This document shows, one piece after another, positions 1-64,000 of a stretch of 64,000 bases of DNA (within the stretch, counting starts at the first letter, position 1; every line of letters begins with the position of its first letter). Source of the DNA: an uncultured Clostridia bacterium (GTDB lineage Bacteria > Bacillota > Clostridia > Christensenellales > Pumilibacteraceae); contig CAMUKG010000002.1 of the NCBI GenBank assembly GCA_947089425.1, positions 124,001 to 188,000 of the forward strand, written 5' to 3'. Both the position numbers and the translations under genes were made by a program. The notes beneath the pieces were generated by a model, which was not told where the DNA came from, searched no databases, and saw only the letters and a program-made list of their open reading frames with translations.

Positions 1-335
1 TGACCAGTTTTATCATTTTTTAAAGTGATTTTATTTTTGTATTGTGAAGTTACGTCGGTGCCGAATGAGGCTATTTCTGACGGCAAAGTTTCCGCTTCCG
101 ACATTTTTGCTTCGCGTGTAAATGTTTTTACGTTACTATCCGTTTCGGGCGCGGTTTGCTCCGCTTGCGGCTTATCCGTTTTTTTAAACCACTCCGACGG
201 TTTTAGCTTATCGCTTTTAGTAAAAACCTGCAAACATACGCCCGCCATAAGCACGGCAAAAAGCACGAACATAATCGCCGTAAGCGTCCATTTCACTTTG
301 TCGCTTCTTTTGTGTTTGTACAATTCGTTTTTCAT
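1..335 (-). CDS. Single-pass membrane protein, C-terminus beyond window edge
   Basis: The gene reads leftward off the window, so only 111 residues are visible. It begins MKNELYKHKRSDKVKW, followed by one hydrophobic segment at about residues 17-38 and then a polar, charged exposed region. The ATG at 333-335 is preceded by GGAGGA at good spacing, which fixes the start. It lies 19 bp downstream of the 101-residue gene in the same direction, so it probably belongs to the same transcript of the replicon. The short basic N-terminus before the membrane segment suggests N-in topology with the bulk outside the cell. I do not recognise a family. A structural, mating-pair or maintenance protein of the element is possible but unproven. 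Confidence 0.75.
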   Translation of the reverse strand, partial: MKNELYKHKRSDKVKWTLTAIMFVLFAVLMAGVCLQVFTKSDKLKPSEWFKKTDKPQAEQTAPETDSNVKTFTREAKMSEAETLPSEIASFGTDVTSQYKNKITLKNDKTG

Positions 336-354
336 GATTTATTCCTCCGAATTT

Positions 355-660
355 TTATTTGTCTTTTTGTATAGCTAAATAAGCTACCGTCTTTTTATTG
401 CGTTTTCCGTTATCGTCATAGAAATGTTCAATAATTTGTTTTTTTGCCGTGCGGTTAAGATTATTCACGTCGCCTTTATATGAAGGTTTTTTCTTATCCG
501 TTGCCGAAACTATCATGTTAGGCATTGTCATTTCCATTTTGCCGACGAATTTGTATTTTGGGTTTAGTCGTTTCTTCCTGGTCTTGCCGATTATCCATGC
601 TTCGCTCGAACCTATTAAACGTACACCTTTATTACCGAGATTGTAATTTACACTTGACAT
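355..660 (-). CDS. Small hypothetical protein of the replicon
   Basis: This encodes 101 residues, strongly basic, with no signal peptide or membrane segment. The ATG at 658-660 has an AGAGGTG ribosome site eight bases upstream. Lys/Arg-rich stretches near residues 26-45 and at the C-terminus would suit a nucleic-acid-binding role, but no motif confirms this. It lies between the small genes downstream of rep and the membrane protein, all on the minus strand with short gaps, so co-transcription is likely. Function is unknown. Confidence 0.7.
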   Translation of the reverse strand: MSSVNYNLGNKGVRLIGSSEAWIIGKTRKKRLNPKYKFVGKMEMTMPNMIVSATDKKKPSYKGDVNNLNRTAKKQIIEHFYDDNGKRNKKTVAYLAIQKDK

Positions 661-839
661 ACTTGCACCTCTTTGATATACTTTAAAAGACCACCAGCCC
701 CTGTAAGGGGAAGCAACGGGATTTCCGCGTTGACAGAGAAGAACGTTTGGTCTTTGTGCGTAGACTTCTCACCGTAACCGTCCGAATACTTCGGGCGGTT
801 AATTTTCGCTTTCGCCGTTTTTATCGAGACTATCCACAA
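648..839 (-). CDS. Possible small ORF or +1 frame extension of the 81-residue gene
   Basis: This is an open frame of 63 codons that begins only with TTG at 837-839 and has no ribosome site. It overlaps the end of the 81-residue gene by 41 bases in the +1 frame and the start of the next gene by 13 bases. From about codon 13 its codon use looks like that of its neighbours. It fills what would otherwise be a 138-bp gap in a tightly packed element. Three readings fit: a translationally coupled small protein, a +1 frameshift product of the upstream gene near GATAAAAACGG, or one gene split by an indel. None can be chosen from the sequence alone. Confidence 0.4.
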   Translation of the reverse strand: MWIVSIKTAKAKINRPKYSDGYGEKSTHKDQTFFSVNAEIPLLPLTGAGGLLKYIKEVQVCQV

Positions 840-1044
840 AATCTATAACAAGCCGCGCTTTCGTTTTCATAGCGCTACACGTTGCCGCATAGTCTATTTT
901 TTCTTTGCCGTCGGCGCCAACGCCTTTAACCTCTATTTGCAAAAGCGATTTAAGTGCCAAATAAATGCGTTCGTATTTCGCCGCTTTTATCTTTTCGGCA
1001 AACGCCGCATTCGGCGACGTTGTCGTTTTCTTGTTTCCAAACAT
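799..1044 (-). CDS. Small hypothetical protein downstream of hammerhead ribozyme
   Basis: This encodes 81 residues starting MFGNKKTTTS, predicted soluble and largely helical, with an acidic C-terminus. The ATG at 1042-1044 has AGAGG about 11 bases upstream. Its 5' leader begins exactly where the hammerhead ribozyme would cut (after plus-strand base 1077), so its mRNA would carry a 5'-hydroxyl end and a leader of about 32 bases, very rich in A. Its family is unknown. See the overlapping 63-codon frame for a possible extended product. Confidence 0.65.
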   Translation of the reverse strand: MFGNKKTTTSPNAAFAEKIKAAKYERIYLALKSLLQIEVKGVGADGKEKIDYAATCSAMKTKARLVIDFVDSLDKNGESEN

Positions 1045-1072
1045 AGTTTTTTTTACCTCTTTTTATTTTTTT

Positions 1073-1133
1073 CGGAGACGGCGGGGAAGAACTCCGCGCC
1101 GTTTCGTCGGAATTTCACCGACTCGTCAGTCCG
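1073..1133 (-). ncRNA. Type I hammerhead self-cleaving ribozyme
   Basis: On the minus strand all conserved hammerhead elements occur in order. Stem I 5' strand CGGA (1130-1133) is followed by the core CTGACGA (1123-1129, CUGANGA with N = C). Stem II is GTCGG/CCGAC (1118-1122 with 1106-1110) closed by a 7-base loop. Next comes GAAA (1102-1105). Stem III begins with A-U then CGGCG/CGCCG (1097-1101 with 1080-1084), continues after one mismatch with GGA/TCC, and closes in a small loop. The cleavage triplet GTC is at 1077-1079, and stem I 3' strand TCCG at 1073-1076. Stems II and III are capped and stem I is open, which makes it type I. It starts two bases after the rep stop codon and would cut the transcript between rep and the 81-residue gene. 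Loop-loop contacts that speed cleavage cannot be judged here. Confidence 0.87.
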
Positions 1134-1134
1134 C

Positions 1135-2271
1135 TCAAAACGGTAATTTTTCTTTTGTTTCGACCAAATCGCTTAGCTTAACTTGTTTCGCTTGCGTTAC
1201 GGGCTTGCAAATCTTATCGAACAGTTCTTTGAAGTCGAATTTTACTTTCGGCTCTTTTTTCATTTCGTACAGTTCGTTTTCGTACGCAACGCCTTCGCCT
1301 ACGGGCTTGCCCCATTTATCTACGCCGTCGTTGTACATGATTACTTCTTTTTCCGTAACTACTACATAACAGCCGATTCGGCGGTAAAGTTGGTCGAGCG
1401 TGTCGTGTTCTCCGAGTTGCGCGTTTTTGTACCAATACACGAGCGGAACCGAAGACGTGATTACTATCATTTCGCCGCAAAACAGTTTGTTGCTGAACCT
1501 GCTTCGAACCGAGCTTAACGTGTCGTTATCCAAAATTTTGAGCAAGTCGGCAAGCTCGAATGTCGTGTCGCGCAAATCATCGAGTATAATTGCTTTTTGA
1601 CCCATATAATCCTGGAAAGAATCATTTCCGCTACTCGACATACAAAAATCGTATTTTAGGGAAGCGAGGAGCTTTTTCGCATAATACGTTTTGCCCGTTC
1701 CGCCCTTGCCGCAAATAAAAATTACTTTAATTTTGCGGTCGGCGTTTAATGAAAGCCGTGCGCAATGCAACTCCCATAATTTTTTAAGTTTTGTGTACAC
1801 CGTCGCTTTTTCCGAAACGGGTAGGGAATCGACATAAGCGATTTGCTCGGCGTAGCTGTGTTTTTCGAAATCCCCGAGAATTTGCGCGTTTTTGATTTCC
1901 ACTTGAAAATCGAAATTCGCAATAACTTCGTCGGGAGAGTATTGATGTTTGTTTTTCTGACTGTCGTTACCGTGCGTTAAGTATAAAAGTACGTCGGTCC
2001 GCCTACCTTTTACACGTTCTATAAATTGTTCGCCGCTATGTTCCGCGCCGTTTTCGTCGGTATATCCAAGCTGAAACCATTTTGCAACCATAGCCGTGTC
2101 GCAACTGCTGTTTCCGAACGATATATAAATGTGGTAGTGCGGGCGAGTGTCGTCTTTGTCATGAAGAATATACGCCCACTGCTTTATCGTTTTATATTTC
2201 ATGCAAGTTTCTTGTATATCCACATGGAGCTTGTCGGCATCGGTAACTATTTCCATTTGCCTTAAAACCAT
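1135..2271 (-). CDS. rep: Rolling-circle replication initiator, HUH nickase fused to SF3 helicase
   Basis: This 378-residue protein starts replication of a circular DNA by nicking the origin and unwinding it. The N-terminal Rep_2-like HUH domain shows a DKDDTRPHYHIYI block (HYH at 45-47, metal binding) and a YLTHGN block (97-102) that should carry the catalytic tyrosine. The C-terminal half is an SF3-type helicase: Walker A GKGGTGKT (188-195), Walker B AIILDD (227-232) and a motif C-like MIVITSS (268-274), where the usual Asn is Ser. A Rep_2 nickase joined to an SF3 helicase is the layout of bacterial pCRESS plasmid Reps, relatives of eukaryotic CRESS-DNA virus Reps. The ATG at 2269-2271 has AAAGGGG upstream. 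The origin-like region lies directly upstream and a hammerhead ribozyme directly downstream. Confidence 0.88.
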   Translation of the reverse strand: MVLRQMEIVTDADKLHVDIQETCMKYKTIKQWAYILHDKDDTRPHYHIYISFGNSSCDTAMVAKWFQLGYTDENGAEHSGEQFIERVKGRRTDVLLYLTHGNDSQKNKHQYSPDEVIANFDFQVEIKNAQILGDFEKHSYAEQIAYVDSLPVSEKATVYTKLKKLWELHCARLSLNADRKIKVIFICGKGGTGKTYYAKKLLASLKYDFCMSSSGNDSFQDYMGQKAIILDDLRDTTFELADLLKILDNDTLSSVRSRFSNKLFCGEMIVITSSVPLVYWYKNAQLGEHDTLDQLYRRIGCYVVVTEKEVIMYNDGVDKWGKPVGEGVAYENELYEMKKEPKVKFDFKELFDKICKPVTQAKQVKLSDLVETKEKLPF

Positions 2272-2360
2272 TACATAACCCCTTTGCTTTATTTAAAAAT
2301 TGTTTTTTATACGTTTTTTACCTCTTTTTATACAATTTTTTATGCTTTTTATACGTTTTG

Positions 2361-2393
2361 GCGCACCGCTTGGACGAGCCCTAAGCGGTGCGC
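2361..2393. repeat. 11-bp perfect inverted repeat, candidate nick-site hairpin or terminator
   Basis: The arms GCGCACCGCTT (2361-2371) and AAGCGGTGCGC (2383-2393) pair perfectly around the 11-base loop GGACGAGCCCT. It is flanked by the iterons. On the plus strand TGTTTTT follows, so it could also work as a terminator for any rightward transcript, but there is no plus-strand gene here. Position and strength favour an origin hairpin extruded for Rep nicking. Confidence 0.6.
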
Positions 2394-2457
2394 TGTTTTT
2401 ATTGATTTTTGGTGCCTTTTTGCCGCTTTTTACAGCATTTTTGCTATTTTTTAGGAC

Positions 2458-2466
2458 TTATCCACA
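2458..2466 (+). promoter_or_regulatory. DnaA box
   Basis: TTATCCACA matches the classical high-affinity DnaA box at all nine positions. It lies between the hairpin and the paired iterons, which supports a host-initiator role at this origin. A 9-mer can occur by chance, so the support is its position. Confidence 0.55.
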
Positions 2467-2534
2467 TTTTGCGTCTCTGTTGTTTTATACGTTTTATACG
2501 TTTTGTCATGTTTTTGAATTTTGCACGTTTTTGC

Positions 2535-2789
2535 TTATTCCAAACCGTCACAATGACCGTATTTTTCTATCATACATTGTCGGGAATATTCTAAACTGTT
2601 TTTTGCATATTCTTTTGACGTACATGGTAGACATGTAAACGGGTCGGACATAAGAGCATATTTCTTCATCATTTTATCATAAAAACCGTCAGGAACTTTC
2701 GTGTCCGAAAAAATAAGCTCTTCCAAAAAATCTATTGCAACTTTTTGTTCTTTTTCAGTGACTTGCCTCACAGTATTTCGCAATTTCAT
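2535..2789 (-). CDS. Small hypothetical protein with cysteine pairs
   Basis: This encodes 84 residues with a helical N-terminal half and a C-terminal part carrying four cysteines (CLPC, then a Cys 20 residues on, then one near the end) that could bind a metal. The ATG at 2787-2789 overlaps the stop of the upstream gene as TAATG, a sign of translational coupling, and AGGTGGG lies upstream. It is the last gene of the SSB-like operon before the origin. Family unknown. Confidence 0.7.
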   Translation of the reverse strand: MKLRNTVRQVTEKEQKVAIDFLEELIFSDTKVPDGFYDKMMKKYALMSDPFTCLPCTSKEYAKNSLEYSRQCMIEKYGHCDGLE

Positions 2790-3010
2790 TAAGCAATCCC
2801 ACCTTCGACATTCTTATGCCGTGATGGAAACATGCGCTTTTCGGCTTCGTCTATAAGCGTTTTTACTTTGTCATAACTTTCTTTAACCGTTATACAGTCC
2901 ATGCTTTCCGTCACAATAAACGTGCCTTTCTTATCTTCCGAGCCCACCATTAAAATTTCTCCGACGCGGAGATATAGCGGGGTGTCCCGACTTGTTACTT
3001 CGATAAACAT
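2789..3010 (-). CDS. FlbD-like small protein
   Basis: This encodes 73 residues. The N-terminus MFIEVTSRDTPLYLRVGEIL, the short beta-rich core with a central turn, and a segment ending in TVKESYDKV resemble the small FlbD-like fold, which is also common in phage and plasmid genomes. There is no flagellar gene nearby, so the name describes the fold only. It lies 9 bp after the SSB-like gene and overlaps the next gene by one base. Its role in the element is unknown. Confidence 0.65.
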   Translation of the reverse strand: MFIEVTSRDTPLYLRVGEILMVGSEDKKGTFIVTESMDCITVKESYDKVKTLIDEAEKRMFPSRHKNVEGGIA

Positions 3011-3019
3011 ACACGCCCC

Positions 3020-3322
3020 CTAAAATAGAATATCATTGTCGGATACGAGCGAATCCGATTCGTTGGCGGCGGATGTATTTTGCTGTTGAGTTTTCTTTTT
3101 TCCGACGTTTTCGCGTTCGGGAAGTGTTGCGGCAAATGCAGACAAAAGCGTTTTTCTTACACGATAATTTTTATCTGTCCCCGTTTCCTTATCCTCGAAA
3201 AATTTGACTTCTACGGGAATCATTTGGTCGCCGCACGCCACAAAAAAATTCGTAGCTTGTTTTTCTTCTCCGTTTTTGTCTTTGTAGGTTGCCAACTTCT
3301 TATACAATTTTACTTCTGCCAT
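3020..3322 (-). CDS. Putative single-stranded-DNA-binding protein
   Basis: This 100-residue protein has a beta-rich N-terminal two thirds (residues 1-60), a Lys/Gln-rich linker, and an acidic tail ending SDNDILF. The tail resembles the acidic, hydrophobic tip (DDDIPF type) with which SSB proteins recruit partner enzymes. Size, tail and position in the same operon cluster as a rolling-circle Rep make an SSB role likely, because rolling-circle replication exposes single strands. The OB-fold itself cannot be confirmed by eye. The ATG at 3320-3322 has AAAGGAGAG eight bases upstream. It is the first gene of its operon. Confidence 0.65.
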   Translation of the reverse strand: MAEVKLYKKLATYKDKNGEEKQATNFFVACGDQMIPVEVKFFEDKETGTDKNYRVRKTLLSAFAATLPERENVGKKKTQQQNTSAANESDSLVSDNDILF

Positions 3323-3657
3323 TTCTCGGCTCTCCTTTGCCTTTCGGCTTAAAAAATTTATTTACAAACGGCTATACGCCATATTGTACTAAATTGTAAC
3401 GGAAAGCCTTTTCGCTGGTGTTGACTACGTCTTCATTTCTTGGGTTTTTTGTCCCGTTGCATACGGGCACCGTCTATGTCGTTTGTGGCTTTTTTATGTG
3501 TCTTAAACCGTTGCATTACCCAAAGGGGGAGTGGCTTTTCGCCGCCACTCACGGCGAAAAAGGCTTTTTTGGCCATATAAAAATGGCTCTATACCTTTCG
3601 CTACAAGTATAAAACAGCACGCATATTAAAATCCTAACTATTTGCAGAGGTAAACGG
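3323..3657. other. Non-coding stretch with overlapping hairpins
   Basis: No convincing gene lies here. At 3529-3563 two hairpins share bases: GAGTGGC/GCCACTC (3529-3535 with 3544-3550) and CTTTTCGCCG with CGGCGAAAAAG (3535-3544 with 3552-3562, one extra A). They cannot form together, and a T run (3565-3570) follows. A smaller CCCGT/ACGGG hairpin lies near 3453-3467. The stretch separates the minus-strand replicon from the plus-strand genes and may hold the element boundary, but no attachment-site repeat could be recognised. Confidence 0.45.
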
Positions 3658-3686
3658 TTGACTTTTTGCTTGTTTGGGAGTATACT
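3658..3686 (+). promoter_or_regulatory. Sigma-A-type promoter
   Basis: TTGACT (3658-3663) and TATACT (3681-3686) are separated by the optimal 17 bases. It is the only strong promoter found between the replicon and the 2491-residue subtilisin gene, which starts about 195 bases downstream behind a structured leader. Confidence 0.75.
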
Positions 3687-3692
3687 AATTAA

Positions 3693-3793
3693 AACGCTAC
3701 ACTCTAACGGTGGCGCTTGTTTGCAACCGCGAAAGGTATCAAGAACCGACAAGGGCGTCGCTTATACCGCATGGTATAGTAATGCCCTTTTTT
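3693..3793 (+). promoter_or_regulatory. Structured leader with terminator/antiterminator, candidate riboswitch or sRNA
   Basis: From the predicted start near 3693 about 100 bases of structured RNA run to an intrinsic terminator. AAGGGC/GCCCTT (3751-3756 with 3784-3789) and TATACC/GGTATA (3763-3768 with 3773-3778) form the terminator stem, and a T run follows at 3788-3793. An upstream segment GGTATCAAG (3735-3743) can pair with CTTATACC (3761-3768) with one bulge, which would break the terminator. Such a switchable terminator between a promoter and a coding region is the usual layout of an attenuator or riboswitch. I do not recognise a known aptamer. A stand-alone small RNA is the alternative. 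Confidence 0.5.
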
Positions 3794-3886
3794 GTTTCCT
3801 TCCGCTTTGCGTTGCGGTTTTTGCACGGAATTTTTATGTGCGTTTCTTGAAATTTACGAAAGTTAGAACCTCATGGAGAAATTGAA

Positions 3887-6800
3887 ATGACTAAGAGAAG
3901 AAAACTTTGTGCATCGCTCGTTATGCTGGTTGTGTTTGCCGCGACCGTGTTTTCGACCGCATTCATATCGCCGCGCGCGTCCGCGTCGCCGTCCGCTTCG
4001 GCAGCGAACGGAAGTTTTACCGAAGTGACAGAACAGTACGGTTCACTTGCGCTCGAAACCGAGCAATTCGCCAAAAGCGTTAAGCGCCTCTCTGACGTTG
4101 CGAACAACGAAAAATATATAACGCTCATAGCTTCGCTCGACGCGCCCACAGTGCTCGACGTAGCCGACGGCGAAAAAGTTGCCGATATTATAGGCACCGC
4201 CAAATATAACGACGCCGTTAAAAATATAAAGGCGGAGCGCAAGAGTCTTTTGCGCGCGCTCAAAAAAGCAAAAATAAAATACACGCTCGAAAGCGAATAC
4301 GACACCGTTTTGGCGGGCGTCGCGGTGAGGATAGAAACCGAAGATTTCGAACGCGCCGAAGAAATAGTGAACGGCATTGGTGGCAAAGCCATTGTGTCCG
4401 AAACTTATTACGCCCCGCAAGCGATAGAGTCGGCTATGCCGAATGCGGTTTCTTCGTCGGGCGTAACCGAAAACAAAGTTAAGGTTTACGAAACGGGCAT
4501 ATTCGATTCGAGCGACGTGGAATACAAGGGCGACGGCGTAGTTGTTGCTGTTCTCGACTCGGGATTCGATTATACGCACCCCGTGTTTACCGAGTCCGTT
4601 CCTCCCAAAGCCTCCATTTCTATGGATTATACTGCGGTTTCCGACAGTCTCGGCAGTACCGTCGCCTCGAAATTGAGTTCGGGGCTTACCGCGTCCGACG
4701 TGTATGTGTCGGATAAAATTCCGTTTGCCTACGACTACGCCGACAAAGATTCGGACGTATATCCGTTAGAGAGCAGTCACGGAACTCACGTTGCAAGCAT
4801 TATAGCGGGCAAGAGCACTACGCCGAGCGCCGACGGAATTACGATTACGGGCGTGGCTCCAAACGCTCAGCTCGTTTTGATGAAAGTGTTCTCCGATACC
4901 GATTCGGGCGCAAAATCGAGTTGGCTCTTGAACGCTATCGACGACTGCGTTAAACTCGGGGTAGACGTAATAAATATGAGTCTCGGCTCTTCGGCGGGCT
5001 TTGCGAACGAAGACGACGACAAAGGCACCGACGAGCTTTATGACAAAGTGCGCGAAGCGGGTATAAGCCTTATTGTTGCCGCGAGCAACTCATATAACGC
5101 AACTTACGGAAGCGAGGCAAACGGCAACTTGCCGCTCACCTCAAATCCCGATTCGGGCACTGTGGGCTCGCCCTCGACCTATGCTTCCGCGCTTAGCGTT
5201 GCGAGCATAAGCGGCGTTAAAACTCCGTATCTTACGTTCGGCGGAGAACCTATATATTATTACGAAGCGAACAACACTGCGGGCGAAGCTTATAACTTTA
5301 TGGATATGATGCTCAAAGGAAGCCAAAGCGGCACTTTCGAGTATGTGGTTGTGCCCGGCATAGGCGACACACCTTCGTATATCGGCATGGACGTGAAGGG
5401 CAAAATCGCTCTTGTGCGCAGAGGCAAAAACACTTTCGAAGAAAAGGTGCAGGCTGCTTATAACGCGGGCGCGTCGGGCGTTATTATATACAATAACGTG
5501 TCGGGCGATATTCGCATGAGCGTGGGCAACTATCTTTACGACTGGGGCATAGGGTGTATTTCCATGTCGCAAGACGACGGCGAAAAACTTGCCTCAACTC
5601 CTACCGGCAAAATCACTCTTTCCAAAGAGAACCTTGCGGGACCTTTTATGTCCGACTTCTCGTCGTGGGGACCTACCGCGAGCTTAGGGATAAAACCCGA
5701 AATCACCGCTCACGGCGGCGACATTTTGGCGGCTATTCCCGGCGGATATTACGACAGACTTTCGGGTACGAGCATGGCGTCGCCCAACCAAGCGGGCGTG
5801 CACGCGCTCGTTAGGCAGTATGCAAAACAAAAACTCGGCATCGAGGGAAAACCGAACAACGCGCAAAAGAAAGAAATCGCGAAACTCAGCAATCAGCTTT
5901 TAATGTCTACTACCGACATAGCGTATAACGAATTCGGCAACCCGTATTCGGTGCGCAAGCAAGGCGCGGGACTCGCAAACCTTTATAACGCCGTAACTAC
6001 GGGCAGTTATTTGGTTGTGAAAGACGGCGCCGAAGAACTTGACCGCACAAAACTCGAACTCGGCGACGACCCCGAGAAGAGCGGCGTTTACACTCTTAAC
6101 TTCACTGTGAAGAACGTTTCGAATTCGGCGGCGTCGTTCGACGTAGAGACTCTCGTGTATACCGAAAGCGTTTCGAAAACTCTCACCGATAAAGACGAAA
6201 CCGTGAGCAGCGAACGAGCTTATATGCTTTCCGACACTTCCGTATCGGTGAGCGGCAACGGCGTTTCGGGCAAGCGCGTGAGCGTTTCGGCGGGCGGAGA
6301 GGTTGACCTTACGGTTGTGCTCACCCTTTCGAAAGCGGCGAAAGATTATCTTGACGCAAGCTTTGAAAACGGCATGTACGTAGAGGGCTTCGTTCGGCTC
6401 ATAGCGGCGGACGAGGGGGGAGTGAATTTGTCGGCTCCGTTCCTCGCGTTTTACGGCGATTGGACGAAAGCGCCCATTTTCGACTTGACGTATTTCGAGA
6501 CCAACCCCGACGAAATCAACGACGCGATAGACAACGAAGATAAAATCAAACCCGACGCATGGGCAACTCGACCCATTGCGGGACTGAGCAAAGACTATAT
6601 AGGTTATATGGGCGGCTATTACTGGGTGCAAAACCCCGAAGACGTGCAAATTCCCGCGCAGGAAGAGCATATCGCGCTTACAAATCATGATAACGGCTTG
6701 AATTCGATTTACGCCGTTTGGGCGGGACTTTTGCGTAACGCCAAAGAAATGGACGTTACCATAACCGATACGGTTACGGGCAGACAGATTTATAAAAAGA

Positions 6801-9800
6801 CCGAAAAGAACCAAAGAAAATCTTACAACTACGGTTCTATGATAGGTTACAGCACCGTTGACGTGAAGTTTAACGTAGCCGATTATAATCTGAAAAATAA
6901 CACGCAGTACACCGTGCGGCTTGACGCTCGTCTCGATTACGAACGCGACGGCTCCGACACCAACCTTAAAAACAGTTACGAGTTCACGTTTACCACCGAT
7001 TTCGAAGCACCCAAAATCACCGACGTGCGCTACTATTCGGAATACGACGAGAACACGAGAGAGACCACATATTACGCCGACATAGACGTGTACGACAATC
7101 ATTATGCGCAAGCATTGCGTCCCATACTGTTTAACGGCGTTACGGGGCTCATGCAAAAAGAATATTTCGAGCCCGTATACGGCAGCAGAAACTCAACGAG
7201 CACCGTTACGCTCGAACTAAACGACTATATCGCGAATATTCGAAAGGGCGACAGAGAGTTTATTTTGTTTGTGTATGACTACGCGATGAACTCGACGGCG
7301 TATAAGCTCGCTTTGCCTCAAAACATAGAGGCTATTGCGGTAAGCGAAGAAAATATTACGCTCAGCGAAAACGAAACCAAGCCTTTGCAACCGCTTCTCT
7401 ATCCCGAAGATTCGTTCGATACGCTTTTGAATTACAAGTCGAGCAACGAAAACGTTGCGCGCGTTGTGAACGGCACTGTTTTGGGTGTGAGCAGAGGCAC
7501 GGCAACTATTACGATTTCGAGCAAGGCGTATGCCGACGTTAAGAAAACGGTTAACGTTACCGTGCTCGGCGAGGGCGACGACGGTTACAGATGGTTCGAC
7601 CGTCCGTCGGTGAACACGTTCGATTTGCTCGGTTTTAATATCGATTTTGCGTATTACACCCGTTTTTCCGACGAAATTTCGGTTGGCAAAAGCGGCTCCA
7701 CCACTCTGTTCGACACGAGAAGCAGAAAGCTCGAACTGTTTCCGGGCGAAATAGTGAGCCTTTTCTACGATTTGCAAGCTTACTATCCGAACGTTACCGA
7801 CGTTGTGTTTACGTCGGGTAATCCGTCGGTTGCGTCGGTTGACCAAAACGGCAAGATAAGAGCGCTCAGAAAGGGAAGAGCTTCGATTACCGCGTCGGTG
7901 TGGGTAAACGGCGAAGATACCCGTTCGGTGAGCGCGTCGGTGGATATAGAGGTGCAAGACCCGTATGTTACGAGCGGCGCATACCTTACCGCATATAAGG
8001 GAATAGGCGAAAACCTTGACGGCAGAGTTGAAATTCCCACCAAGCTCAACCTCACCACAATATCGCAGTTCGCGTTCTCGCTTTCGAAGTCGGTGGATAA
8101 AGCGCCCGAAGACATTACCGAAGAGGACCCCTATTACACCACTAGCGGACCTGTGGGCGAAGAACGCATCGAAAACCAAATAAAAGAGGTTATAATTCCC
8201 GAAGGCGTTGAACTAATCGACCAATACGCTTTCGCCAATATGACCGCGCTTAAAAAAGTATATTTGCCCAAGTCATTGCGTCAGATAAATGCCTACGCTT
8301 TTCAGGGTTGTAAAAATCTTACGCACGTTGTCGGGCTCGAAAACGTTAAAATCATAAGTCATAACGCGTTTAACGGTTGCGCGAATTTGACGAGCACAAG
8401 CGCTTTCGACACAAGCACTTCTATAAGCGAATTTAAGCTTACCGACGCGATTGCAATAGGTGCGGGCGCGTTTAAAGGCACGGCTATAAGAGAAGCGGCG
8501 ATTCTCAAAGTTGAATCGGCGGGAGCGGGCGCGTTCGAAAATTGCAAGAACTTAACGAAAGTAACTTTCGGTTCCAAAATAAAAATCGACGCTTCGATAT
8601 TTGCGGGTTGCAACAGATTGACCGCAATAGAAATAAATTCGCCCGTTATATCTGAGGGCGCGTTCGACGGTTGCTCCAACCTTAAAAACATAACGCTCGG
8701 AAAAGACGTAGCGGAAATAGGCGCTTATGCGTTTGCGGGCACAAAAATTTCGTCGTTTAAAGTGGCGGACGGGAATACGGTGTTCGAAACTGCCAACGGC
8801 GGCAGAGAGCTTTTGCGCAAGAGCGACAAAACTTTGATAGCTGTGGCTCCGATAGGAGAAAACGGCAAAGAGATTACAAGCTACGACGTAATAAGCGCAA
8901 ATGCGAATATCGAAAAAATAGGACTCGGCGCGTTCAGTTCGGCGCAAAACCTCGAATCGGTGACTCTTCCCGCAAACATAGAAATAGACGGTTACGCTTT
9001 CTACGGATGCGAAAAATTGAAAACGGTTACGGTTGCCGATAGCGGAAGCTTGGGCAACATAGGCGCTTATGCGTTCTACGGCACCGCTCTTACCGCAATG
9101 CCGAAATTCGGCGGAAACGAGATAGGCGCCTACGCGTTTGCGGAATTGAATATTACCGAAATCGCAATACCCGCGAGCACGAAAATAGGCGAGGGCGCGT
9201 TCTTCAATTCGCCGCGTCTCGCTAAGGCGGAATTCGGGCAGGGCGTTACAATAGGCGCGTCGGCGTTCCGTGATTGCTCCGCTCTCACGAACATAAAATT
9301 CGAGGGAAGCGAGGGCGGCGATAAGACGACTGTGGGGAACAGGGCGTTCTTCGGTTGCGGCGTTACGCGTAGAAACAATGACCTTGTTTATTCGCCCGTT
9401 ACGGTTGAGGGAACGCAATATCTTTCGGTGATAGACGACTTTGCGTTCACTTTTGTGAAAATAACTACGCAGGATAAAACGCTTGACTTATCGAGCGCTA
9501 CCTCAATAGGCTATATGGCGTTTGCGAGTAACGGATATGTAACTCCCGACATAACGAGCGTTAGTCTTTCTTCTTCGCTCAAATCGCTTGGCGACGAAGC
9601 GTTTTACGGCGCTGAAAAATTGACGGGCGTTACGGTTTCGGACGGCGCCGATTTGGGCAAAGTAACGCTCGGTTCGGGCGCGTTCTACGGCTCGGGCGTA
9701 ACCGATTTCTCGCCGTTTGTTAAAGCCGAAAAAGTGGGAGCTTACGCTTTCGCTCTCTCCGCTCTTTCGGGCAACGTAAATCTTTTTGAAGTAGGCAACT

Positions 9801-11362
9801 TAGACGCCGGGGCGTTTGCGGGCACCGCGATAACGTCGGCGACGTTGAAAGAGGGCAAGGTTGCGGAGCAACTGTTCTTGGGCGCGAAAAATCTTACTAC
9901 GGTGAGCGGGCTCGAAACCGTTACCGAAGTGGGCGCGCAAGCGTTCGCGGGCACCTCGATTTCGCAAGCGAATCTTAAATCGGCGGAATATATCGGCAGA
10001 CTTGCTTTTGCAAATAACGAAAAGCTTACGTCGGTAGAGCTTGGCGAAAATATAAAAGATTTGGGCGACAACCCGTTTGCGTTCACGAATATCAAACCGT
10101 TTTCGCGCGACGCGGTGACCGAAGACGAATTCGCTCGTCCGTATAAAAGCTACAATTTCGATTATTCGAATACCGTAAAAGTTATAGACGGCGCGCTCTA
10201 TGCGGCTGTGCCGAACGGCGGACTCGAACTTATAACGTATTCCCTACTCGGCGGTGAAAATTCGCTTACGGTTGCGGAGGGCACCGTGCGAGTATCCGAC
10301 TATGCGGCGGCTGGCAATTCAGCTCTTGTGCAAGTGAGCTTGCCGTATTCGCTCAAATCGGTGGGACACGCGGCTTTCGCGGCTTGCGACAATTTGAGCG
10401 TAGTTAAGTTCGGAAGCATAACGGCGCCTTCGCTCGAAGCGGAGTATAACGAAGATTACGCGAAGAAAATTGACGCCGACCACGTTGAAAATAGCGCACA
10501 TTCGCTCGGCTTGACGGGAAGCAAGTATGCCGAAGAATATTTCTCTGCTGCGGAAAACGTGCTCTTTAACAATAACTTCAAAACGTATATCGGACAGTCG
10601 GAAGCCAAAAACCTTACCATGATTTATCCCAAAAACGGAGTGGGATACGACGCTTACGTTATAGACAACTACTTTGACTTTAAGATTATAGGCGCTGTGG
10701 TTGCCGACGACGTTACGCGCAACGTGGTGGCGCTCATAGACGCTCTGCCTCGAAATATTACTCTTGCTCACGAAGAGCAAGTTGTGGCGGCGCGCCGCGC
10801 TTACAGCCAAATATCCGACGCCGAACAGTCGGCGCTCGTGACTAATATCGAGACTCTTGTAAACGCCGAAAAAAGAATACAGTCGCTTAAAGACAGCATG
10901 GGCGGAGATAATAAACCCGAACCCCCCTCGCCCGAAGAAAATGAAAGCGGGCTGTCGGGCGGCATAATAGCGCTTGTGGTTGTGGTAATCATTCTCGGCG
11001 CCGCGTTAATCGCAACGGTTACTTTGTTGCTGTTGCCCGTAATTAAAAAGAGAGTGCTTTCTCGCGGCTCTAAGGAAACGGAAAACAACGAAAAAGCCGA
11101 ATCCGAGATAAAAACGGCGGAAAGCGAACATCAAGAAAAAACCGATACTAATGCCGAAACTTCCGTAGAGGAAAACGGCAACGAGGCGGCGGCGACTGCA
11201 AACGCCGACGAGCCCGTGCCCAGCACCGAAGAGGAGTACGCAAAAAAAGCGGAAGAAGGCTTTGCGGAAGAACCCGAAAACTCGGAGAAGAAATCCGTTC
11301 CCGCAAAAAAGTCTGCCGCCAAAAAGAGCGGCGCGAAAAAAAGCGGAACCGCAAAGAAGTAA
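3887..11362 (+). CDS. Giant cell-surface subtilisin-like protease with leucine-rich repeats and basic tail
   Basis: This 2491-residue exported serine protease probably degrades extracellular protein. It has a signal peptide (1-35) and an I9-type propeptide region (about 75-180). The S8 domain has catalytic Asp224 (VLDSGFD), His298 (SHGTHVA), oxyanion Asn401 and Ser629 (SGTSMASP), with a PA domain inserted at about 440-575. Fn3-like beta domains as in C5a peptidase and lactocepin come next, then two Big_2-like domains (about 1150-1225 and 1280-1355). A long run of BspA-type LRR_5 repeats (about 1428-2185) with recurring AFxGC / GAYAF cores follows. Near the end are a helical segment (about 2295-2330), one membrane span (about 2358-2386) and a cytoplasmic tail. 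The tail is acidic, then ends in Lys/Ala/Ser repeats (AAKKSGAKKSG). There is no LPxTG motif. The ATG follows GGAGAAAT. Adjacent surface lipoproteins and the peptide importer fit a proteolytic role. Confidence 0.9.
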   Translation: MTKRRKLCASLVMLVVFAATVFSTAFISPRASASPSASAANGSFTEVTEQYGSLALETEQFAKSVKRLSDVANNEKYITLIASLDAPTVLDVADGEKVADIIGTAKYNDAVKNIKAERKSLLRALKKAKIKYTLESEYDTVLAGVAVRIETEDFERAEEIVNGIGGKAIVSETYYAPQAIESAMPNAVSSSGVTENKVKVYETGIFDSSDVEYKGDGVVVAVLDSGFDYTHPVFTESVPPKASISMDYTAVSDSLGSTVASKLSSGLTASDVYVSDKIPFAYDYADKDSDVYPLESSHGTHVASIIAGKSTTPSADGITITGVAPNAQLVLMKVFSDTDSGAKSSWLLNAIDDCVKLGVDVINMSLGSSAGFANEDDDKGTDELYDKVREAGISLIVAASNSYNATYGSEANGNLPLTSNPDSGTVGSPSTYASALSVASISGVKTPYLTFGGEPIYYYEANNTAGEAYNFMDMMLKGSQSGTFEYVVVPGIGDTPSYIGMDVKGKIALVRRGKNTFEEKVQAAYNAGASGVIIYNNVSGDIRMSVGNYLYDWGIGCISMSQDDGEKLASTPTGKITLSKENLAGPFMSDFSSWGPTASLGIKPEITAHGGDILAAIPGGYYDRLSGTSMASPNQAGVHALVRQYAKQKLGIEGKPNNAQKKEIAKLSNQLLMSTTDIAYNEFGNPYSVRKQGAGLANLYNAVTTGSYLVVKDGAEELDRTKLELGDDPEKSGVYTLNFTVKNVSNSAASFDVETLVYTESVSKTLTDKDETVSSERAYMLSDTSVSVSGNGVSGKRVSVSAGGEVDLTVVLTLSKAAKDYLDASFENGMYVEGFVRLIAADEGGVNLSAPFLAFYGDWTKAPIFDLTYFETNPDEINDAIDNEDKIKPDAWATRPIAGLSKDYIGYMGGYYWVQNPEDVQIPAQEEHIALTNHDNGLNSIYAVWAGLLRNAKEMDVTITDTVTGRQIYKKTEKNQRKSYNYGSMIGYSTVDVKFNVADYNLKNNTQYTVRLDARLDYERDGSDTNLKNSYEFTFTTDFEAPKITDVRYYSEYDENTRETTYYADIDVYDNHYAQALRPILFNGVTGLMQKEYFEPVYGSRNSTSTVTLELNDYIANIRKGDREFILFVYDYAMNSTAYKLALPQNIEAIAVSEENITLSENETKPLQPLLYPEDSFDTLLNYKSSNENVARVVNGTVLGVSRGTATITISSKAYADVKKTVNVTVLGEGDDGYRWFDRPSVNTFDLLGFNIDFAYYTRFSDEISVGKSGSTTLFDTRSRKLELFPGEIVSLFYDLQAYYPNVTDVVFTSGNPSVASVDQNGKIRALRKGRASITASVWVNGEDTRSVSASVDIEVQDPYVTSGAYLTAYKGIGENLDGRVEIPTKLNLTTISQFAFSLSKSVDKAPEDITEEDPYYTTSGPVGEERIENQIKEVIIPEGVELIDQYAFANMTALKKVYLPKSLRQINAYAFQGCKNLTHVVGLENVKIISHNAFNGCANLTSTSAFDTSTSISEFKLTDAIAIGAGAFKGTAIREAAILKVESAGAGAFENCKNLTKVTFGSKIKIDASIFAGCNRLTAIEINSPVISEGAFDGCSNLKNITLGKDVAEIGAYAFAGTKISSFKVADGNTVFETANGGRELLRKSDKTLIAVAPIGENGKEITSYDVISANANIEKIGLGAFSSAQNLESVTLPANIEIDGYAFYGCEKLKTVTVADSGSLGNIGAYAFYGTALTAMPKFGGNEIGAYAFAELNITEIAIPASTKIGEGAFFNSPRLAKAEFGQGVTIGASAFRDCSALTNIKFEGSEGGDKTTVGNRAFFGCGVTRRNNDLVYSPVTVEGTQYLSVIDDFAFTFVKITTQDKTLDLSSATSIGYMAFASNGYVTPDITSVSLSSSLKSLGDEAFYGAEKLTGVTVSDGADLGKVTLGSGAFYGSGVTDFSPFVKAEKVGAYAFALSALSGNVNLFEVGNLDAGAFAGTAITSATLKEGKVAEQLFLGAKNLTTVSGLETVTEVGAQAFAGTSISQANLKSAEYIGRLAFANNEKLTSVELGENIKDLGDNPFAFTNIKPFSRDAVTEDEFARPYKSYNFDYSNTVKVIDGALYAAVPNGGLELITYSLLGGENSLTVAEGTVRVSDYAAAGNSALVQVSLPYSLKSVGHAAFAACDNLSVVKFGSITAPSLEAEYNEDYAKKIDADHVENSAHSLGLTGSKYAEEYFSAAENVLFNNNFKTYIGQSEAKNLTMIYPKNGVGYDAYVIDNYFDFKIIGAVVADDVTRNVVALIDALPRNITLAHEEQVVAARRAYSQISDAEQSALVTNIETLVNAEKRIQSLKDSMGGDNKPEPPSPEENESGLSGGIIALVVVVIILGAALIATVTLLLLPVIKKRVLSRGSKETENNEKAESEIKTAESEHQEKTDTNAETSVEENGNEAAATANADEPVPSTEEEYAKKAEEGFAEEPENSEKKSVPAKKSAAKKSGAKKSGTAKK

Positions 11363-11426
11363 AGAAAACGTAAACGGAGTTTAACCTCGCACTATTGTTT
11401 GGATTTAACGGAGGCGTAAAGAAGAA

Positions 11427-14400
11427 ATGAAAAAAGTGACGGCAATATTACTCACGGTTGCTTTAGCTATCGCGGCGGGTTTGCTTTCGCTTGCCTGCGC
11501 TAATAAAGAAACGGCGGCAAAAGAGTATAGCGTAACTTTCGAACTTAACTATTCGGGAGCGCCTGTCGCTTCGGTTGTTAAGGTGAAAGGGGGCGACAAA
11601 GTTTCGCGCCCTGCCGACCCGAGCAGAACGGGTTATAAATTCGACGATTGGTACCTCGATTTCGCGCCGTATGATTTTAACGCGCCCGTAAATTCCGACA
11701 TAACTCTTTCGGCGCGTTGGCGCGAGAACTCCGCTCCCGTAGTGAAAGAAAACCTTACTTTTGCGGAGAACGACGGGCTTCGCTATATTTTCGAGAGCGG
11801 CAGTATTCCCACGGGAGTGCAAATCGGTGCGAGCGTTAGGTTTATGATTGAGCCGTCGCCGTTTTACACGGGCGACTATAAAGTGCTCGCCAACGGCGAA
11901 GAACTCACGCCCGATTCGTCGGGAATTTATACCGTTAAGGTGAATACCGTTACCGAAGTTGCGGTTGAGGGACTTGTGCCCGACACCTCTATGATGAGCG
12001 GCTTCGGAACAAAAGAAAAGCCGTACAAAATTTCCACGCCCGCGCAATGGGTGACCGTTGCAAACATGATTAACTCCATGAGCGGAAACATAGGCGGCAG
12101 ATATTTCGAGCTTGTCGAAGACCTCGATTTTCGCGGGTTCGAAATTCCACGCATAGAGCTTTTTAACGGCTCGTTCGACGGCAAAGGGCACACTATGAGC
12201 GATTTCGTTGTTCGCGTAAGCGAATTCGTTCCCACGCCCGACGATATAACCACGATTTCCGACAGCGTAAATGCGGGACTTTTCGGAAGAGTTGTGGACG
12301 CAGTTATTAAAAATTTGAAAATAGAGAGCGCCGACGTTGCCGTTGCGGGCAACAGCGTTATGAACGCGGGCGTGCTTGCGGGCGACGTTGTGTCGAGCAC
12401 AATTCAAGGCGTTACGGCGAGCGGCGCCGTAGGCTATACCAACACTTTCGCTTATTATACAACAATAGGCGGACTTATAGGGCACGTTAGAACGGTGGCG
12501 TCGTACGGACCGAGCTATGTGCTGTTTTGCAATTCCGAAGTTACGATAAATTCCGATTACCTCGCCTATGCGGGCGGACTTATAGGCGGACTGTCGGGCG
12601 ACTCCGAAGCGGTTGCGGCGATTGCCAACTGCGCGGCGGTGGGCAACGTTCTCGGCGGTCATGCGTCGGGCGGCATTACGGGCTATATGGGTAGCTACAC
12701 TTCTATAACAAGCTGCTATTCTACGGGTAGCGTAACTGCCGAAACGAGCAGCGACATGGGCTCTTCGTCGGCGGGCGGCATAGCGGGATATTTTTCTACC
12801 GTTGAGGCTGTAATAGCGAACAGCTTCACTGCGTCGGACGTTACGGCTTATGCGCCTTCGCAGGCTAACGTGCAAAGAGGCGACATATTCGGCGAACAAG
12901 GCGACGGATTTTCGGACGCCGAGCCTTATGCTACGGAATCGGCTGTGGTTAAGTCATATTATGCGCCTCGCGGCGTTGTTACTGCCGACATAAAATACGA
13001 TTTGACGGTTGCGGACGACGTTCGCGCTTTGCTTGGGTGGAACGTTGCCAAATGGACGTTCGACGGCGGCTATCCCGTGCCCAAAGCGGACGCTACGAGC
13101 GCTATCGAAAAGCCCGTTGCGTTCACCGTAAACTTAAACGGCGGCACGATTACCGAAAACGGAGTTACTGCGAGCGGCGAAGAAACATTTACCGTAAGCG
13201 AGTTTACTCCCGTATTGCACCTTAGCGGCGCGGGGCTTGTTCCCGTGAAAACTGGCGTTATGCTTTCGGGCGGCAAAGGTATTTTTTCTACGGGAATTTA
13301 TTCCGATGCGAATTTAAATTCCGCATTTCCCGCGTCTTATCTTATAACCGACAGCGATTCGCTAACCGAAGTTTACGTCGGCTTTAAAAATTATGCGGAA
13401 GTTAGCGGCAGTTATTATTTTAGTTACGACGGCATTACGTATGAGCTTGCTCTCTCGCTCGACGGCAAAGGCTCGGTGAGTTCGGGCGCAAAGTCGCACG
13501 CTTTTACCTATGCAGTGAGCGGCGACGGCAAAATTTATATGCAAGGTTTGCCCGCGTTTTTGACCGATGCGGAATATGCGGTAACCGATTTTTTAAACGG
13601 CGCAATCGAACTCGGCGAAGTTACGGCTTACTCTAAGCACGATGCGGCGGGCGTTTGGTTCGCGCAAGACGGAACCGAATACGTTTTCGAGCTCGGCGGC
13701 AAAGGCACGGCGGACGGCGAGCAAATAACGTTTACTTTCACTGATACGGGCGTGAGTTTGAACGGCAACGAGCTTGCTTTGAGTTCCGATAAGCAAACGC
13801 TTTCGAGCGGTTCGCTCACTCTTACTCGTTCCGATATTTACGCGGGCAAGTGGGAAGCGGACGTTTACGTTTCCGATTATATCGAGTTCGACGGCAAAGG
13901 CGGCTTTAAGACCCCGAACGGAAACGGAACCGAAACGGGCAGTTATACGGTTGCCGACAATAAAATAGCGTTTACCGTAGGCGGCGAAAGCTTTGAGTGC
14001 GCGTTTGACGCTCGCGGATATCTTGTGTGCAACGACGGAACCGTATACGGGCTTGCGGGCGGCATTGCGGGCGTGTGGACTGACGAGGGCAAAGATTATT
14101 CTTTGACGCTCGACGGACTCACTCGTTTCGGCTACGGCTACGCGAAAGACAACGACGGAAATAAATATTATTACACCGTAGAAGACGACAAAATCAAATT
14201 TTATACGGGCGGCGCTTATTCGTTTGCGGCTACCGTTCACGGCGAAGGGTTGGAGACTACAATCGCGTTCGACGGCGATTCGCGCACTTTGAGAGCCGAA
14301 AACGCGTTGCGCGGCGAGTGGTTCGACTCCGCTAAACGCAAGCTCTCCATTTCGTATAATACCGTTAAATTGGGCGCGGCGAACGCAACCGAATTCGCTT

Positions 14401-15821
14401 ATGTTAACAAAGAAACGATTGTGTTCGAAAGCGCGGGAAAAACTTATATTGCGGTACTTGCCTCCGATAACGTTTTGGGACTCGGCGAACTTGACGAAAA
14501 CGGCGAACTCGCGGGCGCCGCAGTGGCGTTTAACATGCACGACGCTTATTTCGGAAAGCTTACGAACGCCGACGGCACGTTGCTTCTCGACTTTAACGGA
14601 CTCGGCGAGCTCGGCGGCGGAAAAGTGACGGTGCAAGACGGCGGAGCGCCTCAAACGCTTTCGTATTCGGTTAACGCGAACGGCGTTGCCGAAATAAGCG
14701 GTTACGGCAACGTTACTTTTAGGAATGTTACTTTCAATGATGGCAATAACGGAACTCCCGGAACTACCGTTACGGGACTTTGGGTGCTTTCGCTCGGCGG
14801 ACAGGAAGAGGATATTATACTCGGCATACAAAACAATTATGCGGGGCAATGGTCTGTTCAGATGAATGCGGGGGCGGGCGTTCTCGTTGAGTATTTGAAC
14901 GCCGACTACGAGGGCATTGGCGCCGCTTGGTGGTTTTCGGATAGCGGGCAACCGTATTATGCGTATTTCCGCTATAACGAAGAACTCGGCGGACTCGACG
15001 TTCGCGTGAATACTCAAACGGGACTTGAAACTTTGTTCACAATGGTGGAAAAAGAGGACGGCATGACTTTCGTGAGCGGAAACACCGAGTTGCCGCTTGC
15101 ACACACCGACGACGCATGGGGCGCTTGGTATGCGAACGCGAAAAACGACACGGGAATTTTCGAATTCGACGGTATGGGGCTTACGTCCGACTACTATCGC
15201 GGACTTGTGAGCTATTACAGAAATGTGAACGACAAAACGCCCGAAACATTTCTTTACTCGCTCGGCTACTATAACGGCGAGCGCGTGCCTTGCCTCTACG
15301 CAATATCGGGCGACGGACTCATGCTTTACGCCACGTTCGAATTTACCGATAAAGAAAACGTTGACGCACGCATTGACGAGCTGAAAGCAAGCGGCATTGT
15401 GGCAGAACAATATATCAACGCGCCCAGCTATGCCGACGCGACGGCTATTATGCTAATAAAAGTGCTTCATGCTAACGTTTTGGCGACGGTAAAAGAAAGC
15501 TACGACTCCGAAAAGAATAACGTGTTCTACGAATTCGGAACTTCGCTCGCTCTCGACGTGAATTACGGCGAGTTCGATTGCGGCTATATGCGCATAATAG
15601 AATTCGAGAGCGGAATCGAAAGCAAAACGGAATACGTTTATCGCACCGAATATGCGGCGACCGACGGAACGGCGTTCTTGCTTTCGGTGTATGAGAAAAA
15701 TTCCGACTTGGAATCGCCCGCATATATGGCGGTGGTTAAAGTGCAAAACGGCGAGGCGACGGTGACGCTGATAAATTGCGCCACAGCCGAAAGCTTGCCG
15801 CTTAGCGAACTGTTTGATTGA
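11427..15821 (+). CDS. Large surface lipoprotein with InlB-type and GLUG-type repeats
   Basis: This encodes 1464 residues. The signal peptide ends in the lipobox LSLAC, so the protein is probably anchored by lipidation of that cysteine. Residues about 34-99 form one InlB B-repeat/Flg_new module (GYKFDDWYLD, then ITLSARW). Residues about 192-490 carry GLUG-type beta-helix repeats, with phrases such as GSFDGKGHTM and GGLIGG. From about 560 to the end are repeated beta-rich modules with [YF]xFDGxG cores and Gly/Ser turns. No catalytic motif is visible, so adhesion or substrate binding is the likely role. The ATG follows ACGGAGGCG. It lies 64 bp after the protease gene and runs directly into the next, related lipoprotein, so the three may be one transcript. 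Confidence 0.8.
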   Translation: MKKVTAILLTVALAIAAGLLSLACANKETAAKEYSVTFELNYSGAPVASVVKVKGGDKVSRPADPSRTGYKFDDWYLDFAPYDFNAPVNSDITLSARWRENSAPVVKENLTFAENDGLRYIFESGSIPTGVQIGASVRFMIEPSPFYTGDYKVLANGEELTPDSSGIYTVKVNTVTEVAVEGLVPDTSMMSGFGTKEKPYKISTPAQWVTVANMINSMSGNIGGRYFELVEDLDFRGFEIPRIELFNGSFDGKGHTMSDFVVRVSEFVPTPDDITTISDSVNAGLFGRVVDAVIKNLKIESADVAVAGNSVMNAGVLAGDVVSSTIQGVTASGAVGYTNTFAYYTTIGGLIGHVRTVASYGPSYVLFCNSEVTINSDYLAYAGGLIGGLSGDSEAVAAIANCAAVGNVLGGHASGGITGYMGSYTSITSCYSTGSVTAETSSDMGSSSAGGIAGYFSTVEAVIANSFTASDVTAYAPSQANVQRGDIFGEQGDGFSDAEPYATESAVVKSYYAPRGVVTADIKYDLTVADDVRALLGWNVAKWTFDGGYPVPKADATSAIEKPVAFTVNLNGGTITENGVTASGEETFTVSEFTPVLHLSGAGLVPVKTGVMLSGGKGIFSTGIYSDANLNSAFPASYLITDSDSLTEVYVGFKNYAEVSGSYYFSYDGITYELALSLDGKGSVSSGAKSHAFTYAVSGDGKIYMQGLPAFLTDAEYAVTDFLNGAIELGEVTAYSKHDAAGVWFAQDGTEYVFELGGKGTADGEQITFTFTDTGVSLNGNELALSSDKQTLSSGSLTLTRSDIYAGKWEADVYVSDYIEFDGKGGFKTPNGNGTETGSYTVADNKIAFTVGGESFECAFDARGYLVCNDGTVYGLAGGIAGVWTDEGKDYSLTLDGLTRFGYGYAKDNDGNKYYYTVEDDKIKFYTGGAYSFAATVHGEGLETTIAFDGDSRTLRAENALRGEWFDSAKRKLSISYNTVKLGAANATEFAYVNKETIVFESAGKTYIAVLASDNVLGLGELDENGELAGAAVAFNMHDAYFGKLTNADGTLLLDFNGLGELGGGKVTVQDGGAPQTLSYSVNANGVAEISGYGNVTFRNVTFNDGNNGTPGTTVTGLWVLSLGGQEEDIILGIQNNYAGQWSVQMNAGAGVLVEYLNADYEGIGAAWWFSDSGQPYYAYFRYNEELGGLDVRVNTQTGLETLFTMVEKEDGMTFVSGNTELPLAHTDDAWGAWYANAKNDTGIFEFDGMGLTSDYYRGLVSYYRNVNDKTPETFLYSLGYYNGERVPCLYAISGDGLMLYATFEFTDKENVDARIDELKASGIVAEQYINAPSYADATAIMLIKVLHANVLATVKESYDSEKNNVFYEFGTSLALDVNYGEFDCGYMRIIEFESGIESKTEYVYRTEYAATDGTAFLLSVYEKNSDLESPAYMAVVKVQNGEATVTLINCATAESLPLSELFD

Positions 15822-15858
15822 GGTTGTTCAAAAAATAAAAAATTCGGATGAAGTTACG

Positions 15859-17049
15859 ATGAAGAAAAAACTTTTGGTAATTTTAATAATGTGCGCATTG
15901 AGCGCGGCGCTGTTTGCGGGGTGCTCGAACGTTGTCACACGCGAAAAACTCGAAAAGAAGTACGGCGACCGCATAACCGTTAAGTTCGAAATGGGCGAGG
16001 GCGCCACAATATCGAGCCAAGACAATATGTCGGTGTACTATTATTACGAAAAGGATGCGAGCGGTTCGGCGCAAATAATTCAACCGGGCACAGGCAAACT
16101 TTCGGATACCCGTCCCGGAAAGGCGGGGCACTTCTTGGAGGGTTGGTATCCGTCGAGCGAGTGCAACTACTCCGAAAAGTGGGACTTTTCTCGCGATAAG
16201 ACCGACAAAGATATGACGCTTTACGCAAAGTGGCTTCCTAATTTCAAATATACTTTTTATTACGTTGACGAGAACGGCAACGAGCAAAGCATATCTTCGG
16301 TTGAAGTGGGGCAGGGCGGAACGCTCTCCTCGTCGGCAAAAGTTTCGCGCGACGGGCACACGCTTTTGGGAATGTTCGCCGATAAAGAGTGCAAAAACAA
16401 ATGGGACAATTCGTTTAAGCACATAGGCACGGTGGAAAACGGCGTGCAGAAGAACCTCGAAGTTAAGGTTTACACCGATTGGCTCGAAGGAGAGTATACT
16501 CTCGTGAGTCAACCGTCCGACTTTTTGAGCGTGACGGCTGGCGGCAATTTTTATCTTTTGAACGATATAGACTTTGCGAATTCTGACACCGCTTGGAACG
16601 GCGGCACCGTTGATTTCGACGGCGTTATAGAGGGCAACGGACACACTATAAGCGGCATAACCGCCGAATTCCCCGTGTTCGGAGTGCGCACCGCCGAATG
16701 GGGCATGTTCAAATCTTTGAAGAAAGGCGCGCAAATCAAAAACGTTAAGTTTAATAACATTACTATTACGCTCGAAGACACCATGACTCAACCGCGTAGC
16801 GTTGGGTTGTTGGCGGGAGTAATCGAAGAGGGCGTGTCGCTTGAAAACGTGGAGCTTTCGGGCAAAATCGTGCTCAAAACGGTGGCTCGACCGGGCAACT
16901 ACACAATGGGGCTCATTGCGGGCGAGCTTAACGCGTCGGCGGCGGGCGTTATTCGCAAGGTGGACATAGACAATCGCCTTTCGAACTACGGCTGGCGCCT
17001 CGACGAAACCGACCCCAACTTTAACGCAGTCGTCTTTACGGAGCTATAA
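15859..17049 (+). CDS. Surface lipoprotein with two InlB-type repeats and a GLUG-type region
   Basis: This encodes 396 residues from the ATG at 15859. A TTG-initiated frame extends 15 codons further upstream, into the end of the preceding gene, but the signal peptide with lipobox LFAGC starts at this ATG. Two InlB B-repeat/Flg_new modules follow (about 40-115, ending MTLYAKW, and about 125-205). A GLUG-like region comes next (DFDGVIEGNGHTISG). It looks like a short relative of the preceding 1464-residue lipoprotein. The ribosome site is weak (GGATGAAG), which suggests coupling to the upstream gene. Likely an adhesin or surface-binding protein; no enzyme motif. Confidence 0.78.
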   Translation: MKKKLLVILIMCALSAALFAGCSNVVTREKLEKKYGDRITVKFEMGEGATISSQDNMSVYYYYEKDASGSAQIIQPGTGKLSDTRPGKAGHFLEGWYPSSECNYSEKWDFSRDKTDKDMTLYAKWLPNFKYTFYYVDENGNEQSISSVEVGQGGTLSSSAKVSRDGHTLLGMFADKECKNKWDNSFKHIGTVENGVQKNLEVKVYTDWLEGEYTLVSQPSDFLSVTAGGNFYLLNDIDFANSDTAWNGGTVDFDGVIEGNGHTISGITAEFPVFGVRTAEWGMFKSLKKGAQIKNVKFNNITITLEDTMTQPRSVGLLAGVIEEGVSLENVELSGKIVLKTVARPGNYTMGLIAGELNASAAGVIRKVDIDNRLSNYGWRLDETDPNFNAVVFTEL

Positions 17050-17087
17050 AAATAATGCGCTACCGTCGTTAAGCATAGAAAATTCTT

Positions 17088-17122
17088 TAATGTCGCTGCG
17101 AGCGAAGCGCGGCAGTCCCAAA
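17088..17122. repeat. Degenerate CATTGCGAG-type repeat remnant
   Basis: The stretch TGTCGCTGCGAGCGAAGCGC with GGCAGTCCC behind it is a decayed half of the intergenic inverted repeat seen intact at 34635-35030, 45921-46027 and 59175-59362. The opposite half is missing. It lies between the last surface lipoprotein and the oligopeptide operon promoter. Confidence 0.5.
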
Positions 17123-17152
17123 CATATCAAAAAAATAACAGCGTTAAATCGC

Positions 17153-17181
17153 TTGAAAAATATACGTAAATGGGCTATACT
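17153..17181 (+). promoter_or_regulatory. Sigma-A-type promoter of the oligopeptide transporter operon
   Basis: TTGAAA (17153-17158) and TATACT (17176-17181) are 17 bases apart. The leader to the start codon is about 80 bases and holds a small GCGGA/TCCGC hairpin (17229-17253 area) just before the GGGAGG ribosome site. Confidence 0.7.
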
Positions 17182-17268
17182 TATAAGGCACCTGTGTTTT
17201 TTACGAAAATACACACATAATACTCAAAGCGGAGATTTTTATTCGTTCCGCGACGGGAGGTTAAAAAA

Positions 17269-19926
17269 ATGAAAAGAAAATTAACTGTGCTTATTTGTGC
17301 CGCAATGGCAATGTGCCTTGCGCTCGGCAGTTTTGCTGGGTGCACGAAGAATAAAATAAGCAACGAATCGACCGCGTTCGTTATTATGAGCGAAGAACTC
17401 GACGGCGTGTTTAACCCGTTCTTCTATACGGCGGGCGCCGACGGCGAAGTTGTGGGCATGACTCAAATATCGATGCTCAGTTCAAACGACAAGGGCGAAG
17501 TTGCCTACGGAAACAACGAACCCAGCGTTGTGCTCGACTATGACAGCACTTTTGTTGAGGGAACTCCTCAAAATCAGTTGGGTAGATACGAGAACGGAAA
17601 GTGGACGGGCGAAACTACCTATACTTTCGTGCTCAAAAACGGAATAAAATTCTCCGACGGCGTGCCTCTTACAATTCGCGACGTGCTTTTTAATATGTAC
17701 GTTTACCTCGACCCCGTATACACGGGCTCCACCACAATGTATTCTACCGACATTGTGGGACTTAACGAATATCGCACGCAAAGCACCGCCACCACCGAAG
17801 AGCAGATAGAGAGAGACGCAACCGTTCGGGCTCGCACCCGTCTCACAAATCTTATCGATGCGGTAAACACAATTATAGAAGACGGTAAGCCTTCGCAAGG
17901 CAATCCCGGCGTTGTTTACACCATTTATCCCGAAGACAACATGCGCGCCGCGCTTATAAGCAAATACGACGCCGACAATCAATTCGTGAAAGACTACAAT
18001 CGCATTCGCGAACTTTTCCGCAAAGAAGTGGAAGACGACTACAAAGGCGCAATCGAGGCATATAAAGACGCGCCTTATTACTTCAACGACGTTGAAGGCT
18101 TCATGTATTCCGAAGGTTTCGTGGAGTGGGACAAAAAGACCGAAAGCGTTAAAAACTGGAACTATCCGCGTCCCGGTCAGTCGGGCGAAATCACCACCCG
18201 CGAGGCGGCTATCGACTACGTGGAGCGTGCCAACATGCCCACTAAGTTTGCCGAAATAGCTTCGTCGTGGGGCACGGCGGGCGAAATTCTCACCGAATTT
18301 ATTGCCGAAGCCAAAGAAGAAGCGCTCAGCGGCGGAAGCGGCGACAGAAAATATAAGAATATAAGCGGCATCACGGCGCTCGACGGCAGAGACAATTCCA
18401 CCGTTACCGTGAACGGAAACACTTATAACGTTGCCGCTCTTCCCGAAGGCAACGACATGGGCGACCTCAACGCCGACTGGTCGGTGAAAGACGAAAGTAA
18501 GCACCAAGTGCTTCAAATAAAAATCAACGGGGTAGACCCCAAAGCTATTTGGAACTTCGGGTTCACCGTAGCGCCTTTGCATTACTATTCGGACAGCGAG
18601 CATATAAACTCGTTCTCCATTGAAAACGACAGCTTCGGCGTGCAATATTCGTCGCTCGAATTTATGAATAACGTGCTCAAAGGCGGCAACAAAGTGGGCG
18701 TGCCCGTAGGCGCGGGACCGTATAAAGCCACCGACCGCAACGGAAGCGCAAATCCCGAACCGGGCGCGTTTAAGGCGGACAACATAGTTTATTTTACGCG
18801 CAACGACGATTTCCTTATGGGCAAGCCGAAAATCAAACTCGTTCGCTACCAGGTTATAAACCAGTCGCAAAGCATAAACGTTGTGAAATCGGGCGCCGTG
18901 CACTACACCATGCCGCAAGCCACGAAAACGAACATGGACGAAATAAACGGCGACAAAAAGGTGCTCGAATACGTTCAAAACGTTCAGCTCGGCTACGGCT
19001 ATATAGGCGTTAACGCGGGCAAGATTCCCGACGTGAATTTGCGCAGAGCAATAATGAGCGCGTGCGACACTTCGCTTTGTATGCAGTACTACACGGGCAC
19101 CGCGCAAAAACTCGCGTGGCCTATGAGCAAAGTGAGTTGGGCTTATCCTCGCCTTAACTTCGACGACGAATACAGCTACGACGACAATTACCGCTATCCT
19201 TACGGCGCCAACGACGCCGAAACGCAAGCCACCGTTATGGGGCTTATGGGCAAGGCGGGCGTGAAGAGCAAGAGCGGCGTCGCGCTAAAAGTTACCGGCA
19301 AAACCAACGACGGATTAGACCAATACGAAGACGCGTATTACAACGGCAAGCAACTTAAATTTACGTTTACAATCGCGGGCGCAAACCTCAGCGAGCACCC
19401 CACGTATAACACGTTTAAGAAAGCCGCCGACATTCTCAACGCTTGCGGTTGGGATATAGACGTTCGCGCCGACAACTACACTCTCACCAAGCTCGCGACG
19501 GGCGCGCTCGACGTGTGGGCGGCGGCGTGGAGCACCACAATCGACCCCGACATGTATCAGGTTTATCACCGTAACAGCAAAGCCACCAGCGTTCTCAACT
19601 GGGGTTACCGCGAACTAAAATCGGGTCAGTCGTCGAACGGTTACGGTGCGGGCACTCTTAGCACCGATTATAAAACCATAGTTGAACCTCTCAGCAAAAA
19701 AATAGATGAAGGGCGCAAGACCGACGACAGAAGAGTGCGCGCCGACATTTACCGCGAGTGCCTCAGCCTTGTTATGGACCTTGCGGTGGAGCTTCCCACT
19801 TATCAAAGAAACAACATTTATTTATACAACAAGAACGTGGTTGACGGCAGTACTTTGAACAAGAGCAACAGCGCGTTCACCAACCCTTTAAGCCGTATTT
19901 GGGAAGTAAGCTTGAAAGAAAATTAA
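17269..19926 (+). CDS. oppA: Oligopeptide ABC transporter substrate-binding lipoprotein
   Basis: This 885-residue SBP_bac_5 family protein captures peptides outside the cell for the permease encoded next. The signal peptide ends in lipobox SFAGC. Family marks are FSDGVPLTIRDVLFN near residue 130 and a C-terminal block DVWAAAWSTTIDPDMY. The protein is much longer than usual OppA proteins (about 540-600 residues). The extra length lies mostly in a charged, helical insert at about residues 170-390. The GGGAGG ribosome site sits eight bases before the ATG. It is the first gene of a five-gene oppABCDF-type operon. Peptide rather than nickel or dipeptide specificity is inferred from family and neighbours. 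The adjacent secreted protease would supply peptides. Confidence 0.88.
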   Translation: MKRKLTVLICAAMAMCLALGSFAGCTKNKISNESTAFVIMSEELDGVFNPFFYTAGADGEVVGMTQISMLSSNDKGEVAYGNNEPSVVLDYDSTFVEGTPQNQLGRYENGKWTGETTYTFVLKNGIKFSDGVPLTIRDVLFNMYVYLDPVYTGSTTMYSTDIVGLNEYRTQSTATTEEQIERDATVRARTRLTNLIDAVNTIIEDGKPSQGNPGVVYTIYPEDNMRAALISKYDADNQFVKDYNRIRELFRKEVEDDYKGAIEAYKDAPYYFNDVEGFMYSEGFVEWDKKTESVKNWNYPRPGQSGEITTREAAIDYVERANMPTKFAEIASSWGTAGEILTEFIAEAKEEALSGGSGDRKYKNISGITALDGRDNSTVTVNGNTYNVAALPEGNDMGDLNADWSVKDESKHQVLQIKINGVDPKAIWNFGFTVAPLHYYSDSEHINSFSIENDSFGVQYSSLEFMNNVLKGGNKVGVPVGAGPYKATDRNGSANPEPGAFKADNIVYFTRNDDFLMGKPKIKLVRYQVINQSQSINVVKSGAVHYTMPQATKTNMDEINGDKKVLEYVQNVQLGYGYIGVNAGKIPDVNLRRAIMSACDTSLCMQYYTGTAQKLAWPMSKVSWAYPRLNFDDEYSYDDNYRYPYGANDAETQATVMGLMGKAGVKSKSGVALKVTGKTNDGLDQYEDAYYNGKQLKFTFTIAGANLSEHPTYNTFKKAADILNACGWDIDVRADNYTLTKLATGALDVWAAAWSTTIDPDMYQVYHRNSKATSVLNWGYRELKSGQSSNGYGAGTLSTDYKTIVEPLSKKIDEGRKTDDRRVRADIYRECLSLVMDLAVELPTYQRNNIYLYNKNVVDGSTLNKSNSAFTNPLSRIWEVSLKEN

Positions 19927-19956
19927 AAAGCGCATAGGATAAAAGAGTAGTTTTAA

Positions 19957-20949
19957 ATGGTTAAATACATTGTAAAAAGAATACTGCTCGCTTTCCTGAT
20001 TTTGTTCGGAGTTTCGCTCATTATCTACACGTTGGTGCGACTAATGCCCACCGACTTCGTAGACCAACAGTTTGCGGCGCAACAGTCGCAGGGCTCGGTT
20101 AAAGAGGAAGATATTCAGCGGCTCAAAGCAATTTACGGATTGAGCGACAACAGCTTTTGGGGCATAATCAAAGGCTATTTCCAGTGGCTCGGCAATCTGC
20201 TTCGCGGCAATTTGGGGCAAAGTTTTAAATACAACGCCCCCGTTAGCAAGGTGATTTCCGATAACATGTGGACATCGTTCTTTATCGCCTTTGTGGCTCT
20301 CATATTTCAGTTTTTAATAGCTATTCCGCTCGGCGTAACTGCGGCGACGCATCAATACAGCGCGCGCGATTACACCGTTACGGTGCTCACCATGATAGGA
20401 ATAAGCTTTCCGAGTTTCTTCTTTGCGGCGATACTTATTAAAGTTTTCGCGGTAGACTTGGGGTGGTTTCCCATTCAGGGTATGGCAGACGCGTCCTCTA
20501 CCGAGACGGGCGGGCTCATGTATTTCTTTGACAACATTCACCATATAATACTGCCTATAATCACTCTTGTGGTGCTCAGCATAGGTTCGCTTATGCGTTA
20601 CACCCGCACCAACACTCTCGAAGTGCTAAACGCCGACTATATTCGCACTGCTCGCGCGAAAGGGCTCAAAGAAAGCAAGGTTATATATAAACATGCGTTT
20701 AGGAACACGCTAATTCCGCTCGTTACGTTGCTTGCGGGCATACTGCCCACGCTGTTTTCGGGCGCGATGATTATCGAACAGGTGTTCTCGCTTCCCGGCA
20801 TAGGCAATCTTGCCTACAAGGCGCAAATAGCGGGCGACATTCCGTTTATTATGGGCTACAATATGTTCCTTGCCGTGCTAAGCGTGCTCGGAACGCTGTT
20901 GTCCGACATTATGTACGTTGTGGTAGACCCGCGCGTTAAGTTGACTTAA
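19957..20949 (+). CDS. oppB: Oligopeptide ABC transporter permease, OppB type
   Basis: This 330-residue inner-membrane protein, with about six membrane helices, forms half of the translocation channel. It has the usual OppB/DppB start MVKYIVKRILLAFLILFGVS and the long first periplasm-side loop. The cytoplasmic EAA loop reads YIRTARAKGLKESKVIYKHA, which docks onto the ATPase subunits. It lies 30 bp after oppA and 18 bp before oppC. Length is normal for the family (about 305-335). Nothing unusual is visible. Confidence 0.92.
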   Translation: MVKYIVKRILLAFLILFGVSLIIYTLVRLMPTDFVDQQFAAQQSQGSVKEEDIQRLKAIYGLSDNSFWGIIKGYFQWLGNLLRGNLGQSFKYNAPVSKVISDNMWTSFFIAFVALIFQFLIAIPLGVTAATHQYSARDYTVTVLTMIGISFPSFFFAAILIKVFAVDLGWFPIQGMADASSTETGGLMYFFDNIHHIILPIITLVVLSIGSLMRYTRTNTLEVLNADYIRTARAKGLKESKVIYKHAFRNTLIPLVTLLAGILPTLFSGAMIIEQVFSLPGIGNLAYKAQIAGDIPFIMGYNMFLAVLSVLGTLLSDIMYVVVDPRVKLT

Positions 20950-20967
20950 AGAAGGAGGAAAAGCGAT

Positions 20968-22107
20968 ATGAACGAAGAAAAAGATATGCGCAACGCCTCC
21001 GAAGTGCTCGATACGGCGGCGGCGCGTTCGGCTTCCGAGCTTGCGCTCGGCAACGCCGACGAAATGAACGCTATTTTATCGGAGCAAACGCCCGCGCCCG
21101 AAACGCCTAACGAACCGCTCGACGCGAACGTTAAAACGCTTTCGCCGTTTATGCTCGTTATGAAACGGTTTTTCCGTAGCAGACTAAGCATGGTGGGGCT
21201 TGCTTTGATAATTTTGCTGTTTTTGTTCTCGTTTTTGGGCCCTGTGATTTTTAACCGTTGGGGCGAAACGCAGACCGATTACGGCGGAAAGGAAGAAATT
21301 ATTTCGGCGCCCATAACGGTAACCGACGCCGACGGAAACGAGTCGGAAGTTATTCAGGTAACTGTGGCGAAACAGCCCATAAACACTCTTTCGCCGCCTT
21401 CGCTGAAACACTGGCTTGGCACCGACAAAGCGGGAATGGACGTGTTCACCCGCATAATGTACGGCGGCAGAATTTCGCTCACAATATCGATTTTGGTCGT
21501 GTTGTTAGAGACGATTTTAGGCGTAATTTTGGGCGGACTCGCGGGATATTTCGGCAAGTGGGTAGACCAAGTTATAATGCGTATCGTGGATATTTTCAGT
21601 TGCGTTCCGACGTTGCCTCTTCTTTTGATTGCGGGCTCGCTTTTGGACGCATGGAAAGTCGACCCGAGTTTGCGCATTTATTATCTTATGATTATATTAA
21701 CGTTTCTCGGTTGGTCGGGCACAGCTCGAATTGTGCGCGGGCAGATTTTGTATTTGCGAGAACAGGAATATATGGTCGCCGCCGAAGCTATGGGGCTGAG
21801 TACGGCACGAAAAATATTCAAGCATTTGGTGCCGAACGTTATGCCGCAACTGATAGTTTCCATGACGCTCGGCTTGGGTAGCACAATACTCTACGAGGCG
21901 AGCCTAAGTTATTTGGGGCTTGGCGTTAAAGCGCCGTATGCCGCGTGGGGCACAATGATAAACATTATCACCGAAGACGTGAGCGTGTTGCAATACAACC
22001 CGTGGGTATGGGTGCCGAGCGGCGTGCTCATAGTTTTGGCGGTGCTTGCGTTTAACTTTATAGGCGACGGTCTGCGCGACGCGCTCGACCCGAAAATGAA
22101 GAGGTAA
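20968..22107 (+). CDS. oppC: Oligopeptide ABC transporter permease, OppC type
   Basis: This 379-residue protein is the second channel half. It has an N-terminal cytoplasmic extension of about 60 mainly polar residues, longer than in most OppC proteins. The first membrane helix follows, then an external loop of about 70 residues holding the family motif HWLGTDKAGMDVFTRIMYG. The EAA loop reads EYMVAAEAMGLSTARKIFKH. The ribosome site GGAGGAAAAG lies before the ATG. It is followed four bases later by oppD. Confidence 0.92.
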   Translation: MNEEKDMRNASEVLDTAAARSASELALGNADEMNAILSEQTPAPETPNEPLDANVKTLSPFMLVMKRFFRSRLSMVGLALIILLFLFSFLGPVIFNRWGETQTDYGGKEEIISAPITVTDADGNESEVIQVTVAKQPINTLSPPSLKHWLGTDKAGMDVFTRIMYGGRISLTISILVVLLETILGVILGGLAGYFGKWVDQVIMRIVDIFSCVPTLPLLLIAGSLLDAWKVDPSLRIYYLMIILTFLGWSGTARIVRGQILYLREQEYMVAAEAMGLSTARKIFKHLVPNVMPQLIVSMTLGLGSTILYEASLSYLGLGVKAPYAAWGTMINIITEDVSVLQYNPWVWVPSGVLIVLAVLAFNFIGDGLRDALDPKMKR

Positions 22108-22111
22108 GGCT

Positions 22112-23851
22112 ATGGCGACGAAGAAAAGAAAAGTTACTTCGGCGCTTTCGCCCGAAGAAAAAGAAAATTTGCAAGCGGTGGAGAGTGAGGCTACGAGCAT
22201 TGCGGGAGCCGACAATTCGGACGCGACAAGTTCGGAAGCCGTAACGGCAACTGCGGACGAGCCTTTCGCAGAAGCCTCTGCCGAGAAAACGAACGACAAC
22301 GTTTCCGCTATCGAAAAAGAGCAAGACGGCGAAGAGAAAGAAGCTACCGAGTCGACAAATACGGAAAAAAGCGACGAGGAAGAAAAAGCTTCGGAGTCGG
22401 CGGAAAAAAACGATAAAGAAAACGTTGCGGCGGCAATAAAAAGAAAATTCAAAAAAATCGTTACGAATATAAAAGGCTGGTATGCGGCTAAATTCCGCAA
22501 CAAGCATTATATTTCGCGAAAAGAAAGCAAGCGCATAAGCAAAGAGAATATGCGCACGATGCGTAATTTCGAAAAGAGAAAGAAACGGCGCGTCTCCGCC
22601 GAAGAATACACCACTCAAATGCGCGACAATCGCAACATTGTGGAGTTCGAGAATTTGCACACCTATTTCTATACCGATGCGGGCGTGGTTAAGGCTGTGA
22701 ACGGCGTGTCGTTCGACATTCCGCAGTCGAGTACCGTAGGCGTGGTGGGCGAGTCGGGTTGCGGCAAAAGCGTAACGTCGCTTTCCTTAATGCAACTCGT
22801 GCAAGCGCCGCAAGGGCAAATTGCCGACGGTTCGATTCGTTTTAAGTCGCTCGACTATAAGCATGACGCAAGCGGCAAGCCCATACCTATTTGGGAATAC
22901 GAGTGCGACGAAAACGGAAACGAAATCCTCGACGAGAATGGCAACAAGAAAATTCTCACGCGCATAAAAAAGGATAAAAAGGGCAACGTTGTTGTAGACA
23001 AACTCGGCAATCCCGTTATGGAAAACGTGCAAAAAACGGGAAGCAGCGGCGTTCTTCTGTTCGAAATGGAAGAAAAGGTTTACGATATTGCCAAAATGCC
23101 CGTTCGCGACATGAGCAAAATTCGCGGGCGTCAAATATCGATGATATTTCAAGAGCCCATGACGAGCTTAAACCCCGTGCTCACGATAGGCAACCAACTC
23201 GACGAAGTGAGCTTGTTGCACCTTCCCGGCGCAACCAAGCAAATAGCGAAAGCGAAGAGTCTCGAAATGCTCAACCTTGTGGGAATAGCCATGCCCGAGC
23301 GGGTGTATAAGAGCTATCCGCACGAGCTTTCGGGCGGTATGCGTCAGCGCGTTATGATAGCTATGGCGCTTGCGTGCAATCCTCGCCTTATTATAGCCGA
23401 CGAGCCCACTACGGCGCTCGACGTTACCATTCAGGCGCAAGTGCTCGACCTTTTGCGCGACATAAAGCACAAAATCGACGGGAGCATTATGCTTATAACC
23501 CACGATTTGGGAGTTATAGCCGAAATGGCGGATTTCGTTGTGGTTATGTATGCGGGTCGCATAGTGGAAATGGGCACGGTGGAAGAAATTTTCGACAACC
23601 CGCTGCACCCTTACACGGTGGGGCTTCAAAAGAGCAAGCCGAGCATGAACTCGGAGGGAGAACGGCTGTTCAACATTCCCGGCAACGTTCCCAACCCCAT
23701 AAACATGCCCGAATATTGCTATTTCAGAGAGCGTTGTTCTCGTTCGTGCGAGGCGTGTGCGCAAAAATTCCCCGATATGGTTAGCGTGAGCCCCACTCAT
23801 AAGGTGGCGTGCTATCTGTACGGAAAGGAGGGGACAAATGGCAAGCAATAA
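22112..23851 (+). CDS. oppD: Oligopeptide ABC transporter ATPase, OppD type, with extra segments
   Basis: This 579-residue ATPase powers peptide uptake. The nucleotide-binding domain has Walker A GESGCGKS (213-220), Q-loop IFQEPMTSLNP (about 345-355), signature LSGGMRQR (406-413), Walker B LIIADEPTTALD and the C-terminal oligopeptide/dipeptide Cys region (CYFRERCSRSC). Two features are odd. An N-terminal extension of about 170 residues is rich in Glu, Ala, Ser and Lys and then strongly basic. An insertion of about 65 residues between Walker A and the Q-loop is built from repeated DENGN/DKKGN-like turns. Usual OppD is about 330-360 residues. The core is intact, so activity is expected. It overlaps oppF by 14 bases. 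Confidence 0.9.
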   Translation: MATKKRKVTSALSPEEKENLQAVESEATSIAGADNSDATSSEAVTATADEPFAEASAEKTNDNVSAIEKEQDGEEKEATESTNTEKSDEEEKASESAEKNDKENVAAAIKRKFKKIVTNIKGWYAAKFRNKHYISRKESKRISKENMRTMRNFEKRKKRRVSAEEYTTQMRDNRNIVEFENLHTYFYTDAGVVKAVNGVSFDIPQSSTVGVVGESGCGKSVTSLSLMQLVQAPQGQIADGSIRFKSLDYKHDASGKPIPIWEYECDENGNEILDENGNKKILTRIKKDKKGNVVVDKLGNPVMENVQKTGSSGVLLFEMEEKVYDIAKMPVRDMSKIRGRQISMIFQEPMTSLNPVLTIGNQLDEVSLLHLPGATKQIAKAKSLEMLNLVGIAMPERVYKSYPHELSGGMRQRVMIAMALACNPRLIIADEPTTALDVTIQAQVLDLLRDIKHKIDGSIMLITHDLGVIAEMADFVVVMYAGRIVEMGTVEEIFDNPLHPYTVGLQKSKPSMNSEGERLFNIPGNVPNPINMPEYCYFRERCSRSCEACAQKFPDMVSVSPTHKVACYLYGKEGTNGKQ

Positions 23852-25028
23852 CGGCTCTAAGCCGAAAGATAAAAAAGTTTCCGCTACCGATGCGGCAACC
23901 GACGCCGTTTTGGAATCGGCTCAAGCCGACGCGGCAATCGAAGCTGCTAACGGCGTTGAAACAGATGCTTCGGAAAATGCGAACGCGGTAGAAGCGGATT
24001 CAATTACGGCTTCGGGTGCCGAAAAGCCCGCCGCAGAAGAGGATTTAACCGATTCTTCAAAATATTTATTGCGTGTTCGCAATCTTAAAAAATATTTCCC
24101 CATTAAAAAGGACTTTTTCGGACGCCCTACCGCGCAACTCAGAGCGGTAGACGACGTTTCGTTCGATTTGGAGCGCGGCAAAACTTTGGGCATAGTGGGA
24201 GAATCCGGTTGCGGCAAAACCACTATGGGTAGAACAATTCTTAAATTGCATCAGCCGACGGACGGAAAAATTTATTTTGACGGCGTGGATATTGCGCCGC
24301 TTCCGCCGAGCAGGCTTCGCCCGTTGCGCACCAAAATGCAAATAATTTTCCAAGACCCGTATTCGTCGTTGCCTCCCCGTATGCCGGTAGGAGGAATAAT
24401 AGGCGAGGCGGTGAAGTATCATAAAATCGTGCCGAAAGAGCAACTCCATTCCTACGTTTTGGATATTATGGATAAGTGCGGCTTGCGCGATTATTATTAC
24501 GAACGTTATCCGCACGAATTTTCGGGCGGTCAGCGTCAAAGAATTTGCATAGCTCGCGCTTTGGCGGTTAATCCCGAACTCATTGTGTGCGACGAACCCG
24601 TTTCGGCGCTCGACGTTTCCATTCAGGCGCAAATAATAAACTTATTGAAAGATTTGCAGCAGTCGCTCGGACTTACCTATTTGTTTATATCGCACGATTT
24701 GAGCGTTGTTAAACATATATCGGATAACGTGGGCGTTATGTATTTGGGTAGCATGGTTGAGTTCGGCTCGAACAAAAGTATTTTCTCAAACCCTATGCAC
24801 CCGTACACTCAGGCGCTGTTTTCGGCGGTGCCCGTGCCCGACCCCAAAGTGAAAATGAACCGAATAATTCTTTCGGGCGATATTCCTTCGCCCGCGAATC
24901 CGCCTTCGGGCTGTAAGTTCCATACCCGTTGCCCCAAATGCACCGACGTATGCAAAGAAAAAGCTCCCGTTTACCGCGAGTATGAAGAAGGTCATTTTGT
25001 GGCTTGCCATTTATACCCGCAGGAGTAG
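23838..25028 (+). CDS. oppF: Oligopeptide ABC transporter ATPase, OppF type
   Basis: This 396-residue protein is the second ATPase of the importer. An N-terminal low-complexity, Ala/Asp/Glu-rich extension of about 75 residues precedes the conserved start YLLRVRNLKKYFPIKK. Walker A is GESGCGKT, the Q-loop region is IIFQDPYSSLPPRM, the signature is FSGGQRQR, and Walker B is LIVCDEPVSALD. The C-terminal Cys cluster (CKFHTRCPKC, then CKEKAP) is typical of the subfamily. The strong AAAGGAGGGG ribosome site lies inside the end of oppD, so the two are translationally coupled. It is the last gene of the transporter. Confidence 0.92.
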   Translation: MASNNGSKPKDKKVSATDAATDAVLESAQADAAIEAANGVETDASENANAVEADSITASGAEKPAAEEDLTDSSKYLLRVRNLKKYFPIKKDFFGRPTAQLRAVDDVSFDLERGKTLGIVGESGCGKTTMGRTILKLHQPTDGKIYFDGVDIAPLPPSRLRPLRTKMQIIFQDPYSSLPPRMPVGGIIGEAVKYHKIVPKEQLHSYVLDIMDKCGLRDYYYERYPHEFSGGQRQRICIARALAVNPELIVCDEPVSALDVSIQAQIINLLKDLQQSLGLTYLFISHDLSVVKHISDNVGVMYLGSMVEFGSNKSIFSNPMHPYTQALFSAVPVPDPKVKMNRIILSGDIPSPANPPSGCKFHTRCPKCTDVCKEKAPVYREYEEGHFVACHLYPQE

Positions 25029-25065
25029 TTTTGAAAGTTCGCGCTAAGGCTCTGAGAGGATTGTG

Positions 25066-25079
25066 TGAAAGCGCTTTTT
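25066..25079 (+). promoter_or_regulatory. Candidate CcpA (cre-like) site
   Basis: TGAAAGCGCTTTTT differs from the ideal palindrome TGAAAGCGCTTTCA only in its last two bases. It lies in the gap between oppF and the small membrane protein. The match is by eye, and no CcpA gene is in the window. Confidence 0.35.
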
Positions 25080-25155
25080 CCCGCTAACTCGATAATATTG
25101 CCCGTCGTGGCGCGATTGTGCTTTCAAAATGATATAGACAAATAAAAGAAAAAGA

Positions 25156-25422
25156 ATGAAAAAGAAAGACGAATACGGCATTCAAACAAAAAAGAAAAAA
25201 ACCAAGTTTGTAGACGACGGCAGAACTGTGGCGGATATGAACGTTGAGGGAATGCCGTGTTACAGAGGCAAAAATTACGAGCCCGACAAAATGCCCAAAC
25301 TTACGCGGGCGGAGCGCCGGGCGGTGTTTAAAGGCACGTTTTTGTCTATGATTAAACCGCTGTTGTGCACAATATGCGGGCTTGGAATAACCGCGATTTT
25401 AATTTGGCTGTGGTTGCGTTAA
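25156..25422 (+). CDS. Small single-pass membrane protein
   Basis: This encodes 88 residues. It has a charged cytoplasmic N-terminus (very Lys-rich for the first 20 residues), a central block FVDDGRTVADMNVEGMP that looks conserved, a Lys/Arg-rich amphipathic part, and one C-terminal membrane helix (about 64-87). I recall similar DDGRT-x-ADM small proteins in Clostridia without known function. It follows the oligopeptide operon by 127 bp with its own weak purine-rich ribosome site and is closed by a strong terminator. Function unknown. Confidence 0.7.
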   Translation: MKKKDEYGIQTKKKKTKFVDDGRTVADMNVEGMPCYRGKNYEPDKMPKLTRAERRAVFKGTFLSMIKPLLCTICGLGITAILIWLWLR

Positions 25423-25434
25423 ACCGTAAGCGAC

Positions 25435-25467
25435 AGGGCGTAGACAATGTCTGCGCCCTTTCTTTTT
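25435..25467 (+). terminator. Intrinsic terminator
   Basis: AGGGCGTAGAC (25435-25445) pairs with GTCTGCGCCCT (25449-25459) through 11 bp including one G-U pair. The loop is AAT, and TTTCTTTTT follows. It ends the small membrane protein transcript and separates it from glycan locus A. Confidence 0.85.
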
Positions 25468-25508
25468 GAATAAAAACAAAAAAACATAATTTATTTTTTC
25501 TGAACCTA

Positions 25509-25537
25509 TTGACAAGACGCAAAAAGCATGTTATACT
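25509..25537 (+). promoter_or_regulatory. Strong consensus promoter of glycan locus A
   Basis: TTGACA (25509-25514) is a perfect -35 box and TATACT (25532-25537) a near-perfect -10 box at 17-base spacing. It is the best promoter of the window and drives the SGNH esterase gene, probably with the rest of locus A, through a 150-base structured leader. Confidence 0.85.
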
Positions 25538-25549
25538 GTATTTATCGTT

Positions 25550-25652
25550 GAGGTTATTCGAAAAACCTCGCGAGTTATTCGAATAACTGCGCGAGGCGAT
25601 TCGAGAAACCGAACGAATTGCGAAAATATGCTTTAAAAGAGCATTCAATTCG
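25550..25652 (+). promoter_or_regulatory. Structured 5' leader with exclusive hairpins
   Basis: Hairpin 1, GAGGTT/AACCTC (25550-25555 with 25564-25569), shares CCTC with hairpin 2, so only one can form. Hairpin 2 is CCTCGCG/CGCGAGG (25566-25572 with 25590-25596) enclosing the perfect palindrome AGTTATTCGAATAACT (25573-25588). Hairpin 3 is CGAATTG/CAATTCG (25614-25620 with 25646-25652) enclosing ATGCT/AGCAT. No T run follows, so it is not a terminator. Control of mRNA stability or translation, or binding of a regulator to the palindrome as DNA, are the options. Confidence 0.5.
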
Positions 25653-25693
25653 CGCGTAGAGCACACACTAAATAATATTGTAGGGAGAAATCG

Positions 25694-27340
25694 ATGAAAA
25701 AGATAGTATCGCTAATATTGACTTTCGCTATGGCGGCAACGGGTTTTGCGCTTTTCGGATGCGCCGCGCCCTCGCCCAAAAAAGAGAGTTTTTTGCGCAA
25801 TGCGGTTCAGCCTGACGAGAGCGTTACGGCGCCCGCAGAAGAGGAAATAAAAGAAGTTACGCGGGCGTATTTCAGCGAACTTAACAAAGAAGTGAAAGCG
25901 GGAGAGTCGTTCGAGTTGAAAGTTACAACAACGGGCGGCGCAGTTACGTTCCGCGCTCTCGATTCGAATAAAATAGCGGTTACCGCCGAAAACGACACCG
26001 TAACGGTAAAAGGCTTGAAGTCGGGCGTTACTTACGTTGTGGCGGTAGACGAAGACGGACGGCAATATAACGCGTGCAGAGTGCGCGTAAACGCGGGCGA
26101 CGCCGAAAAACCCGACCCGCCCACAGAACCCGAAAAACCTAAGGAGAACAACGGCGGTATGACATACAGTTCGTACGATTTAAATACTTACGTTTATCCC
26201 TATTGGCACGGCAACACCGTGTATAACGAAACTGCGTTGTTTGTGGGCAACACCGACGCGACCCCGCTTTTGTATAAAGCGTCGAGAATTTTAAAAGTTA
26301 CCTCTTACGACCTTAAAACTACTTACGCCGAAGGCGTAGACTACACTTACGATAAGTCTGCAAATCTTTTGCGCAGGACGGCTAATTCGCGTATTCCCGC
26401 ATGGGAACCCACGCGGTGGAACATGACGCTTGCTCAGGCGAAAGCCAACGGCTTATTGGCAAGCGGAAACGCTTTTGTCGCGAAAGGAGCCACGCTGAAC
26501 ACGGCAACTAACGAGTGGTCGAATTACGTTTATTTTGCTGAAGGAAAAACTATTTCCGAACAGCAAATAGCGATAACTTACGAACACGAGGAATACGCGC
26601 CCGAAGAATGGACTTTGCCCGCCGCCAACGTTGCGGCTTTCCCTAAGCTTAGAAATAAGCTTGAAAACGGGCAACGCGTAGAAATACTTTACTACGGCGA
26701 CTCGGTTGTGCAAGGCGCCAACGCTTCTAAATTCGTGGGGCTTGCGCCAAACGCCGAACAATACACCGACATGATTACTTCGTTTATTAAAGCGAAGTAT
26801 CCGCGCGCTACGGTTGTTCAGCAGAACATAGCGTCGGGCGGAACAACTGCCGAGCAAGCGCTTTCTTATTTCCCCGCGCGCACTCCCACGTCGGTAATTC
26901 CTACCGAGCCTTGCACCGTAACGCCCGACTTAATTGTGTTCGGCTACGGGCTCAACGACCAAAACGTGCTCGGATATACGCCGCAAAAGTTTGCGGAAAA
27001 CATAGAAAAGCTTGTGCAAAAGGCGCGCCAAAACTTCCCGAACTGCGAAATTCTTTTCGCGTCGCCCGCGCTCGGCAATCCCGCTTCTTTCCCTTATTCC
27101 GACGAAGACACGCAAGAACAGGCGATTAAAAGTTTGTTCTTCCCGAACGGGAACGCCAAATACAACGGTTTCGCCGTTGCGGAAGTTACAAAAATGCACC
27201 GCCAGCTGTACCACAAAAAGGGGAACCGCTACGGCGACATTACGGGCAACAACGTAAACCACCCCAACGATATGGGAATGAGGCTTATAGCGCAAACCTG
27301 CCTTGAAACAATATTCGGCTCCGATTATTATAAGCTTTAA
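25694..27340 (+). CDS. SGNH/GDSL-type esterase lipoprotein
   Basis: This 548-residue exported lipoprotein (lipobox LFGC) probably removes acyl groups such as acetyl from a glycan outside the cell. An Ig-like beta domain (about 60-135) is followed by a Pro/Glu linker, a beta-rich ancillary domain (about 155-310) and an SGNH hydrolase domain from about 325. Block I is YYGDSVVQG with nucleophile Ser337. Block II is the Gly in ASGGTT. Block III is FGYGLNDQN (Gly/Asn oxyanion). Block V is NNVNHPND with the catalytic Asp/His pair. The ATG has GGGAGAAA upstream. It is the first gene of locus A and is followed 54 bp later by a paralogue. Confidence 0.85.
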   Translation: MKKIVSLILTFAMAATGFALFGCAAPSPKKESFLRNAVQPDESVTAPAEEEIKEVTRAYFSELNKEVKAGESFELKVTTTGGAVTFRALDSNKIAVTAENDTVTVKGLKSGVTYVVAVDEDGRQYNACRVRVNAGDAEKPDPPTEPEKPKENNGGMTYSSYDLNTYVYPYWHGNTVYNETALFVGNTDATPLLYKASRILKVTSYDLKTTYAEGVDYTYDKSANLLRRTANSRIPAWEPTRWNMTLAQAKANGLLASGNAFVAKGATLNTATNEWSNYVYFAEGKTISEQQIAITYEHEEYAPEEWTLPAANVAAFPKLRNKLENGQRVEILYYGDSVVQGANASKFVGLAPNAEQYTDMITSFIKAKYPRATVVQQNIASGGTTAEQALSYFPARTPTSVIPTEPCTVTPDLIVFGYGLNDQNVLGYTPQKFAENIEKLVQKARQNFPNCEILFASPALGNPASFPYSDEDTQEQAIKSLFFPNGNAKYNGFAVAEVTKMHRQLYHKKGNRYGDITGNNVNHPNDMGMRLIAQTCLETIFGSDYYKL

Positions 27341-27394
27341 ATAACTAAGCAAAATAAGAAATACATTCCGTTTTTTAAGGAGTTAAAAACCGTT

Positions 27395-28702
27395 ATGACG
27401 AAAAAAATATTTTGCGCTCTTGCGGCGATAATAATGGCTTTTGCGGCGGTAGGACTTAGCGCTTGCGGAAACGAAGCTCAAAAACCCGACGACAATCCGC
27501 CCGCAAAGGAAAAGCTCGAGCGCTTATATAACGAGGGCATGACTTACGACAAATACGAGCTTGATACCTACATTTATCCTTATTGGCGCGGCAACGTTGT
27601 GTATAACGAAACTGCGTTGTTCGTTGGAAAAAACGACGCTTCGCCGCTGCTGTATAAGGCTACCGAAATTTTGAGCGTGCGCTCTTACGACCTTAAAACG
27701 GTGTACGAGGAAGGAAAAGACTACACCTACGACGCCGAAAACAATTTGTTGAAAAGAACGGAAAATTCCGCCATTCCTTACGTTGAGGAAGACGACTGGT
27801 ATTTGCCCGCCGACAAAGCCAAAGAGCAAAACGCCACAAGTTGGCCCAAAAAGGGCTCGGATGTAAACGGCGGAGGCTATCAAACGTATCTGTTTTTCAG
27901 AGAGGGCTCGTATATTTCGAATTTGCAAGTTGCGATAACTTACAAACACAACGAATACGCTTCCGAAGAATGGGAAGTTCCCGCAGTGTTCAAAGATAAG
28001 TTTACTCGCCTTACCGCAAAACTTGAAGCGAAAGAACCCGTTAAGGTTGGCTACTTGGGCGACTCCGTAACGTTCGGCGCAATAGCGTCGGGAATGCCGG
28101 GCAGTTCGTTCGAGCCTAACGCCGAAATTTACGCGCGCATGATGACGTCGTATATGGCTAAGCATTTCGACAACGAAAACATTACCTACGTTAATCCGTC
28201 GGTTGGCGGAAAAGACGCGGCGTGGGGAAGAATGCAGGCGGAATCGAACGAACAGCTTCGCGGGCTCGATTTTTGCGTCGTGGCTTTCGGGCTCAACGAC
28301 TTGCATACGCCTTATGATGCGAAACACATATCTTACGCAATCCGTATAGGCGAAATAGTGGAAAACTTGCAAGCTCACAATCCCGACATAGAAGTGCTTA
28401 TTGTCGCTCCCATGATAGGCAATCCCGAATCAACCGTTTATTACGATATAGACCGCCAAATGCAGGCATTATACAACGAGTTTTTCCCCGAAGGCGAAGA
28501 GTCGGAATATAAGAACGTCGGTATTGCCGAAGTTACCAAAATGCACCGCCAACTCTATCGCAAAAAGGGCGAACGCTACCGCGATATAACGGCAAACAAC
28601 ATAAATCACCCCAACGACTTCGCGGGAAGAGTTTACACCATGACTTGCCTTACGGCAATGTTCGGGCACGACTACTTTTTAACAGAAAATTCAAATCCGT
28701 AA
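27395..28702 (+). CDS. SGNH/GDSL-type esterase lipoprotein, paralogue
   Basis: This 435-residue lipoprotein has lipobox LSAC followed by a short Asp/Pro linker. The ancillary beta domain and the SGNH domain match the preceding gene closely, including phrases such as YPYWRGNVVYNETALFVG, but the Ig-like domain is missing. Catalytic Ser224 lies in YLGDSVTFG, the oxyanion Asn in FGLNDLH, and the last block is NNINHPND. AAGGAG lies upstream of the ATG. The two genes are probably a tandem duplication that has diverged, perhaps for different acyl positions. A third paralogue lies in locus B (54454-55731). Confidence 0.85.
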   Translation: MTKKIFCALAAIIMAFAAVGLSACGNEAQKPDDNPPAKEKLERLYNEGMTYDKYELDTYIYPYWRGNVVYNETALFVGKNDASPLLYKATEILSVRSYDLKTVYEEGKDYTYDAENNLLKRTENSAIPYVEEDDWYLPADKAKEQNATSWPKKGSDVNGGGYQTYLFFREGSYISNLQVAITYKHNEYASEEWEVPAVFKDKFTRLTAKLEAKEPVKVGYLGDSVTFGAIASGMPGSSFEPNAEIYARMMTSYMAKHFDNENITYVNPSVGGKDAAWGRMQAESNEQLRGLDFCVVAFGLNDLHTPYDAKHISYAIRIGEIVENLQAHNPDIEVLIVAPMIGNPESTVYYDIDRQMQALYNEFFPEGEESEYKNVGIAEVTKMHRQLYRKKGERYRDITANNINHPNDFAGRVYTMTCLTAMFGHDYFLTENSNP

Positions 28703-28720
28703 TAAGGAGGCAAATAAAAT

Positions 28721-30871
28721 ATGAGAAAGAGAATTATCGGACTTTTGCTTAGTTTTGTGCTTCTCGTTTGCTTCGCGGGATTTTCCGCATGCAACAAAGT
28801 AAAGCCTGACGGGCAAGAACCCGGCGGAATAGTAACGCCGCCCGACGACAAAGACCCCGACAAAGACCCCGACGACACTCAGCCTGACGACGAACCCGAA
28901 GTTCCGCTTCCCGATTCGAACGACGACTGCGTTTTTAACCAAACGGAGCTTAAAATAGAAGCGGGCGACTCGGGCTATATAACGTTTACGGGAACTGCTT
29001 CGAGCTACGTTTCGGGCAATCCCGAAGTTGCCACCGTTAAATATATAGGCAACAGCAAGCTTAAAGTTTCGGCGCTTAAAAAAGGCGAAGTGAGAGTGCA
29101 GGGCTACAATAAGCGCGGCAAGAAAATCCCTACCGCAGCTTGCAAAGTAACAGTTACGCAGTCGCTTAAAATAAGTATGCCCGAATCCGCCGAGAGCGCG
29201 GTAGACGTGCCTTACGAAGTTACCTATACTTCGCTCGGGCAAGACCAAACCACAAGCATGAAAGTTGACGTAACGGGCGCCGAAGGCATAGCAACGTTGG
29301 AAGTGGAAGACGACACCGTCACCGTTCACCCCACCGCCGAAGGCAAAATAAACGTGAAAATCACGCTTAGCAAAGACAGCGCGGATAAAGGGCACGAAGA
29401 AGTTTCGGCTTCTACCGATATTACTTTTGTGAACTTCTTTCAAGACAAATATTACGATTATAAGTATTTCTCGTTTGAGCGTAGCACGGAAAGCGTGCCC
29501 GAAGAGTTTGCTGCGATGCCCGACCCCACGCTTACGCAAAGTCTTAAAGACAAAATAGATGCGGACCGCGCTAAAAACCATCCCGTTGAGCCCGCGCCCG
29601 ACCCCGAGCCCGCGCCCGAGCCGGAAAATCCCGACGAAACGGGCGGAGAGAGCGGCGCCGCCGAAATTGCGGCGAGAGCGAAAGTTCGCGCGGCTTCCGA
29701 CATTACCGAAGGCTACACGGTTACGCTTTCGGAAGGAGTGCTTAACGGAACAATTCCTCTTCCCGAAAGTCTCGTTATTCCCGCCTACTATAAGGGCGCC
29801 GACGATTCGGAAGCAAGACCCGTTAATAAGATTGCGGCAAACTTTATGCGTGCGTTTGCCGAATACAGCGGCGAGGCTATGTCGGAACACAAAGAACCGT
29901 TCGTTAAGCCGTTTGAGAGCTTTACAACGCTTAACGTGAAAAGCGTTTATATTCCCGCGAGCGTAGTTGAAATCGGCGCCGACGCGTTCAGCGAAGTTAA
30001 AATTAAAGCGGTGCTTGTGCAAAAGGACAACGAGCTCGTAACAATAGGGCGTCATGCGTTCTTCCGTACGGCGAGACTCGGTTCGTTCAACTTGCGCGAC
30101 CTCACCAAATTGCAAACGATAGGAAGCGGCGCGTTTGCCGACCATTGCATGACCGAAATTTTTATTCCCAAGAGCGTTACGGTTATAGGCAAAGCGGCTT
30201 TTGCGCAAATAGCCAACGACGCTAACCGCAACAACCACCAAACGCTTAAAAGCGTAATATTCGAAGACGACAACGGCGAGGGACATGAAGAGCGCGCGGT
30301 AACTATTTACGGCGGCACGTTCACTAATCCGGGCGACGGCGCGTTCGCATATAACCTTGCGCTTCAAAAAGTTCGTCTTTGCAACGTTAAACGCGTTCAG
30401 TCGTGCACGTTCTTTCAAGGGTGGGGCATTGTTGACGTATATGTTGACGCCGCAACTTGCGAATGGGCTTTCTCGCCTTATAAATATTGGGATAAAGACT
30501 ATCAGTACGACCCCGAGCTTGACGTTGACCAAAACGGCGCAAATAACGGCGCTTACGCGCTTTTAGACCATACAACCGAATGGGGTAATCCGTTTGCTTA
30601 CGCTTTAACAAGCAGCTTGGTTTCCACCCTTACCATAGATAACGTTATGATTGAGGACGTTCGCGCGCTTCCGTTCGCAACTCTCGATTACGACAGCAGA
30701 GGAATTTTGGGCGCTTACGGAAAAACCGCCGAGGGCGCGAAGAGCTATTGCTTTGGCGAAGTTTATGTGCTCGATACTCTCAATCCTTCGGAATTTTTCA
30801 AATCCCGTTACGAGCAGAAAACCGACGGTATTCAAAAAGACGGTTACACTCGTTGGGTGCTTAAAGCGTAA
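28721..30871 (+). CDS. Lipoprotein with Ig-like domain and BspA-type leucine-rich repeats
   Basis: This encodes 716 residues. The lipobox is FSAC, followed by a long acidic Asp/Pro spacer (about 28-65) that holds the protein away from the membrane. A Big_2-like domain follows (about 70-147), then a second beta domain, a Pro/Glu-rich linker near 290-315, and LRR_5 repeats (about 367-560) with units such as SVYIPASVVEIGADAF. BspA-type repeats usually bind host or matrix ligands. Here, inside a sugar-uptake locus, glycan or glycoprotein capture is the inferred role. It lies 18 bp after the second esterase, so it is in the operon. No catalytic motif was seen. Confidence 0.8.
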   Translation: MRKRIIGLLLSFVLLVCFAGFSACNKVKPDGQEPGGIVTPPDDKDPDKDPDDTQPDDEPEVPLPDSNDDCVFNQTELKIEAGDSGYITFTGTASSYVSGNPEVATVKYIGNSKLKVSALKKGEVRVQGYNKRGKKIPTAACKVTVTQSLKISMPESAESAVDVPYEVTYTSLGQDQTTSMKVDVTGAEGIATLEVEDDTVTVHPTAEGKINVKITLSKDSADKGHEEVSASTDITFVNFFQDKYYDYKYFSFERSTESVPEEFAAMPDPTLTQSLKDKIDADRAKNHPVEPAPDPEPAPEPENPDETGGESGAAEIAARAKVRAASDITEGYTVTLSEGVLNGTIPLPESLVIPAYYKGADDSEARPVNKIAANFMRAFAEYSGEAMSEHKEPFVKPFESFTTLNVKSVYIPASVVEIGADAFSEVKIKAVLVQKDNELVTIGRHAFFRTARLGSFNLRDLTKLQTIGSGAFADHCMTEIFIPKSVTVIGKAAFAQIANDANRNNHQTLKSVIFEDDNGEGHEERAVTIYGGTFTNPGDGAFAYNLALQKVRLCNVKRVQSCTFFQGWGIVDVYVDAATCEWAFSPYKYWDKDYQYDPELDVDQNGANNGAYALLDHTTEWGNPFAYALTSSLVSTLTIDNVMIEDVRALPFATLDYDSRGILGAYGKTAEGAKSYCFGEVYVLDTLNPSEFFKSRYEQKTDGIQKDGYTRWVLKA

Positions 30872-30956
30872 TGTTTGAAAGCGCGCAACAAAAAATTACT
30901 TTGGCTTTTAGCTCTGAAAAGGGGCGAAAGATAAATACTATTTTTGGAGGAAAGTT

Positions 30957-33014
30957 ATGAAAAAAGTTTGTTTGTTCCTGTTATCGGCTATGCTGACGGT
31001 TATGTTGGCATTCGGCTTAGTTGCTTGCGGCAACAATTCGAAAAAGCCCGACGACAACAATCCCGGCGGAGTGGTTACTCCTCCCGACGACAACAAAGAC
31101 CCTGACAAAGACCCTGACGAAGACAAAGACCCCGAAAAACCTACGAAACCCGTAATTAAGCTCGATAAAGATTCGATTACGCTTATTATAGGCGAAGACG
31201 TTGTTGTTACCGCTACCGTTACAGGTTCGGATAAAGCTCCGTCGTTCTCGCTCGGCGGAACTACCGTTGCGGCTATTCAAACCGAAACGAACGCGAAATC
31301 CGCAACTATTAAAGGTCTTGCGGGCGGCGACGACACCTTAACCGTGCAGTTAGAGGGCGCCGACGCCGTTACCGTTCCCGTAAAGGTTGAAAACGTCGAC
31401 TACCGTTTTAACGCCGATTTTGACGAAGCCGAGAAAATCTTCGACGCGGGCGTAACGGGCGAAGACGACGGCGAAACCGCAACTATAAGCGTTACGCACT
31501 TTATCGAAAACGCCAAAATCGAATATTCGGTTGAGGGCGCGGCGGCAACCGTAACCGCGTCGGAAGACGGAAAAACCGCTACCGTTAAAGCCGAGCAAGC
31601 GGGCGTTGCGAAAGTTACCGCTAAAATCCTTACGGTGAAAGAGAACGCCGAAGAGGGCGGAGAACAACCGCAAGACGGCGAAACCGAGCCTACGGTTGAA
31701 TACGAAGAACACGCCGTTAAAACCTATGCCGTTGTTTGCACCGACGATTGGAACGATTTGGCTGAGGAATCGCTTGTGGGAACCGAACTTCTCGAATACC
31801 GCGAAGTTAAAAACGGCGCAACCGTTGTAGGCTACGAGGCGTTCATTTCGAGCAACGCTTCAGCTTCCGACATTGTGGACGAAGGCGACGTTAAAGGCGT
31901 GCTCCGTATTCCCGCAATACACAACCGTTTGCCCGTTGTGTCGGTAGGTAAGAACGGCGATAATTTGGGGACTTCGTATTTCCTTGCTTATGAGACTAAT
32001 GTAGAAAGTAGTGAAGCTGTTGAAAAATACAAGGCAGTGTACGCCGCCGTTAAAACGGTTTATCTTCCTTGCACAATCACTTCTATTCCAGACCTTACAT
32101 TCCGTCTTGCTACCGCCGAAGAAATAAAATTCCAAGAGGGTAGCAATATCACGAAACTTGGTGTTCAATCCTTTAACCAAATGGTTAATCTTGCTCGTAT
32201 AAACCTTGAAGTTCTTACGAAATTGACTGTTATAGACGAATGTGCATTCGATAATTCGGGACCTACGAAAGAATGGTCGATTACTCTTCCCGCAGGTTCT
32301 TACGACATTATGGGCGGAGCGTTTGCAAACTCGGGACTTAAAGAGCTTCGTTTTGAAGATGATAACGACCCCGAGACAGGCGTTGTAATTCATTGCGGAA
32401 TTACAAAGATAGGAGATAAGCCCAATCCTTTATATACAGCATTTTTTAACTCTAAGCTTGAAAAATTGTGGCTTAACAATATTAAAGAGTGCAAAAATAA
32501 CGCTTTTCACTCTACGGGTTCTTTAAAAGAAATTCATATCGGAGCTTCGGTGCTTACAAGCAATCTCGGTGTGGATAATTTTGATGCAGGCGACCATTAT
32601 AGCGCGTTTGCGGGCTTTGGTCTTGGGACTGGTGTATGGAACGCTGTGGATATTTACCTCGAAGGTAACAGCGAAGTGGCTAAAAACGTGGCTAAACTTG
32701 GCAATAACGGCTATGAAGCCGCTTTGGGCGATAATTGCGGCGGTTTGTTCGGTTTTGCTATCAACGCAGGTCTGCATAATGTGTATATCTCCACAGAAAC
32801 CAAAACGAGCGATGTTAGCGGATACCTTGCAAACTTCTTTAAAAGGGCAGATACGCAGGATAAAGAAGGCTATGTTAAATATTCTTGGAAAAAGTTTAAC
32901 TGGGAGTTTAACGACCCTACCGACCCTGCAAAAGGTGCGCACGGTGTGACTTATGACGAGACGGCAAAATTTACAGACCCCGAAGAGAGTGGCGACGAAA
33001 ATCAAGCCGCTTAA
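30957..33014 (+). CDS. Lipoprotein with Ig-like domain and BspA-type leucine-rich repeats, paralogue
   Basis: This encodes 685 residues with the same plan as the preceding gene. A lipobox (LVAC) and Asp/Pro/Lys spacer are followed by a Big_2-like domain (about 70-148), further beta domains, and LRR_5 repeats (about 315-535). From roughly base 31960 the codon use shifts, with fewer C/G third positions than in the first half. This may mark a recombined or more recently acquired C-terminal segment. The TTTTTGGAGG ribosome site is strong. A 12-bp hairpin follows the stop codon, before the binding-protein gene. Confidence 0.8.
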   Translation: MKKVCLFLLSAMLTVMLAFGLVACGNNSKKPDDNNPGGVVTPPDDNKDPDKDPDEDKDPEKPTKPVIKLDKDSITLIIGEDVVVTATVTGSDKAPSFSLGGTTVAAIQTETNAKSATIKGLAGGDDTLTVQLEGADAVTVPVKVENVDYRFNADFDEAEKIFDAGVTGEDDGETATISVTHFIENAKIEYSVEGAAATVTASEDGKTATVKAEQAGVAKVTAKILTVKENAEEGGEQPQDGETEPTVEYEEHAVKTYAVVCTDDWNDLAEESLVGTELLEYREVKNGATVVGYEAFISSNASASDIVDEGDVKGVLRIPAIHNRLPVVSVGKNGDNLGTSYFLAYETNVESSEAVEKYKAVYAAVKTVYLPCTITSIPDLTFRLATAEEIKFQEGSNITKLGVQSFNQMVNLARINLEVLTKLTVIDECAFDNSGPTKEWSITLPAGSYDIMGGAFANSGLKELRFEDDNDPETGVVIHCGITKIGDKPNPLYTAFFNSKLEKLWLNNIKECKNNAFHSTGSLKEIHIGASVLTSNLGVDNFDAGDHYSAFAGFGLGTGVWNAVDIYLEGNSEVAKNVAKLGNNGYEAALGDNCGGLFGFAINAGLHNVYISTETKTSDVSGYLANFFKRADTQDKEGYVKYSWKKFNWEFNDPTDPAKGAHGVTYDETAKFTDPEESGDENQAA

Positions 33015-33041
33015 ACAGTAACTAAAACTACAATAGGGGAG

Positions 33042-33068
33042 TGCGGCGGCAAAGCGTTTGCCGCCGCA
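33042..33068. repeat. 12-bp perfect intergenic hairpin without T run
   Basis: TGCGGCGGCAAA (33042-33053) and TTTGCCGCCGCA (33057-33068) pair perfectly around a GCG loop. No T run follows, so it is more likely an mRNA-stabilising or processing structure between the leucine-rich lipoprotein and the sugar-binding protein than a terminator. Confidence 0.65.
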
Positions 33069-33097
33069 GTCAACCCCGAAAATAAGGAAAATTCAAT

Positions 33098-34615
33098 ATG
33101 AAAAAATTCAGAAAATTCTTTGCCGCTATTGCCGCATCGCTTATGCTTTGCCTTGCGCTTACGTCGCTTTCGGGTTGTTTCTATTCGCCCGAAGTGCCGA
33201 TAGACGAGCTTATGCAAGAGGTGCTTTCGAAAGTCGATTTTAACGCCGACACGAACTATAAGGGCACTCTTAAAGTTGCGCTTATGGACGACATTGCGTC
33301 GGCGGATAGTTTTAACGCGTTAAAAACAGACTTTGAAAACAAGTATAAAAATATTAAGGTTGAGGTTGAAACCTTTCCCGACCTTATATCGCGCGTTGTT
33401 ACCATGCACGGCGCCGCTACCACTTTGGGGAAATACGACAGTATGCCCGACATTATTTGGGTGGCGAACGAAGATATTCCCGGCCTTGTGAGCAGCGAAG
33501 TTCTTATGCCGATTGACTATTTCGACGAAGCGGATAAGGAATGGGACACTACCGACCTTGTGCAGTCTATGGTGCAGGATTCTTATTTTAAGAAACACAT
33601 GTATATGATGCCGCGCGACTACAACCAAATTGCGCTTTTATACAACACCGCTATGTTTGCGGAAGCGAAAGCCGCCGACTCCACAATTAAGAGTCCCGAC
33701 GAATTTAAGGACGAAAACGGAAAAGTTCGCGCCATGACGCAAGCGGAATTTACCGAAGTTGCGAAAAAGGTGCAAGCGTGGATGGCGTCCACTCAAAAAT
33801 ATAAAGCGGGCAAGGCTGTTGATTTCCGTTCGATTTGGGGCTCGCTCAACTACGCGATTTCGCGTAACTTCGGCGCTACCATAATCGATTCGGATAGCAA
33901 CTGCACTCTCAGTAGCGAAGAAACCGTTAATATGTTCGATTACCTTGTGGACATGGTTTATAACAACGTCATGACGGGTCCGAACGAAACCGAAGGCTTC
34001 GACTTTTTCGCGTCGGAACGCGCGGCAATGTGCTTTCAGTCTCGCGCTTGCCTCTCGGACGTTATAGCCAAAACCGAAGCGCGCAACGGCGTGTATGAAA
34101 ATCTTAACGTGGCTCCCATGCCTTGCTTGGGCGACGACGACAAGTACTCTATCGGCGCGGGTTGCTCGGGCTATGCTATGTATCGCAACGCGGTTCATGC
34201 AACCGAAGCTTGGCTGTTCCTTAAAAACATAGTAAGCGAAAGCGCGCAAGAAGCGTTCAGCGCTTGCGGCAACGGTGTTCCCGTTGTGCAGTCGCTTTTA
34301 GACGACGAAGACGCGGCATGGCGCAATCTTGCGCAGGTGAACGAAGCCAAATACGGCAAACTTCGCGCCGACTTCAATCACGACGCGTTCGTATACCGTA
34401 GAGACGCAGCCACCACTATGGAATTCAAAAAGTACGTTCCCACAACCATTGTAACCGAAATTTGTTCCACCGTGAACGGCGTGTTCGTTGATTTATTGAG
34501 CCTTGAAGTTGTGGTTAAGGGCGACAAAGCCAAAACCCGCGAGAATATTGCTTCTAAACTTAACGGTTTCAGAAAAGATATAAACAGCCAAATCCGCAAG
34601 GCTCCGTTAGAGTAA
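33098..34615 (+). CDS. Sugar ABC transporter substrate-binding lipoprotein (family 1)
   Basis: This encodes 505 residues. The signal peptide ends in lipobox LSGC. The mature part has the family 1 extracellular solute-binding pattern: an early beta-alpha block GTLKVALMDDI, then FENKYKNIKVEVETF, then PDIIWVANEDIPGLV, which match the N-lobe strands of maltose/multiple-sugar binding proteins. Near the C-terminus come GAGCSGYAMYRNAVH and WLFLKNIVS. It binds an oligosaccharide and delivers it to the two permeases encoded after the repeat array. The ligand cannot be read from sequence. AAGGAAAA precedes the ATG. Confidence 0.88.
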   Translation: MKKFRKFFAAIAASLMLCLALTSLSGCFYSPEVPIDELMQEVLSKVDFNADTNYKGTLKVALMDDIASADSFNALKTDFENKYKNIKVEVETFPDLISRVVTMHGAATTLGKYDSMPDIIWVANEDIPGLVSSEVLMPIDYFDEADKEWDTTDLVQSMVQDSYFKKHMYMMPRDYNQIALLYNTAMFAEAKAADSTIKSPDEFKDENGKVRAMTQAEFTEVAKKVQAWMASTQKYKAGKAVDFRSIWGSLNYAISRNFGATIIDSDSNCTLSSEETVNMFDYLVDMVYNNVMTGPNETEGFDFFASERAAMCFQSRACLSDVIAKTEARNGVYENLNVAPMPCLGDDDKYSIGAGCSGYAMYRNAVHATEAWLFLKNIVSESAQEAFSACGNGVPVVQSLLDDEDAAWRNLAQVNEAKYGKLRADFNHDAFVYRRDAATTMEFKKYVPTTIVTEICSTVNGVFVDLLSLEVVVKGDKAKTRENIASKLNGFRKDINSQIRKAPLE

Positions 34616-34634
34616 TAGACACCGCATAACGAAA

Positions 34635-35030
34635 GGGATTGCGTCGCTAACGCTCGCAATGACAGTATAGCAGTTGTCGTTGCGAGGAGGGCGAAGCCCG
34701 ACGCGGCAATCCCGAACATAGAGCGGGAACCGCCGCGATAATCGCATATTGCAAAAGATTGCGTCGCTACGCTCGCAATGACAAAGAACGCGTAGCGGGA
34801 TTGCTTCGCTAACGCTCGCAATGACGGTATACAGTTGTCGTTGCGAGGAGGGCGAAGCCCGACGCGGCAATCTTGAACATAGAGCGGGAACCGCCGCGAT
34901 AATCGCATATTGCAAAAGATTGCGTCGCTACGCTCGCAATGACAAAGAACGCGTAGCGGGATTGCGTCGCTTCGCTCGCAATGACAGTATAGCAGTTGTC
35001 GTTGCGAGAGGGCGAAGCCCGACGCGGCAA
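34635..35030. repeat. Tandem array of CATTGCGAG-type inverted repeats inside the transporter operon
   Basis: Two full units of about 162 bp (34635-34796 and 34797-34957) and a third partial unit follow one another. Each unit carries GTTGCGAGGAGGGC and CTCGCAATGAC-type arms in opposite orientation and can fold into long hairpins. The array fills the gap between the binding-protein gene and the first permease gene, where the operon would otherwise be continuous. Short open frames across it are by-products of the repeats. Related single copies lie at 45921 and 59175. Confidence 0.85.
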
Positions 35031-35061
35031 CAGAACGAAAAAGAATTTGAAAAGGAAAAGT

Positions 35062-36048
35062 ATGGATAATAATTTCGGCGGCGTTATTGTGCCGATAGAC
35101 GCGGAACGTAAAAAATTGCACCGCAACCGCAGAATAAAAAACGACCTAATCAGCTATGTGTTTTTGCTTCCGTTCATAGTGGGCGCGCTTGTGTTCACGG
35201 CGTTTCCTATTGTAATGTCGTTTTTATACAGTTTCAGCAACTATAACGGCGCAAGAGCCACTCAAATGGGCTTTTTCAACTATATAAACATGTTCTCTAT
35301 GGGGCGCGGCGGTCTGTTTTTGCCCGTTATGAAGTCTTTCGGAGTTACGTTTATATATGTTATCGCAAGCACGGTAATAAACTTGGGACTGTCTTACATT
35401 TTGGCGCTATTCTTGCACAATAAGATTAAAGGCATAAAAATAATTCGCGTGCTTTGTTATTTGCCTTGCCTTATTCCGGGACTTGCGAGCGGCTTTATTT
35501 GGCGCGACGTGCTTTCTTACGGCGTTCCTACGGCGGGCAATCCTTACAACGGTTTGGGCTTGTTCAATATGTGGCTCACAAAGGCGGGGCTTCCCACAGC
35601 CACGTTTTTCGAGTCGGAAAACACCGCCATGCTGTCGCTGTTATTCACGGGCTTGTGGGGCTTGGGCGGCGGCATGATTATGTGGCTTGCGGCTTTCGAG
35701 AACATTTCGCCCGAATACTACGAGGCGGCTCGAATAGACGGCGCGGGCTACATGCGTTGCTTGCTTAAAATAACTATTCCGCTTTCAACTCCCATACTTT
35801 TCTACAACATGGTTGTTTCCATGATTTCGGGTTTGCAAGTGTTCGGCACGTTCGCCGCTTACGGCACGGGCAAAAACGAGTCGCTTTATTTTATTGCAAT
35901 CAGAATTTATATAACCGCGTTTTCGGGCAGCGTGCACAATCACGGCTTGGCGTGCGCTATGTCTTGGGTGCTGTTCCTCATTATAGGTATGCTTACCCTC
36001 GTAATGTTTAAAACGGGGAATTGGGTGCAGTACGGCGACGACAATTAA
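35062..36048 (+). CDS. Sugar ABC transporter permease, MalF type
   Basis: This encodes 328 residues from the ATG at 35062, which follows AAAAGGAAAAG. A longer frame runs back into the repeat array, but its extra residues are repeat-derived. It has about six membrane helices and the EAA loop YYEAARIDGAGYMRCLLKIT, which couples to the ATPase. It forms a channel with the permease encoded 18 bp downstream. No ATPase gene is in the locus, so a shared MsmX/MsiK-like ATPase encoded elsewhere is expected. Confidence 0.9.
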   Translation: MDNNFGGVIVPIDAERKKLHRNRRIKNDLISYVFLLPFIVGALVFTAFPIVMSFLYSFSNYNGARATQMGFFNYINMFSMGRGGLFLPVMKSFGVTFIYVIASTVINLGLSYILALFLHNKIKGIKIIRVLCYLPCLIPGLASGFIWRDVLSYGVPTAGNPYNGLGLFNMWLTKAGLPTATFFESENTAMLSLLFTGLWGLGGGMIMWLAAFENISPEYYEAARIDGAGYMRCLLKITIPLSTPILFYNMVVSMISGLQVFGTFAAYGTGKNESLYFIAIRIYITAFSGSVHNHGLACAMSWVLFLIIGMLTLVMFKTGNWVQYGDDN

Positions 36049-36066
36049 GGAGGTACAACCGAAAAC

Positions 36067-36978
36067 ATGCGATATTCGATAGACACAACAAGTTTCGACG
36101 GCGGCGTTCACACGCTTTATACGTCGCCCGAAAAAAAGGCGGCGCAACGCAAACGCATAGCTATGCTTGCGGTTAAATATTTGATTGCTGCGGTTTTAAT
36201 AGTTTTCTTTTTGTTCCCTTACGCGTTCATGATATTAAAATCGTTCATGTCTCCCGCCGAAACTTTGCCGGGCGAGTTGGTGCACTTTTTCCCTAAAATG
36301 TTCACTGTAAAGAATTACGCCGTTGTGGGGCGGTTCTTTAAGAACATTTTGAACACTCTCGTAATTATTGCTATAAACGCCATATTCATTCCGCTTTCGG
36401 CGTGTTTCGTTGCGTTTCCGCTTGCGCGCCATAAGTTCACGGGCAAAAAAACAATGTTCTCCATAATAATGGCTACGGTTATGATTCCCTCTACCGTGCT
36501 AATGGTGCCGCAATACACGCTTTACGTTCGTTTCGGGCTTGTGGATAAGCTTGTGTCGCAATGGATAGGCGCGTTTTGGGGCGGCGGCGCTCTGAATATA
36601 TTCCTTGTTATTCAGTTCATGCGTTCGCTTCCCAAAGAAATGGACAACGCGGCTAAAATAGACGGCGCGAACGAATTTCAAATCTTTTTGAGAATTGTGT
36701 TCCCTCTTTGCGCCAACATAGTTATCTTGATTGCGGTAAACGTTGTTATAGGCATGTGGATGGACTTTCAAAGCCCGCTCATTTACTTAAATTCAAGCAA
36801 GAAATGGACGGTAGGCTTGGCGTTTTACCATTATTTCAGCGATAAGACGGTGGCGTCGCAACTTTCGGCGCGGCTTATGGCAATGTGTACCGTTATGTCG
36901 CTATTGCCCATAGCGCTGTTCCTCACGTTCCAAAAGAGCATGATAGGCGGCGTGAAAGTGGGCGGCATAAAAGGTTAA
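36067..36978 (+). CDS. Sugar ABC transporter permease, MalG type
   Basis: This encodes 303 residues with a cytoplasmic N-terminus of about 45 residues, six predicted membrane helices and the EAA loop MDNAAKIDGANEFQIFLRIV. AAGGAGGT lies before the ATG. It is the second channel half for the binding protein at 33098. It is followed by a hairpin and then the locus A lipoprotein and glycosidase genes. Confidence 0.9.
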   Translation: MRYSIDTTSFDGGVHTLYTSPEKKAAQRKRIAMLAVKYLIAAVLIVFFLFPYAFMILKSFMSPAETLPGELVHFFPKMFTVKNYAVVGRFFKNILNTLVIIAINAIFIPLSACFVAFPLARHKFTGKKTMFSIIMATVMIPSTVLMVPQYTLYVRFGLVDKLVSQWIGAFWGGGALNIFLVIQFMRSLPKEMDNAAKIDGANEFQIFLRIVFPLCANIVILIAVNVVIGMWMDFQSPLIYLNSSKKWTVGLAFYHYFSDKTVASQLSARLMAMCTVMSLLPIALFLTFQKSMIGGVKVGGIKG

Positions 36979-36987
36979 AAAATTTTG

Positions 36988-37019
36988 TTCGGCAAGGCGA
37001 ATAAGTCCGCTTTGCCGAA
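36988..37019. repeat. Intergenic hairpin after the permease genes
   Basis: TTCGGCAAGGCG (36988-36999) pairs with CGCTTTGCCGAA (37008-37019) with one G-U pair. TGTGTTTT follows. It may be a weak terminator that lowers expression of the two downstream genes, or an mRNA-stability element. Confidence 0.55.
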
Positions 37020-37067
37020 TGTGTTTTAAAGACGTAAAAAAATATTTAGGATAAAGGAGAAAAGAGA

Positions 37068-38609
37068 ATGAAAAAAGGTTCGGCGTTTTTGGCGGCGATA
37101 CTCGGCGCCGTGATGTGTTTCGGTTGCGGCAAGCCTAATTCCGAAACCCCTCCCGATAAAGAACCCGAAGGCGACAAGTGGGCGGTGGAGTTCGTTTCGG
37201 TGTTCGAGGGCGAAGAAAAACAGATTGCGTCGGGCGGCAAGTGCGTTTACGAGCCGGGCGCCGATTTGGGCGATAAAAACTATCTTAAAATGATTGTTTC
37301 GTCTAATGTAACGTTGCGCGGCGAAATCCGTTATGCCTACGAATACAAGGGCGACATAACCGACGACAGCGACGAAGACGTTGAAACGTTTTATACTCTT
37401 GCGGGGCAAAACGTGGAACTGCGCCAAATACTCGACTTTTACGGCGAGAACGAGGGCAACAAAAAGCTCCGTTCAATAGAGCTGTTTAACTTGGGCGATA
37501 CCGACGGCAAAATAACGCTTTCGAACGTTTCGGCGGCTAAGCACCCCATAGACTTCTACGACGTGTCGTTCACCAACAAAGAGGTGGAACCTCAGATGCA
37601 GCTTTTCGTTGCGGGCGAAACGGTGAAAATAGGTTGCACGCTCAAATCGGGCGGCGCGGTGAATTGGCTGTCGAGCACCGACGGCACCGTCAGGCAGATT
37701 AACACCGAAAACGGCGTGTATGTCGGCAAAGAGCAAAAGAGCGGCGCCGTTGTTGCAGATAACGACGTAAACCTTGTGAACTCGCACGACAACGGCAGAC
37801 TTATTCAGCAATCGTATTACGGCATAGGACCGGATAATAATCAAGGATATATTCCGGGCGAATTCGGCGCGGACGACAACAACACGCGCCCGTGGCATTA
37901 TAACCCCGTGCAGGGCGGCGATAAGAAAAACTTTTTCAGCCGATTGGTTGACGTTCAAGTTTCGGAGGGGGAAGTTTATATTAAAGCGCGCCCTATGGAT
38001 TGGGCGAAAGTCAACGAAGTTACGCCGTCGTATATGGAAAATTGGTACAGCGTGGAAAAAGACCCTGAGCTCGGCGAATACGTTAAGGTTAGAAACCGTT
38101 TCACCGATTTTTCGGGCTATGAGCACAACAATCCGCGCGCGCAGGAGTTGCCCGCGTTCTACGGAATAGCGCCTCTCGGCAAGGCTGTGTATTACAACGG
38201 CGACAAACCGTTCACGAACGACGAATTGACTTACCGCGAGAATATGGCGTTTTGGGACGGCAACCGCGACGCGCGCATGCGTTGCACCGAAAATTGGATA
38301 GCTTGGGTAAACGAAGAAGATTGGGGCGTGGGGCTTTATGTGCCCGACGTTGTAACCACTTTGGCAGGTCGCACAACGGGATTCAACAACTCGGTGGCGG
38401 AGCTTGGTTCCGCGCCTTATAAGGCGGCGTCGAGCACTTACGCGGCTCCTCTCGGCAATTTCTCTATGGAAACTTACAAAGCTTTCGACTACACTTATTA
38501 TCTTGCGCTCAACAGCGTTAGCGGCGTGCGCGAACTCTTTGCCAAACTTAAAGAGGGCGGCGCGAAAAACGAATTTTTGGTAGGAAAGGAGGTTCCGAAT
38601 TGGGTATGA
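37068..38609 (+). CDS. Secreted lipoprotein of glycan locus A, possible carbohydrate-active beta-sandwich protein
   Basis: This encodes 513 residues. The signal peptide ends in the lipobox CFGC, with a short Pro/Glu/Asp spacer. An N-terminal region (about 40-170) looks like a small carbohydrate-binding beta domain. The main domain contains the phrases NSHDNGRLIQQSYYG and HYNPVQGGDKKN, and later ENWIAWVNEEDWGVGLYVPD. I associate these with uncharacterised carbohydrate-active or epimerase-like beta-sandwich proteins, but I cannot name a family. Conserved Asp/Arg/His in these phrases could form an active site. Its stop overlaps the next gene as ATGA, so it is made together with the GH99-like enzyme. 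Confidence 0.7.
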   Translation: MKKGSAFLAAILGAVMCFGCGKPNSETPPDKEPEGDKWAVEFVSVFEGEEKQIASGGKCVYEPGADLGDKNYLKMIVSSNVTLRGEIRYAYEYKGDITDDSDEDVETFYTLAGQNVELRQILDFYGENEGNKKLRSIELFNLGDTDGKITLSNVSAAKHPIDFYDVSFTNKEVEPQMQLFVAGETVKIGCTLKSGGAVNWLSSTDGTVRQINTENGVYVGKEQKSGAVVADNDVNLVNSHDNGRLIQQSYYGIGPDNNQGYIPGEFGADDNNTRPWHYNPVQGGDKKNFFSRLVDVQVSEGEVYIKARPMDWAKVNEVTPSYMENWYSVEKDPELGEYVKVRNRFTDFSGYEHNNPRAQELPAFYGIAPLGKAVYYNGDKPFTNDELTYRENMAFWDGNRDARMRCTENWIAWVNEEDWGVGLYVPDVVTTLAGRTTGFNNSVAELGSAPYKAASSTYAAPLGNFSMETYKAFDYTYYLALNSVSGVRELFAKLKEGGAKNEFLVGKEVPNWV

Positions 38610-40573
38610 AAACAAAACTCGGATTTTTAATTTCTTGTTTACTCGCTTTTTGCTTGCTGTTCGCTTGCGCTTGCGGCAACGCTCCCAAAACTCCTACGGG
38701 CGACAACCCGCCGCCCGACGACAATCCGCCCGTGCCTCCCGTAGAAACGGAGTGGGATAAAATGACGCCGCAACAGCGCACTGTTGCTATGCTTTCGGCA
38801 ACCGACGATTTCGGGCGCACCTTTTCGCTTAGCGGCGAGAAAGAGGACGACAAATATGTGGGCATGTTCTTTTTCACTCTTCACGGCGAAATGCCTTACG
38901 ACGAAGTGCACGACGTTACCGAAATGACGGACGGCGGCGCGGACATAGGCAAGTGGTTTACGGAAGCGGCAAAGCACCCCGACAACACCGCCTACTACTG
39001 GGGCAAACCGCTTTGGGACTACTATTCGCAACGCGACACATGGGTAATTCGCAAACAGCTCGAAATGCTCACTATGGCGGGCGTTGACTTTTTGTTTATA
39101 GACGTTACGAACGCGTTCAGCGACAAGACGTTCAACGACGCCATAAGCCTGTTGTTCGAAGACTCGACTTATGAGGTTATGCAAATAGTGCACGAATACG
39201 TTCAAGCGGGTTGGGACGTGCCGCGTCTTATGTTCTACACCAACAACAACGGCACCAACGGCACCAAAAATTCGCAGTGCACAAAGCCGAACGACGACGT
39301 GAACGTGGTGCGCGAAATTTACAACAAGTTTTATAAATACCGCGACGGAGCATACGACGACGTTTGGTTCGCGCCCAACGGCAAGCCGATGATTGTTATG
39401 ACGCTCGAATCGCAGCAAATACTCGACCTTGCCGAAGAGGACAGCCCAAACTACGGACTTAGCGACTATTTCGAGTTTAAAAACACGATTTGGCCTAATC
39501 AGGCGGAAGACCAAGACGACCTCGACCCCGATTCGTTCCCGTGGATGGAAAAATATTTTAACGGCGTGTATCTTAAAAATCGCGGCGGCACGGTGAACGT
39601 GTCGGTGGCTCAGCACATGAACACCATTCGCTTTTCGGACACCACCCGCAACTACGGCAGAGGCTACGATTACGCGACCAAGAAAAACATTTCGGCGGAT
39701 TCGAGCAAAGGTACCAACTACGAATTTTTGTGGAAGCAGGTGCTCGACAACAAAAACGAAGTGAACATGGTGACTATAACGGGTTGGAACGAATGGACGG
39801 CGAGCAAACAGACGGGCGCCGACGGCAAGCCGTTTTTGGTGGACGGATTCAACGAGGAATACTCGCGCGACATTGAGCCGACATACGGCGACTACAAAGA
39901 CAATTTCTATTTGCAAACGGCGCGCAATATTCGCGCGTTTAAAACGGGCGATAAATTCGAACTTTCGTATCCCGCCGCAAGTATAGACGTTGCTAAGTTC
40001 GATGCGTCGGCATGGAAAGACGGCAAAGTTTATCACGACTTTACGGGCGAATGCACGGCGCGCAATTACAGAGGCTGGGTTTCTAACCCCAACTCGCCGC
40101 ACTTTGTGTATTTAACCGACGACAGCAACCGCAACGATATAGACACCGTAACGGTTACGCACGACGGCGATTACGTTTATTTCCGCATTACCACCGTTGA
40201 AAACGTTGAGCCGTATGAAGCGAACGACACAGGCTGGATGAACGTTTTGATTTCCACCGACGCGTCCGCCGCAGGCAATCTGTTCGGCTACAACTATTTT
40301 GTGAACCGCTCGGTTACCGATGGAAAGAGCACTGTGTGCCGCCGCACCGCTTCGGGCGACTACGAAGTTGTGGGCGAGGCTAAGCTCGCGGTTGAAGGAA
40401 AGGTGTTGCAAGTGGCTGTGCCTCGCGCCGCGCTCGGGCTTTCGGACGGCGAAGTTCCGTCGTTCTCGTTTAAGGTGTGCGACAACATTACTAATCCCGA
40501 CGACGTTTTGAGCTACTACAATTCGGGCGACGCCGCGCCTATCGGGCGGCTCGGGTATTGCTACGGGAAGTAA
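38606..40573 (+). CDS. GH99-like (GH71/GH99 clan) exported glycosidase lipoprotein
   Basis: This encodes 655 residues from the ATG at 38606. A TTG two codons earlier is better spaced from AAAGGAGG. The lipobox is FACAC, followed by a Pro/Asp spacer. A TIM-barrel-like domain (about 75-460) shows YVGMFFFTLHGE, WVIRKQLEMLTMAGVDFLF, then TITGWNEWTA (Glu396) and EYSRDIEP with DNFYLQ behind it, a layout like GH99 endo-mannosidase relatives. A CBM9/DOMON-like beta domain follows (about 480-655). In GH99 the motif is EWHE with two essential Glu; here it is EWTA, so the second Glu is missing. It is paralogous to 59422-61449. Likely substrate: an alpha-linked, possibly acylated glycan (inference). Confidence 0.75.
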   Translation: MKTKLGFLISCLLAFCLLFACACGNAPKTPTGDNPPPDDNPPVPPVETEWDKMTPQQRTVAMLSATDDFGRTFSLSGEKEDDKYVGMFFFTLHGEMPYDEVHDVTEMTDGGADIGKWFTEAAKHPDNTAYYWGKPLWDYYSQRDTWVIRKQLEMLTMAGVDFLFIDVTNAFSDKTFNDAISLLFEDSTYEVMQIVHEYVQAGWDVPRLMFYTNNNGTNGTKNSQCTKPNDDVNVVREIYNKFYKYRDGAYDDVWFAPNGKPMIVMTLESQQILDLAEEDSPNYGLSDYFEFKNTIWPNQAEDQDDLDPDSFPWMEKYFNGVYLKNRGGTVNVSVAQHMNTIRFSDTTRNYGRGYDYATKKNISADSSKGTNYEFLWKQVLDNKNEVNMVTITGWNEWTASKQTGADGKPFLVDGFNEEYSRDIEPTYGDYKDNFYLQTARNIRAFKTGDKFELSYPAASIDVAKFDASAWKDGKVYHDFTGECTARNYRGWVSNPNSPHFVYLTDDSNRNDIDTVTVTHDGDYVYFRITTVENVEPYEANDTGWMNVLISTDASAAGNLFGYNYFVNRSVTDGKSTVCRRTASGDYEVVGEAKLAVEGKVLQVAVPRAALGLSDGEVPSFSFKVCDNITNPDDVLSYYNSGDAAPIGRLGYCYGK

Positions 40574-40675
40574 GTATTGAAAAGTCTTTTTTGTTGCGAG
40601 GGGAAAACTGACGGTCGGTTTAAGTATTGCGGCAACCGAAAGCTTTGCAACACAAAATCAACACAAAAAAACCCG
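40574..40675. other. Gap between glycosidase and LacI regulator
   Basis: No gene is seen in this 102-base stretch. A weak CGGTT/AACCG hairpin lies in it, but no clear terminator was found, so read-through from the glycosidase into the regulator is possible. The regulator promoter and operator follow immediately. Confidence 0.4.
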
Positions 40676-40685
40676 CAAACGCTTG
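40676..40685. promoter_or_regulatory. Candidate LacI-family operator overlapping the -35 box
   Basis: CAAACGCTTG fits the symmetric pattern CAARCGYTTG with the central CG typical of LacI-family operators. It overlaps the TTGACG -35 box of the LacI gene, so binding would block its own promoter. Autoregulation is inferred. Confidence 0.5.
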
Positions 40686-40710
40686 ACGGGGGGGGGACTT
40701 AAATTATACT
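40683..40710 (+). promoter_or_regulatory. Promoter of the LacI regulator with a nine-G tract in the spacer
   Basis: TTGACG (40683-40688) and TATACT (40705-40710) are 16 bases apart, one less than optimal. The run of nine G (40688-40696) includes the last base of the -35 box and half of the spacer. Gain of one G would give the ideal 17-base spacer, and loss would weaken the promoter further. Confidence 0.7.
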
Positions 40711-40752
40711 ATATATAAGGCACGGGTGTGCGAACATAACGCGAGGTAAACT

Positions 40753-41751
40753 ATGAGCAGCAGAAAAGACGTGGCGCGGGCGGCGGGTGTGTCGGAAACA
40801 ACCGTAACCAACATATTAAACGGCAAAAAGTCGGCAACTAAGGAAGTTGAAGAGCGGGTGAGGTCGGCGGCTAAAAGGCTGAAATATCACCCGAATGTAA
40901 TCGCGCAGGGGTTACGCACAAAAAACAGTAGGCAAATAGGAGTGTTCATAAGCGAAATAGGCAATCCGTATTTTGTTGAAATTTTGCACGGAATCGAAAC
41001 GGCTGCGGCGGAGCTCGGCTACGTTATAACGATTATTTTGATTTCCGACAGCATAGAAAAGAAATACAGCGACATAATGAGTCGGGGATTTGCGGGCATA
41101 ATAAATATTTCGAACATTCCGTATACGCTTACTTTCATGAAAGAATTGAACAACAGCGGCGTTGCGCTTGTTAATTTCGAACGCGAGTGCGGTAGCGTTG
41201 TTAGCCACGATATGGCGCCCTCCATGCGTTCGCTCATTCGCAGGGCTTACGATTTGGGGCACCGCAAAGCTTCGTATATAGTGGGCTATCCCGACTTTGA
41301 AACCGCAAACAACGACCCGCGTGTGAACGCGTTTTGCGAGGAGACGGAGCGGCTCGGTTTTGCGAAAGCCGACCTTGTTTACGGCGATTTTCCGCTTCGT
41401 AATTCTACGGTGCTCGGCTACGAGGGCGCAATGCAGGTGTTTTCGCACGAAACGGACGTAACTCTTTTGTTCTGCATAAACGATATAAGCGCGTTGGGTG
41501 CGCTGAGGGCTTTAAACGAATTGCACATACGCGTGCCCGAAGACGTGTCGGTTGTGGGGTACGACAACATTAGCATGTCGGAGTTTTTCTCTCCGCCGCT
41601 CACCACAATAGAAACGTTTTGCTTTGAGCGCGGCACCGAAATGGTGAAAGCGCTTGTGCGCAGAATAGAGGGCGGCGAACCCGAAAACATATTGCTTCCG
41701 TGCGAAGAAGTTTTGCGCGTTTCGCTCGGCAAGGCGAAAGGGACGAACTGA
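40753..41751 (+). CDS. LacI-family transcriptional regulator
   Basis: This 332-residue sugar-responsive repressor has an N-terminal helix-turn-helix (DVARAAGVSETTVTNILNGK) and hinge helix (about 45-60). The effector-binding domain has the usual pieces IGVFISEIGNPYF, VTLLFCINDISALGALRAL and VSVVGYDNISMSEFF. GCGAGG precedes the ATG weakly. It follows locus A on the same strand and probably senses a sugar released from the imported glycan. Its own promoter carries an operator-like palindrome. The serine hydrolase gene starts three bases after its stop. Confidence 0.92.
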   Translation: MSSRKDVARAAGVSETTVTNILNGKKSATKEVEERVRSAAKRLKYHPNVIAQGLRTKNSRQIGVFISEIGNPYFVEILHGIETAAAELGYVITIILISDSIEKKYSDIMSRGFAGIINISNIPYTLTFMKELNNSGVALVNFERECGSVVSHDMAPSMRSLIRRAYDLGHRKASYIVGYPDFETANNDPRVNAFCEETERLGFAKADLVYGDFPLRNSTVLGYEGAMQVFSHETDVTLLFCINDISALGALRALNELHIRVPEDVSVVGYDNISMSEFFSPPLTTIETFCFERGTEMVKALVRRIEGGEPENILLPCEEVLRVSLGKAKGTN

Positions 41752-41754
41752 ACT

Positions 41755-42933
41755 TTGAAAAACTGTGTTATTTTGGGCGATTCGAAAAAATTTTCGCGCG
41801 TTATAAATTCGGTGAACGGGCGCATAGAGCGCGGAGTTTTGCCCGGCGTAACGCTTAGGGTGATGCTTAACGGCGAATGCGTTTTGGATTATACTGCGGG
41901 ATATTCGAACATAGAAGAAAAAATTCCGCTTAGGCGCGATTCCGTTTTTAGGTTGGCGTCTATGACTAAGCCTATTACTGCGGCGGCGGCTCTGTGGTGC
42001 GCCGAACGCGGCAAATTGCGGCTGTCGGATAAAATAAGCAAATACTTTCCCGCGTTCGCCCGAAGTAGGGTTGGAAAGCTCGACGGGCGCGGAAAAGTTG
42101 CGGCGCTTGGAGCCGCCGAGCGCGAAATTACCGTTGAAGATATTCTAACTCATTCTTCGGGGCTCGGTTCGGGCGAGGTGGGCGACGCGCAATTCGCAAA
42201 TTTTCCCCGCGCGCATGTGCGCACGCCGCGCGAAGCCGTTGAGCATTACGGCGAATGGCTGTTGGATTTTTCGCCGGGCACAAGTCAGATGTATAGCCCG
42301 TTGGCGGCGCTCGACGTTGTTGCGGCAATAGTTGAAAAGGTTACCGATACCGAATACGAATCTTTTTTGCGCGAGCGTATTTTTTTGCCGCTCGGCATGA
42401 CCGACACGGGGTATAATTTAACCGAAGAGCAATACGGGCGCGTTGTTAAAATGTGCCGACTCGGCGACTCCGCCGACAAGCTCGAACCGCACGAAATGGG
42501 GCGCGAGGGGCACGACGGTTTTCCCGTAGGGGCGGTAAGCGGTTGCACGGCAATGTTCGGCACAGCTTGCGACTACACACGTTTTGCGCAAATGCTTTGT
42601 AGCGATGGCGAGTTTGGCGGGCAACGGGTGCTTTCGCCCGAATCGGTTAGGCTTATGCGCGCGCCGCATTTTAAAAACGGGTTCGCAGGCATGGACGAAT
42701 ACTCTAATTGGGGCTACACGGTGCGCGTAAGGCAACGCCAAACCGAAAACGTGCAGGAGCTTTCTCCTTTGAGCTACGGTTGGAGCGGCGCCTACAACAC
42801 GCATTTTTGGGTTGACCCCGAACTTAAAATAGTTGGCGTTTATATGAGCAATATGAGCAACGCGGGCGGCGCGGGCGCGATTACCGCATTCGAATTCGAA
42901 TGCGACGTAATGCGCTCTTTAAAAGATAAGTAA
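41755..42933 (+). CDS. Serine hydrolase of the beta-lactamase class C / esterase EstB family
   Basis: This encodes 392 residues and probably starts at TTG 41755, since there is no better ATG and AAGGGACG lies upstream. The nucleophile block is SMTK (FRLASMTKPI, SxxK motif) near residue 69. The second block is MYSPLAALDVVA, with the Tyr of the YxN-type motif. Near the end comes WSGAYNTHFWVDP, matching the third conserved block (GWGG/NT type). No signal peptide is seen, so it is cytoplasmic. Such proteins act as esterases, peptidases or transacylases more often than as antibiotic-inactivating beta-lactamases. Coupling to the LacI gene suggests that it de-esterifies an imported sugar, but this is inference. 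Confidence 0.82.
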   Translation: MKNCVILGDSKKFSRVINSVNGRIERGVLPGVTLRVMLNGECVLDYTAGYSNIEEKIPLRRDSVFRLASMTKPITAAAALWCAERGKLRLSDKISKYFPAFARSRVGKLDGRGKVAALGAAEREITVEDILTHSSGLGSGEVGDAQFANFPRAHVRTPREAVEHYGEWLLDFSPGTSQMYSPLAALDVVAAIVEKVTDTEYESFLRERIFLPLGMTDTGYNLTEEQYGRVVKMCRLGDSADKLEPHEMGREGHDGFPVGAVSGCTAMFGTACDYTRFAQMLCSDGEFGGQRVLSPESVRLMRAPHFKNGFAGMDEYSNWGYTVRVRQRQTENVQELSPLSYGWSGAYNTHFWVDPELKIVGVYMSNMSNAGGAGAITAFEFECDVMRSLKDK

Positions 42934-42944
42934 GATAAATATAA

Positions 42945-42976
42945 AAAACACGGAGCCGACGTTCCGTGTTTTTTTT
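42945..42976. terminator. Bidirectional intrinsic terminator between convergent genes
   Basis: AAAACACGGA (42945-42954) pairs with TCCGTGTTTT (42963-42972), and a T run continues to 42976. The A run on the left gives a T run on the other strand. It serves the serine hydrolase (plus) and could serve the PHP gene (minus), which ends at 43024. Confidence 0.85.
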
Positions 42977-43023
42977 ACGAATTGTATTTAGATTAAAGAT
43001 ATTCAAAGCAAATTTAAAAATAT

Positions 43024-43812
43024 TTAAAATTCGAGCGAAAGTTCTTTTCCGTGTTCTATAACCGTTTGGCTGTTTATGCCAGCCGCAAGCGCGGATAAGC
43101 GAACGGCGTCGAAGTGTCGGCATAAATCGTCGGGGCGGTGCGAATCGGACGAGTAGCAAACTTTTTTGCCGCCGAGCGAAACGTAACGCAGTAGAATTTC
43201 TTCGGGCGGAACGGTAGCTCCGCCGAGTTTTCGCACGCTTGCGTTCAGTTCGAGAATTTTTCCGCGTTCTATTATGCCGTTAAGTATTTCGTCTATAAGC
43301 TCGGGAGCGGCGGAATACAGCGAAAGCGAGAAAGGCGCGTTGCGGCAAACGTATCCCAAATGCCCGATTGCGTTATAGCGGTACGGCGCAGAGAGGGACG
43401 CGAGCACTGCTTTAAGATAAGTTATGTAAGCTTCTTGCGGCGTTTTGTTTTCGAAATATTCGGCAAAGTAGCAATCGGCGTCGCCCACTTGATGAACCGA
43501 GTTTATAATGTAGTCCGGCTTGTATTTTTCCACGAGTTCGGCGTTGGCGTATTTGTTTTGCTCGGTGAAGCCTATTTCGAGTCCCGCGCCTATATAAATT
43601 TCGGCTTCGTATTTTTTTTGAAGAGCGCGCACGCACGAAAAGTATGCGTCAAGGTCGCAATGCGCCACGTTCGGCTTATAATACATTAAGTCGGCGTGCT
43701 CGGTAAAAACAATGTGTTTTAAACCGAGTTCTAAGGCGCGTAAAACAAACTCTTCGGGTTCGTTGTGCCCGTCGGGGGAATATTTTGTGTGAACGTGATT
43801 GTCGGCAACCAT
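43024..43812 (-). CDS. PHP-domain phosphoesterase, histidinol-phosphatase (HisJ)-like
   Basis: This encodes 262 residues from the ATG at 43810-43812, chosen because AAAGGAGAAAG lies upstream and the PHP fold starts immediately. A longer frame adds 22 unlikely residues. Metal-binding motifs are DNHVHTKYSPDGH at the start, IVFTEHAD, the His of NSVHQVGD, and SSDSHRPDD near the end. Together they complete the trinuclear site of PHP phosphoesterases. Family members hydrolyse histidinol phosphate or other small phosphate esters. No his gene lies nearby, so the substrate is open. It is transcribed alone, convergent with the serine hydrolase. Confidence 0.85.
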   Translation of the reverse strand: MVADNHVHTKYSPDGHNEPEEFVLRALELGLKHIVFTEHADLMYYKPNVAHCDLDAYFSCVRALQKKYEAEIYIGAGLEIGFTEQNKYANAELVEKYKPDYIINSVHQVGDADCYFAEYFENKTPQEAYITYLKAVLASLSAPYRYNAIGHLGYVCRNAPFSLSLYSAAPELIDEILNGIIERGKILELNASVRKLGGATVPPEEILLRYVSLGGKKVCYSSDSHRPDDLCRHFDAVRLSALAAGINSQTVIEHGKELSLEF

Positions 43813-43927
43813 AAAAGCTTTCTCCTTTTTGTTTTTTTCGGTATTTAAAATTATAGCACAAAAACGCGGATAAGTCAAAAAGACTTATTTGCATAAAATG
43901 TTTTGGTATAGGCAAACTATACACAGT

Positions 43928-44869
43928 ATGAAAAAATTTGTTTGTGCTATTTTATGCGTTGCGGCGGTGGCGGCGTCGTGCGGGTTCGCGTATGCCGCGC
44001 CCGTTAAATGGGTTGATTTCAACGCGAGCGAATGGGCGCTTAGAGAGTGCCTCAAATACGAAAACGAGTTTTACGGCACCGATTGCGGCTATAATTTTTC
44101 GGACGCCGTAGCTTTTTTGGCTCATTCAAACGGCAACAGGTTTTCGGTTAGCAAAGACCGCAAAACTCTTGCTAAGCTTGTGCAAAGATTGCGCGACGGC
44201 GAAAAATTTGCCGACATAATGCCCAAAACGGATTACGCCGAATATTTGCGAACTTCTTACGGCGCCGTGCTCGCTCCGCTTGTGGGCGACTATTTAGACG
44301 AAAACACGGGAGAACGCAAACACGGGCTAAGATGCTGTTTTCCGCTTGCGGCGGGACATTGGTATAACCATTACGACGATTTCGGGAACTCGCGCAGCTA
44401 CGGATATAAGCGCAGGCATTTGGGGCACGACATTATGGGAAGCGTGGGAACTCCCATAGTTGCGGTTGAGGGCGGCACAGTTACCGAATGCGGCTGGAAC
44501 AAATACGGCGGTTGGCGAATAGGCGTTCGCTCCGACGACACGCTTCGCTACTATTATTACGCGCACCTGAGAAAAGACCGTCCTTTCGCTCAGGGCATGA
44601 CTGTGGGCAAAAGGGTGGAATCGGGCGACGTTATAGGCTATTTGGGCGTTACGGGCTATTCTACGCGCGAGAACGTGAATTTAAAGTCTTGCAGCCCTCA
44701 TTTGCATTTTGGCTTGCAGTTGATTTTTGCGCCCGAACAGGAAAAAGGACCTAAGGAAATATGGGTGGATTTATACGCCTTAACGCGCTTTTTGGCGCAG
44801 TACCGCGTTAAGGCGGTGAAAGGCGAAAACGGGGAATACACTTCTACGGGGCGTAGGCTGTGGGTGTGA
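43928..44869 (+). CDS. Exported M23-family metallopeptidase
   Basis: This encodes 313 residues. The start at the ATG 43928 is chosen because the signal peptide (MKKFVCAILCVAAVAA) begins there. No clear ribosome site is visible, which is odd for this genome. The mature protein has an N-terminal helical domain (about 30-130) and a C-terminal LytM/M23 zinc domain. The zinc motif HLGHD has His164 and Asp168, and the HxH motif HLHFG has His258 and His260. A GTPIVAVEGGTVTECGWNK strand pair is typical. It probably cuts peptidoglycan stem peptides or cross-bridges during growth or sporulation. It is divergent from the PHP gene. Confidence 0.85.
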   Translation: MKKFVCAILCVAAVAASCGFAYAAPVKWVDFNASEWALRECLKYENEFYGTDCGYNFSDAVAFLAHSNGNRFSVSKDRKTLAKLVQRLRDGEKFADIMPKTDYAEYLRTSYGAVLAPLVGDYLDENTGERKHGLRCCFPLAAGHWYNHYDDFGNSRSYGYKRRHLGHDIMGSVGTPIVAVEGGTVTECGWNKYGGWRIGVRSDDTLRYYYYAHLRKDRPFAQGMTVGKRVESGDVIGYLGVTGYSTRENVNLKSCSPHLHFGLQLIFAPEQEKGPKEIWVDLYALTRFLAQYRVKAVKGENGEYTSTGRRLWV

Positions 44870-44875
44870 ACGGAT

Positions 44876-44914
44876 AAAAAAAAGGTCAAGCCTGTCTGCG
44901 GGATAGGCTTGACC
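44876..44914 (-). terminator. Intrinsic terminator of the XRE operon
   Basis: GGTCAAGCCT (44884-44893) and AGGCTTGACC (44905-44914) form a perfect 10-bp stem. Eight A on the plus strand (44876-44883) give the T run for leftward transcription. Between it and the gene lie two more hairpins, including the 8-bp repeat CCTAATAA/TTATTAGG near 44952-44979. Confidence 0.8.
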
Positions 44915-44983
44915 GGGAGAAATCAGGGCTGGGCAAGCCCTATCTACACCCTAATAAGCTTTTAGGGCATTATTAGGCAATAA

Positions 44984-45373
44984 TTATCCTTTTAAAGGGA
45001 AAGCAAGTTCTTTAAGAAGCATATTGAAATTGTCGGCTGCCATAGGATATTCGGTTTCTACGGTGCCGTCGCTTCTTTTCAATTCGGGAATAACATAGTT
45101 AAAATTCGGGTCGTAAAGATAGTTTAAGCCCGTATAGCAAACGTCGCCAAGATAAAGCGCGTGTACAAAATCAAGCTTTACAACTATATTCGGCACTTCT
45201 ATAAACATAGGAGTGCGGTCGCCGAATTGTTCGTAATACAACGCGCGCAAAGAGCTTGGACCCTTTTTTAAATTGGGAAGAACCATTTCGAAAGTTATGT
45301 TTTTAAAATTCGATTTAGGTTTGTTATTCTCTTTTTCTTCTTGCGCTTTGGTTTCTTCTTTTTTATCTTCCAT
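44984..45373 (-). CDS. Hypothetical protein in operon with XRE regulator
   Basis: This encodes 129 residues. It has a highly charged N-terminus of about 22 residues (mostly Glu and Lys), then a folded domain with FKNITFEMVLPNLKKG and MFIEVPNIVVKLDFVHALY. No signal peptide or membrane segment is present. The ribosome site is weak (AAAGAG), and it follows the XRE gene by 28 bp, so it is likely co-transcribed and may be its partner or target. I do not recognise the family. Confidence 0.65.
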   Translation of the reverse strand: MEDKKEETKAQEEKENNKPKSNFKNITFEMVLPNLKKGPSSLRALYYEQFGDRTPMFIEVPNIVVKLDFVHALYLGDVCYTGLNYLYDPNFNYVIPELKRSDGTVETEYPMAADNFNMLLKELAFPLKG

Positions 45374-45401
45374 AAAAAACTCTTTTTTGTAGTCAAAATG
45401 A

Positions 45402-45746
45402 CTATTTATTTAAATGTTTAGCAATTTGCAAAATAGCGTCAACTTCATCGTTGTTTAAATCTTTGCAAAGTTGAAGCAGTTCGGAAAGAGTAGCGGTAGT
45501 GTATTCGTTGGAAGTTTCGGCAAAAAACTGAGCCAAAGAAATATTAAACGCATTGCAAATTTTAGAGATATTAGTTAAAGAAGGGCGTTTTTTATTACTG
45601 AACCACTCGTAAATTGTGGCGGCTGAAATATCCGCTTGTTGAGACAGTTCGAAAAGCGACCAATGTTTTAATTGCAAATAATGGTTTATCTTCTCCGTGT
45701 ATAAACGATTGTCTATTTTATCGTTGTTTTTGGATTGTACTGTCAT
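45402..45746 (-). CDS. XRE-family transcriptional regulator
   Basis: This encodes 114 residues. The helix-turn-helix (about 20-72) reads WSLFELSQQADISAATIYEW then KKRPSLTNISKICNAFNISL, a typical Cro/C1 domain. The short C-terminal helical part probably dimerises. A TATACT -10 box lies just upstream on the minus strand (plus 45755-45760), only a few bases from the start. Leader and ribosome site are therefore minimal. It forms an operon with the downstream unknown gene. Confidence 0.85.
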   Translation of the reverse strand: MTVQSKNNDKIDNRLYTEKINHYLQLKHWSLFELSQQADISAATIYEWFSNKKRPSLTNISKICNAFNISLAQFFAETSNEYTTATLSELLQLCKDLNNDEVDAILQIAKHLNK

Positions 45747-45862
45747 TCGATTTTAGTATACACTTTTTTAAGTATTTACAAATATTGCAACGGTATAGAA
45801 ATATTTCCGCTTTTGCAATACTTGTTTTTTAATTATACCATAAATAAAAATAAAAAAGTGCA

Positions 45863-45892
45863 TATCGGTCATTATGACCGATAGTTTTTTTT
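45863..45892. terminator. Hairpin with T run
   Basis: TATCGGTCAT (45863-45872) and ATGACCGATA (45874-45883) pair perfectly around a single T, and a run of eight T (45885-45892) follows on the plus strand. The upstream A-rich sequence could serve the other strand. No plus-strand gene ends just before it. It may be a leftover of a lost gene or may block read-through. Confidence 0.6.
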
Positions 45893-45920
45893 GTGTGCGT
45901 TGCCAATGATATAAAACCGC

Positions 45921-46027
45921 TTGTCATTGCGAGGAGCGAACGCAGTGAGCGACGCGGCAATCTTTTGTTTTGTAATTCGCTATATGTGGGGGATTGCTTC
46001 GCTCGTTGCACTCGCTCGCAATGACAA
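45921..46027. repeat. Complete CATTGCGAG-type inverted repeat
   Basis: TTGTCATTGCGAG at 45921-45933 is repeated in reverse at 46015-46027 (CTCGCAATGACAA), a perfect 13-bp terminal inverted repeat around about 80 bases. It is a small non-coding mobile-type or palindromic element, related to the copies at 34635 and 59175. No transposase is encoded. Confidence 0.8.
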
Positions 46028-46054
46028 TCCATGCAAAAGTCCAATAAAATAGAA

Positions 46055-46166
46055 AGTTTATCGGGGTATAACCCGATAAAGTCGATAAAAAATGGAAGTT
46101 TATCGGAGTATAACCCGATAAAGTCGGTAAAAGTGGGAAGTTTATCGGGGTATACCCCTATAAACT
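46055..46166. repeat. Three phased 42-bp repeats, candidate operators
   Basis: AGTTTATCGG begins at 46055, 46097 and 46139, exactly 42 bases apart (four helical turns). Each unit holds an inverted repeat: TTATCGGG/CCCGATAA in unit 1, the same with one change in unit 2, and in unit 3 the longer near-palindrome from 46139 to 46166. The third copy touches the -35 box of the ATPase gene. The layout suggests a regulator binding on one DNA face. Confidence 0.7.
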
Positions 46167-46167
46167 C

Positions 46168-46196
46168 TTGACTTTTTGGGAATAATATGGTAAACT
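46168..46196 (+). promoter_or_regulatory. Promoter of the AAA/DUF4143 ATPase gene
   Basis: TTGACT (46168-46173) and TAAACT (46191-46196) are 17 bases apart. The start codon lies 28 bases downstream behind AAGGAG. The upstream edge is occupied by the phased repeats. Confidence 0.65.
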
Positions 46197-46224
46197 AATA
46201 AAACTTTAAGGAGTTGTGCCGTTT

Positions 46225-47442
46225 ATGATTCAGCGCCCGCATTATATTGAACAATTAAAAGTTTATATGGATAAACCGTTTGTTAAAATACTTGCGGGTA
46301 TTCGTCGCGCGGGAAAGTCTACTGTTTTAGAAGAGTTTGCCGAATATCTGAAAGAGAGCGGAGTTAAGAGCTCGCATATAATTTCTATGCGGTTCGATTC
46401 TTACGAACACGGCATAATAGAGAACGGCGACGGCATGTATAACAATCTTCGTTCCAAAATGAAAGAGTCGGGCAAATATTATTTATTGCTCGACGAAGTG
46501 CAAGAGGTTGAAAATTGGGAAAAAGCCGTTAACGCTTTAATACAAGACTGCAACACCGACGTATACGTTACCGGCTCGAACTCTAAGCTTATGTCAAGCG
46601 AGTTGTCAACATATCTTACGGGCAGATACATTTCGATTCCCGTATACACGCTGTCGTTTAAAGAATATATAGAGTTCCGGAAAGACAGCGGCGATACTCG
46701 CGGCGAGAAAGAGTTGTTGCAAAGTTACATTAGGTTGGGCGGATTCCCCGCCGTGAGCGTGGGCAATTTTACTCAAAACGAAGTATATACCATAGTGCGC
46801 GACATTTATAATTCGGTGGTGTATAACGATATTGTTAAGCGCAACAACATTCGCAAAACCGATTTGTTCGAACGGATTGTTCGGTATGTTTTCGAAAACG
46901 TGGGAAAAACGTTTTCGGCGCAGTCTATTGCCAAATACATGAAGAGCGAGGGGCGCACAACAGACGTTGAAACGGTTTACAACTATATAGACATGCTGAA
47001 AAAAGCGTTCATAGTGTACCGAGCCAACCGTTACGATATTCAGGGGAAAGAAGTTCTTAAAACGCAGGAAAAATATTTTGTTGCCGACCCCGCGCTTAAA
47101 TATTCGGTTTTGGGTTTTAACGCTACGAGCGTTTCGGCAATGCTTGAAAACATAGTTTATTTTGAAATGTTAAGGCGCGGCTTCGAGGTGTATGTGGGGC
47201 ACGCGGGCGGAAAAGAAATCGACTTTGTGGGCATAGACAAAGATAAAAAAATGTATGTTCAGGTTTGCAGGCAAATTCCCGAATCGGAAAGCGGCAAAGA
47301 TAGGGAAATAGGCAATTTGCAACGAATAAAAGACAATCACCCCAAATACGTTGTTACGTTAGACGATTTTGCCGAAGGAAACGCCGACGGTATAAAGCTT
47401 GTTCATTTGTCGGATTTTTTACTTGGGGAATGGGACGTATAA
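46225..47442 (+). CDS. AAA_14/DUF4143-family ATPase
   Basis: This encodes 405 residues from the ATG at 46225, where AAGGAG is spaced correctly. A GTG three codons earlier is too close to it. The N-terminal P-loop is GIRRAGKST, Walker B is YLLLDEVQEV, and the sensor region is VYVTGSNSKLM, where the Ser/Asn follow the usual pattern. The C-terminal DUF4143 domain (about 195-380) ends in a PD-(D/E)xK-like stretch (GGKEIDFVGIDKDKKMYVQV). The family is widespread in anaerobes and its role is poorly known; DNA-linked or toxin-antitoxin-like functions have been proposed. It is a single-gene transcription unit with its own terminator. Confidence 0.88.
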   Translation: MIQRPHYIEQLKVYMDKPFVKILAGIRRAGKSTVLEEFAEYLKESGVKSSHIISMRFDSYEHGIIENGDGMYNNLRSKMKESGKYYLLLDEVQEVENWEKAVNALIQDCNTDVYVTGSNSKLMSSELSTYLTGRYISIPVYTLSFKEYIEFRKDSGDTRGEKELLQSYIRLGGFPAVSVGNFTQNEVYTIVRDIYNSVVYNDIVKRNNIRKTDLFERIVRYVFENVGKTFSAQSIAKYMKSEGRTTDVETVYNYIDMLKKAFIVYRANRYDIQGKEVLKTQEKYFVADPALKYSVLGFNATSVSAMLENIVYFEMLRRGFEVYVGHAGGKEIDFVGIDKDKKMYVQVCRQIPESESGKDREIGNLQRIKDNHPKYVVTLDDFAEGNADGIKLVHLSDFLLGEWDV

Positions 47443-47449
47443 AAAAAGC

Positions 47450-47480
47450 AAAGGCGAACTTAAAACGGTTTGCCTTTTTT
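47450..47480 (+). terminator. Intrinsic terminator
   Basis: AAAGGCGAAC (47450-47459) pairs with GTTTGCCTTT (47468-47477) with one G-U pair, and the T run continues to 47480. It ends the ATPase gene. Confidence 0.8.
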
Positions 47481-47598
47481 ATTAAATCGCGTATTCGGCA
47501 AATTACACAAATAAACACTTTTTTCGGCATTTTTATACGAGTTACGGCATATATATTCAAGTACAATAAAGTCGAATACATGAAAGAGGTGGCTCGGC

Positions 47599-48792
47599 AT
47601 GAACTTCGAAAAAAAGCTTGTGATTCTCACGGGTAAGGTTGGCAGAGGAACGGTATTGTTGGAACGCAACGGAATGGGAACGTTCGTAACGGTGAACACT
47701 TTTTCGCTGCCCGATTTAACGGCGGGAGAATACGCGCTCGGCGTGAAAACGGCGACGCAGGTTTTTCGCAGAGAAATAGGCTCGCTCGGCAGAATAAAAT
47801 CGCGGTTCGCGCTTCCCGACGGCGAATATGATTCGGTGCACCTCGTGCTTTTCCGCACTTACGACGAAGAAGTTGTGCTTTACGGCACTTCGGCGGCAAG
47901 AAAGCTGTGGGAAGGCAACTTAATGGACGGTATCAGGAGAGGCGGAGTTGAGAAGAAGATTGCGGATACGGGCAAGGCTTTGGCGGAGGCGCAGGAGTTT
48001 AAGTTTAGCGAGAAGAAGATAGAGGACTATTTTTTGGATATAGAGCCGTCCGCCGAGTATTACGACGGCGCTCTTGCCGAAGTGAATTATTTCGATTATT
48101 CGCCGCGCGTGCCGCTTTCGCAAACCGCGCAAAATGCCGACTACTACGATAAGCCCGTTACGCCGAGCGAAATGCAAAGGCGCTACTTATCGGCAAGGTT
48201 CGGAGGCGCTCGCGCTTTTAGCGCGGAAGTTAAAAAAGAGCCCGCAACGGTTATACCGTTCGCGGCTATCCGCTCCAACGAGAACGCCGGCGGGGCGGCG
48301 GAGTCGGCGGCGTTTACAACCGTTTCGGCGCTTGCGGAACAGCCCGCGTTCGAAAAAGAGGCGGACGTTAAGCGCGAAAAGTCGGAAAAAAAGGACGGCG
48401 GAGAAATAAAGATAAAGCGCGCGTCCGAATACACGGTGGAGCAGGCTATTGCGGCGGTTAAAACCGACGCGGGTTTTTACGCCACCGTTAAAGAGCAACT
48501 TGACGAACTTTTTTCGAACGGAGAAAGATTTTCGCCGCTCGAAGAGGCTTTGCCGGGCACCCGTTGGGTTAAGGTAGACTACGACGGAAGCGGAAGATAT
48601 TACACGGTAGGGCTTATAGGAGCCGCGCCCGATTATATAGCCTACGGCGTTCCCGGCAGATACGGCGACGCGCCGCCCGCGCTCGAGGGGGCGGATTTCG
48701 TGCCCCTTAAAGCGGAGCTCCCTGCGGGCGACGGCTTTTGGGTGCTGTTTCAGTCAGCCGAAACGGGAAAGGAAATACCGCGCAATCCGTAA
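47599..48792 (+). CDS. Conserved two-domain hypothetical protein
   Basis: This encodes 397 residues with no signal peptide. The N-terminal domain (about 1-110) contains VLLERNGMGTFVTVNTFSLP and GRIKSRFALPDGEYDSVHLV. The middle (about 150-270) is Ala/Glu/Lys-rich and looks disordered. The C-terminal domain (about 290-397) contains TRWVKVDYDGSGRYYTVGLI and IAYGVPGRYGDAPP. I recall similar proteins as conserved hypotheticals in clostridial genomes, but I know no function. AGAGGTGG precedes the ATG. It is transcribed alone, in the same direction as the GH2-fold gene. Confidence 0.75.
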   Translation: MNFEKKLVILTGKVGRGTVLLERNGMGTFVTVNTFSLPDLTAGEYALGVKTATQVFRREIGSLGRIKSRFALPDGEYDSVHLVLFRTYDEEVVLYGTSAARKLWEGNLMDGIRRGGVEKKIADTGKALAEAQEFKFSEKKIEDYFLDIEPSAEYYDGALAEVNYFDYSPRVPLSQTAQNADYYDKPVTPSEMQRRYLSARFGGARAFSAEVKKEPATVIPFAAIRSNENAGGAAESAAFTTVSALAEQPAFEKEADVKREKSEKKDGGEIKIKRASEYTVEQAIAAVKTDAGFYATVKEQLDELFSNGERFSPLEEALPGTRWVKVDYDGSGRYYTVGLIGAAPDYIAYGVPGRYGDAPPALEGADFVPLKAELPAGDGFWVLFQSAETGKEIPRNP

Positions 48793-48847
48793 GCGGGAAA
48801 AGGGGTTGCCGCCATTTTGCATAAATTCCCAAATGTGCGCTAAATGC

Positions 48848-48876
48848 TTGCAAAAACGGGCGCATATTGATATAAT
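48848..48876 (+). promoter_or_regulatory. Promoter of the GH2-fold gene
   Basis: TTGCAA (48848-48853) and a perfect TATAAT (48871-48876) are 17 bases apart. The start codon follows 30 bases downstream behind AAAAGGGAAG. Confidence 0.7.
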
Positions 48877-48905
48877 AAAGTATAAAAAGCTTAAAAGGGA
48901 AGATT

Positions 48906-51296
48906 ATGCGTATAGACATAAGTAATAGCTGGAAGTACGTTGACGGTACTGTATGCGACGAAATCGGAATTCCCGCAGAGGCGGTAGACGTTGACTTGCC
49001 TTTGGATTTGTTGCGAAGAAAAAACAGAAATTACAATACTGCGCTCGGAAAATACGGAAGCTATTACGACGCGGTTTCGGCAACGTTTTACCGCGTTTTG
49101 CCGCAGCTTAATAAAAACGAATGGATTATACTCGAAGCGGAAGGCGTTAATCAATTCGCCGACGTAAGCATAAACGGCGTTAAGGTGGCGCATTTCGAGG
49201 GCGAGGGCAAACACTTTGCCGACATTACAAAACACTATCGCTACGGCGCGAAAAACATATTAAAGCTAAGTGTGTGGGCGCCGCAGATGGCGGGAAAATA
49301 CGCGGGCGCGGGAATAGGCGGCGGCGTCAGAATTCATACTCACGCTTCGTCGGCGGCTTTGCGCGACGACGGCGTTTTCGTTACGTCCGTTTTGGAGAGC
49401 GGAAAGGCGCGCATATCCGTGCATGCCGAAATTTGCGATAAAAACGGAGAATATTCGGGGAACAAAAATCTTTCGCTCGAAGCTACCGTTTTTAACGCGC
49501 GCGGCAAAAAGACGGTGCGTAAAACGAGAAAAATAAAATTAAAAAATTCTTGCGTAAATCTTTGCGAGCTCAATTTTAAGCTTTCGCGTTACTACACCTG
49601 GACGGTTGACGACCCGTATTTATACACCGTTAAACTCGCTCTGCGCGACGGCGAAGAAAAGGTTCTCGACGAGAGCGAAACCGTTTTCGGCATAGTGGGC
49701 AGAGCGCTTACGCCGACGCGCGGGCTTGTGCTGTGCGGCAGAAGCGTTAAGCTTAAAGGCGCCGTAGTGGGGCACGACAACGGAATACTCGGTTTGGAGA
49801 GCACGCTCTCGGCGGAAGAATACAAACTGCAAAGAATAAAAGAAATAGGATATAACGCCGTTCGTTATGTCGGTTGCCCTACGGAAGCCGCGTTAAACGC
49901 TTTGGACAAGCTCGGGCTTATGGCGGAAGTGGATTTGTTCAAGGTTTGGGGGCAGGGAGATTTTCCTTACGACGGGCACGCGAGATTCGACGCTAACGCC
50001 GCTTACGATTGCGAAAGGTTTGTGCGCCAACTTCGCAAGCACCCGTCGGTTGTGTTATACGGATTGTGCGACGACGCCGCCGAAACATACGGGCGCGGCG
50101 ACGGAAGCGAAACGGCACAAATGCTTGCCCAAGAGGTGCGTTCGCTCGACCCTACGCGGTTTGTGGTTGTGAACGCCCGCGAGCGCGTGCCTTTGCGCGA
50201 AGAGCTCGAAGCGGCGGGTCTTAAATCTTCTAAGGTTACCGACTCTTCTGCCGCAGTTAGCATGGGGCGCGAAAAAGACTTGTTCGGGAGTTTAACGAAA
50301 TCGTCGTTCGATTGCGCCGACGTTGCGGGCTACGCGTATCTTTATCCGCGCTATGCGTTCGACCGTGCCGACTATCCCGAAAGGCTTATTGTGGGTTGCG
50401 CGTCTTATCCGTCGCGCGCGTTCGACGCGTTTGACGAGTGCGAAAAAAATCAAAACGTTATAGGCGAGTTCGTGTATTGCGCCGCAGACATGCTCGGCGA
50501 ACCGCTCGGAAAGCCCGAGTACGAGGACGAGCAAACAAAGTTGTTGCCACCTCACGCGTCGTATTGCGGCGACCTCGACCTTATATATTCGCGCAAGCCG
50601 TCGGCTTATTATCACGCCATAATACTCGGCGACAGAAGCCGGAGTTGCATAACTGTGAACAATCCCGAAGCGCGTCAAAAACTTACGCAATCGGGGTTGG
50701 CGGTTAAAGAAACTCACCCCGTTTGGAACTGGCCGCATAATTTGGGCAAAACTATGGAAGTGGAAGTTTATTCGGGCGGCGAGGTTGTTGCGCTTTACCG
50801 CGACGGCAGACTTATAGGGCGCAAGCTTGCGGGGCGTGTGAACAAGCATATAGCAACGTTTAAAACCGACTACTATCCGGGCACGCTCGAAGCCGTAAGC
50901 TATCATAAGGGGCGGGAGTGCAGCAGAGTTAAACTCGAATCGGTTACGGCTCCGCGCGCGGTTAAACTTTCGGCGGCTAAAAAATCTTGCCGCGAGGGCG
51001 AATTGCTGTTTGTGGAAATTGCGGTAACGGATAAGGAAGGGCGGGTTGTTCCGTTCGCCTCGCGCGAAGTGGAAATATTCGTTACGGGCGCGGGCGAGCT
51101 AAAAGCGCTCGGTTCCGCCGACCCCGAAGCGCAGTCTAAAACCGATTGCAACGCTATTTGCCCCGTATACGAGGGGAAAGCGCTCGCAGTTATAAAGGCG
51201 AAGGGCGGCGACGACGGCAAAATAACCGTTAAAGCGGTAAGCGACGGATTGTTAAGCGGCAAAATAAGCCTTAGGGTGAAACCGCCTAAGCAATGA
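48906..51296 (+). CDS. Glycoside hydrolase family 2-fold protein lacking both catalytic glutamates
   Basis: This encodes 796 residues and is cytoplasmic, with no signal peptide. The layout is that of GH2 enzymes: a sugar-binding jelly roll (about 1-150), an Ig-like domain (about 150-265), a TIM barrel (about 270-560; GIVGRALTPTRGLVLCGRSV, then YNAVRYVGCPTEAALNALDK) and C-terminal beta domains of the DUF4982/Ig type (about 600-790). Where GH2 enzymes have the acid/base pair NE, this protein reads CDD (Asp389-Asp390). Where I expect the nucleophile in a GTETYP-like strand, it reads GCASYP (Ala499). The following block IGEFVYCAADMLGEP confirms the alignment. It may be a sugar sensor or carbohydrate-binding pseudoenzyme, or may use another mechanism. 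Confidence 0.75.
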   Translation: MRIDISNSWKYVDGTVCDEIGIPAEAVDVDLPLDLLRRKNRNYNTALGKYGSYYDAVSATFYRVLPQLNKNEWIILEAEGVNQFADVSINGVKVAHFEGEGKHFADITKHYRYGAKNILKLSVWAPQMAGKYAGAGIGGGVRIHTHASSAALRDDGVFVTSVLESGKARISVHAEICDKNGEYSGNKNLSLEATVFNARGKKTVRKTRKIKLKNSCVNLCELNFKLSRYYTWTVDDPYLYTVKLALRDGEEKVLDESETVFGIVGRALTPTRGLVLCGRSVKLKGAVVGHDNGILGLESTLSAEEYKLQRIKEIGYNAVRYVGCPTEAALNALDKLGLMAEVDLFKVWGQGDFPYDGHARFDANAAYDCERFVRQLRKHPSVVLYGLCDDAAETYGRGDGSETAQMLAQEVRSLDPTRFVVVNARERVPLREELEAAGLKSSKVTDSSAAVSMGREKDLFGSLTKSSFDCADVAGYAYLYPRYAFDRADYPERLIVGCASYPSRAFDAFDECEKNQNVIGEFVYCAADMLGEPLGKPEYEDEQTKLLPPHASYCGDLDLIYSRKPSAYYHAIILGDRSRSCITVNNPEARQKLTQSGLAVKETHPVWNWPHNLGKTMEVEVYSGGEVVALYRDGRLIGRKLAGRVNKHIATFKTDYYPGTLEAVSYHKGRECSRVKLESVTAPRAVKLSAAKKSCREGELLFVEIAVTDKEGRVVPFASREVEIFVTGAGELKALGSADPEAQSKTDCNAICPVYEGKALAVIKAKGGDDGKITVKAVSDGLLSGKISLRVKPPKQ

Positions 51297-51333
51297 AACG
51301 CGCCTGCGAATACGAGCAATCTTGTCTAAATAA

Positions 51334-51363
51334 TTGACTATACGGCAACAATTATAGTATAAT
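51334..51363 (+). promoter_or_regulatory. Promoter of the lipoprotein gene
   Basis: TTGACT (51334-51339) and a perfect TATAAT (51358-51363) are 18 bases apart. The roughly 85-base leader is GC-rich at its start and can form CCCGC/GCGGG and GCGCC-type pairings. Confidence 0.6.
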
Positions 51364-51453
51364 AAAAAAAGTACCCGCGAAAAAGCGCGCCGCGCCATAT
51401 ATGCGGGCGGCGGTAAACGAAATTTTTTTAACGCAAACGGAGTAAGTTCTGAA

Positions 51454-53271
51454 ATGAAGAAGAAAATAATTCCCATAGTGGTGTGCCTTGTGCTTGCGGC
51501 GTGCTTTACGCTTTGCGGATGCAGCGGCGAGTCATTTTCCAAAATAAAGGTTGTAGGCAAGCAAGACACAACCTACATGGTGCACGGAAACGGCGGCATG
51601 GCTGTGCAATACGGAAACTACGTTTATTTTATAAACGGTTATGCGGGCTACGACGATGCCGACGGTTCGCAAAACACATGGCCGAACGTGGTTAAAGGCG
51701 GGCTTTACCGCGCCGAATTTACGGGAGAACGCAAGGGTAACGATTTTGTGCCGTCGGCGGCTGAAGGCGCGGGCAGCATGGAGTTTGTTTCGAGCAAGAG
51801 CTACGACTACGAGAACAACGAGAGTTTGGTTGCCAACGTTCAAAGAATAGCGCCCAAACGCATAGGCACTTCGGGATACGCGAACGGCGGAATATTTATT
51901 TACGACGAATGGGTATACTTTGCGTCGCCCAACAACGAAAAGAACAAGTCGGGCACTGTGCAAACCACCAAAACAGATTTCTTCCGCGCCAAGCTTGACG
52001 GAACCGACGTTCAGAAAATTTACACCACCGAAAACACGGGCAACGAGTCGAACCCTTACGCGTTCTATAAATATAACGGCGCCGCCTATCTTGTGGCGCA
52101 AGACGGAACCGACCTCGTTTCGGTGCGCGTTGCGAAAAAGCCCGAAAATAAGGTTACAATCGCTACGGGCGTTACAAGCGTTTTGCTTCCGTATTCTCAA
52201 ACTTATTACAGCGGAATGAGCGAAAACACGCTCAACCACTTTGTGTATGTGCTTCGCGCGGTGCGCGACGGCGACCGGCAGAAAACGGGCAACGTTATAG
52301 AAATTATGCGTCCCGACGGAAAGAGCGGCGGCGTATATCACTCGCAGGAAAAAACGACCGACGCGCTCGAAGCGGTGCGCGACGGACTGTTGTTCTACCG
52401 CACGACAGACAATTCGAACAACACTCTTATTAAATACGACAGTTTGCACGACTTTTTAATGGGCAACGAAGAGTACACCGACGAGAACGGCGACAAGCAC
52501 GGCGCGGGCGAGGTGTACGGCGACGCCGCATATAAAAAGGAACAAGAATCGCTCGGCGCTTACGACGACGGCGCTCGCGTTCAGATTAGCGGCACCATTC
52601 TTTCCACCTCGAAGATTTCGGATTACACTTCGACTTATTGCTTCCGTCCGGGCGGAGAGCTTAGCAACAACGTTTATATGCTCGGCGCAAAGTCGGGCGA
52701 AGTCGAGCTCAGAAGTTCGCTTAACGACAAAATAAAGGTGCTCGGCGAGGGCGCCAAAATCGTGAATGTGGTAGACGACTACATGTATTTCACGGGCACC
52801 GACGCGAACGTTATTTACCGTAGCAAGTGGGCGCTTCCCGTAGGTTCGAAAGACGATAAAGAACAGGTTTCGGGTTCCGACGTTACGGCAAGCGGCTTTA
52901 ACGGCGACTACTGCGCGGGCTACATTGTGTATTTCGGCAAAGCCGACGGCTTGGCGGATTCATATACTTTCTTTAAAAACGTGGAGCGCTACATCGGTTC
53001 CGAACCCGTTTTAGTAGGTAAAAAACTCAGCTCCGAAACACTTTCCGCTCCGAGCATTTCGGTTAAAAACAGAGTTATAAGCTGGAGCGCTGTCGATAAC
53101 GCCGACAGCTACACCGTGTATCGCAAAACGAGCGACGCAACGCTTATAGTTGCCAAAGGCATAACCGAAACGAGCTACACCGTAGACGAAGGTCAGCCCG
53201 GCGAATATTGGGTTGTGGCGGCAACGTCGGACGGATTATACAGCGCCCGCTCGAATACCGTAACTCTTTAA
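51454..53271 (+). CDS. Lipoprotein with DUF5050/beta-propeller-like repeats and C-terminal Fn3 domain
   Basis: This encodes 605 residues. The lipobox is TLCGC. The main part shows repeating blade-like segments of the type GNYVYFINGYAGY, DEWVYFASP, YKYNGAAYLVA and DDYMYFTGT. They recall DUF5050 (prolow-density-lipoprotein-receptor-like) propellers, which display or sense surface ligands. A C-terminal fibronectin type III domain (about 525-605) contains VISWSAVDNADSYTVYRK. No enzyme motif is present. It is a single-gene unit with its own promoter and terminator. A surface sensor or binding role is likely. Confidence 0.72.
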   Translation: MKKKIIPIVVCLVLAACFTLCGCSGESFSKIKVVGKQDTTYMVHGNGGMAVQYGNYVYFINGYAGYDDADGSQNTWPNVVKGGLYRAEFTGERKGNDFVPSAAEGAGSMEFVSSKSYDYENNESLVANVQRIAPKRIGTSGYANGGIFIYDEWVYFASPNNEKNKSGTVQTTKTDFFRAKLDGTDVQKIYTTENTGNESNPYAFYKYNGAAYLVAQDGTDLVSVRVAKKPENKVTIATGVTSVLLPYSQTYYSGMSENTLNHFVYVLRAVRDGDRQKTGNVIEIMRPDGKSGGVYHSQEKTTDALEAVRDGLLFYRTTDNSNNTLIKYDSLHDFLMGNEEYTDENGDKHGAGEVYGDAAYKKEQESLGAYDDGARVQISGTILSTSKISDYTSTYCFRPGGELSNNVYMLGAKSGEVELRSSLNDKIKVLGEGAKIVNVVDDYMYFTGTDANVIYRSKWALPVGSKDDKEQVSGSDVTASGFNGDYCAGYIVYFGKADGLADSYTFFKNVERYIGSEPVLVGKKLSSETLSAPSISVKNRVISWSAVDNADSYTVYRKTSDATLIVAKGITETSYTVDEGQPGEYWVVAATSDGLYSARSNTVTL

Positions 53272-53300
53272 AACGAAATAGTATTTAACTATAAGAGAGA

Positions 53301-53331
53301 AAAAGACTTGCAAGGTTTTTGCAAGTCTTTT
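53301..53331 (+). terminator. Intrinsic terminator
   Basis: AAAAGACTTGCAA (53301-53313) and TTGCAAGTCTTTT (53319-53331) pair perfectly over 13 bp with the loop GGTTT. A and T runs on both sides would also let it serve the convergent AraC gene. Confidence 0.85.
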
Positions 53332-53418
53332 ATTATGCGGTTAAAGCCTCTGTAAGCGATTTAAGTTATAAGTGGGAATACGGTAAGTTTGCGATAAAAT
53401 GCGATTTTAACAACGGCG

Positions 53419-54204
53419 CTAATCGAACAAATGCTTTCTGAATTCTTTGGGCGCCATGCGCGTCTGCTTTTTAAAAAAGTTACTGAACGAAGCGGCGTCG
53501 AAAAATCCGAGCGAGTTGGAAATTTCGGCGATTGTGGAATCGGTTGCAAGAAGCTCTTTCGCGCGGTCTATTCGTTTTAAAAGAATATGTTGCTGCAAAG
53601 ATATGCCGAAAGTCTTTTTAAACAGGTTGGAAAAGTACGCGTCGTCGAGGTAGACGAGCGCCGAAAGGTCTTTGATATAAATTTTTTCGCCTATGTGAGT
53701 GTCTATATATTCGAAAACTTTGGCGAATTTTCCAACGTCGGTTTCTTCTATATTCACACCTTCGAAAAAGTTTGAGAACAAAAGTTTTAGGGCGCTGTCG
53801 GTTGCCTGACGGGAATGGAAAGAACTGTTCCCGTTGTTTTTTATTATTGTGAGAAACAAATAGTCGGCAATGCTTCTTTCCATACGGCAACAGGTTTTAA
53901 GCGGCAAAATTTTGAAAAAGTGCTCGGTTAGAATATCGGGTATTATGTGAATAAAATAGTGACCCATGCTATTTTTGCAATTTCCTTCCAAAATGGAAAG
54001 AGAGGGAACAAAGTAGAGAAAGCCCTCTTGCAAAGGCAGTGTCGCGTTGGTTAAAGCGAGTTCCGCTGAGCCCGAACGTATGTAATAAATTCGGACGTGC
54101 TTAAAATCGTTTACCATGCTTTTCCATTCTTTGCCCACTTCCATATATGCCGCGTCGATAATATCGAATTTTGCCGATTGAAAGAAGTTGTAAAAGCTTG
54201 CCAT
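53419..54204 (-). CDS. AraC-family transcriptional regulator
   Basis: This encodes 261 residues. The N-terminal cupin-like sensor domain (about 15-120) contains VRIYYIRSGSAELALTNAT and EGFLYFVPS. The C-terminal double helix-turn-helix (about 165-261) reads YIKDLSALVYLDDAYFSNLF, then DSTIAEISNSLGFFDAASFS and TRMAPKEFRKHL, the full AraC signature. AAAGGAGCG precedes the ATG at 54202-54204. It is divergent from locus B, and the shared region holds a palindrome, so it most likely activates the SGNH esterase and transporter operon in response to a sugar. Confidence 0.9.
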   Translation of the reverse strand: MASFYNFFQSAKFDIIDAAYMEVGKEWKSMVNDFKHVRIYYIRSGSAELALTNATLPLQEGFLYFVPSLSILEGNCKNSMGHYFIHIIPDILTEHFFKILPLKTCCRMERSIADYLFLTIIKNNGNSSFHSRQATDSALKLLFSNFFEGVNIEETDVGKFAKVFEYIDTHIGEKIYIKDLSALVYLDDAYFSNLFKKTFGISLQQHILLKRIDRAKELLATDSTIAEISNSLGFFDAASFSNFFKKQTRMAPKEFRKHLFD

Positions 54205-54258
54205 GCCGCGCTCCTTTTTTTAAAGCTTTTGTTTATTGTACAACAGATAGCCGCTCCA

Positions 54259-54273
54259 TGTCAAATTTTGACA
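54259..54273. promoter_or_regulatory. Candidate operator palindrome between AraC gene and locus B
   Basis: TGTCAAATTTTGACA is a perfect 7-1-7 palindrome. It lies between the divergent AraC gene and locus B. Its right arm also contains TTGACA, which could be a -35 box in its own right. Recognition by AraC-family proteins is often of direct repeats, so the binding protein is uncertain. Confidence 0.45.
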
Positions 54274-54316
54274 CCGCAAAAGTAGGATTTTTACAAGTTT
54301 ATATACGATTTTTCTA

Positions 54317-54345
54317 TGGCTTTGCGGCTAAAAATGTTTTATAAT
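54317..54345 (+). promoter_or_regulatory. Activator-dependent promoter candidate of locus B
   Basis: A perfect TATAAT (54340-54345) has only the poor -35 candidate TGGCTT (54317-54322) at 17 bases. A good -10 box with a weak -35 box is usual where an activator such as AraC recruits polymerase. Confidence 0.4.
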
Positions 54346-54453
54346 AGTTGTATTGAAATTAAAAGTGCGCGCATGAAAAGAAATGCGGTAAAAAGGCGCC
54401 GCGAAACGGCATTTTGCGTTTGCGCGAAAAATTCATACCGAAAGGAGGGTAAA

Positions 54454-55731
54454 ATGATTAAACGAATCCCCATATTGCTTCTACTCGCGCTTGCGCTGTT
54501 TTTGGGTGCGTTCGGGTGCCGTAGTGCGGAACCGTCGCCCGAGCAAGACGGCGGCAAAAAGCCCGAAGAATTCAATCCTACCGACTTACCGTATTATGTG
54601 GAGGACATAGAGAACTTGCAATACAGTTATACCGACGAAGAGAGAATACGTCCGTTTTGGCAAGGCAACGTTATACATAACGAACAGCTCATGGTTGTTA
54701 AGAAAGACGGCGTTACGAAAGGGCGGCTTTTATACGAACCCGCTCGCATTATATCGGTGCGCGATTGGAAGCTTGAAAAAGAATACGTTGAGGGCGAAGA
54801 CTACGAAATAGAGGGAGACACCATTACTTTGCCCGAAGGGAGCAAAATTCCCGTTTTTTGCGACGAGTGGAGCAGAGGCGAGAACGTTCCGTCGCAATAT
54901 CCGCTCGGCAACGCGGGGAACGGGTATCAAATGGTTGGAACTGACGGCACCGTTATGTATACCGAGTCGGGGCTTGTTTGGCAAAATTACATACACGTTA
55001 CTTACGCATATAACCCCGCCGACGTAAAGCGCGATTTGTTTGGCAAGTACGACGGCGCGCTATACGGGCTTACCGAAAAGATTGCGGGCGATTCTTCCGA
55101 CAAGAATTTGAAAATGGTCGTTTTCGGCGACAGTATTTCGGAAGGGTGTTCTTCGAGCGCTAAGTGGAACCACGCGCCTATGTGCCCGCCTTATGCCGAG
55201 CTTGTTAAATACGGGCTTGAAACTCTCGGCGGACTGAACGTGGACTTCACGAATATGTCGAAAGGCGGAGAAGCGTCGGGCTGGGCGGCGGATGCCGACC
55301 AACTGAACAGGCTTTCTAACCTTGCTCCCGATTTCTTGATTTTGGCGTTCGGCACAAACGACAAGGGCAGCGACATAGAGGGCGGGAATTACCGCAAAAA
55401 TATCGAGCTTGTGATAGAAACGGCGAAAACGGTGAACGCGGAATGTCAAATTATTCTTGTGGCGCCTTTCCCGTCGCATGAAAAGAGCAAAACTAACGCC
55501 GAGCACGCGCAAATAACGGCTACTTTAAAGGCGATTGCCGCAGAAACTCCGTATATGGACGTTGCGTGTGTGAGCATGTTCGAGCCGTGCGTTGAAATGC
55601 TTGAAAAGAAAAATTACTACGAAATCGCGGCGAACAACGTGAACCACCCCAACGACTTTATACACCGTTTTTACGCGATGAATATTTTAAGCGCGATTTT
55701 CGATTATGACGCGATTGCGTCGGGAAAATAA
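54454..55731 (+). CDS. SGNH/GDSL-type esterase lipoprotein of locus B
   Basis: This encodes 425 residues from the ATG at 54454, chosen for the strong AAAGGAGGG site and the signal peptide with lipobox AFGC. A frame starting at 54316 is longer but lacks a ribosome site. It has the same ancillary beta domain as the two locus A esterases (RPFWQGNVIHNEQLMV). The SGNH domain has VVFGDSISEG (Ser227), an oxyanion block AFGTNDKG and the last block NNVNHPND. It probably removes acetyl or other acyl groups from the glycan that the GH99-like enzyme attacks. It lies 20 bp before the sugar-binding protein. Confidence 0.85.
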   Translation: MIKRIPILLLLALALFLGAFGCRSAEPSPEQDGGKKPEEFNPTDLPYYVEDIENLQYSYTDEERIRPFWQGNVIHNEQLMVVKKDGVTKGRLLYEPARIISVRDWKLEKEYVEGEDYEIEGDTITLPEGSKIPVFCDEWSRGENVPSQYPLGNAGNGYQMVGTDGTVMYTESGLVWQNYIHVTYAYNPADVKRDLFGKYDGALYGLTEKIAGDSSDKNLKMVVFGDSISEGCSSSAKWNHAPMCPPYAELVKYGLETLGGLNVDFTNMSKGGEASGWAADADQLNRLSNLAPDFLILAFGTNDKGSDIEGGNYRKNIELVIETAKTVNAECQIILVAPFPSHEKSKTNAEHAQITATLKAIAAETPYMDVACVSMFEPCVEMLEKKNYYEIAANNVNHPNDFIHRFYAMNILSAIFDYDAIASGK

Positions 55732-55751
55732 ACAAAAAAAGGAGAACCTCA

Positions 55752-57164
55752 ATGAAAAAGAAAATTACCGCATTATTATCGGCTTTAATGGCGTTTGTTT
55801 TGTGCGCGGCTTGCTCGCCCAAACTCATGCCCCGACCCGATATAGAATACAACGTTAATCTTATGCCCGATAAAAACACGACCGAAACTTTGAGAATTTT
55901 TTTACCGAGCAATATAGAATCGGAGCAGGAATACATAAACGCGTTGCTTCCCGGTTGGTACGAGATGTATCCCAACGTTAAAATAGAATTCGACGCGCGC
56001 AGCGTAGACGACAACGCCTACGTTACGTCGGTGAACGCCGCGATTGCGTCCGGTCAGGTTCCCGATTTGTTTTGGACTAACACGGCTTACTATTATTACC
56101 TTATAAGCAAGGGGTGCATAGTGAACTTGGAGCCGTATTATAAAACGGAAAAGTTCGAATACGACAAAGCGGTTAGCGACGGGGCGGATACGTCGGATAA
56201 ACTCAACATAGATGGAGACTACTACAAAGAGTTTTTCGACATGAGCCTTTATGAAGAGCGCAGATATATTGTGCCGCGTTCTATGGACTCGGTTGTTACA
56301 TATGTGAACACAGAACTTTTGGCGGCGGCGGGAATAGACTACAAAACCGACGAACGCCTTACAAACGACTGGACTTGGGAAGATATGGTTGAAGTTTGCC
56401 GCGACGTGAGCGACTACGTTTTGAGCGACGAGGGCAGAGCGTCTAAATATAAAGACGCTTACGGCTTGCAAGCGGAGTTCGATTGGGAAGCGGTGTTCAA
56501 TCCCATTATGCTGTCTTACGGCTCGCAAGTTTTCGATAAAGACGGAAAAATAGCGGTTAACACTCCCGAAACGAAGAAAATGGCGGACGATATTCGCGCG
56601 TTGAAGAACGACGGCAGAGTGCTGCGCGTGTCTACCTCGCGTTCGTCGTTCACAAACGGAAACGTGGCTTTCGCGTTTTCGTCGTCGGGCGCCGCTCAAA
56701 TGGCTAAGAACGAACAAATTAAAGGCAAGTTCGACGCGCTTCCGTTCCCGCAAATAGGAGACGAGCCTAAAATAGGCTGCGGGTTCGTGGGCTACGGAAT
56801 AAGCTCCACAACAGAAGGAGTTAAGCGCGACCTTGCGTGGGCGTTCCTTAAATACATGATTTCGCAAGAGGGGCAAATGGCGCTTATAAACGGCGGACTT
56901 GCCACACCCTCGATAAGAGTGGACCTTGCCGAAGAAAAACAGTGGTCGAAAGGTTTTCAGCATCTTAACCTCGACGCGTGGCTTGCGTTCCCCGAACGCA
57001 AAGTGGCGTCTAACTTCTTTATGGCTCAGCCTTCCGAATATTCGTTCGATATTTTAAACGCGATTCAATCGTTTATGAAAAATCTTGCGGACGACGACAA
57101 ATGGTCTACCACGCGGTGCATAGACACTCTTGTCGAAGACCTTGAAGAGGCGATTTCGGCATGA
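55752..57164 (+). CDS. Sugar ABC transporter substrate-binding lipoprotein of locus B
   Basis: This encodes 470 residues. The lipobox is CAAC. Family 1 solute-binding pieces are TLRIFLPSNIESEQEYINAL, WYEMYPNVKIEFDARS, VPDLFWTNTAYYY, and later KYMISQEGQMALINGGLATP, the hinge and C-lobe signature. AAAAGGAGAA precedes the ATG. Its stop overlaps the permease start (ATGA), so binding protein and channel are coupled, unlike locus A where repeats separate them. Ligand unknown. Confidence 0.9.
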   Translation: MKKKITALLSALMAFVLCAACSPKLMPRPDIEYNVNLMPDKNTTETLRIFLPSNIESEQEYINALLPGWYEMYPNVKIEFDARSVDDNAYVTSVNAAIASGQVPDLFWTNTAYYYYLISKGCIVNLEPYYKTEKFEYDKAVSDGADTSDKLNIDGDYYKEFFDMSLYEERRYIVPRSMDSVVTYVNTELLAAAGIDYKTDERLTNDWTWEDMVEVCRDVSDYVLSDEGRASKYKDAYGLQAEFDWEAVFNPIMLSYGSQVFDKDGKIAVNTPETKKMADDIRALKNDGRVLRVSTSRSSFTNGNVAFAFSSSGAAQMAKNEQIKGKFDALPFPQIGDEPKIGCGFVGYGISSTTEGVKRDLAWAFLKYMISQEGQMALINGGLATPSIRVDLAEEKQWSKGFQHLNLDAWLAFPERKVASNFFMAQPSEYSFDILNAIQSFMKNLADDDKWSTTRCIDTLVEDLEEAISA

Positions 57165-58081
57165 TTGCAACAAAGAAAAAACTCGCTCTGTTTAAAAAGA
57201 AGGTTAAGCACAGCGTTGCGGGTTGGCTGTTTATATTGCCCATGACGTTCGGAATTTGCATGTTCACGCTCGTGCCTATTGCGCAGTCGTTTTATTATTG
57301 CTTTTATGACTACGACGTGATTTCCAAATTCGATTTTGTGGGAATGGGAAACTTTGCGAAAGTTTTCACCGACCCGCAAATGTGGAAAGTTGTGAGCAAC
57401 ACGCTGTTTTTTGCGGTTGTGAATATTCCCGCCGTTTTGGTAGGCTCGTATTTGTTGGCGCTTTTGCTTAACGTTAAGCTTAAAGGAACGAAAATATTCC
57501 GAGTGCTGTATTATCTGCCTTGCGTTGTGCCCGCGATTGTCGGCGGCATAGTGTGGAGCTACGTTATGCGCCAAAATCCCGAAACGCCCGGATTGTTCAA
57601 TCAGTTTTTGATTGCTCTCGGGTTGCCTATGTCGCAGTTTTTCTACGCCGACGATTTAACCGCGATACTCTCGATTGTGCTAATGAACCTTTTCGGGTTG
57701 GGCGGCGGCACAATTATATGGCTTGCTCAGTTCAAAAATATTCCGCCTCAGCTCTACGAAGCGGCGGAAATCGACGGCGCGAAGAGCCTTAGAAAGTTCT
57801 TTTCCATAACGCTCCCCATGAGCACGCCTATGATTTTTTACAACCTTATAACCACGTTTATAGTTACTTTGCAGTTCAACGGCACGCTTACGTTCGCGCC
57901 GCGCAACGGCTTGGGAAACGGCAACGCCACTTATATGTACGGGCTTAAAATTTATCACGAGGCTTTTAGGCGTTATAACATGGGCTACGCCTGCGCGCTC
58001 GCATGGGTGCTTGTGGTTGTTGTGGGTCTTATAACAGTGCTGTTATTTAAAACCAACAAGTGGGTGCAATACGATGACTGA
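57161..58081 (+). CDS. Sugar ABC transporter permease, MalF type, locus B
   Basis: This encodes 306 residues, with a short basic cytoplasmic N-terminus and six predicted membrane helices. The EAA loop reads LYEAAEIDGAKSLRKFFSIT. Phrases such as FRVLYYLPCVVPAIVGGIVW match the family and also the locus A permease (35062). It overlaps the binding-protein gene by four bases and the next permease by eight. Confidence 0.92.
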   Translation: MIATKKKLALFKKKVKHSVAGWLFILPMTFGICMFTLVPIAQSFYYCFYDYDVISKFDFVGMGNFAKVFTDPQMWKVVSNTLFFAVVNIPAVLVGSYLLALLLNVKLKGTKIFRVLYYLPCVVPAIVGGIVWSYVMRQNPETPGLFNQFLIALGLPMSQFFYADDLTAILSIVLMNLFGLGGGTIIWLAQFKNIPPQLYEAAEIDGAKSLRKFFSITLPMSTPMIFYNLITTFIVTLQFNGTLTFAPRNGLGNGNATYMYGLKIYHEAFRRYNMGYACALAWVLVVVVGLITVLLFKTNKWVQYDD

Positions 58082-58934
58082 CACGGCGTTATATAAAACA
58101 AGAAGAGTAGTAAAAAAGTCGGCGCTGTATTTGTTGCTTATTGCGTTTGCGGTTGTGTTTTTGTTCCCGTATGTGTTTATGGTAAATCGCGGACTTATGA
58201 GCAACGCGCGCATTTTAGAGCCGCACATGTACTATTGGCCGGACGGTTTGCACTTTAAAAACTACGCTCTCGCGTTCCGCGACGGCGGCTACGGCAAACC
58301 GCTTTTAAACAGCTTTATAGTGGGCGCGATAGTGGGCGTAAGCACTCCGCTTTCGTCGTTTTTGGCGGCTTATGCGTTTTCTAAACTCGAATGGCTCGGC
58401 AAGAAAGCAATGTTCACGCTTATGATGCTTACGTCGTTGCTTCCGGGCATAGTAACGCAAGTTCCGCTGTATGTGCTGTATAACGACTTGGGACTTACTA
58501 ACACGCTATTTCCGCTTTTTTTGCCGGGCTTGTTCTTCTGCGGCGCTATGAACGTGTTTTTAATGCGACAGTTTTTGATGAGCGTGCCCAAAGAAATGGA
58601 AGAGAGCGCAAAGCTCGACGGCGCCAACGCGTTTTTGCGTTGCTTCCGCATTTGCGCGCCGCTGTGCACTCCTATAATTATTTACATGGCTGTTCAGGGC
58701 TTTGTGGGAATTTGGGGCGATTACTTAACGCCGTCGATGTATAACAACCGAACTGACGCACCGTATACTTTGGCTTACGCGCTGTATACCATGACGGGGG
58801 AAGAGACTAACTCCACTCACCCCGAATGGATATTCGCGGCGGCAACTATAATGTCGATTGTGCCGACGATTGCGTTTATAGCGTTTCAAAAGTATTTAAT
58901 CGAGGGCATAGCGACTGCGGGATTAAAGTTATAA
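58074..58934 (+). CDS. Sugar ABC transporter permease, MalG type, locus B
   Basis: This encodes 286 residues with six predicted membrane helices. The EAA loop reads MEESAKLDGANAFLRCFRIC. It pairs with the MalF-type protein to import the locus B sugar. It ends the compact part of the operon. A 487-base repeat-rich gap follows before the glycosidase. No ATPase gene is nearby. Confidence 0.92.
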   Translation: MTDTALYKTRRVVKKSALYLLLIAFAVVFLFPYVFMVNRGLMSNARILEPHMYYWPDGLHFKNYALAFRDGGYGKPLLNSFIVGAIVGVSTPLSSFLAAYAFSKLEWLGKKAMFTLMMLTSLLPGIVTQVPLYVLYNDLGLTNTLFPLFLPGLFFCGAMNVFLMRQFLMSVPKEMEESAKLDGANAFLRCFRICAPLCTPIIIYMAVQGFVGIWGDYLTPSMYNNRTDAPYTLAYALYTMTGEETNSTHPEWIFAAATIMSIVPTIAFIAFQKYLIEGIATAGLKL

Positions 58935-58983
58935 CGGGTGTTGCGGATTCGCAAAGGAGAATTTGTTGTTACTTTGCGTGTAA

Positions 58984-59093
58984 CCCGACGCTTTGGCACT
59001 TTTGGAGGCGTGCCAAAAGTGCCGCAAAAGCACGTCGGGGACACTTTCGGCTGTGTCCCCGAACCCCCGCAACGATAAGGGGCTTTGCCCCTT
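58984..59093. repeat. Nested hairpin element
   Basis: An outer stem CCCGACG/CGTCGGG (58984-58990 with 59033-59039) encloses GGCACTTTTGG/CCAAAAGTGCC (58995-59005 with 59013-59023). Two further stems follow: GGGGACAC/GTGTCCCC (59037-59044 with 59053-59060) and AAGGGGC/GCCCCTT (59077-59083 with 59087-59093). No T run is present. It looks like a non-coding palindromic element or a structured RNA in the gap between permease and glycosidase genes. Confidence 0.65.
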
Positions 59094-59174
59094 AACTCCT
59101 CTTAACGGTTAAGCAAAGAAATGCCGACACAAAAATAAAAAGACAACACCGACCGTAAAAAGATGTCAAAAAAA

Positions 59175-59362
59175 CGTCATTGCGAGGAGCGAACGTAGTG
59201 AGCGACGCGGCAATCCCGAACATGGAGCGTAAGCCGCCGCGTTAAGCGCTTAGTGTAGGAGATTGCTTCGCTGACGCTCGCAATGACAATATTATGCCGC
59301 AATACACGCATGTGTTCGCAATGACAGATTCGTAGAAAGATTGCTGACGCTTGCAATGACAG
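59175..59362. repeat. CATTGCGAG-type inverted repeat with decayed extra arms
   Basis: GTCATTGCGAG (59176-59186) is repeated in reverse as CTCGCAATGAC (59277-59287). Two more decayed right arms follow (near 59317-59325 and 59353-59361). The middle segment GCGACGCGGCAATCCCGAAC is shared with the array at 34635. A plain AT-rich stretch of about 60 bases then leads to the glycosidase gene. Confidence 0.75.
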
Positions 59363-59421
59363 TGTAACTGAAATTTACGAAACAGTTGTTTCAAAAGCCA
59401 ACAAAAAGGAGGTCTTAAAAA

Positions 59422-61449
59422 ATGTCTAAACGCAAACTAATAGGCAAACTTGCGACGGTATTGCTCGGATGCTGTTTGGCGCTTACTCCGCTCGGAGGGT
59501 GCGCGCCCGACTCGCCTAAGCAAAACGAACAGCCCACAAACATGCTTCGCGGCATGAACGCCTACGACTTTACTAAGGCAAGTTTTTCCGCAACCGATAG
59601 AGTGGGACGGGAAATTACTCCCATGCACAAAAAGCTTACCGACCACGATAGGTATGTGGGCGTATTTTACTTTTTGTGGCTCGGCACTCATGAGACGAGC
59701 ATGGGCGTGTACGACGTTACAAAATTGCAAACCACTCAGGCGGGCGCCGACGCGGTTCTTTCTCCGTCGCACAGGCTCGGAGAAAAAATTCCGGGCACGG
59801 TGAATGCCGAACTCGGCTATCCCGACGGAATGGAAAGCCCCACAATGTACGTTCACTGGACGAACGAACCGCTTTTCGGATACTACAACACTGCCGACGA
59901 GTGGGTGATAACGCGCCATCTTGAAATGCTCACTATGGCCGACGTTGACTTTATTTTCTTAGACACTACGAATAACTACGACTACGCCGAAAACGTGAAC
60001 ACGAACTATCGCAAAGACGAGAAAGACCCCAAAAACGTGCAACTCGGCAGACCTACTTATGTTCTTTTGGATACGGTGCTTAAAATGCAGGAACAGGGTT
60101 GGGATGTTCCGAAAGTGGTGTTTTACACGAACACGCGTTCGGGCGAGCTTGTGGATAAAATTTACACCGACTTTTATGCCGACGGAAAATACGACGAATG
60201 TTGGTTTATGCCGTTCGGAAAGCCTATGCTTGTGGGCGTTACCGAAGACAATAAAGGCACCAACATGAGCGGCGATTCTCGGGTGAACATATCCGACGAA
60301 ATGCGCGATTATTTCGACGTGCGCGAATCGCAGTGGCCGTATATGAAGCCCGCCGACGACGGATTCCCTTGGATGGATTGGTCGAAAGGATATAATCACT
60401 ATTACCCCGACAACAGAGCTGTGAACGTGAACGTGGCGCAACACGGCGATTCCGAAACTTCGTATTCGGCATACACGAACTACGGCAAAGCTGCGGATAG
60501 GCGCAGTTCGCGCGGATATGTTGAGGCTGAGAACCGCATAGACGAAAATTGGGAAGCGGGGCAAAACATAGAAGACCAGTGGGAAAGCGTTTGGCACTAT
60601 CAAGACGAAGGGAAAAGCGTTGAAATGGTTACCGTAACGGGTTGGAACGAATGGCTTGCTTGGAAGTATTACGACGGCAACAACATTCTGTTTATAGACA
60701 ACTTTAACAACCAGTTTTCGCGCGATATGGAGCCCGATAAAAATTATTATCAAGATAACTTTTATATGCAGCTTGTGCGTAACGTTCGCAAATACAAATA
60801 CGGCGAAGCAAAGTCGAATTACGAATGGGATAAGCAAACGGTGAGCGGAACGGCTGACGCTAAGAGCATGAAAGCCGTGTATAAGGATTTCGAGGGCGAC
60901 GCTATTGAGCGCGACTTCTACGGTTTCGATATTCGCCCCGAAGCTAAGGCGCAAGGGTTGATAGGCGCTTGGTATCAAGACGACAGCAACCGCAACGATA
61001 TTGTTGAGACCCGCGTTGCTCACGACAACGAAAACGCTTATTTCTACGTTAGAACAAAAGAAAACATCACCGCTTACGAGGGCGGCGAAAACTGGATGAA
61101 CGTGCTTATTAAAACGAAGAACAGCACAAAAGAGGGGAGCTGGGAAGAATACGACTACATTATTAACCGCAAACCCGAAATCGAGAAAAACGCCGAAAGC
61201 GGACTTACGAGCGTTGAAAAGAGCTCGGGCGGTTGGAAATGGACCGAAACTTCAAAGGCGAACCTTACGGTTAGCGGAAACGAAATGTTTATAGTTGTGC
61301 CGCTCGCCGCTTTGGGGCTTAGCGCAAACTCCGTTTCGTTCGAGTTCAAAGTTGCCGATAACGTTACCGACTACACCGATATTATGGATTATTACGTTAC
61401 GGGCGACAGCGCGCCCATAGGGAGACTCAGGTATGCCTACGGTTATTAA
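59422..61449 (+). CDS. GH99-like exported glycosidase lipoprotein of locus B
   Basis: This encodes 675 residues. The lipobox is LGGC. Domains are as in the locus A paralogue: a TIM-barrel-like domain (about 50-475) with YVGVFYFLWLG, WVITRHLEMLTMADVDFIF, VTVTGWNEWLAW (Glu410), and NQFSRDMEP with DNFYMQ behind it, then a CBM9/DOMON-like domain (about 500-675) ending GDSAPIGRLRYAYGY. Here too the GH99-type second Glu of EWHE is absent (EWLA). AAAAGGAGG precedes the ATG. The repeat-rich gap before it may mean a separate promoter, but none was found. Confidence 0.75.
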   Translation: MSKRKLIGKLATVLLGCCLALTPLGGCAPDSPKQNEQPTNMLRGMNAYDFTKASFSATDRVGREITPMHKKLTDHDRYVGVFYFLWLGTHETSMGVYDVTKLQTTQAGADAVLSPSHRLGEKIPGTVNAELGYPDGMESPTMYVHWTNEPLFGYYNTADEWVITRHLEMLTMADVDFIFLDTTNNYDYAENVNTNYRKDEKDPKNVQLGRPTYVLLDTVLKMQEQGWDVPKVVFYTNTRSGELVDKIYTDFYADGKYDECWFMPFGKPMLVGVTEDNKGTNMSGDSRVNISDEMRDYFDVRESQWPYMKPADDGFPWMDWSKGYNHYYPDNRAVNVNVAQHGDSETSYSAYTNYGKAADRRSSRGYVEAENRIDENWEAGQNIEDQWESVWHYQDEGKSVEMVTVTGWNEWLAWKYYDGNNILFIDNFNNQFSRDMEPDKNYYQDNFYMQLVRNVRKYKYGEAKSNYEWDKQTVSGTADAKSMKAVYKDFEGDAIERDFYGFDIRPEAKAQGLIGAWYQDDSNRNDIVETRVAHDNENAYFYVRTKENITAYEGGENWMNVLIKTKNSTKEGSWEEYDYIINRKPEIEKNAESGLTSVEKSSGGWKWTETSKANLTVSGNEMFIVVPLAALGLSANSVSFEFKVADNVTDYTDIMDYYVTGDSAPIGRLRYAYGY

Positions 61450-61504
61450 ATCAGGTTTTATTGCGGGACTACCCGCCGAAACAAAAAATTTTTAGGAGGA
61501 ATTT

Positions 61505-64000
61505 ATGGGAAAGACAAAGACATTAAAAGTCGCGTTAATCGCGGCGATTGCAAGCTTGTTGCTTGCGTTGTCGGTATTTATGGCGGCGGCGCCCGCGCGC
61601 GCTATGGAGGGCGAGGAACCCGCTCCTGCCGAAAATACTTTTACACTCGGAGCGGCAACCGCAAGCGGCAATAGTATAGTTATGAAAATGACACCGTTTG
61701 TATATGTGCACGCTTCCGAAGGCGAGGACAACGATACTTTTTTAAATGCGAATAACGGGAAAGTGGTAATGACGTTGCCTGACGGAACAAGTACCGCAAC
61801 TCCCAGCAATTTAAGATTCGAAGGCAACACTAAGGGGCTCAAATTATATTTTGGAGCGAATTTTAATCCCGGAACGGTTGCTTCGGGAACTACGCTTACG
61901 CTCAAAGCAGGACTTACGGTTACAGGCGTTGCGGCAACCGACGCTTCGGGATTTTCAGACGAGTTGAAAAAAACATACACGTTAGCCGCAGACACAACAT
62001 ATACTTGCGCGGGTGACGGAGTTTGGCTTGAGCCCGGCGAAGAATTGCCCGTTATTAAACAGATTGCTGCCGAAGACGTGAAAGTGTCGGGAGTAGGCTC
62101 GTTCGGTGCTTCAGGCAACGCGATAACTATTGATTTCGGCTTAGAGGGCGTTGACGGAGTTATAAGCCCCATAGACAAAAATGCGGGCGGTTGGGCTGCC
62201 AGCGGCTATTGTCAGTGGGTTGCGGCAAGATGGACGGAGTTAAATGGCTCGGTTGTTTTAACCCGCAACGAACAGCAAGTGCAGTATTTCCGATATTTGG
62301 AAGGAACGGGGAAAATTGCGTTCGACTATAAGCAGGACGGGCAAGATATTTCGGGCGACCAACTTGGCAAGTTGGTTGATGGTGACGTGCTCACTCTCAA
62401 AAAAGGTTTGCGCGTTTATAAAATTACAGAGAATGGGTTTCATGGCTATTATAGCGGCGCAAGTAACGACAATGCTGTAGCCGAGCTTACCGAAGACGTA
62501 ACGTTTACATATATCGAGGGAGCGTGGTATAAACCCGGCGAAGAACCCGAGCCCATTCCGCAAATTACCGCCGAAAGCGTTAACGCGGCGGGTAAAGCGG
62601 TGCAATGGGGAGCTTCGAGCGGCGCCGTGATTATAAGTTTCGGTTTAACCGACGTTGGCGGCGAAGTCGTTTTAGTTGATAAAGATGCGGGCGGTTGGGA
62701 GCCGTACGTTTACAGCAGTGAAAAATGGTCGGAGCTTGATAAAAACATTACCATAACTCGCGGAACGAATAATATTGAATACGGCAGGTTTTTGGTCGGC
62801 GAGGGAAAAATAGCGTTCGACTACGGCACCGCCACCGATTCGGAATATGTAAACAGCTTAAAAAAGGGCGACGTTCTAAAATTAAAACAAGGGCTGAAAA
62901 TCAGCAGAGTTAAAGCGAAACATTTTAGCGGCTATGCTAATGCCATGTCTGATTTCGAAACGGTCGGCGTGCTATCGGAAGACGTTACGCTTATATACGA
63001 CGGCGCGGAATGGATTTCGCCTATTTGGGCAACGAGCGCTACGATTGAAAACGAAGACATAGTTAAAAGTTTGTGCGTAGGGCAAAAAATAAAGATGCGC
63101 GTTGCTCCCAACGCGGAAGCTTTGCAACCCGCGCCCACTTTTACGTCGAGCGACGCAACTATTGCAAAAATAACTAAAAACGGAAATATAACGGCGCTGA
63201 AAGAAGGCGAGGTGACTCTTACCGTTACTTATAACGAAAACGCTAAAAAGAGCGTGACTTTCACCGTTAAACCCACTCCCGCTATCGACGGGCTTAAAAT
63301 CGATTTAGACGGCTATGCCGCAAAACTAACGAAAGACGGAACAAAATATTTGCGCGCATATAAGGGAGAACCCGTTTCGATTGCCACGAAAGAATCGGGC
63401 GAAAACACCGTGCTCGACGGTATAGAAGGCGTGTTTGTGTATGCAAACGGAATAGACGCGAGCGGCACTGTGGAACTTACTCCCGAAATGCTTGCCAAGA
63501 CGGGCGACGGTTTTACTTACGCCGACGGCAAATACACCTTTAACACAACGGGCGAGGTTACTATAAACGTTACCGCCACCGAGCCGGGCGGAAACGCGGT
63601 TAGCGCGGCGCTTCCCGTGTGGGTATACGATGCGCCCAAAACGCTCGAACCTATTTCCGCAAACCGCATAATAAACTGGTCGATAGCTCTCGACTTTTGG
63701 TTTACCGACCTTATAGGCGGAACCGAAACGGGATATCGCACAAGCTTGAAGATAAACGAGACTAACGCCAAAAGATACGGCGTGGCGCTCGACATGGTGC
63801 AGCTTCGTGTGCCCGAGCTTGACAATTCCGGAAAAACTTATACGCTTACCGAAGTGGGCGAAGTATCGGAAAAGCAATACGTTGTGTTCTTTGAGAATTT
63901 CGACGCGGCGAACGTTGCGAAATCGGCTCCCGTAGGAACGGTTCTTACGCTTACCGAAGATTTCCGTTTCTACCGCCAAATAGAAAAAGATTGGGTGGCA
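61505..64000 (+). CDS. Large secreted repeat protein, C-terminus beyond window edge
   Basis: The frame is open from the ATG at 61505 to the last base (832 codons seen) and continues to the right. The strong TTTAGGAGGAATTT site fixes the start. The signal peptide has an AAAPARA cleavage site and no lipobox, so the protein is released or anchored by its missing C-terminus. Two clear tandem modules of about 150 residues (about 190-350 and 355-510) share ITIDFGL/VIISFGL, DKNAGGW/DKDAGGW, GKIAFDY and LKKGL/LKQGL, followed by TFTYIEGAWYKPGEE or its equivalent. A more diverged one precedes them (about 40-185). A Big_2-like domain follows (about 515-600), then further beta domains. Likely surface adhesion or glycan binding. 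Confidence 0.8.
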   Translation, partial: MGKTKTLKVALIAAIASLLLALSVFMAAAPARAMEGEEPAPAENTFTLGAATASGNSIVMKMTPFVYVHASEGEDNDTFLNANNGKVVMTLPDGTSTATPSNLRFEGNTKGLKLYFGANFNPGTVASGTTLTLKAGLTVTGVAATDASGFSDELKKTYTLAADTTYTCAGDGVWLEPGEELPVIKQIAAEDVKVSGVGSFGASGNAITIDFGLEGVDGVISPIDKNAGGWAASGYCQWVAARWTELNGSVVLTRNEQQVQYFRYLEGTGKIAFDYKQDGQDISGDQLGKLVDGDVLTLKKGLRVYKITENGFHGYYSGASNDNAVAELTEDVTFTYIEGAWYKPGEEPEPIPQITAESVNAAGKAVQWGASSGAVIISFGLTDVGGEVVLVDKDAGGWEPYVYSSEKWSELDKNITITRGTNNIEYGRFLVGEGKIAFDYGTATDSEYVNSLKKGDVLKLKQGLKISRVKAKHFSGYANAMSDFETVGVLSEDVTLIYDGAEWISPIWATSATIENEDIVKSLCVGQKIKMRVAPNAEALQPAPTFTSSDATIAKITKNGNITALKEGEVTLTVTYNENAKKSVTFTVKPTPAIDGLKIDLDGYAAKLTKDGTKYLRAYKGEPVSIATKESGENTVLDGIEGVFVYANGIDASGTVELTPEMLAKTGDGFTYADGKYTFNTTGEVTINVTATEPGGNAVSAALPVWVYDAPKTLEPISANRIINWSIALDFWFTDLIGGTETGYRTSLKINETNAKRYGVALDMVQLRVPELDNSGKTYTLTEVGEVSEKQYVVFFENFDAANVAKSAPVGTVLTLTEDFRFYRQIEKDWVA

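Follow-up and report, generated by a model that had tools for sequence, protein, structure and literature searches.

A complete type I hammerhead ribozyme lies directly behind a CRESS-type rep gene on the minus strand of the window, the 64,000-nt stretch of DNA analysed here. We propose, with a probability of roughly two in three, that cleavage by this hammerhead between C1077 and U1076 splits a polycistronic transcript into the rep mRNA and the downstream mRNA, and that its position at the rep stop codon is put to use.

All parts of the motif named in the first-pass annotation can be read on the minus strand from 1133 to 1073 (Table 1). Stem I opens with CGGA (1133–1130), followed by the core segment CUGACGA (1129–1123); stem II pairs GUCGG (1122–1118) with CCGAC (1110–1106) around the loop UGAAAUU; GAA (1105–1103) joins stem II to the 5′ strand of stem III, ACGGCG (1102–1097); the inner part of stem III reads C, GGA, the loop GUUCU, UCC and C before CGCCGU (1083–1078); and C1077 meets UCCG (1076–1073) at the predicted cut. 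The core of CUGACGA, GAAA and GUC is complete and follows the order CUGANGA ... GAAA ... NUH, the stems measure 4, 5 and 6 + 3 bp, and helices II and III are closed by loops with helix I open, the arrangement of type I. Self-cleavage is predicted between C1077 and U1076. A single base, G1134, separates stem I from the rep stop codon. First-order shuffling, done 30 times and read on both strands, gave 60 shuffled strands of 64 kb, none of which holds a match with stems of at least 4, 5 and 6 bp. In RNAfold, the hammerhead fold of the window 63-mer has an energy of −24.2 kcal/mol and the unconstrained optimum, an alternative fold, is 0.6 better at −24.8 kcal/mol; among seven hammerhead copies folded, the hammerhead is the optimum in three and lies 0.6–1.8 kcal/mol above it in four. 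The 75-nt stretch at the hammerhead shows no unusual stability (z −1.28). A UGAAA-like loop II and an A-rich 5′ flank are recurrent among the copies, and we only infer a tertiary contact between loop II and stem I.

Table 1. Features of the rep–hammerhead region, with positions in the window
Feature	Position	Strand	Remarks and basis
571-aa membrane protein, start	3..335	minus	List_Bact repeats; runs past window, L002:10620-12335
101-aa ORF	355..660	minus	No family match; retained in the element's relatives
Antisense unit	654..801	plus	Promoter-like TTGACA-17-TATACT 654-682; terminator-like hairpin 775-801; consensus scan
81-aa ORF, next after hammerhead	799..1044	minus	No family match; 39% homologue directly behind Rep in L006
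Type I hammerhead ribozyme	1073..1133	minus	Core and three stems read directly; relatives' models; two-sided changes
rep stop codon TGA	1135..1137	minus	1 nt before stem I; sequence, stop-to-stem gap
rep, 378 aa	1135..2271	minus	HUH nuclease, YLxH motif, SF3-type helicase; Pfam and invariant residues
15-bp hairpin amid ATACGTTTT repeats	2359..2395		Within 2280-2510 upstream of rep; sequence scan
100-aa ORF upstream of rep	3020..3322	minus	No family match; SSB-like by reading only; homologues in the same place

An Rfam search returns no match for the site at the gathering level. The site scores 26.5 bits with RF00008, in a shifted register (threshold 48.5), and 16.3 bits with RF03152, the RAGATH-1 hammerhead, which matches in the right register yet falls far short of its threshold of 56.3. 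The window site is not among the matches of RF00163, run over the whole genome up to E 10 with 150 of 392 first-look candidates scored; this model finds another hammerhead of the same genome at 24.6 bits, also below threshold. The first-pass annotation had proposed that a covariance score below the family threshold should count against the assignment, and by that standard the assignment would be refuted. We nevertheless take the hammerhead as real because the comparative evidence set out below overrides these scores; a gathering threshold is a detection limit and no defining trait of the class.

The gene ahead of the hammerhead was correctly recognized as a CRESS-type rep. Its product matches Rep_OBD (5e-9) and RNA_helicase (2e-7) in Pfam, with PF00910, the SF3 helicase domain, above cut-off. 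The HUH motif (H45, Y46, H47) is invariant across 23 aligned Reps, as are Y97, L98 and H100 of the YLxH motif (Y97-L-T-H100). The closest plasmid records are Reps of phytoplasma plasmids, at ~32% identity to the window Rep, and a YLxH signature is known from motif III of pCRESS Reps (PMC6668415). With its HUH, YLxH and SF3-helicase features, the protein fits the pCRESS YLxH supergroup by its motifs. The hairpin upstream of rep, which is also seen in L028 (by eye), may form with the surrounding repeats a candidate rolling-circle origin with Rep-binding repeats.

To what extent does the ribozyme accompany this Rep? Rep relatives 58–86% identical to the window protein were collected at 23 loci from GTDB genomes, two of which end inside rep or 12 nt past it; a hammerhead stands behind Rep in two of the remaining 21. 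It begins 0 nt past the Rep stop in L003 (Clostridia RACS_047), with stems of 5/5/9, and 62 nt past it in L004 (Pumilibacter intestinalis), where stem II has an AA bulge. A search of other Rep loci with a covariance model of these two copies and the window copy yields no match above 15 bits; in 74 family genomes, the same three-copy model finds four more hammerheads that pass the structure check. One of these four is on contig C35 of G030 (L059), which opens with the final Rep codons (...KLSDLVEVKEELPF, stop), followed by 3 nt and the ribozyme. In L003, L004 and L059 the gaps from the Rep stop to the ribozyme are thus 0, 62 and 3 nt. Seven family genomes have this Rep: the ribozyme is behind it in four (G000, G049, G055 and G030) and missing from that place in three (G050, which is L006 from Pumilibacter muris, G014 and G059). 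The carriers span three genera, with G000 and G049 in one and G055 and G030 in two others.

Compensatory changes keep the hammerhead helices in these relatives. Two-sided changes affect 12 of 15 pairs among seven hammerheads, four behind Rep and three elsewhere, and 92.4% of cells pair, compared with 73.8% after shuffling and 28–46% after sliding, in an alignment that was fitted to the model, which favours pairing. In the Rep tree, all four ribozyme carriers and L006 form a clade of five with support 100/100. The best tree implies two changes in ribozyme presence, for example one gain and one loss, and the well-supported branches alone are compatible with a single change; G030 enters the tree by its first 164 residues only. 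The gene that follows the ribozyme is the 81-aa ORF in the window, another ORF in L003, a very short ORF in L004 and the 101-aa ORF in L059. Because these following genes differ among the four Rep loci, the ribozyme belongs to the 3′ end of rep. It is also dispensable, since the close relative L006 has an element without it.

The host element is chromosomal, and its minus-strand genes run from ~3322 to beyond the start of the window (L002): the 100-aa ORF, rep, the ribozyme, the 81-aa and 101-aa ORFs, then membrane proteins of 571, 183 and 673 aa, a single-segment protein of 31 aa and an ATPase of 719 aa with membrane helices at its N-terminus. Relatives repeat parts of this order. A homologue of the 101-aa ORF product is 79% identical in L059, and another occurs in L089 (by eye). 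The 31-aa protein, encoded directly before the ATPase, has homologues in eight other loci at E < 0.001, and the element shares with inoviruses small proteins (30–90 aa) with a single membrane segment. The ATPase, a membrane P-loop protein, occurs in 60 of the 396 order genomes, and its fold comparison gives only general RecA-like matches. Neither it nor 18 relatives show similarity to Zot up to E 1; the sole Zot match of the window genome at E ≤ 0.001 lies elsewhere. We tentatively describe the element as filamentous-phage-like and do not file it as an inovirus. A relative 46% identical to the ATPase is encoded by a 57-kb phage record from human faeces (MT835493.1:31828-33900), and an IS200-type transposase gene (Y1_Tnp) lies near the far end of the element (L002:3005-3466, plus strand).

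In L006, the 571-, 183- and 673-aa proteins are 98–99% identical to those of the window's element, Rep is 72% identical and the ribozyme is absent, a pattern that marks the two as mosaic relatives. L006 also carries a 46-aa membrane protein, coat-protein-like, which was not found in the window's element. By eye, L004 and L059 also have a hairpin like the terminator-like one of the antisense unit, placed after the ribozyme. Further strong promoter-like sites in antisense orientation, followed by hairpins with T-runs, face the element's genes at L002 ~2480-4210 (plus strand); together with the unit in the window, these could be counter-transcribed RNAs or single-strand origins.

A second covariance model, built from the seven copies and run over 396 genomes of the order, gave 22 matches: the seven training copies, seven further full hammerheads, three with altered cores and five non-hammerheads. 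In six loci (L060, L061, L085, L087, L088 and L089) the ribozyme precedes a gene of 145–183 aa (by eye), for which the two examples examined gave no Pfam or PHROG match; a SprT-like gene (Pfam SprT-like) is upstream of the ribozyme in L061 and L085. Elsewhere, the L062 hammerhead adjoins Erf, exonuclease and NinB-type genes, and those of L091 and L092 precede phage replication-initiation-type genes. The window genome itself has a second complete type I hammerhead (L063; G000:C17:4806-4868, minus strand), 2 nt past the stop of a 64-codon frame in prophage-like surroundings that resemble L062 (by eye). An ATPase of the 719-aa type is found on the same contig as a hammerhead in G000, G049, G352, G309 and G420. 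The ribozyme is thus not special to Rep, and in phages and mobile elements it also follows genes of other kinds. The altered cores, CCGGCGA in L086 and L090 and CCGAUGA in L093, are flanked by stems that still pair by eye; these may be decayed or variant ribozymes.

The first-pass annotation noted how close the hammerhead lies to the rep stop codon and missed that this closeness recurs across hammerheads. We counted stops that close a frame of at least 60 codons and lie at most 3 nt before stem I. Among the Clostridia hammerheads, 6 of 14 start this close to such a stop, as do 331 of 28,000 random nearby positions; in this count L087 and L088 are near-copies, and L059, with a UAA 3 nt before stem I that we read as the Rep C-terminus, is placed among the misses because its frame extends beyond the contig. 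Viral contigs were scanned with two flank-independent patterns comprising the core, stem II and loop II, which detected 97 and 24 stretches, respectively, the 97 sharing one 29-base core. Of 103 matches in the first scan, 6 type III, 6 unclassified, 4 duplicate and 2 near-end cases were dropped to leave 85; the 24 of the second were reduced to 18 by dropping 3 type III, 1 unclassified and 2 duplicates. A third core pattern, found at a single locus already in the set, was excluded. The gap is at most 3 nt for 36/85 type I copies in the first scan (random positions 437/42500) and for 7/18 in the second (102/9000), so that over both scans 43/103 are flush with a stop codon, compared with ~1% of random positions. 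Copies lying beyond 3 nt are the majority (49/85 and 11/18); those of the first scan comprise 6 at 4–10 nt, 3 at 11–30 nt, 12 at 31–119 nt and 28 with no such stop within 119 nt. None of the eight usable type III copies has such a stop within 3 nt of its 5′ end. Two viral contigs, L118 and L174, contain three exact core-pattern matches each, within about 1.6 and 3.5 kb.

Could an A-rich flank alone produce flush stops? It does not explain them, because a stop triplet next to the ribozyme ends a long frame far more often than one located elsewhere: 36/67 versus 935/22228 nearby in the first scan (odds ratio 26) and 7/15 versus 219/3411 elsewhere in the second. The copies are partly related, and the statistical significance of these counts is therefore overstated; the agreement of the two sets carries more weight. 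On the downstream side, 80 of the 97 first-scan loci were considered and 69 were usable, a start being accepted if it had a ribosome site and opened a frame of 40 codons or more. Such a start lies within 200 nt past the cut in 48/69 copies, 35 of these 48 at 19–46 nt, and none is found within that distance in the other 21. The window copy, with 1 nt to the stop and 32 nt from cut to ATG, fits the pattern. The gap in L004 shows that even within the Rep group a hammerhead need not start flush with the stop. As a tendency, type I hammerheads begin right where the preceding gene's stop codon ends, and this observation is new here.

A sequence of events can be envisaged for the window element. The rep and downstream genes would be co-transcribed; a consensus scan of minus-strand positions 1044 to 2271 finds neither a promoter-like nor a terminator-like site. 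The hammerhead would then cleave the polycistronic RNA in the cell between C1077 and U1076, and the separation of rep from the genes that follow, as envisaged in the first-pass annotation, is the natural consequence of this predicted cleavage. The control of Rep level, and through it of copy number, that was suggested there as well would be a further possible effect. Stems II and III would stay on the rep fragment and give it a structured 3′ end that carries a 2′,3′-cyclic phosphate, and the downstream fragment would begin with a 5′-OH and a 32-nt leader, carrying AGAGG ahead of the ATG of the 81-aa ORF, and would be translated on its own. While terminating on rep, a ribosome would lie over the ribozyme's first bases, and the layout therefore invites coupling of termination to cleavage: with stem I and the core covered, folding would wait for the departure of the last ribosome. 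Alternatively, the stop-codon position may serve to trim the message directly behind the reading frame. Operon cutting placed at translation termination is in our judgement the best explanation. We extend this idea only tentatively, and with some doubt, to a general rule in which type I hammerheads of phages and rolling-circle elements act as termination-gated operon scissors and the Rep element is one case. Under such a rule, the upstream stop would be built into the 5′ flank of the ribozyme, a terminating ribosome would keep the ribozyme open and, once translation stops, the message would be cut shortly upstream of the gene that comes next.

The strongest competitor to operon splitting is that the hammerhead is active and mainly stabilizes or trims the 3′ end of the rep mRNA, any downstream effect being a by-product. 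We give this somewhat less than even odds. It accounts well for the flush stop codons, for a ribozyme that stays with rep while the following genes differ and for the type I layout, in which the upstream fragment keeps stems II and III. It accounts less well for the second group of loci, in which the ribozyme is kept before the 145–183 aa gene while upstream genes vary (by eye), and for cuts that mostly fall 19–46 nt before a start where one follows (35/48).

That the motif is a passenger, spreading from one phage or mobile element to another without benefit to this element, is improbable in our estimation. The occurrence of one 29-base core in 97 viral-contig stretches, the full hammerheads in other phage-like regions, including the second one of the window genome, and the lack of a ribozyme in L006 speak for it. 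An intact core and pairing stems in four diverged copies behind the same Rep speak against it, as does a placement at stop codons that is far from random. That the hammerhead yields RNA circles or unit-length RNA, in the manner of viroids and retrozymes, is suggested by the shared ribozyme class and by the rolling-circle-type Rep of the element. However, this Rep family acts on DNA, and scanning both strands of the Rep loci L002, L003 and L004 finds a single hammerhead only in each, so we give this reading very little credence. Chance resemblance without function can appeal to the scores under the Rfam thresholds and is hardly credible: the shuffled strands, the covariation and the recurrence at the same place in relatives refute it as far as sequence goes.

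Hammerheads in prophages have been described before, with the proposal that cleavage of phage transcripts yields mRNAs the length of an operon or a gene (Perreault et al. 2011, PMC3088659); three tandem arrays put to the test cleaved in vitro, the A. tumefaciens one also in E. coli (PMC3088659). The window copy is of the same class and the cutting of transcripts is proposed for both, its own cleavage being predicted only. Many of those prophage hammerheads lie near integrases, clustered around varying genes, unlike the window copy; the passages on them name no CRESS-type Rep, and the term 'stop codon' is absent from the main text of that paper. With the integrated pCRESS plasmids (Kazlauskas et al. 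2019, PMC6668415) the element shares the HUH/YLxH/SF3 Rep and chromosomal integration, but it differs in having a membrane P-loop ATPase and small membrane proteins, and the word 'ribozyme' is absent from the main text on those plasmids. With inoviruses that have an atypical morphogenesis gene (Roux et al. 2019, PMC6813254) it shares membrane segments N-terminal to the ATPase and small single-segment proteins, but its ATPase has no Zot-family similarity, and 'ribozyme' is likewise absent from PMC6813254. Exchangeable replication modules are a likeness of the window element and inoviruses (PMC6668415).

The first-pass annotation held the pairing of a Rep with a hammerhead to be undescribed, and our literature searches found no paper on it. 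In full-text searches, no paper pairs a hammerhead ribozyme with an inovirus, hammerhead ribozymes with filamentous phage retrieve only papers unrelated by title, nothing combines a hammerhead ribozyme with bacteriophage, replication protein and single-stranded DNA, and hammerhead ribozymes with stop codon and prophage retrieve, among the matches listed, one paper on plant viruses. The pairing and the stop-codon rule are thus absent from the searched literature, which covers few subscription papers, and this is no proof of novelty. Prophage hammerheads as such are already known; the placement flush with stop codons is new here.

The role of hammerheads in bacteria has been called an open question (PMC6155905). 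Four genomes from three genera with a hammerhead behind one and the same Rep, together with the stop-codon placement of 43/103 viral-contig copies, lead to a precise hypothesis, that of a cut made after termination and shortly before the next ribosome site, and the layout of stop codon followed by hammerhead could make the role of the bacterial ribozymes testable. If true, the termination-gated rule would give bacterial hammerheads a role, and self-cleaving RNA would rank among the standard parts with which phage operons are split; in the present element, with its rolling-circle Rep, the split would fall between replication and virion-type genes.
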